Source: an uncultured Burkholderiales bacterium (GTDB lineage: Bacteria; Pseudomonadota; Gammaproteobacteria; Burkholderiales; Burkholderiaceae_C). From it: DNA of 64,000 bases. The translations under genes and the position numbers were made by a program. Below the pieces are notes generated by a model that was not told the DNA's origin, made no database searches, and saw only the letters and a list, made by a program, of their open reading frames with translations. Shown in pieces: positions 1-64,000 of the stretch; the first letter of the stretch is position 1; every line of letters begins with the position of its first letter. The stretch spans positions 62,001 through 126,000 of the forward strand of contig CAIWAO010000067.1 of the NCBI GenBank assembly GCA_903910745.1. The letters are read 5' to 3'.

Positions 1-641
1 AACTCATTGACAAAAATACTGTTCGTATGGTGAATGCTCATACAAAACTAACTTTATCTGAGCAACCCCTTTTGCTTATGGAGTTTCACGGCAGCCCAGA
101 TGGGGTTAAAGAACAGGCTCAAAGCGTTCAAGAGATTGCGCACGAACACGGGGGTGAGGATTTTGAATGGGCAAGCACTCCAGAGGAAAGAACAAGACTT
201 TGGAGCGCAAGACACAATGCATATTTCGCGGCCATTCAATCTCGTCCCGGATGCCGAGCAATCTCTACTGACACTTGTGTGCCCATCAGTAGACTCGCTG
301 ACTGTTTGCTTAAGTCAGTTGAAGAAACAGAAGCGTCTTCGATACCTTTCTTTTTGGTCGGTCACGTTGGAGACGGTAATTTTCACTTTGGCTATTTAAT
401 TGATCCTAACAACCCATCAGAGAGAGAGACCGCTGAACAACTTAACGATAAGTTAGTTGCAAGAGCCCTTAGTATGGGTGGAACTTGCTCTGGGGAGCAC
501 GGAATTGGACTTCACAAAATGGGGTTTTTAATAGACGAAGCAGGAGAGGCGGCTGTAGATATGATGCGAACAATTAAAGTCGCCCTAGACCCTAAAAATA
601 TTATGAATCCTGGAAAGATTTTTTCGTTTACGACCAAGTAA
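1..641 (+). CDS. FAD-linked oxidase / D-lactate (glycolate) dehydrogenase family, C-terminal part (5' end outside window)
   Basis: Open frame runs in from the window edge (LIDKNTVRMVNAHTKL...); C-terminal motifs VGHVGDGNFHF, GGTCSGEHGIGLHKMGF, MRTIKVALDPKNIMNPGKIF typical of FAD-oxidase C domain. Confidence 0.88.
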   Translation, partial: LIDKNTVRMVNAHTKLTLSEQPLLLMEFHGSPDGVKEQAQSVQEIAHEHGGEDFEWASTPEERTRLWSARHNAYFAAIQSRPGCRAISTDTCVPISRLADCLLKSVEETEASSIPFFLVGHVGDGNFHFGYLIDPNNPSERETAEQLNDKLVARALSMGGTCSGEHGIGLHKMGFLIDEAGEAAVDMMRTIKVALDPKNIMNPGKIFSFTTK

Positions 642-645
642 AAAC

Positions 646-1578
646 TTACGAAACTATCGCACGCAATTTATCAATCAATCCATTAAGCTCATCTAGTGAG
701 CCGAATTGAATGGTCAGTTCACCCATTTCTTGAGTTTTCCCGTGCCGTTTTATTTTTTTCTTAACAGACACCTCTACGGCAGCCGTCAATAAGTCTGATA
801 GTTCTTCCTCTATTCTAAGAATATCTCCAGATTTGACCTTGGATTTGCTGTTTTTAACCTTGTTTTCGGATGTGTTAGATTTAATTCTTTTTATAAGTTG
901 TTCCGCATCACGAACTGACATTTTTTTTGCTGTCATTTGATGCGCCGCAGATATTTGCTCTGCCTGCTCTAGGCCCAGTAAAGCCCGAGCATGGCCCATG
1001 TCCAAATCGCCTGCCATTAACAAGTCTTGAACAGGTTTAGTAAGGTTCAAAAGTCGCAATAGGTTGGACGCCGCGCTCCTCGATCTACCAACTGCTTGCG
1101 CTGCTTGCTCATGGCTGAGACCAAACTCTTTTACCAATCGTTCTAAACCATGCGCCTCCTCAAGTGGATTCAAATCCTCGCGTTGAATATTCTCTATCAA
1201 CGCCATTGCTGCCGCTGCTTCATTAGGCACATCACGAACCAACACAGGCACCGACTGAAGACCGGCTAATTTTGCAGCTCTAAAGCGCCTTTCTCCAGCA
1301 ATAATCTCATATTTTTCTTTATTAGGTCCATCCTTTAAAAGGCGAACCAAAATAGGTTGCATGATTCCTTGTGCTTTAATACTTTCAGCTAGCTCATACA
1401 AAGCACCCTCATCCATTCGAGTGCGGGGTTGATACATACCAGCAACCATTTCTGTAAGCTTTAAAACGGTGGGCGCCCCTGATGCATCTTGATCCCCCCC
1501 GTCAGTTGTATCTTTAACGGCTGGGCCGAGCAGTGACTCTAGCCCTCGCCCTAACCCTTTAGGTTTTTTAGTTACCAT
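646..1578 (-). CDS. parB: Chromosome partitioning protein ParB
   Basis: KGLGRGLESLLG start, YEIIAGERRFRAAKLAGL, NIQREDLNPLEEA motifs; adjacent parA and parS. Confidence 0.96.
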   Translation of the reverse strand: MVTKKPKGLGRGLESLLGPAVKDTTDGGDQDASGAPTVLKLTEMVAGMYQPRTRMDEGALYELAESIKAQGIMQPILVRLLKDGPNKEKYEIIAGERRFRAAKLAGLQSVPVLVRDVPNEAAAAMALIENIQREDLNPLEEAHGLERLVKEFGLSHEQAAQAVGRSRSAASNLLRLLNLTKPVQDLLMAGDLDMGHARALLGLEQAEQISAAHQMTAKKMSVRDAEQLIKRIKSNTSENKVKNSKSKVKSGDILRIEEELSDLLTAAVEVSVKKKIKRHGKTQEMGELTIQFGSLDELNGLIDKLRAIVS

Positions 1579-1590
1579 GTTAATACTTTC

Positions 1591-2397
1591 TTATTTGTTT
1601 TGGTCGGGATTAAGTCTGTCTACAATTTCCTGTGCAAACTCGAGGAAGGCTTGACTGCCTTTGGCCAAAGGATCAAACACCACGCCAGGCAAACCATAAC
1701 TCGGTGCCTCTGCCAAGCGCACATTTCTGGGAATCACCGCATTAAAAACTTTATCTTTAAAGTGATCTTTTAGTTGATCACTCACTTGTTGCTGCAATGT
1801 GACCCTTGGATCGAACATGACTCTTAGCAAGCCTATTATTTTCAGATCCTTATTTAAATTTGCATGAACTTGTTTGATAGTATTCACAAGATCCGTTAAA
1901 CCCTCCAGTGCAAAGTACTCACATTGCATCGGCACAACTACTCCCTGAGCAGCACACAAACCATTAAGGGTCAACATGGACAATGAGGGTGGGCAATCAA
2001 TCACAACGAAATCATAATCTTTATCAACCGCAGCCAAGGCGCGCTTAAGTCTCATCTCCCGATGTTCCAAACTGACCAACTCAACCTCTGCGCCAGACAG
2101 ATCGCGATTTGCCCCTAAAACATCATACTTAGGAAAATGCTTTTTCCCGCCTTCCTCACCCCAACTACTTGAACAAATAGCCTCTCTGGCACTAACCTCC
2201 TCAAGGAGAACATCGTACACAGAAAGCTCTAAATTCCTCTTGTCTACACCAGAACCCATCGTTGCGTTTCCCTGCGGATCGAGATCTACAAGCAATACTC
2301 TTTGTCCAATTGCAGCCAAACCAGCCGCCAAATTTACGGAAGTTGTGGTCTTACCGACCCCGCCCTTTTGGTTTGCTACACAAAATATTTTTGACAT
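1591..2397 (-). CDS. parA: Chromosome partitioning ATPase ParA
   Basis: N-terminal CVANQKGGVGKTTTSVNLAAGLA deviant Walker A, VVIDCPPSL. Confidence 0.97.
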   Translation of the reverse strand: MSKIFCVANQKGGVGKTTTSVNLAAGLAAIGQRVLLVDLDPQGNATMGSGVDKRNLELSVYDVLLEEVSAREAICSSSWGEEGGKKHFPKYDVLGANRDLSGAEVELVSLEHREMRLKRALAAVDKDYDFVVIDCPPSLSMLTLNGLCAAQGVVVPMQCEYFALEGLTDLVNTIKQVHANLNKDLKIIGLLRVMFDPRVTLQQQVSDQLKDHFKDKVFNAVIPRNVRLAEAPSYGLPGVVFDPLAKGSQAFLEFAQEIVDRLNPDQNK

Positions 2398-2491
2398 CTA
2401 GATCTTCTTTTCAAAAAACAGGCTTGAGTTTACAACCCAGAATAACAAAAGAGCGCAAAAAGTCCTCTTTATTTAGTAACAAATTAGAACT

Positions 2492-2507
2492 TGTTTCACG
2501 TGAAACA
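2492..2507. promoter_or_regulatory. parS centromere site (perfect 16-bp palindrome TGTTTCACGTGAAACA)
   Basis: Exact match to the parS consensus, just upstream of parA. Confidence 0.95.
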
Positions 2508-2529
2508 TAAAACTTTGCCGCCTAAACTC

Positions 2530-3243
2530 TCAACTCTGCCCCTCTCGCATCCATACCAAACAACGCTCCGCATTCATCATGGGTACCTTAAGCTGAGTTA
2601 CCTCAATTAAGTCAACCCCCTCTGGCAATTCCTTGATTTCTTCCTCAGGCATCTTTCCCTTCATTGCCATCCAAACACCCCCCTCGAGCAACCGCCCTTG
2701 GGTTCCTTTTATGAAGTCTTTCAAACTAGAGAATGCACGAGAAACAATTAGTTCATATTTAAGACCTGTTTCTTTTTCTATACGACCATGCTTTGCAATA
2801 GCATTCGGCAAAGCCAGTTGCAAAGCCGCCTGCTTGATAAAAGCGACTTTTTTTGCAACGGCATCAATTGCAACAACGTTTAAATCTGGGCGGGCAATTG
2901 CGATCATCAAAGCCGGCAACCCCGCGCCTGATCCTACATCTAGTATTGTAGAACCAGCAACCACTCGCTCAGAAATTGGCTTGATTACACTTAGACAATC
3001 TAAAACATGATGAACAAGGATATCTTTTGAGTCTTTGATGGCGGTAAGGTTGTAAACCGTACCCCATTTATTCAAAAGCGCAATGTATTCAAGAATCTTC
3101 TCCCTTTGGCCAGCCTCCAGCTCCAACCCCAACTGGGAAAGACCAGATAAAAGTGCCGCCTCTATGGATAATTGCTCTAGAGCGCCCCCCTGATGCGAAG
3201 TTAATTTCATAAAATTAGTCTGGGCCAACCGGCCCTGGATCAT
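2530..3243 (-). CDS. rsmG: 16S rRNA (guanine527-N7)-methyltransferase RsmG
   Basis: [30 protein letters not shown]; location between mnmG and parA. Confidence 0.95.
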
Positions 3244-5234
3244 TCAGAATCAAACTCAGTCGACAAGCCACCTGCAAAGACAGCATCCTCCTTAACAGAA
3301 GCAGTATTTCTTTTGGCCTTCATCCTCTTTAAATGAATCAGTAATAGAGAAATCGCCGCGGGTGTGATACCAGAAATCCGAGAGGCCAAGCCAACCGTCT
3401 CAGGACGGAATTTGGTCAACTTTTGGCGAGCCTCAAAGCTTAAAGCATCTATTGCGAGGTAGTCTAAATCCTTGGGCAAAAGAAGATTTTCAAAGCCAGC
3501 CGCCCTTTCAACCTCCTCTTTTTGCTTTTCAATGTACCCGGAATACTTCGCACTTATTTCAACTTGCTCTAATATTGTTTCACGTGAAACATCATCAAGG
3601 GATTCGATTTCAACGCTTTTGAACTCGCCGTTTCCCATGCTCATTAGCGACTGATAAGTAATGTCAGGTCGGCGAAGTAAGTCGCCTAGGTTGTATTCGT
3701 GATCGATCTTTTTACCCAACACCCTGACCATTTCTGACTCTGAAAGGTTGCGTGGATTAACCCAGATACTTTTTAACCTCTGTGTTTCTTGGCTAATTAG
3801 GTTCTGCTTAATTTCAAAAGCTTGCCACTGAAGAGGGTCAATTAAACCGAAACCATTCGCAATAGCTGACAAGCGTTGATCCGCATTGTCCTCTCTTAGT
3901 TGCAAACGATATTCTGCTCTGCTGGTAAACATTCGGTAAGGCTCTGACACACCCTTGGTTACAAGGTCATCTACCAAAACACCAATATAGGCTTGATCCC
4001 TAGCGGGTGTCCAAGATGGTTCGCCTTTGCAATAAAGGGCGGCATTGATGCCAGCATAAAGCCCCTGTGCTGCCGCCTCTTCATAACCCGTTGTCCCATT
4101 GATTTGTCCAGCAAAAAACAAACCTTCAATGGCTTTTGTTTCAAAACTTCTTTTAAGTTCACGAGGGTCAAAATAATCATATTCAATAGCATATCCTGGC
4201 CGGAGAATATGTGCGTTTTCTAAACCCTTCATTGATCTTACAAGTTCATATTGGATATCAAACGGTAGACTGGTGCTTATGCCATTTGGATAGTATTCGT
4301 TTGTTGTTAATCCCTCAGGCTCAAGGAATATTTGGTGACTTTCTTTGTCAGCAAACCTGTTAATTTTGTCTTCAACGCTTGGGCAATATCGCGGACCAAC
4401 ACCTTCTATCTTGCCTGTAAACATGGGGCTTCGATCAAAGCCCGAGCGAATGATTTCATGGGTTTTTTCGTTCGTATGTGTAATCCAACAGGCCATTTGC
4501 TCAGGATGATGCTCAATCCTCCCCATGTAACTAAATACAGGTATAGGCCCCTCCGATCCGCCCAGCATGCCGTCTCCTGGCTGTTCAGTGCAAGAGGCAA
4601 AATCAATAGAGCGTCCGTCAATTCTAGGAGGGGTTCCCGTTTTAAGGCGTCCCTGTGGAAGTTTTAGCTCTTTCAGACGGTCACTTAGTCTTATTGAGGG
4701 GGGATCCCCAGCTCTACCTCCTGAATAGTTATCGAGTCCAATATGGATACGTCCATTAAGAAAGGTTCCAGCAGTCAAAATAACGGCTCTTGATCTGAAC
4801 TCAATCCCCGCTTGAACTATCGCACCAACTACTTTATTTCCCTCAATGCATAGATCTTCTACAGCTTGTTGAAACAAAGACAAGTTAGGTTGATTCTCTA
4901 GTTCAAACCTAACAGCAGCTTTGTATAAGATTCTATCTGCTTGTGCTCTGGTAGCCCGCACAGCTGGGCCTTTTGATTTATTCAGTATTCGAAACTGGAT
5001 GCCCGCCCTATCAGTTGCTCTGGCCATTACACCGCCCATGGCATCTATCTCTTTAACCAGATGACCTTTGCCGATACCACCAATAGAGGGGTTGCAACTC
5101 ATTTGCCCGAGAGTTTCAATGTTGTGGGTTAACAAAAGCGTATTGAGTCCCATCCTTGCGCTTGCCAAGGCTGCCTCAGTGCCTGCGTGTCCGCCGCCAA
5201 CAACTATGACATCAAACTCACGAGGATATTTCAT
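3240..5234 (-). CDS. mnmG: tRNA uridine-5-carboxymethylaminomethyl modification enzyme MnmG (GidA)
   Basis: [55 protein letters not shown]. Confidence 0.98.
3576..3591. promoter_or_regulatory. Second perfect parS site, inside the mnmG coding sequence
   Basis: TGTTTCACGTGAAACA, encoding VSRET in MnmG. Confidence 0.93.
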
Positions 5235-5260
5235 TAAAAATCAAATCCAAAACAGGCAAT

Positions 5261-5303
5261 AAAAAATCCTTGCTTTCTTTACGAATAATAAAAAACAAGC
5301 AAG
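5261..5303 (-). terminator. Possible attenuator/terminator hairpin in the leader of mnmG
   Basis: On minus strand CTTGCTT ... AAGCAAG (7-bp stem, long loop) followed by GATTTTTTATTG, about 30 nt upstream of the mnmG start. Confidence 0.3.
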
Positions 5304-5413
5304 TATCAAAGAGTTAGCAAAAACAATAAAATTAGCGATTTTACGATTCCATCTATTTTACGACTTGAGTCGCTTGCTCGACAAGTTAAACCCTTACTTT
5401 AAGTGCAGAAGAA

Positions 5414-6268
5414 ATGAAAACATACAGAAATGTAGAACGAATCATTACCGGTCAAGCAACGAGTGACGGTGCAGGAGTTAAATTAACACGTCTTTTAACT
5501 CAGGATTTACAACAACGGTTAGATCCGTTTTTGATGCTAGATGCGTTTGGCAGTGATGAGGCAAACGACTACATTGGAGGCTTTCCAGACCATCCCCATC
5601 GCGGCTTTGAAACGATTACATACATGTTGCAGGGAAGAATGCGTCATTCCGATAGCGCTGGTAATTCTGGATTATTAGAGGATGGTGGAGTGCAGTGGAT
5701 GACAGCCGGGAGAGGAGTCATTCACAGTGAAATGCCCGAACAAAGGGAGGGAAGAATGAGCGGTTTTCAATTGTGGTTGAATTTACCTTCTCATGAAAAA
5801 ATGTGCACGCCGTGGTACAAAGATTTTCAAAATGATGTGATACCCGAAACGACACTATCTAATGGGGTCAAGTTAAGAGTTATAGCTGGTGAATCACACG
5901 GGATAGCTGGAGCAGTTCAAAAACAAGCAACCACACCCCTGTACTTAGATGTACATTTTCCAGAAAATAAAGATTTAACTTTTGAGCAGTTTATCCCCCA
6001 CCAAAACAATGCATTTCTTTATGTTTACGAAGGAGAAGTATCTATTAACGGATCCTCTAAGAACCTAATCGTTCATAGTAAAGAAATGGCTATATTAACC
6101 AATGAGGGAGATTTTGTTTTAATGAATTCAAACAAACTGACGAAACTAATCTTAATCAGCGGAGCTCCTTTGAGGGAGAGCATTGTTCAGTATGGGCCTT
6201 TTGTAATGAACACAAAAGAACAAATTATTAAAGCTGTTGAAGACTTTAGATCAGGACAATTGGCTTAA
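5414..6268 (+). CDS. Pirin family protein
   Basis: DPFLMLDAFGSDEANDYIGGFPDHPHRGFETITYMLQG, GGVQWMTAGRGVIHSEMP. Confidence 0.95.
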   Translation: MKTYRNVERIITGQATSDGAGVKLTRLLTQDLQQRLDPFLMLDAFGSDEANDYIGGFPDHPHRGFETITYMLQGRMRHSDSAGNSGLLEDGGVQWMTAGRGVIHSEMPEQREGRMSGFQLWLNLPSHEKMCTPWYKDFQNDVIPETTLSNGVKLRVIAGESHGIAGAVQKQATTPLYLDVHFPENKDLTFEQFIPHQNNAFLYVYEGEVSINGSSKNLIVHSKEMAILTNEGDFVLMNSNKLTKLILISGAPLRESIVQYGPFVMNTKEQIIKAVEDFRSGQLA

Positions 6269-6293
6269 ACCAAAGTAATCAGATCGCTTTATA

Positions 6294-8861
<2,568 letters not shown>

Positions 8862-8887
8862 TTAAAAAAAATAGAAAAGTTAAATTA

Positions 8888-9994
8888 TTAAATTCTCATG
8901 GGCATGACAACATACTTAAAAGAGTCTGACTCTGGCATAGTTATTAATGCAGAACTGTTTGAATCAGGTAAATCAAATCTAACCATTTCTTGATTCATGT
9001 TGTTTAAAACATCTATCAAATATGTAACATTGAAACCGATTTCGATTGGATTTCCTGAATAATTTATGTCCAATTCATCAACCGCTTCTTCTTGCTCTGA
9101 ATTATTAGATGCGACTCTTAGTACACCTGGTTCAATATTTAACTTAACTCCTTTGAATTTATCACTAGTTAAAATAGCAGTTCTTTGCAAACAATGTAAA
9201 AGAGCTTCTCTGCCGAGGATAATTTCATTTTTATTCCCTTTTGGAATAACCCTGTTGTAATCTGGAAACTTACCTTCAACTAATTTTGTGACAAAAACTA
9301 AATTTCCAAATGTAAACTTTGCTTGATTAGAAGCAAATTGCATTTCGATTGATCCTTCAGAGTCACTTAAAAGCCTTAATAATTCCAAAACAGTTTTACG
9401 GGGAAGTATGACTTCTTGCTTGGGAACATCATGTTCAAGAACAGATGATGCGAAAGCAAGTCTATGACCATCAGTTGCTACCAAACTCAAACTTTTATTT
9501 TCAGCAACAAAAAGTATTCCATTTAAATAATAACGAATATCATGAACGGCCATTGAAAAAGAGACTTGTTGAAGCAGACTTTTTAATGTCTTTTGAGGAA
9601 TATTAAAAGTTGTACCTAAACTAGATGACTCTTTAATTAAAGGATAGTCCTCTGCGGGCATAGTTTGAAGTGTGAATTTACTTTTTCCACCTTTTAGTAT
9701 TATTTTATTTTGATTAGATTCAAGTGTTACCAATTGATCAGATGGCAAGGATCTCAAAATATCAATTAACTTTCTTGCTCCAACAGTAATAGAAAAAGTG
9801 GACGCATCGCCATCAAATTGTGTTTTAGCTTTGATTTGAATTTCCATATCACTTGCTAAAAACTCAATTTGATTGGCTTCTTTTTTTATAAACAAATTTG
9901 CCAATATGGGTTGAGTATGTCTTTTTTCAACAATTCCTGAAACTGATTGAATTGCATTGATTAAAGTCTCTTGTGTGGCTTTTAGGATAATCAT
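8888..9994 (-). CDS. dnaN: DNA polymerase III beta subunit (sliding clamp)
   Basis: 368 aa, ends ...YVVMPMRI typical of DnaN; adjacent to dnaA and gyrB. Confidence 0.97.
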   Translation of the reverse strand: MIILKATQETLINAIQSVSGIVEKRHTQPILANLFIKKEANQIEFLASDMEIQIKAKTQFDGDASTFSITVGARKLIDILRSLPSDQLVTLESNQNKIILKGGKSKFTLQTMPAEDYPLIKESSSLGTTFNIPQKTLKSLLQQVSFSMAVHDIRYYLNGILFVAENKSLSLVATDGHRLAFASSVLEHDVPKQEVILPRKTVLELLRLLSDSEGSIEMQFASNQAKFTFGNLVFVTKLVEGKFPDYNRVIPKGNKNEIILGREALLHCLQRTAILTSDKFKGVKLNIEPGVLRVASNNSEQEEAVDELDINYSGNPIEIGFNVTYLIDVLNNMNQEMVRFDLPDSNSSALITMPESDSFKYVVMPMRI

Positions 9995-10023
9995 TAAAAC
10001 CTCTTTATTTATATATATTAAAT

Positions 10024-10038
10024 TAGTAGTAGTAGTAG
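10024..10038 (+). repeat. (TAG)5 trinucleotide tract, DnaA-trio-like
   Basis: TAGTAGTAGTAGTAG read directly. Confidence 0.75.
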
Positions 10039-10170
10039 AGTGTATTGTTTTTTGTTGAAAAGGTTTTTTTTCTTATTATTTTCAATAACTTACGATCTTT
10101 AAAACTATGTTTGTAACTGTTGTTTGGACAGGCTGTAAATTATGAATAACTTGTGACAAACTTGCCTTTC

Positions 10171-10179
10171 TGTGGATAA
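10171..10179 (-). promoter_or_regulatory. DnaA box (TTATCCACA)
   Basis: Exact consensus on the minus strand. Confidence 0.8.
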
Positions 10180-10238
10180 CTATGGAGTTATTCAAATTTA
10201 ATCCACAGACTTTGTCTAACATTTTACTTTTCAATTTT

Positions 10239-11600
10239 TTAACCTTTTAAAGTTTGTTCTAAAACGTGAAGTTGTTGGTTCAGTTCATTAAGTTGAAGTC
10301 GTTCAGAAGAGATTTTCCGTACAGCATGTAAAACAGTAGTATGGTCTCTTCCACCAAAAAGTTCACCAATTTCTGGTAAGCTTTTTTGAGTTAGTTCTTT
10401 TGCCAAGTACATTGCGATTTGTCTTGGTCTGGCAATAGAAACTGGTCTTTTCTTTGAATACATATCAGCAACTTTGATTTTATAAAAATCAGCAACTGTT
10501 TTTTGAATATTTTCAACTGATATTTGTCTATTTTGAATAGAAAGAAGATCCCGAAGGGCATCTCGAGCTAATTGAATAGAAATGTCTTTTTGGTTAAATC
10601 GTGAATAGGCAAGTATTTTGCGTAAAGCACCTTCTAATTCTCTAACATTTGAGCGAACATTCTTTGCTACGAAAAATGCAACTTCTTCTGGCATTTCAGA
10701 GCCTTCAAGACGTGATTTAGTCATCAAAATAGCAACTCTCATTTCCAATTCTGGAGGCTCAATGGCAACAGTTAGACCAGAATCGAACCTAGAAACCAAA
10801 CGTTCATGTATATCAGCTAAGCCTTTCGGATAAGTATCACTCGTCATTACGATATGTGATTTTTTTGCTAAAAGGGCTTCGAAAGCATTAAAAAACTCTT
10901 CCTGAGTACGATCTTTATTAGCAAAAAATTGTACATCATCAATTAAAAGTAAGTCTAAAGAATGATACCTAAGTTTAAACTCATCAAAAGTTTTTCTTTG
11001 ATACGCTTTGACAACATCAGATACGAATTGTTCTGCGTGTATATAAAGAATTTTGGAGTCGGGTTTGTCTTTAAGTAATTGATTGCCAACTGCATGAACT
11101 AGATGAGTTTTACCAAGTCCAACACCACCATATATGAATAGTGGGTTATAAAGATGTCCTGGAATAGAGGCAACATGCATGGCAGCGGCTCGAGCCATCC
11201 TATTTGCTGATCCTTCAACAAACGATTCAAACGTAAGTGAAGGATTTAATCTATTTTTAAAAGGCTCTTCCGCTGGCTCTTCAGCCAAAATCGGGGCTGA
11301 ATAAGAAAACTCAACATCCTGCGTATTTGAGGATAAAGAACTTTTTAAGACCGTGTCTTTTGGCGAAAGCGCTAGCTCAACAGCAATAGTTTGTCCATGA
11401 AGATTTGTTAGGATATTTGATAATTTTTTCGAATATTGCGTCCGAATCCAATCTAATTTAAACCGGTTACCCACCAAAATAGTGATTTTTGAAAAATCAT
11501 TGGAAAAAGTCGCTTGTAAAGGTTTAATCCAGGTATTAAATTGCTGCTCTGGAAGCTCTTGAGCAAGTTGTTCTACGCAGTTTTGCCAGAGATCTTGCAT
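10239..11600 (-). CDS. dnaA: Chromosomal replication initiator protein DnaA (start assigned at MQDLWQNC; the ORF extends to 11672)
   Basis: [82 protein letters not shown]. Confidence 0.98.
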
Positions 11601-11693
11601 ATTTAAAGGTAGAAAGGGAAATAAAAATAAAGATGAAAAATATTGTGGATAGTATGGCAGTTTAAATGCCACAAAACCTATCTTATCAAAAAA

Positions 11694-11702
11694 TTATCCA
11701 CA
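11694..11702 (+). promoter_or_regulatory. DnaA box (TTATCCACA) upstream of dnaA
   Basis: Exact consensus; a second near-consensus box TGTGGATAG lies at 11644-11652. Confidence 0.8.
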
Positions 11703-11896
11703 GTCTAAATTAGACTTCATGGGGGTATGAGAAAATTAGACAGATATACTCCCTTACATGTATATTATAACAGTGCAACAATAAAGAAACAAAAGTAGCT
11801 TTTTTAAATATCCAAAAGCGTTTTAAGTCTAATATATTGCAAGCAGTAAAAATTTTTGCGATAATATCAGGCTCTGCTAATTAATGGTTATAAATT

Positions 11897-12031
11897 ATGA
11901 AACGTACATATCAACCCTCGAAAACACGTCGAGCAAGAACTCACGGGTTTTTAGTCCGCATGAAAACTCGCGGCGGCCGTGCAGTTATAAACGCACGTCG
12001 TGCCAAAGGCCGTAAACGCTTAGCAGTCTAA
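11897..12031 (+). CDS. rpmH: 50S ribosomal protein L34 (missing from the ORF track because it is short)
   Basis: Manual translation [44 protein letters not shown]. Confidence 0.99.
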
Positions 12032-12043
12032 AAGCGATAAATT

Positions 12044-12080
12044 AAAAGGGATATTTTTGTTTTTGCAAAGATACCCTTTA
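12044..12080 (+). promoter_or_regulatory. Stem-loop between rpmH and rnpA (possible attenuation/processing site)
   Basis: AAAGGG-a-TAT...ATA-CCCTTT with complementary inner TTTTTG/CAAAG. Confidence 0.45.
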
Positions 12081-12097
12081 ACAATCTTTTTAAATCA

Positions 12098-12472
12098 ATG
12101 ATAGATCATATTGTTGATAAAGAGATTTTTAGGGAAGTACTTGAAACGGGCATATTTGCAAGATCTGAGCATTTCGCGTTGCATAAATTAAAGTCCGGAG
12201 AAGGGGAAAACCAACGTAATTTAAAAGTAGGCGTAGTCGTTCCAAAAAGATGGGCAAAGCGAGCTGTAACTAGAAATGCAATTAAAAGACAAATTTATAT
12301 TGTTGCAGCCGAATTAGCATATAAACATCAGCTGGAAAAACATGTTGTGAGATTGAGCAGAGCATTTGACAAGAAAATTTTTTTAAGTCCAACATCAAAG
12401 GACTTTAAAAAAGCAATTAAAAAAGAAATATTATTTTTATATGGTTCCACTGGTGTAACCAATGCTTTCTAA
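12098..12472 (+). CDS. rnpA: Ribonuclease P protein component
   Basis: VGVVVPKRWAKRAVTRNAIKRQIY signature; position between rpmH and yidD. Confidence 0.95.
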   Translation: MIDHIVDKEIFREVLETGIFARSEHFALHKLKSGEGENQRNLKVGVVVPKRWAKRAVTRNAIKRQIYIVAAELAYKHQLEKHVVRLSRAFDKKIFLSPTSKDFKKAIKKEILFLYGSTGVTNAF

Positions 12473-12695
12473 ATTGCTCATCTCACTCATAAAAGTTTAT
12501 AAGCTAGTACTTAGTCCAATGATCGGGTTAAACTGCAGATTTACACCGACGTGTTCAACATATGCAATAAAAGCAATACAAGTACACGGTGCGGTTGTAG
12601 GCTCATACTTGATGCTCAAAAGAATTTGTCGGTGCAATCCTTTGTTTAATGGCGGGGAGGATCCTGTGCCTAGTAAGCCATTAAAATTATTTTAA
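12462..12695 (+). CDS. yidD: Membrane protein insertion efficiency factor YidD
   Basis: YKLVLSPMIGLNCRFTPTCSTYAIKAIQVHG...RICRCNPL. Confidence 0.96.
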   Translation: MLSKLLISLIKVYKLVLSPMIGLNCRFTPTCSTYAIKAIQVHGAVVGSYLMLKRICRCNPLFNGGEDPVPSKPLKLF

Positions 12696-12716
12696 ATGCA
12701 AATAAGATAAAAATTT

Positions 12717-14393
12717 ATGAATGATATTCGTCGATCAGTGTTGTGGGTGATTTTTGGCTTTTGCATGGTAATGCTATGGGATAAATGGCAGGTGTATAAC
12801 GGCCATAAAGCATTATTTTTTCCATCTGGAGACAAAGTAGAGGCGCAAATGCCGGCGTCAAGTACACAGCCAGGAGTAACTGAAATCCCGCAGTCAACAA
12901 CTGCCCTGTCCTCTTCCCAGGTGATGGCAGGCTTAGATAACAAAACACAGCCGCCACCATCAAGAAAACGTGTAGATATTGAAACAAATGTTTTGAAATT
13001 AAGTTTTGACTCTGCTGGAGGAAACTTAGTAAGGGCTGAGCTCCTTGCACACAAGGACATTAATCATCCAGGCGATAACGTTGTATTGTTTAATGATTCA
13101 CCCGAGAGAGTTTACGAGGCGCAGTCGGGTTTGATATCTAAGGACGGTGTAACTGAATACCCAACACATAAAACAGTGATGCTCCAAACTGGGCAGACAA
13201 AATTTGTTGACGGCGAAGAAAAACTAACTTTGAAATTTGAATCGCCAGAAATCAGTGGAATTCAATTGATAAAAACGTATGAAATTAATAAAAATAAATA
13301 TGACATCATCGTAAATCAGTCTGTAGTGAACAAAAGTGATAAAGAAGTTTCTCCCCTTTTGTATGTGCAATTAATGAGAGATGGTAATAAGCCAGAGGGA
13401 GAATCATCTTTTTATTCAACATTTACCGGGCCAGCTATATATACTGAAGAAAAAAAGTATCAAAAAATTGAGTTTAAAGACATAGATAAAGATAAAACCA
13501 GTTTTGAGAAACAATCCAATGAGGGATATGTTGCGATGGTTCAACATTATTTTGTAAGCGCTTGGTTGTTGCCAAACAATATGTCGAGAAACTATTTTGC
13601 TAAAAAAATAGATACAAACTTATATTCAGTTGGAATGATTGGTCAGTTTCCAAAGGTAGCTCCGAAATCAAGTGAGTCCTTATCCACGCATTTATATGTA
13701 GGACCAGAAGAAGAAAAAACACTTGAAGCAATATATCCAGGATTGGAGTTGGTAAAGGATTATGGTTGGCTTACGATATTGGCAAAACCCCTTTATTGGC
13801 TAGTAGATAAACTATATGGATTTCTAGGAAATTGGGGATGGTCGATTGTTGCTTTGGTAGTGTTGCTTAAAGCAGCATTTTTCTGGCTAAATGCACAGGC
13901 TTACAAGAGCATGGCCAAAATGAAGGCAATCAACCCTAAGATCATGGAAATGAGGGAGCGGCTTAAAGACAATCCACAGCAAATCCAAACAGAAATGATG
14001 AGGATTTATAGAGAAGAAAAAGTTAATCCAATGGGTGGTTGTTTACCCATTGTGATTCAAATCCCCGTATTTATTGCTTTGTATTGGGTTTTGTTATCTA
14101 CAGTAGAAATGCGAAATGCTCCTTGGCTTGGATGGATTCACGATTTATCGGCGCCGGATCCTTACTTTATTTTGCCTTTTATTATGACCGGAACCTCCTT
14201 GTTGCAAACTTGGTTGAATCCAACACCACCAGACCCTGTTCAGGCCAAAATGATGTGGATCATGCCACTTGCTTTTAGCGTTATGTTCTTCTTCTTTCCA
14301 TCGGGTTTGGTTTTATACTGGTTGACTAACAATATTTTGTCCATTACGCAGCAGTGGATAATTAATAAAAAACTAGGTGTGTTAAACAAGTAA
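12717..14393 (+). CDS. yidC: Membrane protein insertase YidC
   Basis: 558 aa; MNDIRRSVLWVIFGFCMVMLWDKW, NPMGGCLPIVIQIPVFIALYWVLL, QQWIINKKL. Confidence 0.98.
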   Translation: MNDIRRSVLWVIFGFCMVMLWDKWQVYNGHKALFFPSGDKVEAQMPASSTQPGVTEIPQSTTALSSSQVMAGLDNKTQPPPSRKRVDIETNVLKLSFDSAGGNLVRAELLAHKDINHPGDNVVLFNDSPERVYEAQSGLISKDGVTEYPTHKTVMLQTGQTKFVDGEEKLTLKFESPEISGIQLIKTYEINKNKYDIIVNQSVVNKSDKEVSPLLYVQLMRDGNKPEGESSFYSTFTGPAIYTEEKKYQKIEFKDIDKDKTSFEKQSNEGYVAMVQHYFVSAWLLPNNMSRNYFAKKIDTNLYSVGMIGQFPKVAPKSSESLSTHLYVGPEEEKTLEAIYPGLELVKDYGWLTILAKPLYWLVDKLYGFLGNWGWSIVALVVLLKAAFFWLNAQAYKSMAKMKAINPKIMEMRERLKDNPQQIQTEMMRIYREEKVNPMGGCLPIVIQIPVFIALYWVLLSTVEMRNAPWLGWIHDLSAPDPYFILPFIMTGTSLLQTWLNPTPPDPVQAKMMWIMPLAFSVMFFFFPSGLVLYWLTNNILSITQQWIINKKLGVLNK

Positions 14394-14423
14394 AAATAAT
14401 AGGGTTTGGTAGAAATTCACTTT

Positions 14424-15851
14424 ATGATTGAAAAAAACCAGCCCATTATTGCAATTGCAACAGCCTCCGGCGTAGGTGCTGTTGGTATAGTTAGGATCAG
14501 TGGAAGTAAACTAAGTAAGTTTACAGAAATACTTTTTAACAAAAAACTAAAGCCACGGGTAGCAACTCTCTGTGAGATAAAGGATGCAAGTCATGCTGTT
14601 ATCGATCAGTTAGTTGCTATTTTTTTTGAGGCTCCGAATAGTTATACCGGTGAGGATGTCATAGAGCTGCAAGGTCATGGGGGGCCGGTTTTATTGAACA
14701 TGATCCAAGAGCGGTGTATTGAATTAGGTCGTCAAATTAATGCTGGTGGCGCACCTTTGTTGGACGGAATAAGGATGGCGCGAGCGGGGGAGTTTACGGA
14801 GAGAGCGTTCCTTAACTCTAAAATGGATCTAACCCAGGCGGAAGCTGTGATGGATTTAATTTCTGCCAGTACTAGACTTGCAGCGAAAAGTGCAGTTAGG
14901 TCTTTGCAAGGAGAGTTTTCTAAAGATATAAATTTCTTAAAAACCAGGCTTATACATTTAAGAGTATTAGTCGAGGCAAGTATTGATTTTCCAGAAGAAG
15001 AAATAGATTTTATTAAATCAGATCACGCCAATAGCCTTGTCAAAGAAATAGAACAAAATTTAATTAATATCTTAAAAAAAACGGAACAAGGAAAAGTCTT
15101 ACGTCAGGGAGTCAATGTTGTTATAGCCGGTCAACCTAACGCAGGAAAAAGCTCGCTTATGAATGCATTATCTGGTGACGAGATTGCAATTGTTACCAGC
15201 ATCGAGGGAACAACTAGAGATGTATTGAACGAGACTATTGCAATAGAAGGTGTGCCATTTCACTTATCAGATACCGCAGGACTTCGTGAAAACACAGAAG
15301 ATGAAGTAGAAAAAATTGGTATAGAAAGAGCGTGGAAGAGAATAGATGACGCAGACGTTTTATTACACGTACACGATTTAACTCGAAAAAATGATACGGC
15401 CTACTTAGAAAAAGATGAGTGGATAATCAATGCAATAAAGAAAAGAGGAGTTTCACAAAATAAAATAATTCATGTCTATAACAAGTTTGATCTGATTAAT
15501 AAAGAGGCATCAAAAGATGCAATGAAAAACGAACATGAAGGCATATTTATTTCCGCAAAAGAGGGTTCAGGTTTAAAAGAATTAACGTCTAAGTTATTAA
15601 ATCTTGCGGGCTGGAGACAAGAGTCTTTGGAAAACATATATTTAGCTAGACAAAGACACATAAGTGCTTTGAAGCAAATAGATGAGAACATTAAAAAAAT
15701 TATGTCATGCTTCATAAGTAAATCACCTGCTCTAGAGTTAATTGCTGAAGAGTTAAGGCTTGCACAAAATAGTTTGAGTGAAATAACGGGCGAGTTTTCA
15801 AGTGACGATTTGTTGGGCGAGATATTTTCCAACTTTTGTATTGGTAAGTAA
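14424..15851 (+). CDS. mnmE: tRNA modification GTPase MnmE (TrmE); start assigned at MIEKNQPIIAIATA (ORF opens at 14406)
   Basis: GQPNAGKSSLMNALSGDEIAIVTSIEGTTRDVL, C-terminal DDLLGEIFSNFCIGK. Confidence 0.98.
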   Translation: MIEKNQPIIAIATASGVGAVGIVRISGSKLSKFTEILFNKKLKPRVATLCEIKDASHAVIDQLVAIFFEAPNSYTGEDVIELQGHGGPVLLNMIQERCIELGRQINAGGAPLLDGIRMARAGEFTERAFLNSKMDLTQAEAVMDLISASTRLAAKSAVRSLQGEFSKDINFLKTRLIHLRVLVEASIDFPEEEIDFIKSDHANSLVKEIEQNLINILKKTEQGKVLRQGVNVVIAGQPNAGKSSLMNALSGDEIAIVTSIEGTTRDVLNETIAIEGVPFHLSDTAGLRENTEDEVEKIGIERAWKRIDDADVLLHVHDLTRKNDTAYLEKDEWIINAIKKRGVSQNKIIHVYNKFDLINKEASKDAMKNEHEGIFISAKEGSGLKELTSKLLNLAGWRQESLENIYLARQRHISALKQIDENIKKIMSCFISKSPALELIAEELRLAQNSLSEITGEFSSDDLLGEIFSNFCIGK

Positions 15852-15892
15852 AACTATTTTTTTGGTGTTGTAAACTAAGATCAAATAAGAAT

Positions 15893-16876
15893 ATGAAATT
15901 AACTATGGCCAGAGAACAAATATTAAGATTAGGGATTGAGACTCTTGAGATTGAAGCTACAGCTGTAATGGCATTACAAAAAAAATTGGGTGAGAGTTTT
16001 GTAAATGCTGTTGAGATAATCTTAAATATTAAGGGTCGCGTTGTTGTAATGGGGATGGGCAAAAGTGGTCACATAGGCTCTAAGATCGCGGCTACTTTAG
16101 CATCAACCGGGACACCTGCAATGTTCGTACATCCAGCGGAAGCAAGTCATGGAGATATGGGGATGATTACGGCTCAAGATGTCGTGCTTGCTTTATCTAA
16201 CAGCGGCGAAACAGAAGAAATTACTAAACTAATTCCACTTGTTAAAAGGCTCGGTGTTGCGTTAATAGCTATCACAGGTAATTTAAATTCAACCCTAGGC
16301 AAAGAATCAAATTATTCAATTGATTGCAGCGTTGAAAAAGAGGCTTGTCCGTTAAATTTAGCCCCAACTGCAAGCACAACTGCCCAATTGGTTATAGGGG
16401 ATGCATTGGCAGTCGCCCTATTAGATGCGCGAGGTTTTAAATCCGAAGACTTTGCTCAGTCTCATCCCGCTGGAGCGTTGGGGCGACGACTTTTGACTCA
16501 TGTTAGTGACATTATGAGAAAAAATGAAATGGTTCCTAAAGTATCTATGACAGCAACTATGAATGAGCTGTTAAGAGAGATGAGTAGCAAAGGTCTTGGC
16601 GCGACTGCCGTTGTAGATGAAGACGGGCATCCATGTGGTATCTTTACTGACGGAGATCTACGACGCTTAATAGAAAAAGGAATCTCACTAAAAGAACTAT
16701 TTGCAAAAGATGTCATTAAAAAAGAGCCGCAAACCATTTCTCAAAATGCATTGGCAGTTGATGTCGTAGGAATGATGGAACAACTGAGAATAAACACTTT
16801 ACTTGTTGTGGACTCAAATAATCTGTTAATTGGCGCATTAAATACGAACGATTTGATGCGTGCTAAAGTAATATAG
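15893..16876 (+). CDS. kdsD: D-arabinose-5-phosphate isomerase (SIS + CBS domains)
   Basis: VVVMGMGKSGHIGSKIAATLASTGTPAMFVHPAEASHGDMGM, SHPAGALGRRLL. Confidence 0.96.
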   Translation: MKLTMAREQILRLGIETLEIEATAVMALQKKLGESFVNAVEIILNIKGRVVVMGMGKSGHIGSKIAATLASTGTPAMFVHPAEASHGDMGMITAQDVVLALSNSGETEEITKLIPLVKRLGVALIAITGNLNSTLGKESNYSIDCSVEKEACPLNLAPTASTTAQLVIGDALAVALLDARGFKSEDFAQSHPAGALGRRLLTHVSDIMRKNEMVPKVSMTATMNELLREMSSKGLGATAVVDEDGHPCGIFTDGDLRRLIEKGISLKELFAKDVIKKEPQTISQNALAVDVVGMMEQLRINTLLVVDSNNLLIGALNTNDLMRAKVI

Positions 16877-16886
16877 AAATATTGAT

Positions 16887-17423
16887 ATGTACAGTCCAGA
16901 AAACCTTTTGAAAGCCCTAGATATTCGATTGATGTTTTTGGATATTGACGGAGTTTTTACTGATGGCCGATTGATTTTTTCAGAAACCCATGAATCTTTG
17001 AAACAGTTTAATGTTCTGGATGGTCAGGGGATTAAATGGCTACAAATGATTGGTATAACACCAGTTGTCATCTCTGGACGTAGCGGCTTACATGTTGAAA
17101 AAAGACTCAAAGACTTAGGTGTTGAGCATATCCATATGGGTGTTGATAAAAAAATTGTAATTGCTGAAAATGTATTGAAACACTTTAATATAAATTGGCA
17201 TCAAGTCGCTAGTATGGGAGATGATTGGCCCGATTTGCAAATCATTATAAAAAGCGGTTTCTCTTGTGCGCCTATCAATGCGCATAAAGAAGTACTTACT
17301 CGAGTGAATTACATCAGTCCCAAAAGGGGGGGAGATGGTGCGGTGAGAGATGTTTGTGATTTACTGTTGACCGCAAAAGGGAAATACAATGAGTTTCTTG
17401 ATGCAGCCCTAGGTATCGAATAG
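16887..17423 (+). CDS. kdsC: 3-deoxy-D-manno-octulosonate 8-phosphate phosphatase (HAD)
   Basis: LMFLDIDGVFTDGRL, FNVLDGQGIKWLQ, MGDDWPDLQ. Confidence 0.95.
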   Translation: MYSPENLLKALDIRLMFLDIDGVFTDGRLIFSETHESLKQFNVLDGQGIKWLQMIGITPVVISGRSGLHVEKRLKDLGVEHIHMGVDKKIVIAENVLKHFNINWHQVASMGDDWPDLQIIIKSGFSCAPINAHKEVLTRVNYISPKRGGDGAVRDVCDLLLTAKGKYNEFLDAALGIE

Positions 17424-17439
17424 TTTTTAATAAGTCTAA

Positions 17440-18063
17440 ATGAAAACAATTCAAACGGTAAAGAGATTTTGGGAGACGATAAGTGGTTATCTTCCAGTAC
17501 TTTTGATGTTGATATTTGCAATGTTTACATATTGGCTTTTACAGGTAACTCCAAAAGCAATCAAAAAAGAAGTTTCTTTACCTCGTGCCCACATAGAAGA
17601 TTATTTTATGAAGGGATTTGCCGTTACAACCTATGAACCGAACGGTGATATTAAGGCCCATATATTGGGTAGATATGCGAGACACTTTGCAGATACTGAC
17701 AACTTAGAGATCGAGGGCCCCCACCTTTATGGTCAGTCCAGGTCAAATACAAGGAGCTTACAAAAATCTGAGGCTGTTGCAAACGTAGCGATTAGCAACT
17801 CAGATGCAACTCAGATCGAGTTGAAGGGAAATGTAGAACTGGTAAAACAGGACTGGTCTACAACCAAGTCTGCACCTATTACACTTAGAATAAAAAGTGA
17901 GTACTTACAAATAAATTCAGACCTAGAGAGAGTCCATTCAAATTTGCCAGTAGAAATAACTAGAGGTTTACAAACCATATCAGCAGACTCTATGGAATAT
18001 GACAACTTAGAGCGGCATATGCATTTATCAGGAAATGTAAAAGTTGTATTTGGCAAAAAATGA
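17440..18063 (+). CDS. lptC: LPS export ABC transporter periplasmic protein LptC
   Basis: Single N-terminal TM, PRAHIEDYFMKGFAVTTYEPNGDIKAHILGRYARHFADTDNLEIEGPHLY; directly after kdsC. Confidence 0.88.
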   Translation: MKTIQTVKRFWETISGYLPVLLMLIFAMFTYWLLQVTPKAIKKEVSLPRAHIEDYFMKGFAVTTYEPNGDIKAHILGRYARHFADTDNLEIEGPHLYGQSRSNTRSLQKSEAVANVAISNSDATQIELKGNVELVKQDWSTTKSAPITLRIKSEYLQINSDLERVHSNLPVEITRGLQTISADSMEYDNLERHMHLSGNVKVVFGKK

Positions 18064-18065
18064 AC

Positions 18066-18105
18066 AAAAAAAAGGATACTGTAAAAACAGCATCCTCTTT
18101 TGTTT
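18066..18105. terminator. Bidirectional Rho-independent terminator
   Basis: AAAAAAAGGATACTGTaaaaACAGCATCCTCTTTTGTTT: stem flanked by A-tract and T-tract between convergent lptC and the RRM gene. Confidence 0.75.
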
Positions 18106-18157
18106 AGTTTATTTATTAAACTAAATGATATGCGGTAATTAACCGCACCTTATTCAA

Positions 18158-18556
18158 TTAACGGAAATCACCGCCGCCGCCATCACGACGACCACCGCCG
18201 TAACCGCCGCCGCCTTCACGTCGGCCACCGCCACCGCCGCCACCATAACCGCCGCCGCCGCCACCACCACCATAACCGCCGCCACCACCAGTGCGAGGTG
18301 GGCGAGCTTCCATTGGGCGAGCTTCGTTAACAACTAGGCTACGACCACCGAGTGACTGACCATTCATTCCAGCAATTGCTGCTTGAGCTTCGGCATCACT
18401 GCCCATTTCGACAAAGCCAAATCCTTTGGATCTGCCGGTATCTCTTTCCATCATTACTTTAGCGCTTGTAACGGCGCCGTATTGACCAAATGATTGCTCT
18501 AAATCGTTGTCGCGCACAGAATAAGGCAAATTGCCTACGTATAGTTTGTTGCCCAT
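18158..18556 (-). CDS. Glycine-rich RNA-binding protein (RRM domain, Gly/Tyr/Arg-rich tail); start assigned at MGNKLYVGNLPYS
   Basis: NKLYVGNLPYSVRDNDLEQSFGQYG...SKGFGFVEM RNP motifs; GGGGYGGGGGGGGYGGGG tail. Confidence 0.95.
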   Translation of the reverse strand: MGNKLYVGNLPYSVRDNDLEQSFGQYGAVTSAKVMMERDTGRSKGFGFVEMGSDAEAQAAIAGMNGQSLGGRSLVVNEARPMEARPPRTGGGGGYGGGGGGGGYGGGGGGGRREGGGGYGGGRRDGGGGDFR

Positions 18557-18560
18557 GAAA

Positions 18561-18600
18561 GGGACTCCTTGAAACACAGTAAGAAAAGCGATGGAGTCCC
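18561..18600 (-). promoter_or_regulatory. SD-sequestering hairpin in the leader of the RRM gene
   Basis: Perfect 8-bp inverted repeat GGGACTCC/GGAGTCCC; 3' arm contains the SD (AAGGAG) 10 nt before ATG. Confidence 0.65.
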
Positions 18601-18979
18601 GAATGCACCACAAAAAACGAAGCGAAGCGCGAAACTAACCGATCACCAGAAACCACGAATTAAATGTTACATTAATTGCGTGTTCTCACATTATGAGGCA
18701 CAAATGCCTTCATGTGTTAAGTACTTACTATCATTAATATCAAAAAAGCCCAAAAAGCATTAAAAATTCATGTTTTTTGATTAAAAGGCATCAATAATCT
18801 TAAAAATTTTGATTAGCTGAACATGTAAGAATCTATGATCAATGAACCAGAAATGTTCATTTGACAGTTGAAATTGAGCTATTTAAGATACATTTTTGGT
18901 TGATATACTTGACCTCCTCGCCTGATATTATGCTTACTACTAGCGGGACAAATCAAAGTAGGTGGACAAATCTAATCGT

Positions 18980-20128
18980 ATGACTTTTATTGCTACCCCG
19001 CAGATTATGAATTTCACAGAGCCATTAATATTGCGCTCGGGTGAAAAATTAGATAGTTATCACCTTGCATATGAAACATATGGGGCGTTGAACAGTTTAA
19101 AAAATAATGCGGTATTAATTTGTCACGCGCTAAATGCATCGCATCATGTTGCCGGCGTCTACGCAGACGCAGAGTCTGCATCTATTGGCTGGTGGGATAC
19201 CATGATAGGGCCGGGAAAGCCTGTTGATACAGACCAGTTTTTTGTAATTGGTATTAATAATTTAGGATCTTGTTTTGGGTCTACGGGACCAATGCATTTA
19301 AATCCGAAAACTCAAAAAGCTTGGGGTTCGCAGTTTCCAGTTGTAACGGTTGAGGACTGGGTTGAGGCGCAACAAAGGTTAGTTAGTGCACTTGGTATTG
19401 AGAAACTTTGTGCCGTGATGGGGGGGAGCTTGGGGGGGATGCAGGCGTTGAGCTGGACTCTTCAGTACCCCGATAAAGTAATGCACTCAATCGTTATTGC
19501 TAGTGCACCAAACTTAAATGCCGAGAACATAGCATTCAATGAGGTTGCTAGAAGGGCCATCGTCAACGATCCTGATTTTCATGGTGGAAACTTTTATGAG
19601 TACAACGTAATTCCACGCCGTGGGTTAAAAATTGCAAGAATGATCGGACACATTACATATTTAAGTGATGATGTAATGAATGCAAAATTTGGGCGTGAGC
19701 TAAAAAATGAAAAAATTAAGTATTCAACCCAGGATGTTGAGTTTCAAATAGAGAGCTATCTTAGATATCAAGGCGAAAAATTTAGTGAATATTTTGATGC
19801 GAATACGTATTTGTTAATCACAAGAGCGTTAGATTATTTTGATCCAGCTAAAGATTACAAAAACAACTTAAGCTTAGCTTTTAAAGAATTACAGGCTAGT
19901 TTTTTAGTTATAAGTTTTAAGACCGATTGGAGATTCTCCCCCTCAAGAAGTCGAGAAATTGTTAAAGCGTTGATAGATAATAAAAGAGCAGTCACTTATG
20001 CAGAAATTGACGCCCCTCACGGCCACGACGCATTCTTGTTGGAGGACTATCGATATCTATCTGTCGTTAGAGCATACTTTGAAGAAATTGAAAAGAAAAT
20101 AAACGCAAAGGAACAGAACAATGAATAA
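18980..20128 (+). CDS. metX: Homoserine O-acyltransferase MetX (likely start [15 protein letters not shown] opens at 18962)
   Basis: [57 protein letters not shown]. Confidence 0.96.
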
Positions 20129-20702
20129 GCAAGCGTTCATTGCCTGTATTGCGGATTTGGTACCTTTTGGTAGCAGGGTTCTTGATTTGGGCTGCGGAGA
20201 CGGAGAATTGCTTAGCTACTTGCAACAAAGCAAGGGTTGTAGTGGCTATGGTGTAGAGATTGACGATGAAAATGTTTTGGAATGTGTAAAGCGAGGTGTC
20301 CAGGTTATTCAACTAAATTTGGATCAAGGATTAACGATGTTTGAAGACGCATCTTTTGATGTTGTGCTCCAAATTGATACATTGCAAAACCTGAGAAATG
20401 CAGAGACCATGTTGGTAGAGACGGTACGAGTTGGAGAACTTGGTATTGTGGCGTTCCCTAATTTCGCTCACTGGCCTAATCGATTGAGCATATTACAGGG
20501 GAGAATGCCAGTTACCAAAAGACTACCATATCAATGGTATGACACCCCAAATATTAGAGTGGGAACATTTTCTGATTTTGAAGTATTGGCTCAAAAAAAT
20601 GATATTGAAATATTGGATTCATTTGGTGTGAAAGATGCAAAAACCGTAAGAACATTTCCAAATCTGCTTGCGCCTACAGCTGTGTTTAAAATCCAACGAT
20701 AG
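20121..20702 (+). CDS. metW: Methionine biosynthesis protein MetW
   Basis: [52 protein letters not shown]; overlaps metX. Confidence 0.95.
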
Positions 20703-20705
20703 TCT

Positions 20706-21467
20706 TCAGAGCATAAGACTTATAGCTGCAAGTGTAGCAATTGCTGCTGTTTCAGCGCGCAAGGTTCTGTTGCCAAGACTTAGAGCTTTAAAACCATGAG
20801 TTTCTAGTAAAAGCTCTTCATCTTTGCTCCAGCCGCCCTCGGGACCAAAGGCAATTAAAATTTTGTTATCAGATTTAAAAGCTTGATCGCTCAAAGCTTT
20901 AATTTGAGCGCCCAGTGACATAGCATTTGAATCAAGTGAGAAGAACCATTTTGTTATATTATCGTTAGCAATATTTAGGTTATCAGAGAAAGATTTAAGC
21001 CAATGCGATAGTCCAATGGGGTTGTCGATGAGTGGTGTGGTATTCCTACCGCATTGAGTGCATGCGGTTGCGGAGATAGTGTTCCAATGTTGGGTCTTTT
21101 TTTCTCCTCTAATGGAGTCTAGACGCACCACATTGTGTTGAGTCATTAATGGTGTAAGCTTTGTGAGGCCAAGCTCAGTTGCTTTTTCAATGAGCCAATC
21201 CATCCTCTCATTAGCTGGCATTCCTATAGCAAGGTGAATTGATGTCTTCAACTCACGTTCGATAGGGTTAAATCTCTTAATAGATACGATAACTTCTTTT
21301 CTGGTCATCTCAAGGATTAATGCAGTGAATTCTCCCCCTTTGCCGTTGAATAAAGTGAATTCACCCCCAGGTTGTAGCCTAAGGACTTGAATATGTCTTA
21401 CAGCATCAGCTGGTAAGGACCAATGATCTACTAGATCGATGGGGACATTACAAAAGATTCTAGGCAT
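20706..21467 (-). CDS. rsmE: 16S rRNA (uracil1498-N3)-methyltransferase RsmE
   Basis: ERMDWLIEKATELGLTKLTPLMT, IAFGPEGGWSKDEELLL, LGNRTLRAETAAIATLAAI. Confidence 0.96.
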   Translation of the reverse strand: MPRIFCNVPIDLVDHWSLPADAVRHIQVLRLQPGGEFTLFNGKGGEFTALILEMTRKEVIVSIKRFNPIERELKTSIHLAIGMPANERMDWLIEKATELGLTKLTPLMTQHNVVRLDSIRGEKKTQHWNTISATACTQCGRNTTPLIDNPIGLSHWLKSFSDNLNIANDNITKWFFSLDSNAMSLGAQIKALSDQAFKSDNKILIAFGPEGGWSKDEELLLETHGFKALSLGNRTLRAETAAIATLAAISLML

Positions 21468-21482
21468 TGAAAGGGCTTTGAT

Positions 21483-22598
21483 TTAAATTCGACCAAATGA
21501 GAACATATTCTCGGGTTTTTTGTTTTCCAACGAATCTAATAATCTGATGAGAGGAAAAAGCTCCCGATAGCGTTCACTCGTTTTTCTAATATAGTTAATG
21601 AATCTTGGCGTATCTGCAAGGTACTTTGGTTTTTGATCCCTGATGGTTAGCCTTGCAAAAATACCCGCAACTTTTAAGTGTCGTTGTAGACCCATCAACT
21701 CCACTGCCCGCCAAAACTCTCCAAAATCCTCAGACCATCCATTTTGATCAATTAGCCCAGTTAAACGGATACGTTCCCAATAACGTACTGTAATATCTAG
21801 TACAAACTCCTCAGACCAGCTACAAAAGGCGTCACGCATTAAGCTCGCAATGTCGTAAGTAATTGGACCTAAAAGCGCATCTTGGAAGTCTAAAACCCCG
21901 AGGCGGTACTCATTCTCTTCTTTAGGAATCATTAAATTACGAGTCATAAAGTCTCTGTGAACAAAAACTTTTGGTGCACTTAAATTAGACTTCACAATAA
22001 ACGAAAAAATAGACGAGAGGCTGTTTTGCTGATCCAAAGTCAGGGAGACAGCCATGTGTTTATTGAGATACCACTCGGGAAATAAATCTAGCTCTCTCAT
22101 TAATACTGATTCGTCATAAGCAGGTAAACCATCTGCGGTCGTTGCTTTTTGCCAAAGTAAGAGTGCATCAAGTGCTTTTTTAAACGGCTCAACGGGGGGT
22201 ACGCTCTGCAAATCGTTAAGATCAAGGTCAAGACTTAATTTCTCTAAAAGAGTTTGATGACCAAGATCTGTAATGAGCATAAAACCATGAGGCTCATTCC
22301 AATTCAGAATTTCAGGAACCAAAATCCCTGCATTTCCCATAAGTTTTGCAATAACGACAAAAGGAGTACAGTTTTCCTTATCAGGGGGAGCGTCCATGAT
22401 AATGTAGGATCTTGAATCGGGGGCCATGGAAAATATTCGAAAATAACGCCTAAAACTAGCGTCTGAAGAAGCAAGTGTTAATGTGCTTTCATCTAAGGAA
22501 AACGTTCCAACTAAAGAATTTAGCCAATGGTCAAAAGAACTTTTGCGATCGGCATTAGGCCAATCAAAAGTGTGCTTTGAGGGATTATTTTTAGGCAT
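21483..22598 (-). CDS. Aminoglycoside phosphotransferase-family kinase (AmgK-like cell-wall sugar kinase); start assigned at MPKNNPSK
   Basis: VFVHRDFMTRNLMIPKEENEYRLGVLDFQDALLGPITYDIASLMRDAF; divergent from lptD as in other betaproteobacteria. Confidence 0.85.
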   Translation of the reverse strand: MPKNNPSKHTFDWPNADRKSSFDHWLNSLVGTFSLDESTLTLASSDASFRRYFRIFSMAPDSRSYIIMDAPPDKENCTPFVVIAKLMGNAGILVPEILNWNEPHGFMLITDLGHQTLLEKLSLDLDLNDLQSVPPVEPFKKALDALLLWQKATTADGLPAYDESVLMRELDLFPEWYLNKHMAVSLTLDQQNSLSSIFSFIVKSNLSAPKVFVHRDFMTRNLMIPKEENEYRLGVLDFQDALLGPITYDIASLMRDAFCSWSEEFVLDITVRYWERIRLTGLIDQNGWSEDFGEFWRAVELMGLQRHLKVAGIFARLTIRDQKPKYLADTPRFINYIRKTSERYRELFPLIRLLDSLENKKPENMFSFGRI

Positions 22599-22707
22599 AG
22601 AAAATAAGTGTGAAATAAATCTTAAAAGCTCGGGGATAATCTGTATCTTACAAATCACCTCTTACTCAATACCATTAAGAGGCTAAGTTAGTCATCATAA
22701 ACATTTC

Positions 22708-25152
22708 ATGTCATTTTTCTGCAGAATTTTAATTTTTTTCGGAGGTCTTGCTTATTTGCAGGCCTCTTTTGCAGATCCTATGGTGCTTTTGGAGTCTACT
22801 GAGTTAGACCAGTATAGTAAAACGAAAGATCAAGATCAAATTGCCAGTAAGAATTTAGCCAATATGCCGTTGATATTAAAGCCTAGTTCTCTCTTACAAG
22901 AAAAATCACTGATTAAACAGTCTACCCAGTTACCAATATATGTTCAAAGTGACTCAATTACAGGAAAATCAGAGGGGCAGACAGATTTAGACGGGAATGT
23001 AATTTTTAGACGAGGGGACACCTTAGTTCGTGGAGATCATGTTCAGTATTCGGATTTAACTGAAAAATTGCAAGCGCAAGGACATGTTTACTTTAATAAA
23101 GCTGGAAATATGTTTAGAGGAACTTTTTTAGATATACAAATAGATAGCTTTGAGGGATATTTTTTGGCAACTGACTTTAAGCTTGCAAAAAACCTAGCGT
23201 ATGGGACAGCAGAAAAAATCAATTTTATAGATGATAAAAGAGCCATTATTCGCAACGCAACTTATTCAACATGTCAAGCAAAGCCTATATCAGGTTGGGC
23301 TCCGGCGTGGATACTTAAAGCGGACACTTTAAGTATCAATACGTTAACAAATGAGGGAGATGCAAAAGGTGCAACGCTTATGATGAAAGATTTCCCTAGC
23401 GTGCCGTTGCCAAGTCTTTCTTTTCCATTAACGAACGAGCGAAAATCTGGTTTTTTAGCGCCTACGGTTGGAATAGATAACATCAGTGGCGTACAAGTCA
23501 GTCAGCCTTATTATTGGAATATTGCTCCAAACCGTGATGCAACCATAACACCTACTTATTGGAGTCGAAGAGGGACTGATATTGGTACAGAATTTAGGTA
23601 TTTAGAAGGACAGCAAGGAGAGGAGCGCGGACAAATTTATTTTGATCAGATGTCTAATGACCCTCTTCGAGATAAGGACCGTTGGGGTTATAGTCAGCAA
23701 CACTTAGGCAGTAAATCATTTGATGATCGTAATCTGGGCAAGCTCACCTACTCTTTAAACATTAACCGTGTAAGTGATGACTTATATTGGCAAGATTTTC
23801 CCAGAGCTCCAGGTCTATTGGCCCAACAATTGTTACCGACTGATTTTAATGTAAGTTGGATGACTCAAAACGTAACTACTTTTGTGCGCTCCTTGAAGTG
23901 GCTAACTTTGCAGGATACAACAGCTCCAATTACACCCCCATATGACCGATTGCCAGAGCTCAACTCTAGGCTATCTGTATATGACATCCATGGGTTAAAT
24001 TTTTCAATTGAAGGCGATTACACACAATTTAAGTCTAATAGAACTTATGCTTGTAGCCAAGCCAGTGTGGATTGCCAACCCAATACGCAAAGGATCTATG
24101 GTTTATCACAGATGAGTTATCCAATGCTCAATGATTATGGCTACCTTACTCCCAAATTAATGTTGCACTCACGTTCCTACGAGTTTGAGACTCCTACAAC
24201 AACTGGTTTGTTGGGCGCCAACATAACGGTGCCAACATTTAGTTTGGACGGTGTTCTTAATTTTGAGAGATCTGTTGATTTATTAGAACATTCTTGGACA
24301 CAAACACTTGAGCCAAGGGTCTTTTTTGTTTATACCCCATACAGAGATCAAAACAAGTTACCAGTTTATGATTCAAGTACGTATGACTTTAATTTTGCTT
24401 CTATTTTTAATGAAAATGCATTTTCCGGGAATGACAGAATTTCTGATACAAAAATGGTAACTGTGGGGGCAACTTCAAGGTTCATAGATTCAGAAAATGG
24501 ATTTGAAGCAGCAAGGTTAGGTGTTGCTCAAAGAATACTGTTGCGCAATCAAGATATATATTTGCCTACTGATCCTGTTCCAACGACCGGAAGATTGAGT
24601 GACTTTTTAGTGGGGGGAGGTTTTAATTTTAATGAGAGATGGAAATTAGACTCAACTTATGAATACAACCCACAAAAGGCACAATCGGATCTTTCTTCTG
24701 GCAATATTCGTTACAACCCAACCAATTACAGGCTTTTAAGCATCGGATATAGATATGATCGACTATTGGGCGCGGATATGATAGACACGGGATGGCAGTG
24801 GCCTATTAATGATCTTTGGGGAGACAAAGGACATGACATAGGGCCGGGTCGAGGACTCGGAGAAGACCGTTGGTACTCCGTTGGGCGGATAAACTATAAC
24901 AAAGATACGGGTCAAATTGGAGATGCAGTGGTTGGAATTGAATATGATGCTGGGTGTTGGCTTGGTCGAGTAGTATTGGAGCGATTGCAAATTAATTCAA
25001 CGACAACAAATCAAAGAATCATGTTTCAAGTTGAGTTTGATGGAATCTCAAGAGTTGGGTCTAACCCGCTATCTTCTTTAAAGCAAAATATTCCAAGATA
25101 TCAGAATTTGAGAGACCCTCTTGCTGAGGCCAGTCATTATGCTAATTACTAA
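22708..25152 (+). CDS. lptD: LPS-assembly outer membrane protein LptD
   Basis: 814 aa; OstA-like N-domain (VQSDSITGKSEGQTDLDGNVIFRRGDTLVRGDHVQY), NPTNYRLLSIGYRYD, YDAGCWLGRVVLERLQ. Confidence 0.95.
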   Translation: MSFFCRILIFFGGLAYLQASFADPMVLLESTELDQYSKTKDQDQIASKNLANMPLILKPSSLLQEKSLIKQSTQLPIYVQSDSITGKSEGQTDLDGNVIFRRGDTLVRGDHVQYSDLTEKLQAQGHVYFNKAGNMFRGTFLDIQIDSFEGYFLATDFKLAKNLAYGTAEKINFIDDKRAIIRNATYSTCQAKPISGWAPAWILKADTLSINTLTNEGDAKGATLMMKDFPSVPLPSLSFPLTNERKSGFLAPTVGIDNISGVQVSQPYYWNIAPNRDATITPTYWSRRGTDIGTEFRYLEGQQGEERGQIYFDQMSNDPLRDKDRWGYSQQHLGSKSFDDRNLGKLTYSLNINRVSDDLYWQDFPRAPGLLAQQLLPTDFNVSWMTQNVTTFVRSLKWLTLQDTTAPITPPYDRLPELNSRLSVYDIHGLNFSIEGDYTQFKSNRTYACSQASVDCQPNTQRIYGLSQMSYPMLNDYGYLTPKLMLHSRSYEFETPTTTGLLGANITVPTFSLDGVLNFERSVDLLEHSWTQTLEPRVFFVYTPYRDQNKLPVYDSSTYDFNFASIFNENAFSGNDRISDTKMVTVGATSRFIDSENGFEAARLGVAQRILLRNQDIYLPTDPVPTTGRLSDFLVGGGFNFNERWKLDSTYEYNPQKAQSDLSSGNIRYNPTNYRLLSIGYRYDRLLGADMIDTGWQWPINDLWGDKGHDIGPGRGLGEDRWYSVGRINYNKDTGQIGDAVVGIEYDAGCWLGRVVLERLQINSTTTNQRIMFQVEFDGISRVGSNPLSSLKQNIPRYQNLRDPLAEASHYANY

Positions 25153-25160
25153 TTAAGAAA

Positions 25161-26675
25161 ATGAATTTAAATAAAAATAACTTTAAGAACTTAAACCTAA
25201 CAATTGGTCTTGCAATTTCTTTATGCTTTCAAGCGAGCTTAGCGCAGGGGTTAAAAATTCCAGGGATGGGTCAGCCTTCGGGCTCGAGTATCTCTACAGG
25301 CTCTCCCGTTGCACCTAGTGTAGGTTCAAGTAAAACAGGCCTTCGGGCTACCTCCTCTCAAGTTGACGCTGTGGCACCCACGTCAGAGACTCAAAAAGAA
25401 GCGGCTACAAGTCCTGGTCAAACCCCCTCAGGTGAACGAGATAAGGAATATTCAGATTTCATTGTCGCCATAGTTGATAGTGAGCCCATTACAAACAGGG
25501 AGGTTAATGTAAGGGCCTTAGAGCATCTTGAGCAAATGCGCTTACAAGGTACAGTAATTCCTCCAAAGGATAGTCTTTTAAGCAAAACTTTAGAAGAACT
25601 CATATTAGAAAAAGCCCAACTTCAATTAGCTTTGGAGTCTGGAATTACGGTAAATGATGAAGAGTTACTTCAAGCCCAGTTAGGGATTGCTGAAAAAAAT
25701 TCAATAACACTTGAACAACTTTATGCTCAAATCAAAGATCAAGGACAAACTATAGAGCAATATAAAGTCAGGTTGAAACAGCAAATCATCTTACAAAAGT
25801 TGCGTGAAAGAGATGTTTTGTCAAGACTTAGAATTTCAGACTTAGAAGCAGACCAATATATTCTGGAGCAACAAAAAAAAGGGAGTTCTGCTGCTCAGTT
25901 AGTTAACGTTTCACAAATCCTTATTGCGGTACCAGACGGCACAGGTGATGCTCAGCTAGAACCTTACCAGGCAAAGGCGAACCAGGTCTTGCAAAGAATA
26001 AAATCGGGTGAGGATTTCTCTGAGTTAGCCAAGTCTACATCGGATTCAATGGATGCCAAGAACGGGGGCTCCATGGGTTTAAGGGCTGAGAGCCGATACC
26101 CTACACTTTTTATAAATGCGGTCAAGAACGTCAAGCCAGGTCAAGTTGTAGGACCAATTAGATCAGGTGCAGGATTACATATATTGAAATTAATGGATCG
26201 TCAGCAAGTAGACTCTGAAAATTCAATGGTGACCCAAACGCATGCACGTCATATTTTGATTCGTCCGGGAGGCCAGGTGAGTCAAAATTCAGCGCGTGCT
26301 CAATTGTCTGAATTTAAAAGACGCATCGAAAAAGGGGAAACTAATTTTGCAGAACTAGCGAAACAGTATTCCCAGGATGCAAGTGCAAGCGCTGGGGGAG
26401 ATTTAGGTTGGGCTGCGCCGGGTCAATTTGTTCCTGAATTTGAAGCCGTCTTGTCTCAGCTCGCCCCTGGACAAATTGCAGACCCTTTGGTTTCTAGGTT
26501 TGGAGTTCATTTGATTCAACTTATTGAGCGAAAGCAGGCTCCAATCTCTCAAAAAGACAGGCGCGAAAATGCGAAGAAACAAATGCAAGAAAAGAAATTT
26601 GAGGAAAGTTACACAACCTGGGAGCGTGAACTAAGGGGGCGTGCTTTTATAGAATATAGAGACCCGCCTGTTTAA
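25161..26675 (+). CDS. surA: Periplasmic peptidyl-prolyl isomerase / chaperone SurA
   Basis: Signal peptide, two parvulin repeats (THARHILIRPGG..., GGDLGWAAPGQFVPEFE); follows lptD. Confidence 0.94.
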   Translation: MNLNKNNFKNLNLTIGLAISLCFQASLAQGLKIPGMGQPSGSSISTGSPVAPSVGSSKTGLRATSSQVDAVAPTSETQKEAATSPGQTPSGERDKEYSDFIVAIVDSEPITNREVNVRALEHLEQMRLQGTVIPPKDSLLSKTLEELILEKAQLQLALESGITVNDEELLQAQLGIAEKNSITLEQLYAQIKDQGQTIEQYKVRLKQQIILQKLRERDVLSRLRISDLEADQYILEQQKKGSSAAQLVNVSQILIAVPDGTGDAQLEPYQAKANQVLQRIKSGEDFSELAKSTSDSMDAKNGGSMGLRAESRYPTLFINAVKNVKPGQVVGPIRSGAGLHILKLMDRQQVDSENSMVTQTHARHILIRPGGQVSQNSARAQLSEFKRRIEKGETNFAELAKQYSQDASASAGGDLGWAAPGQFVPEFEAVLSQLAPGQIADPLVSRFGVHLIQLIERKQAPISQKDRRENAKKQMQEKKFEESYTTWERELRGRAFIEYRDPPV

Positions 26676-26696
26676 TTTTAAGGCGAGGTTATATTT

Positions 26697-27518
26697 TTGA
26701 AACATATTGCACGAAAACGCTTTGGCCAACATTTTCTAGTTGACCAAAGCGTCATTGAAGACATCATCACAGTTATTGCTCCCAAGGGTGATGATTTAAT
26801 GGTTGAAATCGGTCCGGGTATGGGTGCAATGACTGGTCCTCTTTTAGAAAAACTAGGCAAACTTTGCGTCGTTGAACTAGACAAAGATTTGGTTGATCGA
26901 CTAAAACAAAACCCATTGTTAAAGGTGGTTTCAGGTGATGTGTTGAAGGTCGAGTTTTCAGCCTTGGCTGATGAATTACTTCAAGACAAACTATTTACTA
27001 AAACTGGCACAATAGAAAATGCAGGGCAAAGAGAAAGAGACTGTTTGCGCGTTGTAGGAAACTTGCCTTACAACATCTCCACTCCAATATTGTTTCATCT
27101 ACTTGACTATGTTGACCGAATAAAGGATCAGCATTTCATGCTTCAAAAAGAAGTGGTGGACAGAATGATTGCAAAGCCATGCACATCTGATTACGGCAGG
27201 CTTAGTGTGATGCTTCAATGGCGCTATGATATGGCGTCATTAGTCGAGGTGCCTCCTGATGCGTTTGATCCGCCGCCGAGGGTTAAAAGTGCAGTTGTAA
27301 GGATGACACCAAGAAAGAGTTTTGAGAGGCTAAGGTTTGATGTCTTTCAAACAATAGTTCAAGTCTCCTTCAGTCAAAGAAGAAAGTTACTTCGTCATAC
27401 GTTGGGTCACTGGCTTGAAGAGCGATATTTCGGGGGGCAATTTGATCTAAAAAGACGCGCTGAGGAGGTCCCTGTGCATGAATATATTGCTTTGGCGGGA
27501 CAATTCAACGCTCTTTAA
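26697..27518 (+). CDS. rsmA: 16S rRNA dimethyladenosine transferase RsmA (KsgA), TTG start
   Basis: [50 protein letters not shown]. Confidence 0.96.
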
Positions 27519-27545
27519 AAAAATAGACCTTCGGTAAGGTCTATT
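27515..27545 (-). terminator. Rho-independent terminator for pckG (minus strand)
   Basis: AATAGACCTT-CGGT-AAGGTCTATT perfect 10-bp stem with an A-run on + (T-run on -). Confidence 0.85.
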
Positions 27546-27580
27546 GATTGTCTAGACTAAGTCTATCCCAAATGAGAGCG

Positions 27581-29431
27581 TTAAGCGTGTAAACGTTCTT
27601 CTAGTTTTTCTTTTGTCTTAGAGAGTGCTGGCGGAAGATGATATGCCAATTGCTCAAAGAGTTCACCGTGTAATTCGAGTTCTTTAACAATCAAATCTTT
27701 ATCAAATAGCGTTACCTGATCAAACAAAGACTGATCAAAGTTTAGGCCCTTCCAATTTATTTCTGTATAAGAGGGGCTGATACCGAAGACGTTATCTACC
27801 CCTTTAGCTTTGCCCTCGATTCTGTCGATCATCCACTTTAGGACGCGCATATTTTCACTGTAGCCAGGCCAAACAAATTTTCCGTCAGGACCTTTTCTAA
27901 ACCAATTGGTCGTGAAAATCTTAGGTAGCGTGGCACCTGTTGCTGCTAGTTTTTCACCCATATTAAGCCAGTGCTGAAAGTAATCGCTCATGTTGTACCC
28001 GGCGAACGGTATCATGGCAAATGGGTCACGTCTGACAACACCTTGGGCCCCTGTCGCAGCCGCTGTGGTCTCAGAGCCCATGGTCGCGGCCATGTAAACT
28101 CCCTCTACCCAATCGCGAGCCTCGGTGACGAGGGGAACTGTGTTGGAGCGTCTTCCTCCGAAAATGAAGGCATCTATTGCCACACCTTTAGGGTCATCCC
28201 AGGCTGCATCGATAGCAGGGTTGTTGGTTGCGGCAACTGTGAATCTTGCATTGGGGTGAGCTGCTTTTGCACCGCTTTCTTTTGCAGTCTCAGGTGACCA
28301 ATCTTTGCCTTGCCAATCAATACAGTGAGCAGGTGCGGGACCCATTCCCTCCCACCACACGTCGCCATCATCCGTTAGCGCTACGTTGGTGAAGATAACG
28401 TCTCTCTTAAGGCTCATCATGCAATTTGGATTAGTTTCTTCATTGGTTCCAGGGGCAACACCAAAGTAACCAGCTTCTGGATTAATGGCGTAGAGTCGTC
28501 CATCTTTACCCGGTTTAATCCATGCAATGTCATCTCCAATGGTTGTAACACGCCAACCTTCAAATCCTTTGGGAGGAATCAGCATTGCAAAATTGGTTTT
28601 TCCGCAGGCACTTGGAAACGCTGCTGCGACATGGTATTTCTTGCCCTCAGGAGACGTGACGCCTAAAATTAACATATGCTCAGCAAGCCAACCCTCATCA
28701 TGCCCCATGATGGAGGCAATACGAAGAGCAAAACACTTCTTGCCTAAAAGAGCATTGCCTCCGTAACCAGAGCCAAAAGACCAGATTTCTCGAGTTTCTG
28801 GGTAATGGACGATGTATTTGGTTTTGTTACACGGCCAACTAGAATCTTTATGACCTTCAAGTAGAGGCGCACCAACTGTGTGTACACAAGGAACAAATTC
28901 ACCGTGGGACCCCAACACTTTATAAACATCTTTGCCCATGCGTGTCATCATTCGCATATTTACTGCAACGTAGGGGCTATCAGATAGTTCGATACCGATA
29001 TGAGAGATGGGACTGTTGAGCGGGCCCATAGAAAAAGGAACCACATATAAAGTTCTGCCTCGCATACAGCCATCAAATAACGGGTGAAGTGTTTTCCTCA
29101 TCTCGTCAGGATCCATCCAGTTATTAGTAGGACCGGCTTGATTTTTTTCTTTAGAGCAAATGAATGTCCTGTCTTCAACACGTGCCACATCGGTGGGGTC
29201 AGAGCAAGCCAAATAAGAATTGGGTCGTATGGCAGGGTTTAGCTTTTTGAATGTTCCAGCTTTCACGAGTAAATCGCAAAAATTTTGATATTCTTCCTCA
29301 CTCCCGTCGCACCAATGAACTGCATTTGGTTTGCATAAAGCAACCATATCAGATACCCAAGCAACTAACTTAGGGTGCTGAACAAATGACGGTGGTTTGA
29401 CACTGAGTTCGTGGTTAGCAGGTGCGTTCAT
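27581..29431 (-). CDS. pckG: Phosphoenolpyruvate carboxykinase (GTP); start assigned at MNAPANHEL
   Basis: [49 protein letters not shown]. Confidence 0.97.
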
Positions 29432-29666
29432 AAAAAGGACTCCCAATTAAAGTTATTTAAGGAAAGCCCCCTGCAAGTCTGATAAGACTTTGTGCAAGTT
29501 TTATGTTTAGAACGGCTTACCATAAAGAACTTTTCTTTAAGGCAGTGCGAAATTTTATTAATTAGATAGTCGCTTGACTATCAGGGTAAGCATCGTGTTG
29601 AGTATGATTTTGAGCTAAAAAGTACACAGGCCGTGCAGTAGACTAGGAAATTGCTGTAAGGCGATT

Positions 29667-29810
29667 TCAGGCCATGAAAATGGCAATAAAAGCCAAAAGG
29701 AATATTAAAATTCCGCCGGCAATTGGTAAAACAATGGGCATCAGTGGAACAATGGATTCAATCACGTCTTCTTCGTGGTTGTCATGATTGTGTGAATTAT
29801 CTTGTGAAGA
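29667..29810 (-). CDS. Small single-TM protein (47 aa), His/acidic N-terminus, unknown function
   Basis: MSSQDNSHNHDNHEEDVIESIVPLMPIVLPIAGGILIFLLAFIAIFMA: hydrophilic head plus clear TM helix. Confidence 0.55.
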   Translation of the reverse strand, partial: SSQDNSHNHDNHEEDVIESIVPLMPIVLPIAGGILIFLLAFIAIFMA

Positions 29811-29947
29811 CATATTAACGACCTTAAAACTTAGAAAATATCCCAACATTTTAAGGCTTTAAAAAGATTAATTCAATAGCACTTGAAACATTTGGATATT
29901 AAATTAACAGCAAAAATGCTGATAAAGCAGCAACTTACAATAGAAGC

Positions 29948-30994
29948 ATGAATAATTTTGAAAATGACTACACCAGAGCCCAGGAGCTGCCCTCAATTTT
30001 GAGAAAGCGAATTGCAATCTTAGACGGTGCAATGGGGACAATGATCCAGCGTTTTAAATTAACAGAGGAAAATTTTAGAGCCGAGAGGTTCAAAAGCTTT
30101 CATAAGGACGTAAAGGGTAATAATGAGTTACTCAGCATAACGCGGCCAGATGTGATTTTGGATATTCACAGAGGATATTTAGCTGCAGGCGCTGATTTAA
30201 TTGAGACCAATACTTTTGGAGCGACGACGATTGCTCAGGCTGATTACGATATGCAAGATTTGGCTGTTGAAATGAATGCAGCGTCAGCCCGACTTGCCAG
30301 GCAAGCTTGCGATGAGTTTACTACCGCAGATAAACCAAGGTTTGTAGTTGGCGCACTCGGGCCTACGCCCAAAACTGCTAGCCTTTCGCCAGATGTTAAT
30401 GATCCAGGGGCAAGAAATGTGACATTTGAAGAATTAAGGGCGGCATACTATGAGCAAGTACAAGCCTTGGTTGAAAACGGGGTTGATGTGCTTATGGTGG
30501 AGACTATTTTTGATACTCTCAATGCAAAGGCGGCTTTATTTGCTATTGAGGAATATTTTGAGATCTCAAAAGAGAGATTGCCATTAATTATTAGTGGTAC
30601 TGTGACAGATGCTTCTGGGCGAATATTAAGTGGACAAACGGTTACTGCCTTTTGGCATAGTGTGAGGCATGCTAAGCCACTTGCTGTTGGGTTAAATTGT
30701 GCCTTGGGAGCTGCTTTAATGCGACCTTATATGCAAGAGCTAGCAAAGATTGCCGAGGACACTTTTATAAGCTGCTATCCTAACGCGGGGCTTCCTAATC
30801 CAATGAGTGATACTGGGTTTGATGAGACGCCAGAAGTTACGAGCCGTTTATTGCATGATTTTGCTAGTAGTGGACTTGTTAATATTTTGGGTGGTTGTTG
30901 TGGCACCACGCCTGAGCACATTGCAGCCATTGCCACGAGTGTTCAAAGTCTAAAAGCCCGCAAGATTGCGAGAGGTGTTTTTTACTCAGATTGA
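29948..30994 (+). CDS. metH: Methionine synthase, homocysteine-binding half (split MetH, part 1)
   Basis: [51 protein letters not shown]. Confidence 0.95.
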
Positions 30995-31014
30995 AAACAG
31001 TAGTAAAATCAAAA

Positions 31015-31108
31015 CTCCCAAGGAGCGTTGCATCAAATCATTATTTGGCAGGCTTGGGACGTATCTCTAAGAATAACGACGCTCACCTGTGTCATATTTT
31101 CAGGTGAG
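31015..31108 (+). promoter_or_regulatory. SAH (S-adenosylhomocysteine) riboswitch-like aptamer with translational expression platform
   Basis: CTCCCAAGGAGCGTTGCATCAAATCATTATTTGGCAGGCTTGGGA...AATAACGACGCTCACCTG; helices CCCAAG/CTTGGG, CAAAT/ATTTG, GAGCGT/ACGCTC; followed by hairpin CTCACCTG...CAGGTGAG covering the SD. Confidence 0.85.
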
Positions 31109-31113
31109 TGTTC

Positions 31114-33876
31114 ATGAATACATCAAATAATTCCCAAAAATCAGCTAAGCCTGACAACACAAAAAAGGCAACTGTTTTACCCTTAAGGCTAGCAGGGCTG
31201 GAGCCTGTCACTCTTGATCAAAGCTCTTTATTTTTAAATATTGGGGAGCGTACAAACGTAACTGGCTCCAAAGCATTTGCTCGCATGATTCTCAACGAGG
31301 AGTACGAACAGGCTTTGCAGGTTGCTCGCCAACAAGTAGAGAACGGCGCTCAAATTATTGACATCAACATGGATGAGGCCATGTTGGATAGTCAAGCGGC
31401 TATGGTTAAATTCTTAAATTTATTAGCCTCAGAACCCGATATCGCACGAGTTCCTATCATGGTGGATAGTTCTAAATGGACTGTAATCGAAGCTGGACTC
31501 CAGTGTTTACAAGGAAAGGGAATAGTTAATTCCATAAGCATGAAGGAAGGTGAAGATGAGTTTTTGCGACAAGCTAAACTTATAAGGCGTTACGGCGCGG
31601 CTACTGTTGTAATGGCATTTGATGAAAAAGGACAAGCAGACACGTACGAGCGAAAAATTGAAATTTGCAAGCGTGCTTATGATCTTTTGGTTGAGAAGGT
31701 AAATTTCCCACCTGAGGATATCATTTTTGATCCTAATATTTTCGCTGTTGCAACTGGGATAGAAGAGCATAACAACTATGCAGTTGACTTTATCAATGCA
31801 ACACGGTGGATTAAAGAAAATTTGCCAGGTGCAAAAGTCTCAGGAGGGGTATCAAATGTAAGTTTCTCTTTTCGTGGAAACGATCCAGTTCGTGAGGCAA
31901 TACATACCGTTTTTCTGTACCACGCAATTAAGGCTGGAATGGATATGGGAATTGTTAACGCTGGAATGGTTGGTGTTTATGATGACCTAGAGCCGGTGCT
32001 TAAAGAACGCGTTGAGGATGTGGTTTTGAACCGAAGAGATGACGCTGCAGAAAGACTCATTGAAGTTGCAGAGCAAGCAAAAGGTTCTGCAAAAGATGTT
32101 ACTGAAAAAAATAGCTGGCGCGGTAGTCTAGACTCACCAGTGAGCGTTACGCAAAGACTTTCTCACGCCCTCGTGCATGGAATTACTGAATTCATAACAG
32201 TGGACACAGAGGAGGCTTACCAAGAGATCTTAGCGCGCGGGGGAAGGCCTTTAGAAGTGATTGAGGGGCCTTTAATGGAGGGTATGAATACAGTAGGCGA
32301 TTTATTTGGCCAGGGCAAGATGTTTTTACCTCAAGTGGTTAAGTCTGCCCGCGTCATGAAACAGGCTGTTGCGCATTTGATTCCTTATATTGAGGAAGAA
32401 AAATTAAGACAAAAAGAAGCTGGTGAAGAGGTTAAAACCAAAGGGAAAATAGTGATTGCAACTGTAAAAGGTGACGTTCACGATATTGGCAAAAACATAG
32501 TCACTGTTGTTTTGCAGTGTAATAACTTTGATGTGGTTAACATGGGTGTTATGGTGCCCTGTCACGAAATACTTGCAAAGGCAAAAGTCCAGGGTGCAGA
32601 TATTATTGGTTTATCCGGACTAATCACTCCAAGCCTTGAGGAGATGCAATATGTAGCTAGCGAGATGCAAAAAGATGAGTATTTTAGGATGCGTAAAATA
32701 CCCTTGCTTATTGGTGGCGCGACAACAAGTCGCGTACATACAGCAGTAAAAATTGCACCTCACTACGAGGGACCGGTTGTGTATGTGCCAGATGCTTCAA
32801 GGAGTGTTGGGGTTGCCCAGGGTTTGTTGTCCACCAAAGCAAGTGCATTCATTGCTGAATTAAATGCGGACTATGATCGTGTAAGAGATCAGCATGCAAA
32901 TAAAAAGCAAACCCCTCTTTTGACCCTTGAAAAAGCGAGAGCAAATTCTGCAAAAATAGATTGGAAGGATTACCTAGTAAAGCCCCCCAAATATATTGGA
33001 CGAAGGGTATTTAAAAACTTTAATCTCGCAGAGTTAGAACAGTATATTGATTGGGGTCCATTTTTCCAGACTTGGGATTTGGCTGGTCCCTACCCGGCTA
33101 TTCTTAAAGACGAGATCGTAGGTCCTGAAGCCGTTCGCCTAATGAGCGACGCTAGAAGAATGTTAACGCGCTTGATTGATGGAAGATGGCTGAGCGCACA
33201 AGCAGTTGTAGGTCTCTATCCAGCAAATAGCATTGGAGATGATATTGTTTTGTGGCGAGATGAATCTCGCAGTGAAAGGCTTTTAACCTGGACGGGACTT
33301 AGGCAACAAACCTTAAAACCAGAGGGTCGTCCAAACAGATGCCTATCTGATTTCGTTGGTCAAGAGGGTGTTCTTGATTATGTTGGTATGTTCTCCGTAA
33401 CGGCAGGCATTGGTGTTGAGTCTAGAGAAAAATTCTTTATGGATGATCATGACGATTACAGTGCCATTATGTTCAAGGCCTTAGCTGACCGATTAGCAGA
33501 GGCAATGGCCGAATGCATGCACGCCAGAGTTAGGGTGGATCTTTGGGGGTACAGTGAGAAAGAGCAATTAATTCCTCAAGACTTAATCGCTGAAAAGTAC
33601 GTTGGAATTAGACCTGCGCCCGGCTATCCTGCTTGTCCCGACCACAGTGTAAAAAAACAGATGTTTGAAGTCCTTCAGTGTGAGGATATAGGTATGAGCT
33701 TGACGGAGAGTCTTGCCATGTATCCAGCAGCAAGCGTGTGCGGCTTTTACATCGCACACCCGCAAGCCAAGTACTTCAACGTTGGAAGAATCGGGTCAGA
33801 TCAAGTCAGCGACTTAGCGAAAAGACAAGGCATACAGGAGGCGGACCTTAAACGAATGCTAGCCCCTAATCTTTGA
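31114..33876 (+). CDS. metH: Cobalamin-dependent methionine synthase, folate/B12/activation half (split MetH, part 2); start assigned at ATG 31114
   Basis: [59 protein letters not shown]. Confidence 0.97.
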
Positions 33877-33999
33877 TAACTTTAGTGGTAAGTTAGACTT
33901 TGTCTATTCAAGTCCGATACAAAACGTGAGAAAATAATCGAAAGTGAAGTTTGGCTTTGATCATCATGAGAAAAAGCTGTAAAGAGCACAGGAGTATTT

Positions 34000-34839
34000 G
34001 TGAACAATAAAAAACGATCAGTCGCATTCTTGTTATTAGCCACTTTGGGTTCTTTAACGGCATTTTCACAAACTACGACTGCTGAACCAGAGTCATCGCT
34101 TACCTATAACGCTGGATTTGTAAGTGACTACAGATACCGAGGAATTTCTCAATCAGGACATAGACCAGCGTTGCAGTTTGGAGCAGACTATGCCGATAAA
34201 AGCGGTTTCTATATTGGAAATTGGAACTCAACTATTCACTGGATTAAGGACACCGCGGACGCTAATGCCACGCCTCCTCAAAGCGCTAAGGGGTCTTTGG
34301 AGATGGACTTTTATGCGGGTTACAAAGCCTCATACAGTGAATTAATTGGATATGACGTTGGCGTGCTAGATTACTTTTACCCTACCAACAATTTAGGTGG
34401 GGTAACTAATGCTTCGAATGCCAATTTTTCAAACGCCAACACCACAGAGTTGTACGGTTCTATATCAGTGGGCGCATTTGTATTTAAACTATCTGATTCA
34501 GTGAGCAATTTATTTGGCTATGTTGGATCTAAAAATAGCATGTATGTAGATCTAAGTTACAGTTTTGATTTTGGTGACGGACTTTCAAGTATCGTGCACT
34601 TCGGGAATCAAAGTATTAAAGCCACAAATGCTAGGTATGTTACGAATGGGGTAACTGACTATACCGATATCTCAATGTCCTTGAACAAGGAATTTGATGG
34701 TTGGGTTGGTAGCGCTACAGTCATCACTACTGACTGGGTAAAACGTGGATATACACATACAAATGATGTTTTACCAGGCAGTGGTAATACCAATCTTGCA
34801 GGAAATACATTAGTATTGGGTATCAAAAAGAATTTTTGA
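34000..34839 (+). CDS. TorF-family putative porin
   Basis: Signal peptide; LTYNAGFVSDYRYRGISQSGHRPALQFGADYADKSGFYIGNWNS. Confidence 0.85.
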   Translation: MNNKKRSVAFLLLATLGSLTAFSQTTTAEPESSLTYNAGFVSDYRYRGISQSGHRPALQFGADYADKSGFYIGNWNSTIHWIKDTADANATPPQSAKGSLEMDFYAGYKASYSELIGYDVGVLDYFYPTNNLGGVTNASNANFSNANTTELYGSISVGAFVFKLSDSVSNLFGYVGSKNSMYVDLSYSFDFGDGLSSIVHFGNQSIKATNARYVTNGVTDYTDISMSLNKEFDGWVGSATVITTDWVKRGYTHTNDVLPGSGNTNLAGNTLVLGIKKNF

Positions 34840-34868
34840 CACTCTACAGTTTTAAACAATTAGGATAA

Positions 34869-35210
<342 letters not shown>

Positions 35211-35347
35211 AATAATTGGAAATAATCTAATCATTTCAATAGTCCTTCGTTTAAAAAATTTGGATAAGTTCAGACACATCACCTTTTTTAGATCTAAATC
35301 AAAGGTTCATTATTTCAGTGATGGACAACTTGGTTAAAACCATTCAT

Positions 35348-35376
35348 ACTGCCTGGTATCAATATTTTTAGGCAGT
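35348..35376 (+). promoter_or_regulatory. Leader hairpin immediately upstream of the aldose epimerase gene
   Basis: ACTGCCT...AGGCAGT perfect 7-bp stem; 3' arm overlaps the presumed SD of ATG 35382. Confidence 0.4.
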
Positions 35377-35381
35377 TGTGT

Positions 35382-36248
35382 ATGAAAAAGGCTGATGTTG
35401 AACTCAAAAACGATAAATTAGTTTGTGTGATAAGACCAGATCTAGGTGCTTCAATATTAGAGTTAACCTACCTTGGTAAAAGCGTTCTAAGGTCAATTAA
35501 TAAAGATACAGTAACAAGCGCAAGACAGTCAGCGAGTTTTGCACTGGTCCCCTTTTCAAACCGAATGTCTCATGCAACTCTCAAGTGGATGGGGACTGAT
35601 CATCCATTGATAAAAAATAATGCAGATGAGCCCCATAATATTCACGGGGTAGGTTGGCAAAGACCTTGGACGATATTAGAACAAGGAGAAGATTTTTTAT
35701 TAGTTTCCTACGAGCATAAAGCAGATGGGGGTTGGCCTTTTGATTTTGACGCTTCACAGGCCATAAAAATAAAAGACAATGAATTACATCAAACATTGTC
35801 TATCACCAATCAAAGTAATAAACCAACGCCTGTTGGACTTGGGTGGCACCCTTATTTTGTAAAAAGAAAAAATTCCTCTATTTATTTTGAAGCCTCTAAA
35901 ATTTGGGAAATGGGAGATGACCGTTTGCCAACTCACGCTGTGAAGAGCGGTGGATTAGATCAGTTATGCGAGCAGCTTGAAGTAGATCATTGTTATGACG
36001 GTTGGAATGGTCAAGTTAAGCTAATTGATAGTGAGCTGTCAATAAACGTCAGTTCTAATTTAGATAGATTGGTTGTTTATACAAAACCCGGTATGGACTC
36101 CGTTGCAATAGAGCCAGTTAGCCATGTAAATAATGCAATTAATATGTCGAGCAATCTAGGGATCGATGCTAATCAATACGGGATTAAAATTTTAAATCCT
36201 GGAGAAACGATTAACGCTCAAATGACTATTAATATCCAACAAGTTTAA
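35382..36248 (+). CDS. Aldose 1-epimerase family protein
   Basis: FALVPFSNRMSHATLKWMG, NIHGVGWQRPW, GLGWHPYFVKR, VAIEPVSHVNNAIN. Confidence 0.85.
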   Translation: MKKADVELKNDKLVCVIRPDLGASILELTYLGKSVLRSINKDTVTSARQSASFALVPFSNRMSHATLKWMGTDHPLIKNNADEPHNIHGVGWQRPWTILEQGEDFLLVSYEHKADGGWPFDFDASQAIKIKDNELHQTLSITNQSNKPTPVGLGWHPYFVKRKNSSIYFEASKIWEMGDDRLPTHAVKSGGLDQLCEQLEVDHCYDGWNGQVKLIDSELSINVSSNLDRLVVYTKPGMDSVAIEPVSHVNNAINMSSNLGIDANQYGIKILNPGETINAQMTINIQQV

Positions 36249-36318
36249 ATTAAAGATGTAACCTTTATGGATGTTTTATTACTACAGAAAGATGAGTATC
36301 CCAGGACATAAAAACATT

Positions 36319-36597
36319 CTATTTTGAGTCGGACAAATCAATAGCATAACCTAAGTATTTATAAATAAATTCGCCCGTCACTTTTGAGTAAAGGCAGCCA
36401 CCAGGGGAATCGGCCTCTAGAGATTCCTCTTAATCTCTTCAAGCACATTTAAATAATGATAAATCCTATTGTTATCAGGATCTAAAAAAACACCATTAGG
36501 ATCTCTTGCGGCGAATTCCACCTCTAATACTTTAGACTCGGGGTCAAAACTATTGAGCCAATATGAGATGAAATCAATTCTAAGCGGCCCATGTGAT
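36319..36597 (-). pseudogene. Remnant of a small protein gene (frameshifted, no start codon)
   Basis: Minus strand: LRIDFISYWLNSFDPESKVLEVEFAARDPNGVFLDPDNNRIYHYLNVLEEIKRNL* in one frame, then EESLEADSPGGCLYSKVTGEFIYKYLGYAIDLSDSK* in another, abutting at about 36420-36435. Confidence 0.45.
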
Positions 36598-36659
36598 TTT
36601 TATATAATTTATAAATATTATATTTTCAAGAAAAAAACGGTAAAAACACAAAAATTAAA

Positions 36660-37130
36660 TTAAAACGGTATGTCATCATCCATGTCATCGAAACCCGTTT
36701 TTGTAGCAGGCTTCGCTGCGTGATCTGATTTCGGTGCGCTTGAAGAGGAGGTTTGACGAGGAGCAGCGCCTTCATCTCCACCAGAGCTTGTACCCTCTCG
36801 TCCGCCGAGAAGTTGTAACTCCGTGGCAATAATGTCGACGGTGTTTTTCTCGATACCGTCTTTATCAGTGTATTTTCCGTACTTTAGTCTGCCTTCAATA
36901 TAAACTGGGCGACCCTTTTTTACATACTCACCAGCGATTTCCGCGAGACGGTCGTAGAAGGTCACTCTGTGCCACTGTGTATCATCTATGTACTCACCGC
37001 TGGTTTTATCCTTCCTTTTTGAGGAAGTTGCGATGCTTATATTTGCAACTGCCTGACCTGATGGGAGGTATCTAATCTCAGGATCACGACCACAATTGCC
37101 TACCAAAATTACTTTATTTACGGATGCCAT
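36660..37130 (-). CDS. ssb: Single-stranded DNA-binding protein
   Basis: MASVNKVILVGNCGRDPEIRYLPSGQAVANISIATS...GFDDMDDDIPF acidic tail. Confidence 0.97.
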   Translation of the reverse strand: MASVNKVILVGNCGRDPEIRYLPSGQAVANISIATSSKRKDKTSGEYIDDTQWHRVTFYDRLAEIAGEYVKKGRPVYIEGRLKYGKYTDKDGIEKNTVDIIATELQLLGGREGTSSGGDEGAAPRQTSSSSAPKSDHAAKPATKTGFDDMDDDIPF

Positions 37131-37256
37131 ATTCGCCTTAAAAACTTTTTGAGAATGCTTTGATTATGTCTTGAGAAAACTCGGATTAACAAGAAGAGAA
37201 ATCAAGAAAGTTTGAAAAAGTGCAAAATTTGATGCAAAAGTAAGCAAATTTTGACA

Positions 37257-38717
37257 TTAAAAAGGATTTTTGAAATTGACGATGAGGTTTTTAACCCAAG
37301 CAAAAAAATGATTTTGAAGATCCGGCAAGCCCTTAGCTAGAAAGAAGATACAGATAATATTTGAAACCCCCAATAAAAGGAAAACCTGCGCAATAGTTAA
37401 ACCAATTGACAAAAGAAACCCAACAATGACAGCGCTACCGATCATGAAGAGTGCATTTAATATATTGTTAGCGGCTATGGTTTGAGCGCATTGATCGGAT
37501 GGGCTGTAGGTTTGAATAAATGTGTAAAGCGGCACGCTGAATATACCGATAAAAGCAGACAAAAAGCCTAGATCCATGAGTACGTGAAAGTTACCTGACC
37601 GCGATAGGAAAACTGTAATTGAGACCAAAGGCTGGGAAGCGATGTTTAGTAATTGAGATGGGGGTTGTAATCTAAACAAATTGTCCGCGTAAGCCTGTGT
37701 ATTGACCGTAAAAGCCAAATCAATGGTGAAAATCGTCATCCCAATTAGACCCAGAAAAACAAGTGAGAGTTCATAAATGGGATGCTTAAGCGAGTTACAA
37801 AGCAAAGATCCGATACCGATGCCAATTGAGAAAACAACCAACAGCATAGAGGCCACATCTGAGTTCCCGTGGAGAAGATCTTTTGAGAAGCTTGGAAAAA
37901 GACTTAGGAAAACAGCCCCATAAAACCACATCCAACTGATGCCGTACAACGCAGTCCTCATGCCTTGAATTTGGTCTGATTGGCGTAAGCTCCGTAACGT
38001 TTGGCTCCAAGGGTTTAGTCCCTTTAGTAAGTTCTTTTTTGAACCAATTGGATTGAATTCATCAAATGTAGAGTTTGATTTGGAGTAAGGTATAAAAAGA
38101 CTGATCAGTAAGCCAGTTAAAGATAAAAGGATACAAAAAAGTGCAACAGACTGTTCAGGAAATGAGAATTTCATAAAGGCAGCAATTCCGAGTTGGTTTG
38201 AAATCAACACACCACCAAGCAAATTCCCAAGCAAAATTGCTAAAAATGTCCCTGCCTCAACCAATGCATTTGCGCCCATGAGTTCTGCTTTGCTGATATG
38301 CACTGGTAAATATGCGTATTTCGCGGGACCAAATAAAGTGGAGTGCAGGCCCATTAGAAAAATGCAAACGAGCAGCACGGTTGCAACATGTTGACTAAAC
38401 CCGAAGTATGCAATGCTCATAATCACAATCTCTAGAACCTTTACGCCTTGAAGGACTCGTGTTTTGTTGTAGTGATCGGCCAAAATGCCACTAAAAGCAG
38501 AAAAAAGAACGAATGGCAATATAAAAACTGCTCCAATAACAAGCCCAGCTAAAGAGGGAGGCAACCAATCGATTCTCCATTGATAAGTGATGAGCAATGT
38601 AACAGCAAACTTATATAAATTATCATTGCATGCCCCCAAAAACTGTGTGCCAAAAAAGGGGCCAAACCTTTTTTGGGTTATGAGTTTAAATTGATCGTGA
38701 TTGGACTCTAAGTTCAC
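37257..38717 (-). CDS. MFS transporter (LplT/lysophospholipid transporter-like)
   Basis: RFGPFFGTQFLGACNDNLYKFAVTLLITYQW; 12-TM-like hydrophobic profile; neighbours ssb. Confidence 0.85.
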   Translation of the reverse strand: MNLESNHDQFKLITQKRFGPFFGTQFLGACNDNLYKFAVTLLITYQWRIDWLPPSLAGLVIGAVFILPFVLFSAFSGILADHYNKTRVLQGVKVLEIVIMSIAYFGFSQHVATVLLVCIFLMGLHSTLFGPAKYAYLPVHISKAELMGANALVEAGTFLAILLGNLLGGVLISNQLGIAAFMKFSFPEQSVALFCILLSLTGLLISLFIPYSKSNSTFDEFNPIGSKKNLLKGLNPWSQTLRSLRQSDQIQGMRTALYGISWMWFYGAVFLSLFPSFSKDLLHGNSDVASMLLVVFSIGIGIGSLLCNSLKHPIYELSLVFLGLIGMTIFTIDLAFTVNTQAYADNLFRLQPPSQLLNIASQPLVSITVFLSRSGNFHVLMDLGFLSAFIGIFSVPLYTFIQTYSPSDQCAQTIAANNILNALFMIGSAVIVGFLLSIGLTIAQVFLLLGVSNIICIFFLAKGLPDLQNHFFAWVKNLIVNFKNPF

Positions 38718-38907
38718 AAAATATCTTTAAATATATCGGCTTTAAAATAAAAAGGTTCTGTATTTTGGCCTATTCATCTTACACTGACACTGCTGTTTTA
38801 GGCCTAAAGAAGATATGATTTAATTCAATCTGGAGAATTAAAACTAAATATGTAAGAAAATTGATTTTCAAAATTAAATCGGCAATGTTTGACGCATATG
38901 ATTGCTT

Positions 38908-40287
38908 ATGGCAAAAGATAAAACAATTTATACCTGTACTGCGTGTGGCGGAACTAGCGCTAAGTGGCTTGGAAAGTGTCCTCACTGCGAGGAGTGGAAT
39001 ACGCTAATAGAAAGCGTTGAAGGTGGGGCTGGGCAAAGCAAGAATAGGTATAGCGGTGCTAAAAGCTTAGCACCGGCAAGTGCAGTTAGTCTATTGTCGG
39101 ATATAGAGGCCCAAGATGTTGATCGAACCCCAACCGGCATAGAAGAATTAGACAGAGTTTTGGGGGGCGGTATTGTCCCTGCTGGCGTTGTCTTAATTGG
39201 AGGGGATCCAGGCATTGGTAAATCAACGTTACTATTGCAGGCTTTAGATGCAATACAAAGACGCGGAGGCCACACTTTATACGTCACTGGTGAGGAGTCA
39301 GGCGCTCAAGTTGCAATGAGAGCAAGGCGGCTTGGCTTGGATAGAAGTGGAGTAAGTGTGTTGGCGGAGACGCAACTAGAAAAAATCATCGCAACCCTTG
39401 AAACTCAATCACCTAGTATCGCGGTTATAGACTCAATTCAAACCGTTTATTCAGAACTTCTGAGCAGTGCGCCTGGCTCGGTTTCTCAAGTTAGAGAATG
39501 TGCAGCGCATTTGACAAGGCTTGCTAAAACCAGCGCAATATCGATAGTTTTGGTAGGTCATGTAACTAAGGAAGGTGCTCTAGCAGGGCCTAGGGTGTTA
39601 GAGCACATGGTGGATACCGTTTTGTATTTTGAGGGCGAAACCCATTCTAGCTTTCGGTTAGTTAGAGCGATCAAGAATAGGTTTGGCGCTGTAAATGAAA
39701 TTGGCGTCTTTGCTATGACTGAACGTGGATTAAAAGGCGTTAGTAATCCTAGTGCTATTTTCTTGAGCCAACATGCAGAGCCAGTTGCCGGTAGTTGTGT
39801 AATGGTTACTTTAGAGGGGTCTAGGCCTTTACTGGTTGAGATTCAAGCTTTGGTAGACCAATCGGGCCCAAGCCCTAGAAGGTTGAGTGTGGGGCTGGAC
39901 CGTGATCGATTAGCAATGTTGCTAGCGGTTTTGCATAGACATGCAGGAGTTGCATGTATGGATCAGGATGTGTTTGTGAACGCGGTGGGAGGGGTCAGAA
40001 TTTCAGAGCCTGCAGCTGATCTGGCTGTATTGCTGTCGATTCAAAGTAGCCTAAGAGGGCGAGCGTTACCAAAAGGATTTATAGCTTTTGGTGAAATTGG
40101 GTTGGCCGGTGAGGTTAGGCCTGCGCCAAGGGGGCAGGACAGGTTGAAGGAGGCAGCTAAACTGGGTTTTTCAGTTGCGGTCATACCGAAAGCAAATGCA
40201 CCCAAAAAGCCAATAGAAGGGCTTACGGTGCACGCCGTAGACAGGGTGGATGAGGCAATGAACCTAGTGAGGGAGGGTCTTTTTTAA
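38908..40287 (+). CDS. radA: DNA repair protein RadA
   Basis: YTCTACGGTSAKWLGKCPHCEEWNT zinc finger, GGDPGIGKSTLLLQ, KNRFGAVNEIGVF. Confidence 0.97.
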   Translation: MAKDKTIYTCTACGGTSAKWLGKCPHCEEWNTLIESVEGGAGQSKNRYSGAKSLAPASAVSLLSDIEAQDVDRTPTGIEELDRVLGGGIVPAGVVLIGGDPGIGKSTLLLQALDAIQRRGGHTLYVTGEESGAQVAMRARRLGLDRSGVSVLAETQLEKIIATLETQSPSIAVIDSIQTVYSELLSSAPGSVSQVRECAAHLTRLAKTSAISIVLVGHVTKEGALAGPRVLEHMVDTVLYFEGETHSSFRLVRAIKNRFGAVNEIGVFAMTERGLKGVSNPSAIFLSQHAEPVAGSCVMVTLEGSRPLLVEIQALVDQSGPSPRRLSVGLDRDRLAMLLAVLHRHAGVACMDQDVFVNAVGGVRISEPAADLAVLLSIQSSLRGRALPKGFIAFGEIGLAGEVRPAPRGQDRLKEAAKLGFSVAVIPKANAPKKPIEGLTVHAVDRVDEAMNLVREGLF

Positions 40288-40365
40288 GGGGCTTAATAAA
40301 AATACAATATAACAGTGTTGAAAACCCCTTTAATGGGGAAAATTATCTGAATTAAGGGTCTTGTT

Positions 40366-40794
40366 TTGAATTCGTTCCTTGGGAAAACTGAAAAATATTT
40401 ATATCCATTGTTGGGAATAGGCTTGCTCGTCTTTGCCTATAGATCTTATGAATGGATGGGCATAGCCTTTGTTATCTCAGGGGGGGTGATGTGGGCCTTA
40501 TTGCATTTATCTCGAACGTTGCAAGTTTTTAAAAAAGCGGCTAACAGACCCATCGGTTATGTTGACAGTGCAGTCATGTTGAATGCTAAACTTAAAAAGG
40601 GTATGTCTTTATTGCATGTCATTGCGTTGACTAAAAGTTTGGGACAACAGGATGCTATTAAAGGAGCTGAAAACACTGAAAACAAGGAAAAAGAAGTCTT
40701 TTCCTGGCGTGATGGATCGGACTCTTTCGTTATTTGTGAGTTTGAAAACGGAAAACTCAGACATTTTCAAATGACTAGACCTGCACAAGATTAG
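40366..40794 (+). CDS. Conserved hypothetical membrane protein
   Basis: 142 aa, two N-terminal TM segments (LYPLLGIGLLVFAYRSYEWMGIAFVISGGVMWALLHL). Confidence 0.75.
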   Translation: MNSFLGKTEKYLYPLLGIGLLVFAYRSYEWMGIAFVISGGVMWALLHLSRTLQVFKKAANRPIGYVDSAVMLNAKLKKGMSLLHVIALTKSLGQQDAIKGAENTENKEKEVFSWRDGSDSFVICEFENGKLRHFQMTRPAQD

Positions 40795-40889
40795 TAGTTT
40801 TTTCATTCCAGAGGTACTTAAACAAGTAAAATGTCTGACTCAATTTGATAATTTAAAGAATGGCGCAAGGCGCTTGAAAGGAAAAAATA

Positions 40890-41828
40890 ATGAACCAGAT
40901 GCCCCCATCAATGGCAGACCGCGATGGAAAAATTTGGATGGATGGTCAATTGGTCGAATGGAGAGATGCCAAGATCCATGTTTTAACTCATACCCTTCAT
41001 TATGGGTGCGGAGTATTTGAGGGCATTAGAGCGTATCCAACATCCAAAGGTACGGCTATTTTTAGATTAGAAGATCATACTGAAAGATTATTTAATAGTG
41101 CCAGAATTTTGAGAATGAATATTCCATTTTCTAGGGATGCGGTGAATGAGGCTAACAAACAAGTCGTTAGAGAGAATAAATTAGAGAGTTGTTACATACG
41201 CCCACTGTCATGGATTGGGTCTCAAAAGTTGGGAGTATCGCCAAAGGGGAACACAATCCATTTAATGGTTGCTGCTTGGGCTTGGGGTGCCTACTTGGGC
41301 GAAGAGGGGCTAGAGTCTGGAATCCGAGTAAAGACTTCTAGTTATACACGTCACCATGTCAATATCACAATGACTCAGGCTAAAGCGGTGAGCAACTACA
41401 CCAATTCAATATTGGCTAATATGGAGGTAACCGAGGACGGATATGATGAGGCTTTACTCCTTGATACATCTGGCTTTGTAGCTGAAGGCGCAGGTGAGAA
41501 CATATTCATCATCAAGTCAGGCGTAATTTATACACCTGACTTGTCTGCTGGTGCTTTAAACGGAATCACAAGAAATACGATTTTTGAAATAGCTAAAGAC
41601 CTTGGCATTGAAGTGATCCAAAAGAGGATAACAAGAGATGAGGTTTATTTAGCTGATGAGGCCTTCTTTACGGGTACAGCCGCAGAGGTAACTCCTATTC
41701 GCGAGTTAGACAGAATTACGATCGGAGAGGGAAAGCGGGGCCCGCTGACCCACAAAATTCAATCCGCATTCTTTGACATTGTGAATGGACGCAATGCAAA
41801 GTACTCACATTGGCTTACTTTGGTCTAA
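40890..41828 (+). CDS. ilvE: Branched-chain amino acid aminotransferase
   Basis: DGKIWMDGQLVEWRDAKIHVLTHTLHYGCGVFEGIRAY, YIRPLSW, EGAGENIFII. Confidence 0.97.
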   Translation: MNQMPPSMADRDGKIWMDGQLVEWRDAKIHVLTHTLHYGCGVFEGIRAYPTSKGTAIFRLEDHTERLFNSARILRMNIPFSRDAVNEANKQVVRENKLESCYIRPLSWIGSQKLGVSPKGNTIHLMVAAWAWGAYLGEEGLESGIRVKTSSYTRHHVNITMTQAKAVSNYTNSILANMEVTEDGYDEALLLDTSGFVAEGAGENIFIIKSGVIYTPDLSAGALNGITRNTIFEIAKDLGIEVIQKRITRDEVYLADEAFFTGTAAEVTPIRELDRITIGEGKRGPLTHKIQSAFFDIVNGRNAKYSHWLTLV

Positions 41829-42046
41829 TGGCACACATGAATAATGAAGTAATTGTTTCATCCGATGACTTAAATGGGCACGGTGGTGTGTTTTGCCCGA
41901 ACCCCAAAGCTGATATGAAGCTTTGGAACTCTCACCCAAAGGTGTACCTAGACGTCTCTAAAACTGGATCTGCTAAATGTCCTTACTGCGGAAATTTGTA
42001 TACGCTGAAGCACAGCGAGAACGAGCACGTTGCCAAGCACCATTAA
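41828..42046 (+). CDS. Small zinc-finger domain protein (NDUFS6-like)
   Basis: CPNPKADMKLWNSHPKVYLDVSKTGSAKCPYCGNLYTL; start overlaps the ilvE stop (TAATG). Confidence 0.88.
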   Translation: MAHMNNEVIVSSDDLNGHGGVFCPNPKADMKLWNSHPKVYLDVSKTGSAKCPYCGNLYTLKHSENEHVAKHH

Positions 42047-43145
42047 TAGAACGCTAGTTATTGCACCCCAATGGATTGGGGATGCGGTTATGACTGAGCC
42101 GATGGTTCGTGCTTTAAGTTCTGCAGGTCACAAAGTAACAGTCGCGGTGTTACCCCATATTGCGCCCGTTTATCGCTCTATGAGCTGTGTTGATGAAGTA
42201 TTAGAGTGGTCCTTTAATAGAAAAGAATTGCAAATAGTTAAACGTTGGCAAATTGCAAACTCAATTAAAGGACAATTTGACAATGCAGTTATTTGCCCTA
42301 ATTCATTCAAAAATGCACTGATACCCTTTTTCTCTTCAATAAAGAATAGAGTGGGATATAAAGGTGAATTAAGAGGGTTTTTGTTATCCACAACGATTCC
42401 TAATCCAGATAAAACCGATCGGGGTTCAATGGTTAATTTCTATAAAAAGATTGCATTGAATGCCATTAAAAATACAGAAAATATTTTTAGGAAAAACTAC
42501 TTAGAACCGAATTATTCTGAGTCGCTCAAAGAGCCTTTGCAGGGCTTAGATCCAGTACATACACTATTAAGTTCTCCAGAAGAAACGCCGTTACTTACAT
42601 TAGATGCAAAAAATTTAGAAAACACGTTAAATGACTTCAGGCTAGCGAAGATGAGCTATAGCGTGTTGGCCCCTGGCGCAGAGTATGGATCTGCTAAGAG
42701 ATGGCCCATAGAGTATTTTGCGCAATTAGCCATCAATATGAGCCTTGGTGGATCAAAAATTGTATTGATGGGATCACATAGTGACGTGCAGGAGTGTCTT
42801 CAAATTGAGAAAGTTTGTAAGTCAAGGAGTGTGGAAGTGACTAATTTGTCGGGACAAACAGATCTTACTCAGGCTATTGCTTTAATTGGTGGCTCAAACG
42901 GAGTGATTTCAAATGACTCCGGGTTGATGCATATTGCTGCGGCTTTAAAGAGACCGCAGGTCGCTATTTTTGGTTCATCAAGTCCGCTACATACTCCACC
43001 ATTGAATAAATTGGCTAAAGTGCTTTGGTTATCGCTTGAGTGCTCACCTTGCTTTAAGAGGATCTGCCCCTTAGGCCATCTTAATTGTCTAAAAAATATA
43101 ACAGTTGCAGAGGTTGAAAGGGCGTTTGATCTTATTAGAGGTTAA
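42030..43145 (+). CDS. waaF: ADP-heptose:LPS heptosyltransferase II
   Basis: LVIAPQWIGDAVMTEPMVRAL, LAPGAEYGSAKRWPIEYFAQLA, SNDSGLMHIAAAL, CSPCFKRICPLGHLNCL. Confidence 0.93.
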   Translation: MPSTINRTLVIAPQWIGDAVMTEPMVRALSSAGHKVTVAVLPHIAPVYRSMSCVDEVLEWSFNRKELQIVKRWQIANSIKGQFDNAVICPNSFKNALIPFFSSIKNRVGYKGELRGFLLSTTIPNPDKTDRGSMVNFYKKIALNAIKNTENIFRKNYLEPNYSESLKEPLQGLDPVHTLLSSPEETPLLTLDAKNLENTLNDFRLAKMSYSVLAPGAEYGSAKRWPIEYFAQLAINMSLGGSKIVLMGSHSDVQECLQIEKVCKSRSVEVTNLSGQTDLTQAIALIGGSNGVISNDSGLMHIAAALKRPQVAIFGSSSPLHTPPLNKLAKVLWLSLECSPCFKRICPLGHLNCLKNITVAEVERAFDLIRG

Positions 43146-43157
43146 CAATTCTCCTTA

Positions 43158-44462
43158 CTACTCCTCGGACTTAAGTAATCTAATTACGAAAGAGCTTCCC
43201 CCCCCAGCGCGCTCAGCATAATGAACGCTTCCCCCGTGCCGTTCGCAAATGGTTTTGACGAGTGACAATCCTAGACCAGCCCCGGAACTGGTGCTGGTTT
43301 TTGAATTGAAATCAACTTGTTGTGATTTATGGGCTAACGTTCTTTTGGTTCTATAAAAAGGCTCAAAAATTTTCACTTGTTCATCGATTGGAACGCCGGG
43401 ACCGCGGTCTAGAACGGAAATCTTAATAAAAGATTGTTTGGTCACTTCCTCTGATGTAATTTGAACAAGTGGTATTTGATAATTTAGAGATGAATAATCG
43501 GAATGATGAAGAGCATTGTCAATTAGATTACGAATTGCTCTACGAATTAAAACCGGATTACCTCTTGTCATGTAACTTTGTGGATCGGTGCCCAGGTCAA
43601 GTTCAACATTGAATTGTGAACACTCCTCAGCTGCTAATCCAGAGAGATCAATCAACTCAAGTTCTCCCAAGTTGGACTGAGGCGCGTCAAGCCGGCTTGC
43701 AGTCAGTATTTCGTCAATCAATTGGTCTAGTTCTAGGACACTCCTGGCCATTTCATTTTTTAGATGATCAGGTGCCCCATCTCCTAAAAGCTCGAGAGCC
43801 ATTCGAATTCGAGCTAACGGTGTTCTCAGTTCATGTGAGGCATTGGCCAACAAAGATTTGTGTGAATTAACCAAAGATTGAATTTGATCGGCAGACTGAT
43901 TGAATTGCTGCGCCAAATAAGCTATTTCATCTCGTCCCTCTACTGGGATTCGGGTAGATAGTTGACCCTCCCCCCAAAGAGCTACGCTATGTTTTAAATT
44001 TTCTAGTCGACGAGTTAGTCTGCGAATAATGGGATAGGTTGCAAATGAAACACTTACTGCAACGATGATAAAAAGCCAAAGCCAACCGTACTTTCTTCGG
44101 TTCCAAAAAGAATGGGGTACACGGTGGGGCAAAAAAATATGTAGCCATGAGCCTTCAGTGGTTTGGACTAAAAATTCAGTACCAGGTCCATATTGTCCGT
44201 TAATAATATTGGTAGGATCGCTCTTTTGACTAGATAGGTCGCCCACCTTATCGTTAGACTGCGTTTGAGAAATGTTTCTTGGGCTAACAAAGCCGTGGGC
44301 AATAATTGTTCCCTCACTATTTCGTATGGTGATTTCGCGGGGGAGTGGTTGATGTGTAGCCCTATTGACCCACCCATACAGCACTGTCACAACAGTAATA
44401 GTAAGAACAAGAGCTAACCAGATCCGAAAATAAAGCTTTGTGGTGAGGGTTTTATAAAACAT
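43158..44462 (-). CDS. Two-component sensor histidine kinase (HAMP-HisKA-HATPase)
   Basis: LLANASHELRTPLARIRMALELL, NLIDNALHHS, SGAGLGLSLVKTICERHGG. Confidence 0.93.
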   Translation of the reverse strand: MFYKTLTTKLYFRIWLALVLTITVVTVLYGWVNRATHQPLPREITIRNSEGTIIAHGFVSPRNISQTQSNDKVGDLSSQKSDPTNIINGQYGPGTEFLVQTTEGSWLHIFLPHRVPHSFWNRRKYGWLWLFIIVAVSVSFATYPIIRRLTRRLENLKHSVALWGEGQLSTRIPVEGRDEIAYLAQQFNQSADQIQSLVNSHKSLLANASHELRTPLARIRMALELLGDGAPDHLKNEMARSVLELDQLIDEILTASRLDAPQSNLGELELIDLSGLAAEECSQFNVELDLGTDPQSYMTRGNPVLIRRAIRNLIDNALHHSDYSSLNYQIPLVQITSEEVTKQSFIKISVLDRGPGVPIDEQVKIFEPFYRTKRTLAHKSQQVDFNSKTSTSSGAGLGLSLVKTICERHGGSVHYAERAGGGSSFVIRLLKSEE

Positions 44463-44466
44463 TCAA

Positions 44467-45186
44467 TTAGTCTTGTTGTTTGGCAAAGACATAGCCAACT
44501 CCGCGGACGGTCAGAATTCTCTTTGGATTTTTAATATCTCTTTCAATATTTAGACGAATGCGCCCGATATGTACATCTATTGATCGATCAAACGCATCGA
44601 GCTCCCTCCCCCTGACAGATTCCATTATTTGGTCGCGACTTAGAACTCTACCGGCTCTTTCCGCAAGTACAAGCAACAAATCAAACTGGTAGGACGTTAA
44701 GTCACAGGGGATACTTGAGATGGATACTGTACGTGAATTCTTGTCAATCTCCAAAGAGCCAAATTTTAGAACTTCAGAGCTGTCTTCAATACTAGCCTCG
44801 TGGAAAGGGTTGCGTCTTCTTAAAATAGCTTTAATTCTGGCAAGCAACTCTCTGGGTTCAAAAGGTTTACCAATATAGTCATCTGCACCTAACTCTAGGC
44901 CTACAACTCTATCCATTGGATCGCCCTTGGCAGTTAGCATTAAAACAGGGGTGAAATTTATTGGCGTACTCAATGCACGAATTTTTCTACAAACCTCTAG
45001 ACCGTCAATGTCTGGGAGCATTAAATCAAGGATTACTAATCCAAAGGCCTTTGTGCTTTGTCCTAGCATTTGTAGGCCCTGTAAACCAGATGATGCATGC
45101 ACAACTTCAAATCCGGATTGGTGCAAATACTCTCTCACCATTTGTGCGAGTCTAAAGTCATCTTCAATAATTAATAATCGGTCCAT
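44467..45186 (-). CDS. OmpR-family response regulator (start assigned at MDRLLIIEDD)
   Basis: LLIIEDDFRLAQMVREYL, VILDLMLPDIDGLEVCRKIR, winged-helix DNA-binding C domain. Confidence 0.95.
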   Translation of the reverse strand: MDRLLIIEDDFRLAQMVREYLHQSGFEVVHASSGLQGLQMLGQSTKAFGLVILDLMLPDIDGLEVCRKIRALSTPINFTPVLMLTAKGDPMDRVVGLELGADDYIGKPFEPRELLARIKAILRRRNPFHEASIEDSSEVLKFGSLEIDKNSRTVSISSIPCDLTSYQFDLLLVLAERAGRVLSRDQIMESVRGRELDAFDRSIDVHIGRIRLNIERDIKNPKRILTVRGVGYVFAKQQD

Positions 45187-45368
45187 ATTTTGACTTATTC
45201 GATTGAGCATGTAGAACTTTAGCCCAAAGCATTAAAACCATTAGCATGCCTTATTAAGCTAAATCTCATGTGAACTTAGAGTAAAGAAAAGTAAACCAAC
45301 CGAGATGTAACGATTGAGTTAATTTCCTTGGAACATCAAATTCATTGTGTGATAAACCGGTAGATAAA

Positions 45369-46703
45369 TCAGGTGAAATGTTCTGGTTTTTGTTTATTTA
45401 TGACTAAGATTAATAAAATCACTGGAATGCCCAAAAAAGCAGTGGCTATGAAAAAATATTGATATCCAAAGTGGTTCACAAAAACACCAGAAAATCCAGC
45501 TAAAAATTTAGGAATTAAAAGCATCACTGAGCTCAAGATTGCGTATTGTGTTGCTGAATACTCAATATTTACCAGTGAGGATAGATAGGCAATAAAAGCA
45601 GCAGATGCAATTCCGCCACTTAAATTGTCCATTGAGATAACACCAATTAAAGCTCGTACGTCGTGTCCGTACAAACTGAGCCATGAAAAAAGTAAATTGC
45701 TTAACGCACTCAGTATGGCCCCCCATAACAAAACACGCATAACTCCAAAACGCACTGAAAGAGAGCCCCCTATAAAAGCGCCCAATAAGGTCATTACAAC
45801 GCCGTACACTTTACTAACCGTTGCAATCTCGGTTTTGGTATATCCCATATCTACGTAAAAAGGATTTGCCATGATTCCCATCACGATATCACTAATTCGG
45901 TATGTGGCAATTAGGGCAAGGATAGTGAAAGCCCGCCATTTATAACGGATACAAAAATCTTTGAACGGTGCAAACAAAGTCGTGGCCAGCCAAGATTTGA
46001 AGTTGGGTGAGGCAGGCTTTGGAGTAAAAGCAGGTTCTCTAGAGAAAATCACGGTGACAGTTCCAACTAGCATAGAAGCTGCCATACAAAGATAGGCAAT
46101 TCTCCATCCGGAAGGGTTATAAGCATTGATATCCGCTGTGTTTGAGGTATTTAGAGAGGCGATCCAAAGGGCACCTGCTCCTGCCCATATCATGGCAATC
46201 CTGTAACCCGTTTGGTAGCATGCGGCAAGCGCTCCTTGCAACTCGGCACTGGCTGACTCAATTCGGTAAGCATCCAAGGCGATGTCTTGTGTAGCTGAAC
46301 CAAATGCGACAACAAGGGCGCATCCAACAAGTAATTCCAAATGAATTTGTGGATCAACAAAACCCATCCCAATTAAACCAATAATGATAATGAATTGAGC
46401 CATTAGCAGCCAGGCGCGTCTTCTTCCTAAGGCGCGCGATATGAAGGGCAGGTTAAGTTGATCAACAAGAGGAGCCCAAACCCACTTTAGACCGTAAGCC
46501 AAGCCTATCCAACTTAGAAAGCCAATCGTAGATAGGTCAACCGCTGCCTCTCTTAGCCTAAAGCTAAGTGTACCCAATACCAACAAAAGAGGTAGCCCAG
46601 CAGAAAAGCCAAGCGTCAACATCCTGAGGCTACCAGGTCGGAAATAAACTATTAACCAATCAGGTATCTGGAGGTGAGAAGTATCTTTGAAGTTTTTTAA
46701 CAT
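45369..46703 (-). CDS. ampG: AmpG-family muropeptide MFS transporter
   Basis: FSAGLPLLLVLGTLSFRLREAAVDLSTIGFLSWIGLAYGLKWVWAPLVDQL, GSATQDIALDAYRIE. Confidence 0.92.
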   Translation of the reverse strand: MLKNFKDTSHLQIPDWLIVYFRPGSLRMLTLGFSAGLPLLLVLGTLSFRLREAAVDLSTIGFLSWIGLAYGLKWVWAPLVDQLNLPFISRALGRRRAWLLMAQFIIIIGLIGMGFVDPQIHLELLVGCALVVAFGSATQDIALDAYRIESASAELQGALAACYQTGYRIAMIWAGAGALWIASLNTSNTADINAYNPSGWRIAYLCMAASMLVGTVTVIFSREPAFTPKPASPNFKSWLATTLFAPFKDFCIRYKWRAFTILALIATYRISDIVMGIMANPFYVDMGYTKTEIATVSKVYGVVMTLLGAFIGGSLSVRFGVMRVLLWGAILSALSNLLFSWLSLYGHDVRALIGVISMDNLSGGIASAAFIAYLSSLVNIEYSATQYAILSSVMLLIPKFLAGFSGVFVNHFGYQYFFIATAFLGIPVILLILVINKQKPEHFT

Positions 46704-46765
46704 TGTGTTATTGTCAACTATCTTTATTTAAATTATTCGGTTGATTAAAAGCTAAAGATTAAAGT

Positions 46766-47623
46766 ATGAAATTTTTTCAAAAACCCCCAAAAAATAACAA
46801 ATTTAAATTACTTACACTGTGCTTGTTGTTGATTTTTTTTCGAGTGGGGGCTGCCAGGGAAGGGGTCAATGTTGGGGCTGAATCTGCGTTTACCAATCTC
46901 GTTCCTGCTGAGCAGGTTGAACAAACAGCTAAACAACAGTATTATCAGCTCTTAAATGAAGCTAAATCTAACCGCGCATTAGCCGCATCCTCACATCCAT
47001 TATTCTTACAAGTTAGCGCCATTAGTCGCAGGTTAATTCCGATTGCGGTTACATGGAATAAGAGGGCTCAAAATTGGAAATGGGAAGTCAATGTCATAGG
47101 CTCCAATACAGTAAATGCTTTTTGCATGCCGGGCGGAAAAATTGCAGTTTATAGTGGCCTTTTGCAACAACTCAAATTAACTGACGACGAAGTCGCTATG
47201 GTTTTAGGTCATGAGATGACTCATGCTGTTCGTGAACATGCAAGGGAGCGAATGGGCAAAGGAGAGGTCACCCAAGGCGTGGCTGCGGTTGGAGGCTTCG
47301 TTGCGGCTCAGGTTTTTGGAATAGATCCAAGATTAACAGGCATGGTTGCACGACAAGGGTCAGAGTTGTTGTTATTGAAATTTAGCAGACAAGACGAGAC
47401 CGAGGCTGACTTAATCGGAATGGAACTCGCTGCCAGGGCGGGATATGACCCTAGAGCTGCAATAACGCTTTGGCAAAAAATGTCTCAAATGAACGGCAAT
47501 AGCCCCCCTCAATGGCTCAGTACTCATCCCGCCGCTCAGACCAGAATCAAAGAGCTTGAGAATAATTTGTCACGAGTTATGCCCCTTTATCAGCAGGCAA
47601 GAAAAAACCAAGGCTTGCCATAA
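46766..47623 (+). CDS. M48-family periplasmic metallopeptidase (Zn-dependent, BepA/LoiP-like)
   Basis: NAFCMPGGKIAVYSGLL, VLGHEMTHAVREHARER (HExxH), ETEADLIGMELAARAGYDP. Confidence 0.93.
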   Translation: MKFFQKPPKNNKFKLLTLCLLLIFFRVGAAREGVNVGAESAFTNLVPAEQVEQTAKQQYYQLLNEAKSNRALAASSHPLFLQVSAISRRLIPIAVTWNKRAQNWKWEVNVIGSNTVNAFCMPGGKIAVYSGLLQQLKLTDDEVAMVLGHEMTHAVREHARERMGKGEVTQGVAAVGGFVAAQVFGIDPRLTGMVARQGSELLLLKFSRQDETEADLIGMELAARAGYDPRAAITLWQKMSQMNGNSPPQWLSTHPAAQTRIKELENNLSRVMPLYQQARKNQGLP

Positions 47624-47653
47624 TTGATTGGGTGAGAAGTCGGGTTATTTTTA

Positions 47654-48634
47654 TTAATTTAGATCGCCTACATGAGTCGAGTTTTTAATTGCAGCCAAAA
47701 CACACTGCTTTTGCCTCTCGCGAGCCTTAATTTTTTGCTCTTCAGTGGTTTGATCAAAACAGTTATCGCAACTCACACCCAATTCGAATTTGGCAGAATT
47801 TTCATTCTCTTTCGTGATTGGCTGTCTACATACTCTACACAAATGATACTGCCCTGGACGAAGTGCATGATCAACTGTAACTCTTTCATCAAATACAAAA
47901 CATTCCCCATTCCACAAGCTCTTATCTTGAGGGATTGTTTCCAGATATTTAAGAATACCTCCTTGTAAATGGTAAACCTCATCAAAACCAAGACTTTTCA
48001 TGTATGCAGTTGATTTTTCGCACCGTATACCTCCAGTGCAAAACATAGCTACTTTGGGCTTTTGATCTTGCAAAAGCATTGGCTGGTGTTTTACCCATTC
48101 AGCTAGTTCTGTAAACTTCCTAATTTTGGGGTCGATTGCACCCGAGAAAGTACCTAGTTCAACTTCGTAATCATTTCTGGTATCGATAAGGAAAACGTTG
48201 GGATCTTGAATGAGAGAGTTCCAATCCTCTGGTTTTACATACGTCCCTGTGTTGATATTGGGGTTAATATTAGGGACACCAAACGTTACGATCTCTTTTT
48301 TGAGTCTTACCTTCATTCTTCTGAATGGTTTGAGGTGTGTCCATGACTCTTTATGTTCTAGATCATGGAAGGCTGGATCCGATTTAAGAAAAGAAAGAAC
48401 GGCTCTGATATCATTTTCTAAGCCACTGATGGTACTGTTGATGCCTTCTCTTGCTAGTAATATGATGCCCTTGATATTGTGAGTTTCACAAAACTCAAGA
48501 ATAGGCTCTCTTTTTAACTCAAAGTCAGGTAAGTCCACAAATTTGTAGAATGCCGCAGTTAAAAACAAAGGCGGAGTTGGAGCGGTTTGTTGATCCAATT
48601 GATTAAACATGTTGATTGAATTGCCTTGTATCAA
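47654..48634 (-). CDS. trhO: tRNA uridine(34) hydroxylase TrhO / rhodanese-domain (YceA) protein
   Basis: GIILLAREGINSTISG, MFCTGGIRCEKSTAYMKSLGFDEVYHLQGGILKYLE. Confidence 0.93.
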   Translation of the reverse strand: MIQGNSINMFNQLDQQTAPTPPLFLTAAFYKFVDLPDFELKREPILEFCETHNIKGIILLAREGINSTISGLENDIRAVLSFLKSDPAFHDLEHKESWTHLKPFRRMKVRLKKEIVTFGVPNINPNINTGTYVKPEDWNSLIQDPNVFLIDTRNDYEVELGTFSGAIDPKIRKFTELAEWVKHQPMLLQDQKPKVAMFCTGGIRCEKSTAYMKSLGFDEVYHLQGGILKYLETIPQDKSLWNGECFVFDERVTVDHALRPGQYHLCRVCRQPITKENENSAKFELGVSCDNCFDQTTEEQKIKARERQKQCVLAAIKNSTHVGDLN

Positions 48635-48744
48635 CCAAAGTGGTTATTTGGTTAAGGGAATTTCGATATTTTACCGCCAGTTCAGCGGGGCAAAATAATT
48701 GAAAAAATAAGACTTGATATAGCTCAAAATTAATGCTTAAATTT

Positions 48745-50898
48745 TTATACCTTGAGCTTTAAGATGCAATCTTTCAACTCTTGGATATTAATGGGTTTAG
48801 AAATATGATCATCTATACCGTAGCTTTTCATTTTTAAGAGATCAGTTGGATAAGCGTAACCCGTTAATGCAATTATTTTTGTTTTCTTATTAAGTCCTTT
48901 TGAGCGAATGATCCTAGTTGCTTGTTGACCAGTCATCTTTGGCATCTCTAAATCCATCAAGACTAGATCAAATTTAGTTTTCATTGCAAGCGAGACTGCT
49001 TCCTTGCCGTTTGCAGCTTGAAAAAAAGCGTGCCCGTACTTAGACAAAATGCGAATAATAATTTCCCGGTTCAACTGCACATCATCTACTACTAAAATTT
49101 TGTAGTGATTGTTAGCCTCTGGACTTACTAAATTTTCAACCTCAATCGGAAGTTCGAACGCCTCTTGAAAATCGAGTACGATATGAAAGGTCGTACCAAA
49201 CTGTTCGATTGAATTAACAGAAATAGAACCTCCCATTGCATCTATTATGCTTTTGGTAATAGTCAATCCAAGTCCACTACCGCCGTAATGACGAAAGATT
49301 GAGGAATCTGCTTGTTCAAATTTATTAAAAATACGGTTAATCGAGTGAAGTGGAATTCCAATACCTGTATCAGTAATTTTTAAATTTAGAGTTAGAAGGT
49401 TAAGATTTTTCCTGCTCAAATCTGAAAATACTTTAACTCCTCCAGTGTGGGTAAATTTAATAGCATTAGAAATTAAATTAATAAGAATTTGACTTATTCT
49501 TATGGGATCGCCAATTAAGAGATATTTAGAAAGCCCAGACATTTCCAAATCTAGGGTTAAGTTCTTTTGTTTTGCGACTTGTTTAAATAAATAGACAGAT
49601 GACTCAAGTACTTCCTTTAAATTAAATTCTAGGTGCTCTAGACTTAATTTACCTTCTTCAATTTTGGATAAATCTAATATATCATTTAAAATTTTTGAGA
49701 GCACTTGCGTAGTGTTGATGATTCGTTGCAAGTCAATTTTTAATTTTGGATCAATACTCTCCTCCTTGATAGCTTGAGATAATCCTAGGATAGCGTTAAG
49801 AGGCGTTCTTATCTCGTGACTCATCGTAGCTAAAAAATAACTTTTAGCGTTGCTTTCTGCCTGTGTCTGTAATTTACTTTCTTGGAGAGCCTGAGAATTA
49901 AAAAACCACGAGAGAATTGATTTATTACTTCTAATCGTGTTTTTTGTAGAAACAAATATAACGAAACAAAAAATTGAGGTTAATAAGCTTAGACCAATTG
50001 AATTAAACTGCCAAGAAACCGGCAAATCACTCTTTGCCAAACCCATCAAAATTGCAAATGGCAGATGATTAAATCTTTGAAATGCATAAATTCTTTCAAT
50101 GTTGTCAATGGGAGAAACTGCCGAGTATGCAACCGCAGTTACATCTATATTGGAGTGTAAAAAATCTTTAAGTTTATTGGATGTGTTCGCAAAACCCGGA
50201 CCACTGCCGGGCCCTGTCCCTACTGGAAGTCTGATAATTTGAATTAAATTTTTATCTCTTAGGCTTATAACCCCTTTTTTACCAAGATTGATATTCAAAA
50301 AGGAAGCGTTGATTGAATCAATTGGTATTTGAAGAAATATTATTCCATAAAATTTATTTTTAACGGAGAGCCTTTTAACTCCAAAGATTGACCATTCACT
50401 GTTTGGTAATGTTTTGATCGGATCAGTGAAAAGGAAATCTGAAGTGGAGTTAGAAAGATAAGGTAAAAAATTTTGTAAAAGAGGATTTAACTTATTCCTA
50501 AAATGATCTTCATCTGTTGAGGTATTCAATTTAATATGCCCCTCAGGTGTTGAAATGAGCAAGCTCAAATTTTTGAGTGGCAAGTGCCCTATTTCTTCTT
50601 TAATTTGAAGCTTAAATGCATTTAATTCTATTTTGTTAGACAAATCCATTTCTAAATATCTTGAGCCAATTGTGTTCATGATTGACTCAGATTGATCAAG
50701 TGTGCTTTCTACTTGTATTGCAATAATTTTCGCAGTATTTTGAATGTTTGATTTTGCTGACCTATCGTCCTCTGATAGTTGAATCCATAATAACAAAAAA
50801 CAAATGATGACAAATAACAATGACACCAAGGCGGGCACGAGATAATGATTGAGGGGCTGTTTAAAACTAGAGATTAAATATTTATGAGCCGAATTCAT
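48745..50898 (-). CDS. Hybrid sensor histidine kinase (periplasmic sensor, HisKA, HATPase, REC)
   Basis: SYFLATMSHEIRTPLNAILGLSQAI, GGSGLGLTITKSIIDAMGG, ILVVDDVQLNREIIIRIL...DLVLMDLEMPKMTG. Confidence 0.93.
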   Translation of the reverse strand: MNSAHKYLISSFKQPLNHYLVPALVSLLFVIICFLLLWIQLSEDDRSAKSNIQNTAKIIAIQVESTLDQSESIMNTIGSRYLEMDLSNKIELNAFKLQIKEEIGHLPLKNLSLLISTPEGHIKLNTSTDEDHFRNKLNPLLQNFLPYLSNSTSDFLFTDPIKTLPNSEWSIFGVKRLSVKNKFYGIIFLQIPIDSINASFLNINLGKKGVISLRDKNLIQIIRLPVGTGPGSGPGFANTSNKLKDFLHSNIDVTAVAYSAVSPIDNIERIYAFQRFNHLPFAILMGLAKSDLPVSWQFNSIGLSLLTSIFCFVIFVSTKNTIRSNKSILSWFFNSQALQESKLQTQAESNAKSYFLATMSHEIRTPLNAILGLSQAIKEESIDPKLKIDLQRIINTTQVLSKILNDILDLSKIEEGKLSLEHLEFNLKEVLESSVYLFKQVAKQKNLTLDLEMSGLSKYLLIGDPIRISQILINLISNAIKFTHTGGVKVFSDLSRKNLNLLTLNLKITDTGIGIPLHSINRIFNKFEQADSSIFRHYGGSGLGLTITKSIIDAMGGSISVNSIEQFGTTFHIVLDFQEAFELPIEVENLVSPEANNHYKILVVDDVQLNREIIIRILSKYGHAFFQAANGKEAVSLAMKTKFDLVLMDLEMPKMTGQQATRIIRSKGLNKKTKIIALTGYAYPTDLLKMKSYGIDDHISKPINIQELKDCILKLKV

Positions 50899-51113
50899 GT
50901 GATTTGGTCGAAAGTTCTTTGAATAGAATATGGTTTATTCAAAGCGCTTAGTCAATAAATATCTTGACAGGCTTTGATAATTATCCGGCGCGAATATTTA
51001 TGTCTATTGACCTTTAATTCGCTAATCGAATCAACAAAGAACAAATAGAGTTTTTCTTAAATAAATCATTCACAAAAAACAAAGTGGATTAGATCTTTTA
51101 AATTGGACACTTT

Positions 51114-51506
51114 ATGAGGCTAATAAGGTTGGGTTCTTATTTGGTATTACTATTCTCTTCATTCAAATCATTTTCAGAAATGGATAATCAATATAGATGC
51201 GATGGTGTTAAAGTGATTTTAAGAATTTCAGATATAGTTCCTGGTGATTCGATTTAAGGATTAAAAAAAGCAACGCAGATGCATGAGTCTTGGCATCGAA
51301 CGAATGGTGTGAAACATAATCGTATTGTCCTAGGCGAGGTTTATAAATCCGACGCGAATACAAATACTATATTTGCTGACAACACGAAAGTGATTAGTTT
51401 GCACATTAATACTCCCAGCCTTGATGAGGGTGCTGCTGACATAAAAACCAGGGAGATGCTGGTTATTAAGAATTTAAATCTGAGTACAATAAAAATTCAA
51501 AAATGA
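51114..51506 (+). pseudogene. Small secreted-type protein interrupted by an in-frame TAA (51255-51257)
   Basis: ATG 51114 MRLIRLGSYLVLLFSSFKSFSEMDNQYRCDGVKVILRISDIVPGDSI*GLKKATQMHESWHRTNGVKHNRIVLGEVYKSDANTNTIFADNTKVISLHINTPSLDEGAADIKTREMLVIKNLNLSTIKIQK*; both halves share one frame. Confidence 0.5.
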
Positions 51507-51636
51507 CATATGAAATTAGGGCCTATTTACCAAAAGTGTATTCGTTCAAAACTGAGAATTTTTACGCTTAGCTATAAATAAATGCATCACTTAAAAGAGT
51601 CAAGAAGTTGGTTGGTCTAAAAGATTTATTCAATGA

Positions 51637-52428
51637 TCAAATTTTGAATTCATAATTAACAATAATTGGCGCATGGTCTGAGAATCGCTCAGCCTTGTGT
51701 ATTTGAACATTCCTAGCAAGTTGGCCAAGTGCCTGGGTAGCTATTTGATAATCTAAGCGCCATCCCACGTTATTTGCCCACGCTTGTCCTCTGTTGCTCC
51801 ACCAGGTATAGCAATCATCAGTCGTATCTGGGTGTAGATGTCTGTAAACATCTGTTAATCCTGTTTCGCTTAACAACTTAGTCATCCATTGTCTTTCCTG
51901 GGGTAGGAATCCGCTGTTTTTTTGGTTGCTTTTCCAATTCTTCAGGTCTTTCTCTTGGTGAGCAATGTTGATATCACCGCATAAAATAAATTCACGAGAC
52001 CCTTTAAGTTTTTTTATGTAAGGCTCTATGGCATCTAAAAAACGATATTTAGCTTCTTGCCTATCCTCCCCAGAAGATCCACTCGGAAAATAACTACTGA
52101 TGATGGAGAGCTTTCTAGAAGGAGTATCAAAACATAGCTCAAGATAACGCCCTTCTGCATCGAATTCAGAGTTCCCAAAACCAACTTTAACATCACTGGG
52201 CTCGTGTTTGGTGTAAACACCGACACCGGAATAGCCCTTTTTTTCGGCAAAATGAAAATGACCATTTAGCCCGGCCAGATTTTCTAATGTGCCTTGAATA
52301 TCTTCTTTTTGGGCTTTAAGCTCTTGAACACAAATACAATCGGCATTGGATTGACTCAACCAATCTTCAACACCTTTGCGGGCTGCTGATCGAATTCCGT
52401 TGAGATTTAGAGATATGAGTTTGAACAA
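51637..52428 (-). CDS. xthA: Exodeoxyribonuclease III
   Basis: KLISLNLNGIRSAARKGVEDWLSQSNADCICVQELKAQ, CGDINIAHQEKDLKNWK, WRLDYQI. Confidence 0.96.
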   Translation of the reverse strand: MFKLISLNLNGIRSAARKGVEDWLSQSNADCICVQELKAQKEDIQGTLENLAGLNGHFHFAEKKGYSGVGVYTKHEPSDVKVGFGNSEFDAEGRYLELCFDTPSRKLSIISSYFPSGSSGEDRQEAKYRFLDAIEPYIKKLKGSREFILCGDINIAHQEKDLKNWKSNQKNSGFLPQERQWMTKLLSETGLTDVYRHLHPDTTDDCYTWWSNRGQAWANNVGWRLDYQIATQALGQLARNVQIHKAERFSDHAPIIVNYEFKI

Positions 52429-52440
52429 AGGGAGCCTTTA

Positions 52441-53136
52441 ATGCAAAGTTTTGAGTTGACTAGTGATGAATTAGCCCAAGATTTCGTCCAGTTTTCCATA
52501 GATTGTGGAGTGCTTAAATTTGGAGAATTTAAAACCAAAGCAGGTCGAATTTCCCCATATTTCTTTAATGCAGGATTGTTTAACGATGGACATAAACTTG
52601 GCAAATTAGCTCAGTTTTATGCCAAACGTATTCTATCAAGTGAGTTAGAGTTTGACATGATTTTTGGTCCTGCTTATAAGGGAATTCCGCTTGGTGCAGC
52701 AGTAAGTATAGAACTTGCAAGGCTAGGAAAAACCGTACCTTTTGCTTACAACCGAAAGGAGATCAAAGATCACGGTGAGGGAGGCAATATTGTTGGCGCA
52801 GAGTTAGTGGGGCGAGTGTTAATTATTGACGATGTAATTAGCGCAGGTACCGCTGTCAGGGAATCTATCGGCCTTATCAAGGCAGCAGGTGCGGCACCGT
52901 ACGCGATTGCTATAGCTCTTGATCGACAAGAGCGAGCCACAATAGTTCGAGACGGTAAGGTCATAGACTCAGATAACAGTGCGATTGATTACATTCGCTC
53001 AGAGATTGGTCTCAAGGTCTGTACGGTCGCTTTGCTTGAAGACCTTCTATCGTTTTTAAAAAGGAGCAAAGATCCCGCATTACAGCAGCACTTAAACAAC
53101 GTTCAAAGATACCGTGATCAATACGGACCGAGGTAG
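52441..53136 (+). CDS. pyrE: Orotate phosphoribosyltransferase
   Basis: FKTKAGRISPYFFNAGLFNDG, FGPAYKGIPLGAAVSIEL, VLIIDDVISAGTAVRES. Confidence 0.97.
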   Translation: MQSFELTSDELAQDFVQFSIDCGVLKFGEFKTKAGRISPYFFNAGLFNDGHKLGKLAQFYAKRILSSELEFDMIFGPAYKGIPLGAAVSIELARLGKTVPFAYNRKEIKDHGEGGNIVGAELVGRVLIIDDVISAGTAVRESIGLIKAAGAAPYAIAIALDRQERATIVRDGKVIDSDNSAIDYIRSEIGLKVCTVALLEDLLSFLKRSKDPALQQHLNNVQRYRDQYGPR

Positions 53137-53139
53137 TTA

Positions 53140-54636
53140 TTATTGAAGTTTTTTCTTTAGAAGCTCAGTTAATTGCTGAGGATTAGCCTGACCTTTACTG
53201 GCCTTCATAGCTTGTCCAATTAGGGCATTAAAGGCTTTTTCTTTACCTGCCTTGTACTGTGCAACATTATCCGCATTCGCTGCAATGACTGTGTTCACCA
53301 ATGATTCAAGAGCTCCAATATCATTTACTTGTTTAAGCCCCTTTGATTGAATCAGCTCATCAATATCTGAGTCTGGGCTGGACCAAAGAGCGTCTAATAG
53401 AGTTTTAGCTGAGTTGTTGGAAATATCGCCGCTGGAGATTCTAGAAATGAGAGCTCCTAGCGCAGTCGAGCCGACGGGGGAGTCTTGTATTTCAATGCTC
53501 TCCTCATTTAGTTTCCGCGACAATTCACCCATCACCCAATTACTCGCCAATTTTGCTTGTCCACAATGACTAACCGTCTCCTCAAAGTAGGCCGCCATAT
53601 GAGTACTTTGAGTAAGGGTTGAAGCATCATACAGAGGCAAAGAATAGGCTGTTACAAAGCGGTCTGCCATAGCTCTTGGGAGCTCGGGCATAGTAGCGCG
53701 GACTTGATCGATCCATTCACTTGAAATCTCCAGGGGAGGCAAATCTGGGTCGGGGAAGTAGCGGTAATCCGCTGCATCTTCTTTACTTCGCATGCTTCTG
53801 GTTTCGCCAGTATCAGGATCAAATAACACAGTAGCCTGTTCGATTGTTTTGCCGTCCTCGATTTGTTCAATTTGCCAGCGCACTTCAAAGTCAATGGCTT
53901 GTTGCATGAACTTGAAGCTGTTTAGATTTTTAATTTCTCGACGAGTACCCAGGGGTTGACCCGGTTTACGAACAGATACGTTTGCATCGCATCTAAAAGA
54001 GCCCTCTTGCATGTTTCCGTCGCAAACCTGGATCCAAGTCACAATTTTGTGTAATTCTTTTGCATACGCTACTGCCTCTTGACTAGAGCGCATGTCGGGC
54101 TCGGTGACAATTTCTAAAAGAGGTGTACCGGCTCTGTTTAAATCAATGCCGCTCAATCCCACAAAATCTTCATGCAATGACTTGCCAGCGTCCTCTTCTA
54201 GGTGCGCTCTGACCAATCGAACGCTTTTTGGGGTATCTCCTAAAAAGAACGAAACTTCTCCTCCTTGAACTACAGGTATTTCAAATTGACTAATTTGATA
54301 GCCTTTGGGTAGGTCTGGGTAGAAATAATTTTTGCGAGCAAAAATGCTTCGTTCTGAAATGTGAGAGCCTAAAGCGAGACCAAGTCGAATTGCACACTCA
54401 ACAGCTTTCATGTTCATGACTGGTAATGCGCCGGGTAGTGCCAAATCAACCGCACATGCCTGGGTATTTGGTTGTGCCCCAAAATGAGTTGATGCTCTTG
54501 AGAAAATTTTACTCTTTGTTAAGAGTTGCGCGTGCGTCTCAAATCCAATGACAACTTCGTACCCTTGCACCAATGTAGAGGACGAAGATGCATTGTCTTT
54601 AATGCTAGCTTTAGACTGATTAGAGGATTTGCTCAT
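53140..54636 (-). CDS. gatB: Asp-tRNA(Asn)/Glu-tRNA(Gln) amidotransferase subunit B
   Basis: [47 protein letters not shown]. Confidence 0.97.
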
Positions 54637-56129
54637 CGGGCATCTCCAGTTTTAGTTTCAATCATCGATTCAGTTGGGATCATGCTGTGCCACTGGGTAA
54701 GCGACTGGAACATATGAGCCACATTAAGCAGTTTAGATTCCTGTAAATAATTTCCAATAAGTTGCATACCAATTGGAAGCGGTTTTGGATTTAGGCTCAT
54801 GCCGCAAGGAACGCTCATGGCTGGCAACCCAGCAAGTGAGGCTGGTAATGTAAAGATGTCTGCAAGATAGCTACTAAGAGGATCTGATACTTTTTCGTTA
54901 AGTCCCCAAGCTGGTGTTGGTGCTACGGGGCCCAATATTAAGTCACATTTCATAAATGCAACTTTGAAATCTTCTGCAATCATGCGTCTTATTTTCTGTG
55001 CTTGAAGGTAGTAAGCATCGTAATAACCATGTGACAAAACGTATGCACCAGTCATGATCCTTTTTTTAACTTCTTCACCGAATCCTTGCGATCTGGTTTT
55101 TTTGTACATATCAATTAAGTCTGTGTACTCTTTTGCCCTATATCCGTAACGCACACCGTCAAAGCGACTTAAATTAGAACTCGCTTCAGCGGGGGCGATG
55201 ATGTAGTAGACGGGAATCGAGAGTTCGGTTTTTGGTAGGGATATTTTTACAAACTCAGCGCCAAGTTCTTTTAGGACATTGATTGCATCATCTATTGCTG
55301 CTCGGACTCCTGTGTCCAAGCCATCACCAAAAAACTCTTCAGGGATGCCAATTCTTAAACCTTTGATAGTGCAATTTAGGTCGGTGGTGAAGTCCTCTTG
55401 GGCAATATCAAGGGATGTTGAATCTCGGTCTAAATCGCTTGCGCACATAGCGCTGAGTAAAAGAGCACAGTCTTGAGCTGATTTTGCAATTGGGCCTGCT
55501 TGGTCAAGGCTTGAGGCGTAAGCTATCATTCCGTACCTTGATATCCGACCGTAAGTGGGTTTTATTCCTGTTACACCGCAAAAACTAGCGGGTTGACGAA
55601 TTGAGCCCCCCGTGTCGGTTCCGGTGGCCGCTGGGATCAACCTAGCGCTTACAGCCGCTGCGCTGCCGCCAGAGGAACCTCCTGGAACTTTTGAGGTGTC
55701 CCAAGGGTTTAAAACATTTCCATAAGCAGAATTTTCGTTAGACGAGCCCATGGCGAATTCATCACAGTTTAATTTTCCTAAGTTGATGCACCCGGCATCT
55801 GCAAGACGTTGTACAACAGTTGCATCAAAGGAGGACATATACCCTTCAAGTATTTTTGATCCTGCAGTGCTGGGGAAGTCTTTAGTAACGAAAACATCTT
55901 TGTGAGCAATGGGAACTCCTTCAAGTGGACCGCCATTATTTGAATCGAGTTTAATTTGGCTATTTCTTGCAAATTTGAGCGTTGTTTCTCTGTTGTGACT
56001 TAAAAAAGTCCCAAGTTTTTCATGCTCTACTCGGTTTAAAAAATGCTCTGCAACTTCTACAGCGCCAATTGTTTTGGTTTTTAAAGCGCGGACCATCTCG
56101 GTTACGCTTAAATCATGAATAAAACTCAT
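54633..56129 (-). CDS. gatA: Asp-tRNA(Asn)/Glu-tRNA(Gln) amidotransferase subunit A
   Basis: [64 protein letters not shown] amidase signature. Confidence 0.97.
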
Positions 56130-56425
56130 TCAACTACCCTTGGTACTAAAAATAAACCATTTTCTACAGCTGGCGCGCTTCTTTGATTTGCCTCTCGGTT
56201 GTCGGCTTCCGAGACAATATCCTCTCTTAATCGAAGTTGGATATGCGTTAATAACTCAACTGGGTGCGCCAATGGGACTATGTTGCTCGTGTCAACAGCG
56301 CTTATTTGTTCCACAATTTCGAAAAAGTCGTTGATTTGGTTCATCATTCGAGACTCTTCTTCAGGGAGAAGCTCAAGTCTGGCCAAACGCGCAATTCGGG
56401 TTATATCTTCTTGATTCAGGGCCAT
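56126..56425 (-). CDS. gatC: Asp-tRNA(Asn)/Glu-tRNA(Gln) amidotransferase subunit C
   Basis: [24 protein letters not shown]-terminus; 4-bp overlap with gatA. Confidence 0.95.
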
Positions 56426-56614
56426 GATTTTTATTTAAAGTCTGACAATTGGGTCTAATCTACAAGGGTTATGTAAAAATTTCACATTAAACGTCGTGCA
56501 TCGGGTATTATCTCGCCTTTAACGTTTTACTGAGTAGATTGACCTCAAATCCATATTAAGATCATCAATTTTGGTAATTTTGGTCCAAAATCGATTTTAT
56601 TTTGGGTGATTTAG

Positions 56615-57691
<1,077 letters not shown>

Positions 57692-57755
57692 TCATCAAAC
57701 ATTGCGCTTTTGAATACTTAATGCATTTTTGTAGCGTTTAAAGCGAGTCCCTATC

Positions 57756-58667
57756 GTGGCCTTTGGTACGTTAGATTCATCACCGCCTCCTTTTTTTAAG
57801 CAAGGCTATTCAGCATTGACAAAGCTCGTCTTTTATGGCGCTTTGTCATTGTTTTTAATGATGGGGGACACGCGTTTCAATTTGTCTTATCCCCTACGGA
57901 CGGGGTTGTCTTTTGTCATTTACCCCGTGCAATGGTTAGCAATGCGTCCAACTGTGTGGTGGAATGAGTTTTCTGAAATAACTCAAGGCAGACAAGAGGC
58001 TCAGGTTAGGGAGGCTGAAACGCATCAAAAATTATTAAATCAATCTTTGCGTGCTTTACAGGTAGATCAACTGACATTAGAGAATCAGCAGTTAAGAAAT
58101 ATTTTAGGGCTGAGAGAGAGGTTAGAAACTCACGGATTGGCGGCAGAGGTTTTATATGATGCAGCAGACCCCTACACGCGTAAATTAGTTATTGACAAGG
58201 GTGCGTTACAAGGAGTTAGCCTCAGTTCGCCGGTGATGGATGAATACGGTATCTTGGGTCAGGTGACTTCGGTTCACCCCTTGGTAAGCGAGGTTACTTT
58301 AGTGATTGACCGCGAGAACTCTATTCCAGTTCTAAATACCCGTACTGGTGCAAGAGGTGTGGCTTTTGGAGAGGCAGGTGGCGCCCCCTTACTCGAGCTC
58401 AGGTATATGGCAACCAATGCCGACATTGAAGTGGGAGATGACCTTAGCACGAGCGGAGTAGACGGAGTTTATCCGCCAGGCATACCAGTTGCAAAAGTTA
58501 TACAAGTTGAGCGCAAAGCAGACTCGGTATTTGCAAGGATTCTTTGTGAACCACAGGGCAAAGTCCAGGGGGCTCGAATGTTAATGATACTGGACCCTTT
58601 GCACGCACAATTACCTGCAAGACCATTGCCTGAAAAGGCTCCTCCTGCAACGGGAGGTAAAAAATGA
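57756..58667 (+). CDS. mreC: Rod shape-determining protein MreC
   Basis: Coiled coil after N-terminal TM, VLYDAADPYTRKLVIDKGALQGVSLSSPVMDEYGILGQV; follows mreB. Confidence 0.95.
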   Translation: MAFGTLDSSPPPFFKQGYSALTKLVFYGALSLFLMMGDTRFNLSYPLRTGLSFVIYPVQWLAMRPTVWWNEFSEITQGRQEAQVREAETHQKLLNQSLRALQVDQLTLENQQLRNILGLRERLETHGLAAEVLYDAADPYTRKLVIDKGALQGVSLSSPVMDEYGILGQVTSVHPLVSEVTLVIDRENSIPVLNTRTGARGVAFGEAGGAPLLELRYMATNADIEVGDDLSTSGVDGVYPPGIPVAKVIQVERKADSVFARILCEPQGKVQGARMLMILDPLHAQLPARPLPEKAPPATGGKK

Positions 58668-59194
58668 TCATGCCCAGAGGGCAGCAACTATTACTGCCTG
58701 CAAATCCAATATTTATATACCTAACTTTGTTTTTTGCCTTATTGCTAGATATGGTGCAAAACATCGCACTTTTTGGTAATGCAAATTGGGCGCCCGAGTT
58801 GATTGCTGTTGTCTTGTTGTTTTGGGGAATTCATCAGCCTCTCAGAGTCAGCATAGGATTGGCCTTTTTTTTCGGGCTGCTGACAGATGTCCATCAATCC
58901 TCAATGCTTGGCCAGCATGCCCTATCGTTTACTGCACAAGGTTTTTTTGCCGTTCTGATACACAGGCGAATTCTGTGGTTTAAATTGTCCTCACAGTCCC
59001 TTCAGGTTTTCCCAATCTTTTTGGTTGGACACATGATTGAGTTAATTATTCGCATGGCCTCTGGTAGCCCATTTCCCGGATGGGGTTTGTTTTTGTCCCC
59101 AATTATTCAAGCTTTGTTGTGGCCCATTGTTTCAGAAATACTGTTGGCGCCACAAAAACGATCGCCTAATCCAGACAATACCAGACCATTATGA
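58664..59194 (+). CDS. mreD: Rod shape-determining protein MreD
   Basis: Hydrophobic 176 aa, FFGLLTDVHQSSMLGQHALSF; 4-bp overlaps with mreC and mrdA. Confidence 0.93.
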   Translation: MIMPRGQQLLLPANPIFIYLTLFFALLLDMVQNIALFGNANWAPELIAVVLLFWGIHQPLRVSIGLAFFFGLLTDVHQSSMLGQHALSFTAQGFFAVLIHRRILWFKLSSQSLQVFPIFLVGHMIELIIRMASGSPFPGWGLFLSPIIQALLWPIVSEILLAPQKRSPNPDNTRPL

Positions 59195-61176
59195 GCTTGA
59201 TTCGTAATGTTGAAATGGATGTACGCCGTTTTCGAGAGCGGATATATATTGTTAGTTTACTTGTACTTGGTGCATTTCTATTTTTGATAATAAGGTTGGC
59301 GTATCTTCAAATTTGGAGATATCAGGATTTGAATGAACAGGCAGAAAGTAACCGTACTGCCATTGTCCCAATCGTGCCAAACAGAGGCGTCATCATGGAC
59401 CGCAACGGTGTCGTATTGGCAACCAATTACTCTGCATACACGCTTGAGATTACTACCTCAAAAGTTCACTTACCGATTGATGAATTAATTGATCGATTGG
59501 GTGAAGTAGTTGAAATTCAAGGTAGAGATAGAAGACGATTTAAAAAGATGCGAGAGGAGTCAAAAAGTTTTGACTCTGTACCCATCCGTACAAGGTTAAC
59601 TGACCAAGAGGTCGCAAGGTTTGCAGCCCAAAGATTCAGGTTCCCCGGTGTGGAAATTCGAGCAAGATTATTTCGCTCTTACCCATTTAATGGCCTAGCC
59701 AGTCACGTGATTGGTTATATTGGACGCATCAATCAAACAGAAAAAGACAAGTTGGCCGATACAGAGGAAGCAAATTACAGGGGCACCGATTACATTGGTA
59801 AGTTAGGCGTAGAGCAAAGTTATGAGACACAGTTGCACGGAACCACGGGTGTGCATGAGATGGAGACTTCTGCCGGTGGGCGGGCAGTGAGGAGGCTAAG
59901 AAGTAGTCCAGCAACACCTGGCAATACGATTGTCTTATCAATTGATATCAAATTACAAAAACTAGTGGAGGATCTATTTGGAACAAGACGTGGAGCGCTA
60001 GTTGCAATGGATCCCAAAACAGGGGAAATCCTTTCATTTGTTAGTAAGCCAACGTTTGATCCAAATTTGTTTGTTGAAGGCATTGACGTAGAAAATTGGC
60101 AAGCCCTTAACGAGTCACTTGACCGCCCTCTTCTTAACCGGGCACTTCGGGGGACATATCCACCGGGCTCAACCTATAAACCTTTTATGGCACTAGCCGC
60201 ACTTCAAACTGGGAAAAGAACGCCAACTCAGCAAATATTTGATCCTGGATTCTTTATGTTCGGAAATCATCGATTTCACGACGATAAAGAGGGTGGTCAC
60301 GGTACCGTGGATATGTATAAATCAATTGTTGAGTCTTGTGACACGTATTACTTTATGCTAGCAAGAGACTTGGGTGTTGATGTTATTCATGAACAAATGC
60401 AACAACTCGGCTTTGGACAATTAACAGGGATTGACATTTTAGGAGAGGCAAGAGGAGTTTTGCCATCAACTGAATGGAAGAAAAATACTTACCATAAGCC
60501 AGAGCAGCAACGGTGGTATTCGGGTGAGACGATATCCTTGGGGATTGGTCAAGGGTATAACAATTTCACAATTTTGCAGATTGTGCAAGCATTGTCTGTG
60601 ATTGCAAATGATGGCGTGAAGATGAGGCCTCACTTGGTTAAAGAGGTTGTAGACGTTGATACCAAAGAGAGAAGACTGGTTGCTAAAGAGCCAATGGGAA
60701 AGGTTTCATTGGCTCAAGAAAACTTAGATGTTATTAAAAAAGCTTTGATAGGTGTGAATATAGAGGGTACATCGGCTACAAGCTTTGTTGGAGCAACTTA
60801 CACAAGCGCTGGAAAAACCGGTACTGCTCAGGTGTACACAGTTAAAGAAAATGAAAAATACAATAGCAATAAGATAGATGAGAGGATGCGAGATCACGCA
60901 CTTTACATGGCCTATGCTCCCGCAGACGAGCCAAAGGTCGCTATTGCCCTCGTAGTTGAAAACTCAGGATTTGGTGCTCAAAACGCAGCACCTATTGCTC
61001 GCAGAATCTTTGATTATGTTCTTTTGGGACAATATCCCTCCCAAGAGGATATTGAAGCTGTCCAAAAGGGGCAAGCAACCAGACCAATAGGCAAGGTCAG
61101 AGATGTTTCCAAAATAGCATGGCCACCTAAAGACGAGAGTAAGGCTGTTGAATCACAAGACACGAGTTTGCAGTAA
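59191..61176 (+). CDS. mrdA: Peptidoglycan D,D-transpeptidase MrdA (penicillin-binding protein 2)
   Basis: NRGVIMDRNGVVLATNYSAYTLEI, GTYPPGSTYKPFMALAAL (SxxK), SAGKTGTAQV (KTG). Confidence 0.97.
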   Translation: MSLIRNVEMDVRRFRERIYIVSLLVLGAFLFLIIRLAYLQIWRYQDLNEQAESNRTAIVPIVPNRGVIMDRNGVVLATNYSAYTLEITTSKVHLPIDELIDRLGEVVEIQGRDRRRFKKMREESKSFDSVPIRTRLTDQEVARFAAQRFRFPGVEIRARLFRSYPFNGLASHVIGYIGRINQTEKDKLADTEEANYRGTDYIGKLGVEQSYETQLHGTTGVHEMETSAGGRAVRRLRSSPATPGNTIVLSIDIKLQKLVEDLFGTRRGALVAMDPKTGEILSFVSKPTFDPNLFVEGIDVENWQALNESLDRPLLNRALRGTYPPGSTYKPFMALAALQTGKRTPTQQIFDPGFFMFGNHRFHDDKEGGHGTVDMYKSIVESCDTYYFMLARDLGVDVIHEQMQQLGFGQLTGIDILGEARGVLPSTEWKKNTYHKPEQQRWYSGETISLGIGQGYNNFTILQIVQALSVIANDGVKMRPHLVKEVVDVDTKERRLVAKEPMGKVSLAQENLDVIKKALIGVNIEGTSATSFVGATYTSAGKTGTAQVYTVKENEKYNSNKIDERMRDHALYMAYAPADEPKVAIALVVENSGFGAQNAAPIARRIFDYVLLGQYPSQEDIEAVQKGQATRPIGKVRDVSKIAWPPKDESKAVESQDTSLQ

Positions 61177-61205
61177 TTTTTTGAAATGTGGACTGAATAT
61201 TTTGG

Positions 61206-62030
61206 TCATTTAAATACTTGTGCCCAAATAAAGTCATAGCTGGTTTTAATAATTAAGACAGTTACGACGAGAATAAAGAAATAGCGAATAAATCCTGCGC
61301 CTTTACTAATTGCAAGGCGGGTACCAAGAAAACTACCAAAAACGTTTGCAATAGCCAGGGGAATGGCTACATGCCACCAAACGTAACCATTCATAGCAAA
61401 CAATAAAAGAGCGGCAGAATTACTTGCGGTGTTCATAATTTTTGCACCTGCAGAGGCATGCAAAAAATCGAATCCAAGCCAACGAACAAGTATGAAAACA
61501 AAGAAGCTTCCAGTACCAGGCCCAAAAAATCCATCATAAAACCCAATCAATATGCCAATAATGGACAGTCTAATTAGCTCTCCCCGCGTGTTAAACCTAG
61601 GGGCATGTATTTGGCCTAATTCTTTTTTTATCAGTGTATAGATTAAAAGAGCCAAAAGAATAATAGGTAAGGCAGCTTTAAAAACGGTTGCAGATATTTG
61701 AGTTACACACCATGCGCCCGTGAATGATCCTATGATTGCAAAGAAAGCACCTAAAAGTAAGCCTTTGACAGGCAAATTAATTTTCCGTGAGTAGGCCCAA
61801 GAAGCAAAGGCCGTCCCCCAAACAGAAGCTCCTTTGTTGGTGCCTAAAAGAGTAGCTGGAATGGTGCTTGGATACGCGGTAAATAGGCTGGGCACTAAAA
61901 TGAGTCCACCTCCGCCAACGATCGAGTCTACAAACCCAGCAACTCCTGCTGCAACAGTGAGGAAGATAAAGTTAAAAATATCCAAAGCGGGAGATGACAA
62001 AGTCAAATAATTGTAGATACTAGGGCACAA
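61206..62030 (-). CDS. TauE/SafE-family sulfite exporter / permease (actual start may be downstream, e.g. TTG 61985)
   Basis: GFVDSIVGGGGLILVPSLF, GIGFYDGFFGPGTGSFFVF-like motif (IGFYDGFFGPGTGSFF). Confidence 0.92.
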   Translation of the reverse strand: MCPSIYNYLTLSSPALDIFNFIFLTVAAGVAGFVDSIVGGGGLILVPSLFTAYPSTIPATLLGTNKGASVWGTAFASWAYSRKINLPVKGLLLGAFFAIIGSFTGAWCVTQISATVFKAALPIILLALLIYTLIKKELGQIHAPRFNTRGELIRLSIIGILIGFYDGFFGPGTGSFFVFILVRWLGFDFLHASAGAKIMNTASNSAALLLFAMNGYVWWHVAIPLAIANVFGSFLGTRLAISKGAGFIRYFFILVVTVLIIKTSYDFIWAQVFK

Positions 62031-62032
62031 TG

Positions 62033-62070
62033 AAAAACACCACCCAAACCTGATAAAGCTTAGGTGGTGT
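62033..62070 (-). terminator. Rho-independent terminator of the GMC oxidoreductase transcript
   Basis: Minus strand ACACCACC...GGTGGTGT followed by TTTT. Confidence 0.7.
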
Positions 62071-62204
62071 GTTGTGTGCTATTGTAATCAATCGCAATCA
62101 ATAGCCGATTCTGGTTGTATTATTTTTTATTTGTCTCCTCGCACCCCAGTTTTTAAATGCGAAACATGACTGTAATCTGCACTTTAAAATAAACGAATAG
62201 GTGC

Positions 62205-63935
62205 TTACCCGTTGTGATCGCTGGCAATCCAAAACGCCGCTCGTTCTGCGATCATGAGCGTTGGACTATTTGTGTTCCCGCTAGTAATCGTAGGCATAAC
62301 GCTAGCGTCAACTATGCGCAGATTCTTAATGACCGAGCCTTTTGAGTCATACACGCGCAGTCTTGAGTCTACAACAGCTGTTGGGTCATTCTTTTGTCCC
62401 ATTTTTGTAGTTCCAACTGGGTGGAAAATAGTAGTGCCGATATCACCTGCTAAGCGAGCAAGTTCTGAATCGCTTTGAAACTGGATTCCTGGCTTATATT
62501 CAACTGGATAGTGCTTGGACATTGCCGGTTGTGAAACTATCTTGCGAGTTAGTTTAAGGGAATCTGCGGCAATATCTAGATCTTCTTGGGTGCTCAAGTA
62601 GTTGGGCTGAATTTTAGGAGCCTCTTTAAAATTGGGGCTTTGAATATGAATAGAGCCACGACTGGTCGGATTTAAATTACAAACACTTGCCGTGATTGCT
62701 GGAAACTCATGCAACGGTTCTCCAAAAGCTTCAAGACTTAAGGGTTGTACGTGGTATTGCAGGTTGGGCCATAAAAGATCTGGGTTGCTTTTTGCAAATA
62801 CGCCAAGTTGAGAGGGAGCCATACTCATTGGGCCACTTCTGTGCATGGCATATTCAAGACCAATTTTTAATTTACCCCACCAACTGTTTGCTAGTGTATT
62901 TAAAGTCACCGCATTTTGTACTTTAAAAATTGCTCTAATTTGAAGATGGTCTTGTAAATTCTCACCCACCCCTTCAAGGGCTACAAGGGGTTGAATGCCT
63001 GCTTCTTTGAGTTTTGAGGGATTGCCAATGCCTGACAACTCTAGAATTTGAGGGGTGCCAATACTACCAGCGCATAAGATGACTTCTTTGGATGCTGTGG
63101 CTGCGGTACTTTGGCCGTTGCGAACTATTTGAACGCCCGTGGCTTGACATCCCGCTACTGGGTGCTGCTGTGCAAACAATAATCGTGAAACCTGAGCGTT
63201 CGTCCACACACTTAAATTGGGTCTATTTAAAACGTCGGGAGTTAAAAAAGCCTTGGGGGTATTTAATCGCCACCCCTTATTTTGATTGACTTCAAAATAC
63301 CCAACACCTTCGTTATTGCCCTTGTTAAAGTCCTGTGATTGAGGGATTCCGCTTTGCTCTGCTGCGTGGGCAAAGGCATCTAAAACGTCCCAATGCAATC
63401 GCTGTTGTTGGACATGCCACTCTCCTCCAGCGTGGCTGTTGAAAAGTCTTTCTTTGTAGAAGTTAGAAATGTTTAGGGCGCTTACTCTATCATTTAAAGT
63501 CTGGTCTACACCTGAGTGCATTGAGGTGCTCACTAAATGATGAAGCTCATGAAACTTAAAAAAAGGAACGCTGTTGTCCCAGTTCCAAACATCATCATTA
63601 ACTTGCTTGGCCCAGTGGTCATAGTCTCTAGCTTGGCCTCGCATGTAAATCATGCCATTTATACTTGAACACCCCCCCATCACTCTTCCTCTGGGATATT
63701 TAAGAGTTCGACCATTAAGCCCTGCGCAGGGTTGGGTCGAGTACATCCAATCGGTTTTGGGATTCCCAATACAATACAAATAGCCAACAGGGATATGTAT
63801 CCAGTGATAGTTATCTTTTGCGCCTGCTTCAAGCAATAATACGTTTACTTTTGGATCAGCGCTAAGCCGATTTGCAAGTAAGCAGCCTGCTGTACCTGCG
63901 CCCACAATAATAAAATCAAAGGATTTAGAGCTCAC
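62205..63935 (-). CDS. GMC-family FAD oxidoreductase (choline/alcohol dehydrogenase-like)
   Basis: FDFIIVGAGTAGCLLANRLSADPKVNVLLLEAG, GRVMGGCSSINGMIYMRGQARDYDHW, C-terminal TSGNTNSPTLMIAERAA. Confidence 0.95.
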   Translation of the reverse strand: MSSKSFDFIIVGAGTAGCLLANRLSADPKVNVLLLEAGAKDNYHWIHIPVGYLYCIGNPKTDWMYSTQPCAGLNGRTLKYPRGRVMGGCSSINGMIYMRGQARDYDHWAKQVNDDVWNWDNSVPFFKFHELHHLVSTSMHSGVDQTLNDRVSALNISNFYKERLFNSHAGGEWHVQQQRLHWDVLDAFAHAAEQSGIPQSQDFNKGNNEGVGYFEVNQNKGWRLNTPKAFLTPDVLNRPNLSVWTNAQVSRLLFAQQHPVAGCQATGVQIVRNGQSTAATASKEVILCAGSIGTPQILELSGIGNPSKLKEAGIQPLVALEGVGENLQDHLQIRAIFKVQNAVTLNTLANSWWGKLKIGLEYAMHRSGPMSMAPSQLGVFAKSNPDLLWPNLQYHVQPLSLEAFGEPLHEFPAITASVCNLNPTSRGSIHIQSPNFKEAPKIQPNYLSTQEDLDIAADSLKLTRKIVSQPAMSKHYPVEYKPGIQFQSDSELARLAGDIGTTIFHPVGTTKMGQKNDPTAVVDSRLRVYDSKGSVIKNLRIVDASVMPTITSGNTNSPTLMIAERAAFWIASDHNG

Positions 63936-64000
63936 GTCAATATATTTCTAATAAATAATCATAACTTACGAATTTTGCAACTTGATAAGTATGCCACCCA

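Follow-up and report, generated by a model that had tools for sequence, protein, structure and literature searches.

A predicted SAH-responsive translational switch in the leader of metH2, between the halves of a split methionine synthase gene

Introduction

Why should a regulatory RNA lie between the two halves of one enzyme, and which half does it control? The question is raised by a locus of an uncultured Burkholderiales bacterium, analysed here within a stretch of 64,000 nucleotides (the window), where cobalamin-dependent methionine synthase is specified by two genes, metH1 and metH2, and the gap between them carries an element resembling an SAH riboswitch. The ahcY-type SAH riboswitch (RF01057) upregulates ahcY, with a value of 32 nM for SAH and roughly 1000-fold weaker recognition of SAM (PMC7057144). 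The SAM/SAH riboswitch (RF01727) has metK as its target, binds SAM and SAH alike, and is an OFF switch (PMC7367207). Leyn et al. 2014 (PMC4239095) give MetH as a taxon-specific target of SAH riboswitches in the Comamonadaceae.

Results

The split metH locus

The features of the locus are collected in Table 1. The only domain found in MetH1 is the homocysteine methyltransferase domain, and MetH2 has one domain for pterin binding, two for B12 binding and the activation domain, its aligned span corresponding to residues 355-1259 of full-length MetH (9ssp). An earlier sequence-only reading of the window gave the gap between the genes as 113 nt, which holds only if the in-frame GTG at 31108 is the start of metH2; measured to the ATG at 31114 it is 119 nt. 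The GTG was rejected as the start because it lies inside the SD helix described below and most relatives keep an ATG a few bases beyond that helix. The split itself was considered as a possible assembly artefact and this was also rejected, since split halves recur in the genus, in other Comamonadaceae, and in Burkholderia, Cupriavidus and Caballeronia. The metH loci of Oxalobacteraceae, Methylophilaceae and Polynucleobacter have a single fused frame; one further locus (L135) was scored as 'fused', and looks like a coincidental open frame.

Table 1. Features of the metH1-metH2 locus (positions are those of the window).
Feature	Position	Strand	Evidence
metH1, homocysteine S-methyltransferase half of cobalamin-dependent methionine synthase, 348 aa	29948..30994	+	PF02574, 327 bits; ORF
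SAH riboswitch aptamer (RF01057)	31014..31091	+	cmscan, 48.2 bits
P1 5' strand, CCCAAG (partner 31053-31058)	31017..31022	+	sequence; 99.2% of cells paired in 43 relatives
P4 pseudoknot 5' strand, GAGCGT	31023..31028	+	sequence, RF01057; 100% of cells paired, nearly invariant
P2 5' strand, CAAAT (partner 31043-31047)	31034..31038	+	sequence; 96.4% of cells paired (first four pairs, 43 relatives)
P2 3' strand, ATTTG	31043..31047	+	sequence, alignment of relatives
P1 3' strand, CTTGGG	31053..31058	+	sequence, alignment of relatives
anti-SD strand, GACGCTCACCTG, 12 nt	31078..31089	+	folds with 31101-31112; compensatory changes in relatives
P4 pseudoknot 3' strand, ACGCTC, also base of SD-masking helix	31079..31084	+	RF01057, folding, alignment
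SD strand, CAGGTGAGTGTT; SD proper AGGTGA at 31102-31107	31101..31112	+	folding; kept as CAGGTGAGCCCATG in L188
metH2, folate-, cobalamin- and activation-domain half, 920 aa	31114..33876	+	PF00809, PF02607, PF02310, PF02965

Two side observations concern methionine synthase genes elsewhere in the data. The metH1 matches of three genomes were interrupted, either as two overlapping pieces or by one in-frame TAA (G082:C146:10144-11171, G093:C11:13264-14295 and G029:C81:456-1472), and could represent sequencing errors, a stop at the end of the match, or real decay. The genome from which the window derives also has a 370-aa open frame (L161, G000:C19:22882-23889) that matches PF01717, the MetE C-terminal domain, and is possibly a short B12-independent methionine synthase-like protein.

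The aptamer

The covariance-model search proposed in the earlier reading returned RF01057, matched end to end at 48.2 bits against a gathering score of 37 (E=8.1e-6 for 64 kb and the whole Rfam library), and no other Rfam family matched the 64-kb window; a SAM/SAH or SAM riboswitch was discarded on the same grounds. All strands of P1, P2 and P4 were present where they had been proposed, and the Rfam model places these helices likewise. By covariance model the element thus belongs to the SAH riboswitch family, and the ATG of metH2 follows shortly 3' of the aptamer on the same strand.

Conservation was assessed in an alignment of 43 metH2-type leaders, from which nine leaders were excluded where the SD helix was missing or not near an ATG. 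Across the aptamer pairs, 98.8% of cells were paired, seven of the 16 pairs had changed on both sides (three of them in P1, with P2 also covarying), and the pairing peaked sharply in the true register when set against all slid registers. Chance resemblance without a functional RNA, for which nothing speaks beyond the shortness of the element, is refuted by this covariation, by the E-value over 64 kb and by genus-wide conservation upstream of metH2, and is given practically no weight.

We take G31030, C31031, A31050 and C31077 to be the equivalents of G15, C16, A29 and C46 in the numbering of 3NPQ; all four are present in the window, and their columns are invariant in the metH2-type leader alignment. 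In 3NPQ these are conserved nucleotides of the SAH riboswitch ligand pocket (PMC7057144).

The window scores towards the low end of the genus with RF01057, position 31033 is a U in the clade of the window where other leaders have A or G, and the nearest relative (G081; L192, G081:C34:48939-49035) has a C in place of an otherwise conserved G beside P4 (31078 in the window) and scores 40.7, so that its aptamer is possibly altered or failing. Such features could mean that the leader is decaying in this clade, or has acquired a different ligand specificity, and no longer senses SAH normally. This is very unlikely, given that the presumed SAH-contact nucleotides are in place in the window, both matches exceed the cut-off, and P1, P2, P4 and the SD helix all remain recognisable.

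The SD-masking helix

Downstream of the aptamer core, the sequence-only reading had paired 31082-31089 with 31101-31108, and this pairing was recovered, but as part of a longer helix of 12 rather than 8 bp (31078-31089 with 31101-31112). The overlap with the aptamer is likewise larger than the CTC originally described and takes in the complete P4 3' strand (six bases). The hairpin has a predicted stability of -18.2 kcal/mol, which was equalled by none of 200 shuffled sequences (z=-6.0). When P4 forms, five pairs of the helix are left (ACCUG/CAGGU, -4.2 kcal/mol), and the modelled duplex of the SD with the 3' tail of 16S rRNA reaches -8.4 kcal/mol. The probability of the SD being unpaired rose from about 0.0003 in the free RNA to about 0.11-0.13 once the P4 strands were barred from pairing, a figure in which the pseudoknot is represented solely by keeping its strands unpaired and its own energy does not enter. 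Since the SD helix contains the whole P4 3' strand, the ligand-bound and SD-masked folds should compete strongly, although not to the absolute mutual exclusion first envisaged because the five remaining pairs may persist and keep the SD partly covered when ligand is bound. The modelling thus supports fold competition and an ON direction.

The SD helix was paired in 96.6% of cells and was the best of all slid registers in the alignment; apart from the changes given next it hardly varies, which is expected of sequence that also has to serve P4 and the SD. Compensatory changes were seen in two pairs, three cells having both sides altered; with a mostly invariant helix, and an alignment built from leaders in which it had already been found, the covariation comes from few events. 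Variants altered on both strands include CTCACCAG/CTGGTGAG in L058 and CTCACCCG/CGGGTGAG in L118, and further ones (ACCG/CGGT, ACCC/GGGT and CCTT/AAGG) occur in leaders outside the alignment or its register. As nine leaders had been left out, the unbiased figure is the count over all 52 metH2-type leaders: a helix of at least 8 bp joining the region of the P4 3' strand to the 48 nt that follow was found in 43 of them (1.9% with shuffled downstream sequence), and one of at least 7 bp in 49 (7.3% with shuffles). The three leaders in which no helix of at least 7 bp was found within the searched span were L099, L102 and L126.

Might the riboswitch act instead on transcription or mRNA stability, through a terminator or through access of Rho or RNase, rather than on translation initiation? 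There is a precedent in another ahcY leader of the Burkholderiales (L014), in which the P4 3' strand enters a terminator-like hairpin with a 14-bp stem followed by TGTGTTTTTC, a T-rich tail, and Rho-dependent effects would be invisible in sequence. The window has a weak terminator-like match with a 5-bp stem at 31078-31093, but this is far weaker than the 12-bp hairpin, and chance alone would yield about 1.7 matches of this kind over the region scanned. The stable hairpin itself is not followed by a U-run, 31101-31112 being succeeded by CATGAATAC, and was therefore rejected as an intrinsic terminator; its 3' arm consists of the SD, which in most relatives is close to the ATG. Taken together, these features make control at the level of transcription or stability unlikely.

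Distribution in the genus and beyond

The genome of the window has two SAH elements, one in the metH2 leader and one 5' of ahcY, and in a first search at least one SAH element was found in 55 of 61 genomes. A model built from metH2 leaders separated the two types across 84 genomes of the genus, metH2-type elements scoring at least 65 bits and ahcY-type elements at most 58 bits, and detected the metH2-type in 59 of the 84. Wherever the element and metH2 were on one contig (52 genomes), metH2 was downstream on the same strand in every case. The position of metH1 was far more variable: it lay at most 120 nt upstream of the element in 22 genomes; in 31 it shared contig and strand with the element at a distance of 343-11965 nt, and in six it was on a different contig. 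Location between adjacent halves is therefore one of several arrangements and, since the element stays with metH2 where metH1 is far away, it appears to control metH2 rather than metH1.

Four genomes with adjacent halves (G015, G017, G020 and G035) had no element between them; the genes nearly abut, and in G017 the stop of metH1 overlaps the start of metH2. In G015 (L188, G015:C6:8400-9400) the aptamer and the anti-SD strand are absent and the SD (CAGGTGAG, CAGGTGAGCCCATG) and ATG are kept, which looks like a natural deletion that would leave the metH2 SD unmasked.

Among 80 metH2 loci from GTDB, 37 had a plus-strand match to the model at E <=0.001, mostly in Comamonadaceae and neighbouring genera (e.g., Ramlibacter, Variovorax, Rhodoferax and Roseateles); none was found in the loci of Burkholderia, Cupriavidus and Caballeronia, which have split halves. 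The relatives of its metH2 place the window with the Comamonadaceae. The metH2-leader element is a shared trait of these bacteria, and mostly an ordinary one given its published link to metH. A counterexample to a strict metH2 rule is Comamonadaceae bacterium OS-4 (L084:1-110), which has no element before metH2 and carries one upstream of metH1, with a GCTCACT/AGTGAGC hairpin of its own.

The ahcY leaders of the genus (L001 and others) have GCTCACC...GGTGAGC directly after the aptamer, their ATG often being 66-174 nt past it, and several contain a further complementary pair, CCACTGAC/GTCAGTGG; to judge from these motifs, their expression platform differs from that of metH2. At L014/L080 (G046:C93:83462-83683, minus strand) there are two tandem SAH riboswitches upstream of ahcY, the first using its P4 3' strand in the 14-bp terminator-like hairpin with T-rich tail and the second lying immediately 5' of the ahcY start, an arrangement that suggests combined transcriptional and translational control.

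Discussion

The element between metH1 and metH2 is, with high confidence, a member of the SAH riboswitch class that would act as a translational ON switch for metH2. Family membership, anatomy, the conservation of both folds and the target gene are computational observations. We infer ligand binding, the direction of switching, co-transcription with metH1 and the physiological effect, and the following scheme is proposed. Without SAH, the 12-bp hairpin would form, the SD region (AGGTGA) being paired with the P4 3' strand and five bases that follow it, and metH2 would be poorly translated (OFF). Accumulating SAH would stabilise P1, P2 and P4 of the aptamer, so that P4 captures the lower part of the anti-SD strand, about five weak SD pairs are left, and ribosomes can load (ON). 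Because the aptamer is transcribed ahead of the SD, a co-transcriptional decision would be favoured. More MetH2 should then give greater methionine synthase capacity, drawing homocysteine, and hence SAH via AhcY, through the cycle, and in the same genome AhcY would be under an SAH riboswitch of its own.

The ON direction put forward in the sequence-only reading is thus borne out as a prediction, being implied by a conserved SD-masking hairpin that competes with P4. That reading had also restricted control to the folate/B12 half, which agrees with the anatomy and with the tracking of metH2 but does not extend to OS-4, where the element precedes metH1. Its proposal that SAH uncouples the two halves was overstated: both are needed for MetH activity, and raising a limiting subunit would also raise the holoenzyme, so the dose of metH2 may simply set the holoenzyme level. 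A tentative idea, which we regard as possible but not the expected outcome, is that a riboswitch within the operon sets the subunit ratio, SAH raising MetH2 while MetH1 stays constant, so that the SAH load of the cell would adjust a single subunit of methionine synthase. It would fit the finding that the element mostly accompanies metH2, not metH1, across the genus, and also the close contact, perhaps with translational coupling, of the two genes in genomes that lack it.

The closest known system is the ahcY-type RF01057 riboswitch, with which the metH2 element shares the aptamer architecture, the conserved core, a target in the SAM cycle and the use of the P4 3' strand as the pivot of the expression platform. 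It differs in its target, in its location in the metH1-metH2 gap and in having an SD-masking hairpin directly before the ATG, whereas the ATG of same-genus ahcY leaders is roughly 66-174 nt past the aptamer. RF01727 is likewise small, contains a pseudoknot and acts on translation within the SAM cycle, but has another fold, targets metK, turns expression OFF and had no match in the window. The MetH regulation of Leyn et al. 2014 concerns the same RNA class, enzyme and bacterial group, although the accessible part of that account specifies neither which metH half is preceded nor an SD platform (PMC4239095). In the literature on SAH riboswitches associated with metH2, or in tandem, nothing specific was found beyond that study. 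Since upregulation of ahcY by SAH is established and MetH in Comamonadaceae has been published as a target (PMC4239095), the metH2 element is not a new kind of riboswitch. What is new here, as predicted from sequence, is the detailed and conserved SD platform, the tracking of metH2 independently of metH1, and the cases in which the element is naturally missing or has moved.

These results provide a clear and testable platform by which SAH could control methionine synthase at the level of translation, and leave knowledge of the riboswitch class unchanged. They also define natural contrasts within one genus, where the element may lie between adjacent halves, accompany metH2 with metH1 at a distance, or be absent from abutting genes, and such contrasts could reveal whether one half of a split enzyme is regulated separately from the other in bacteria.
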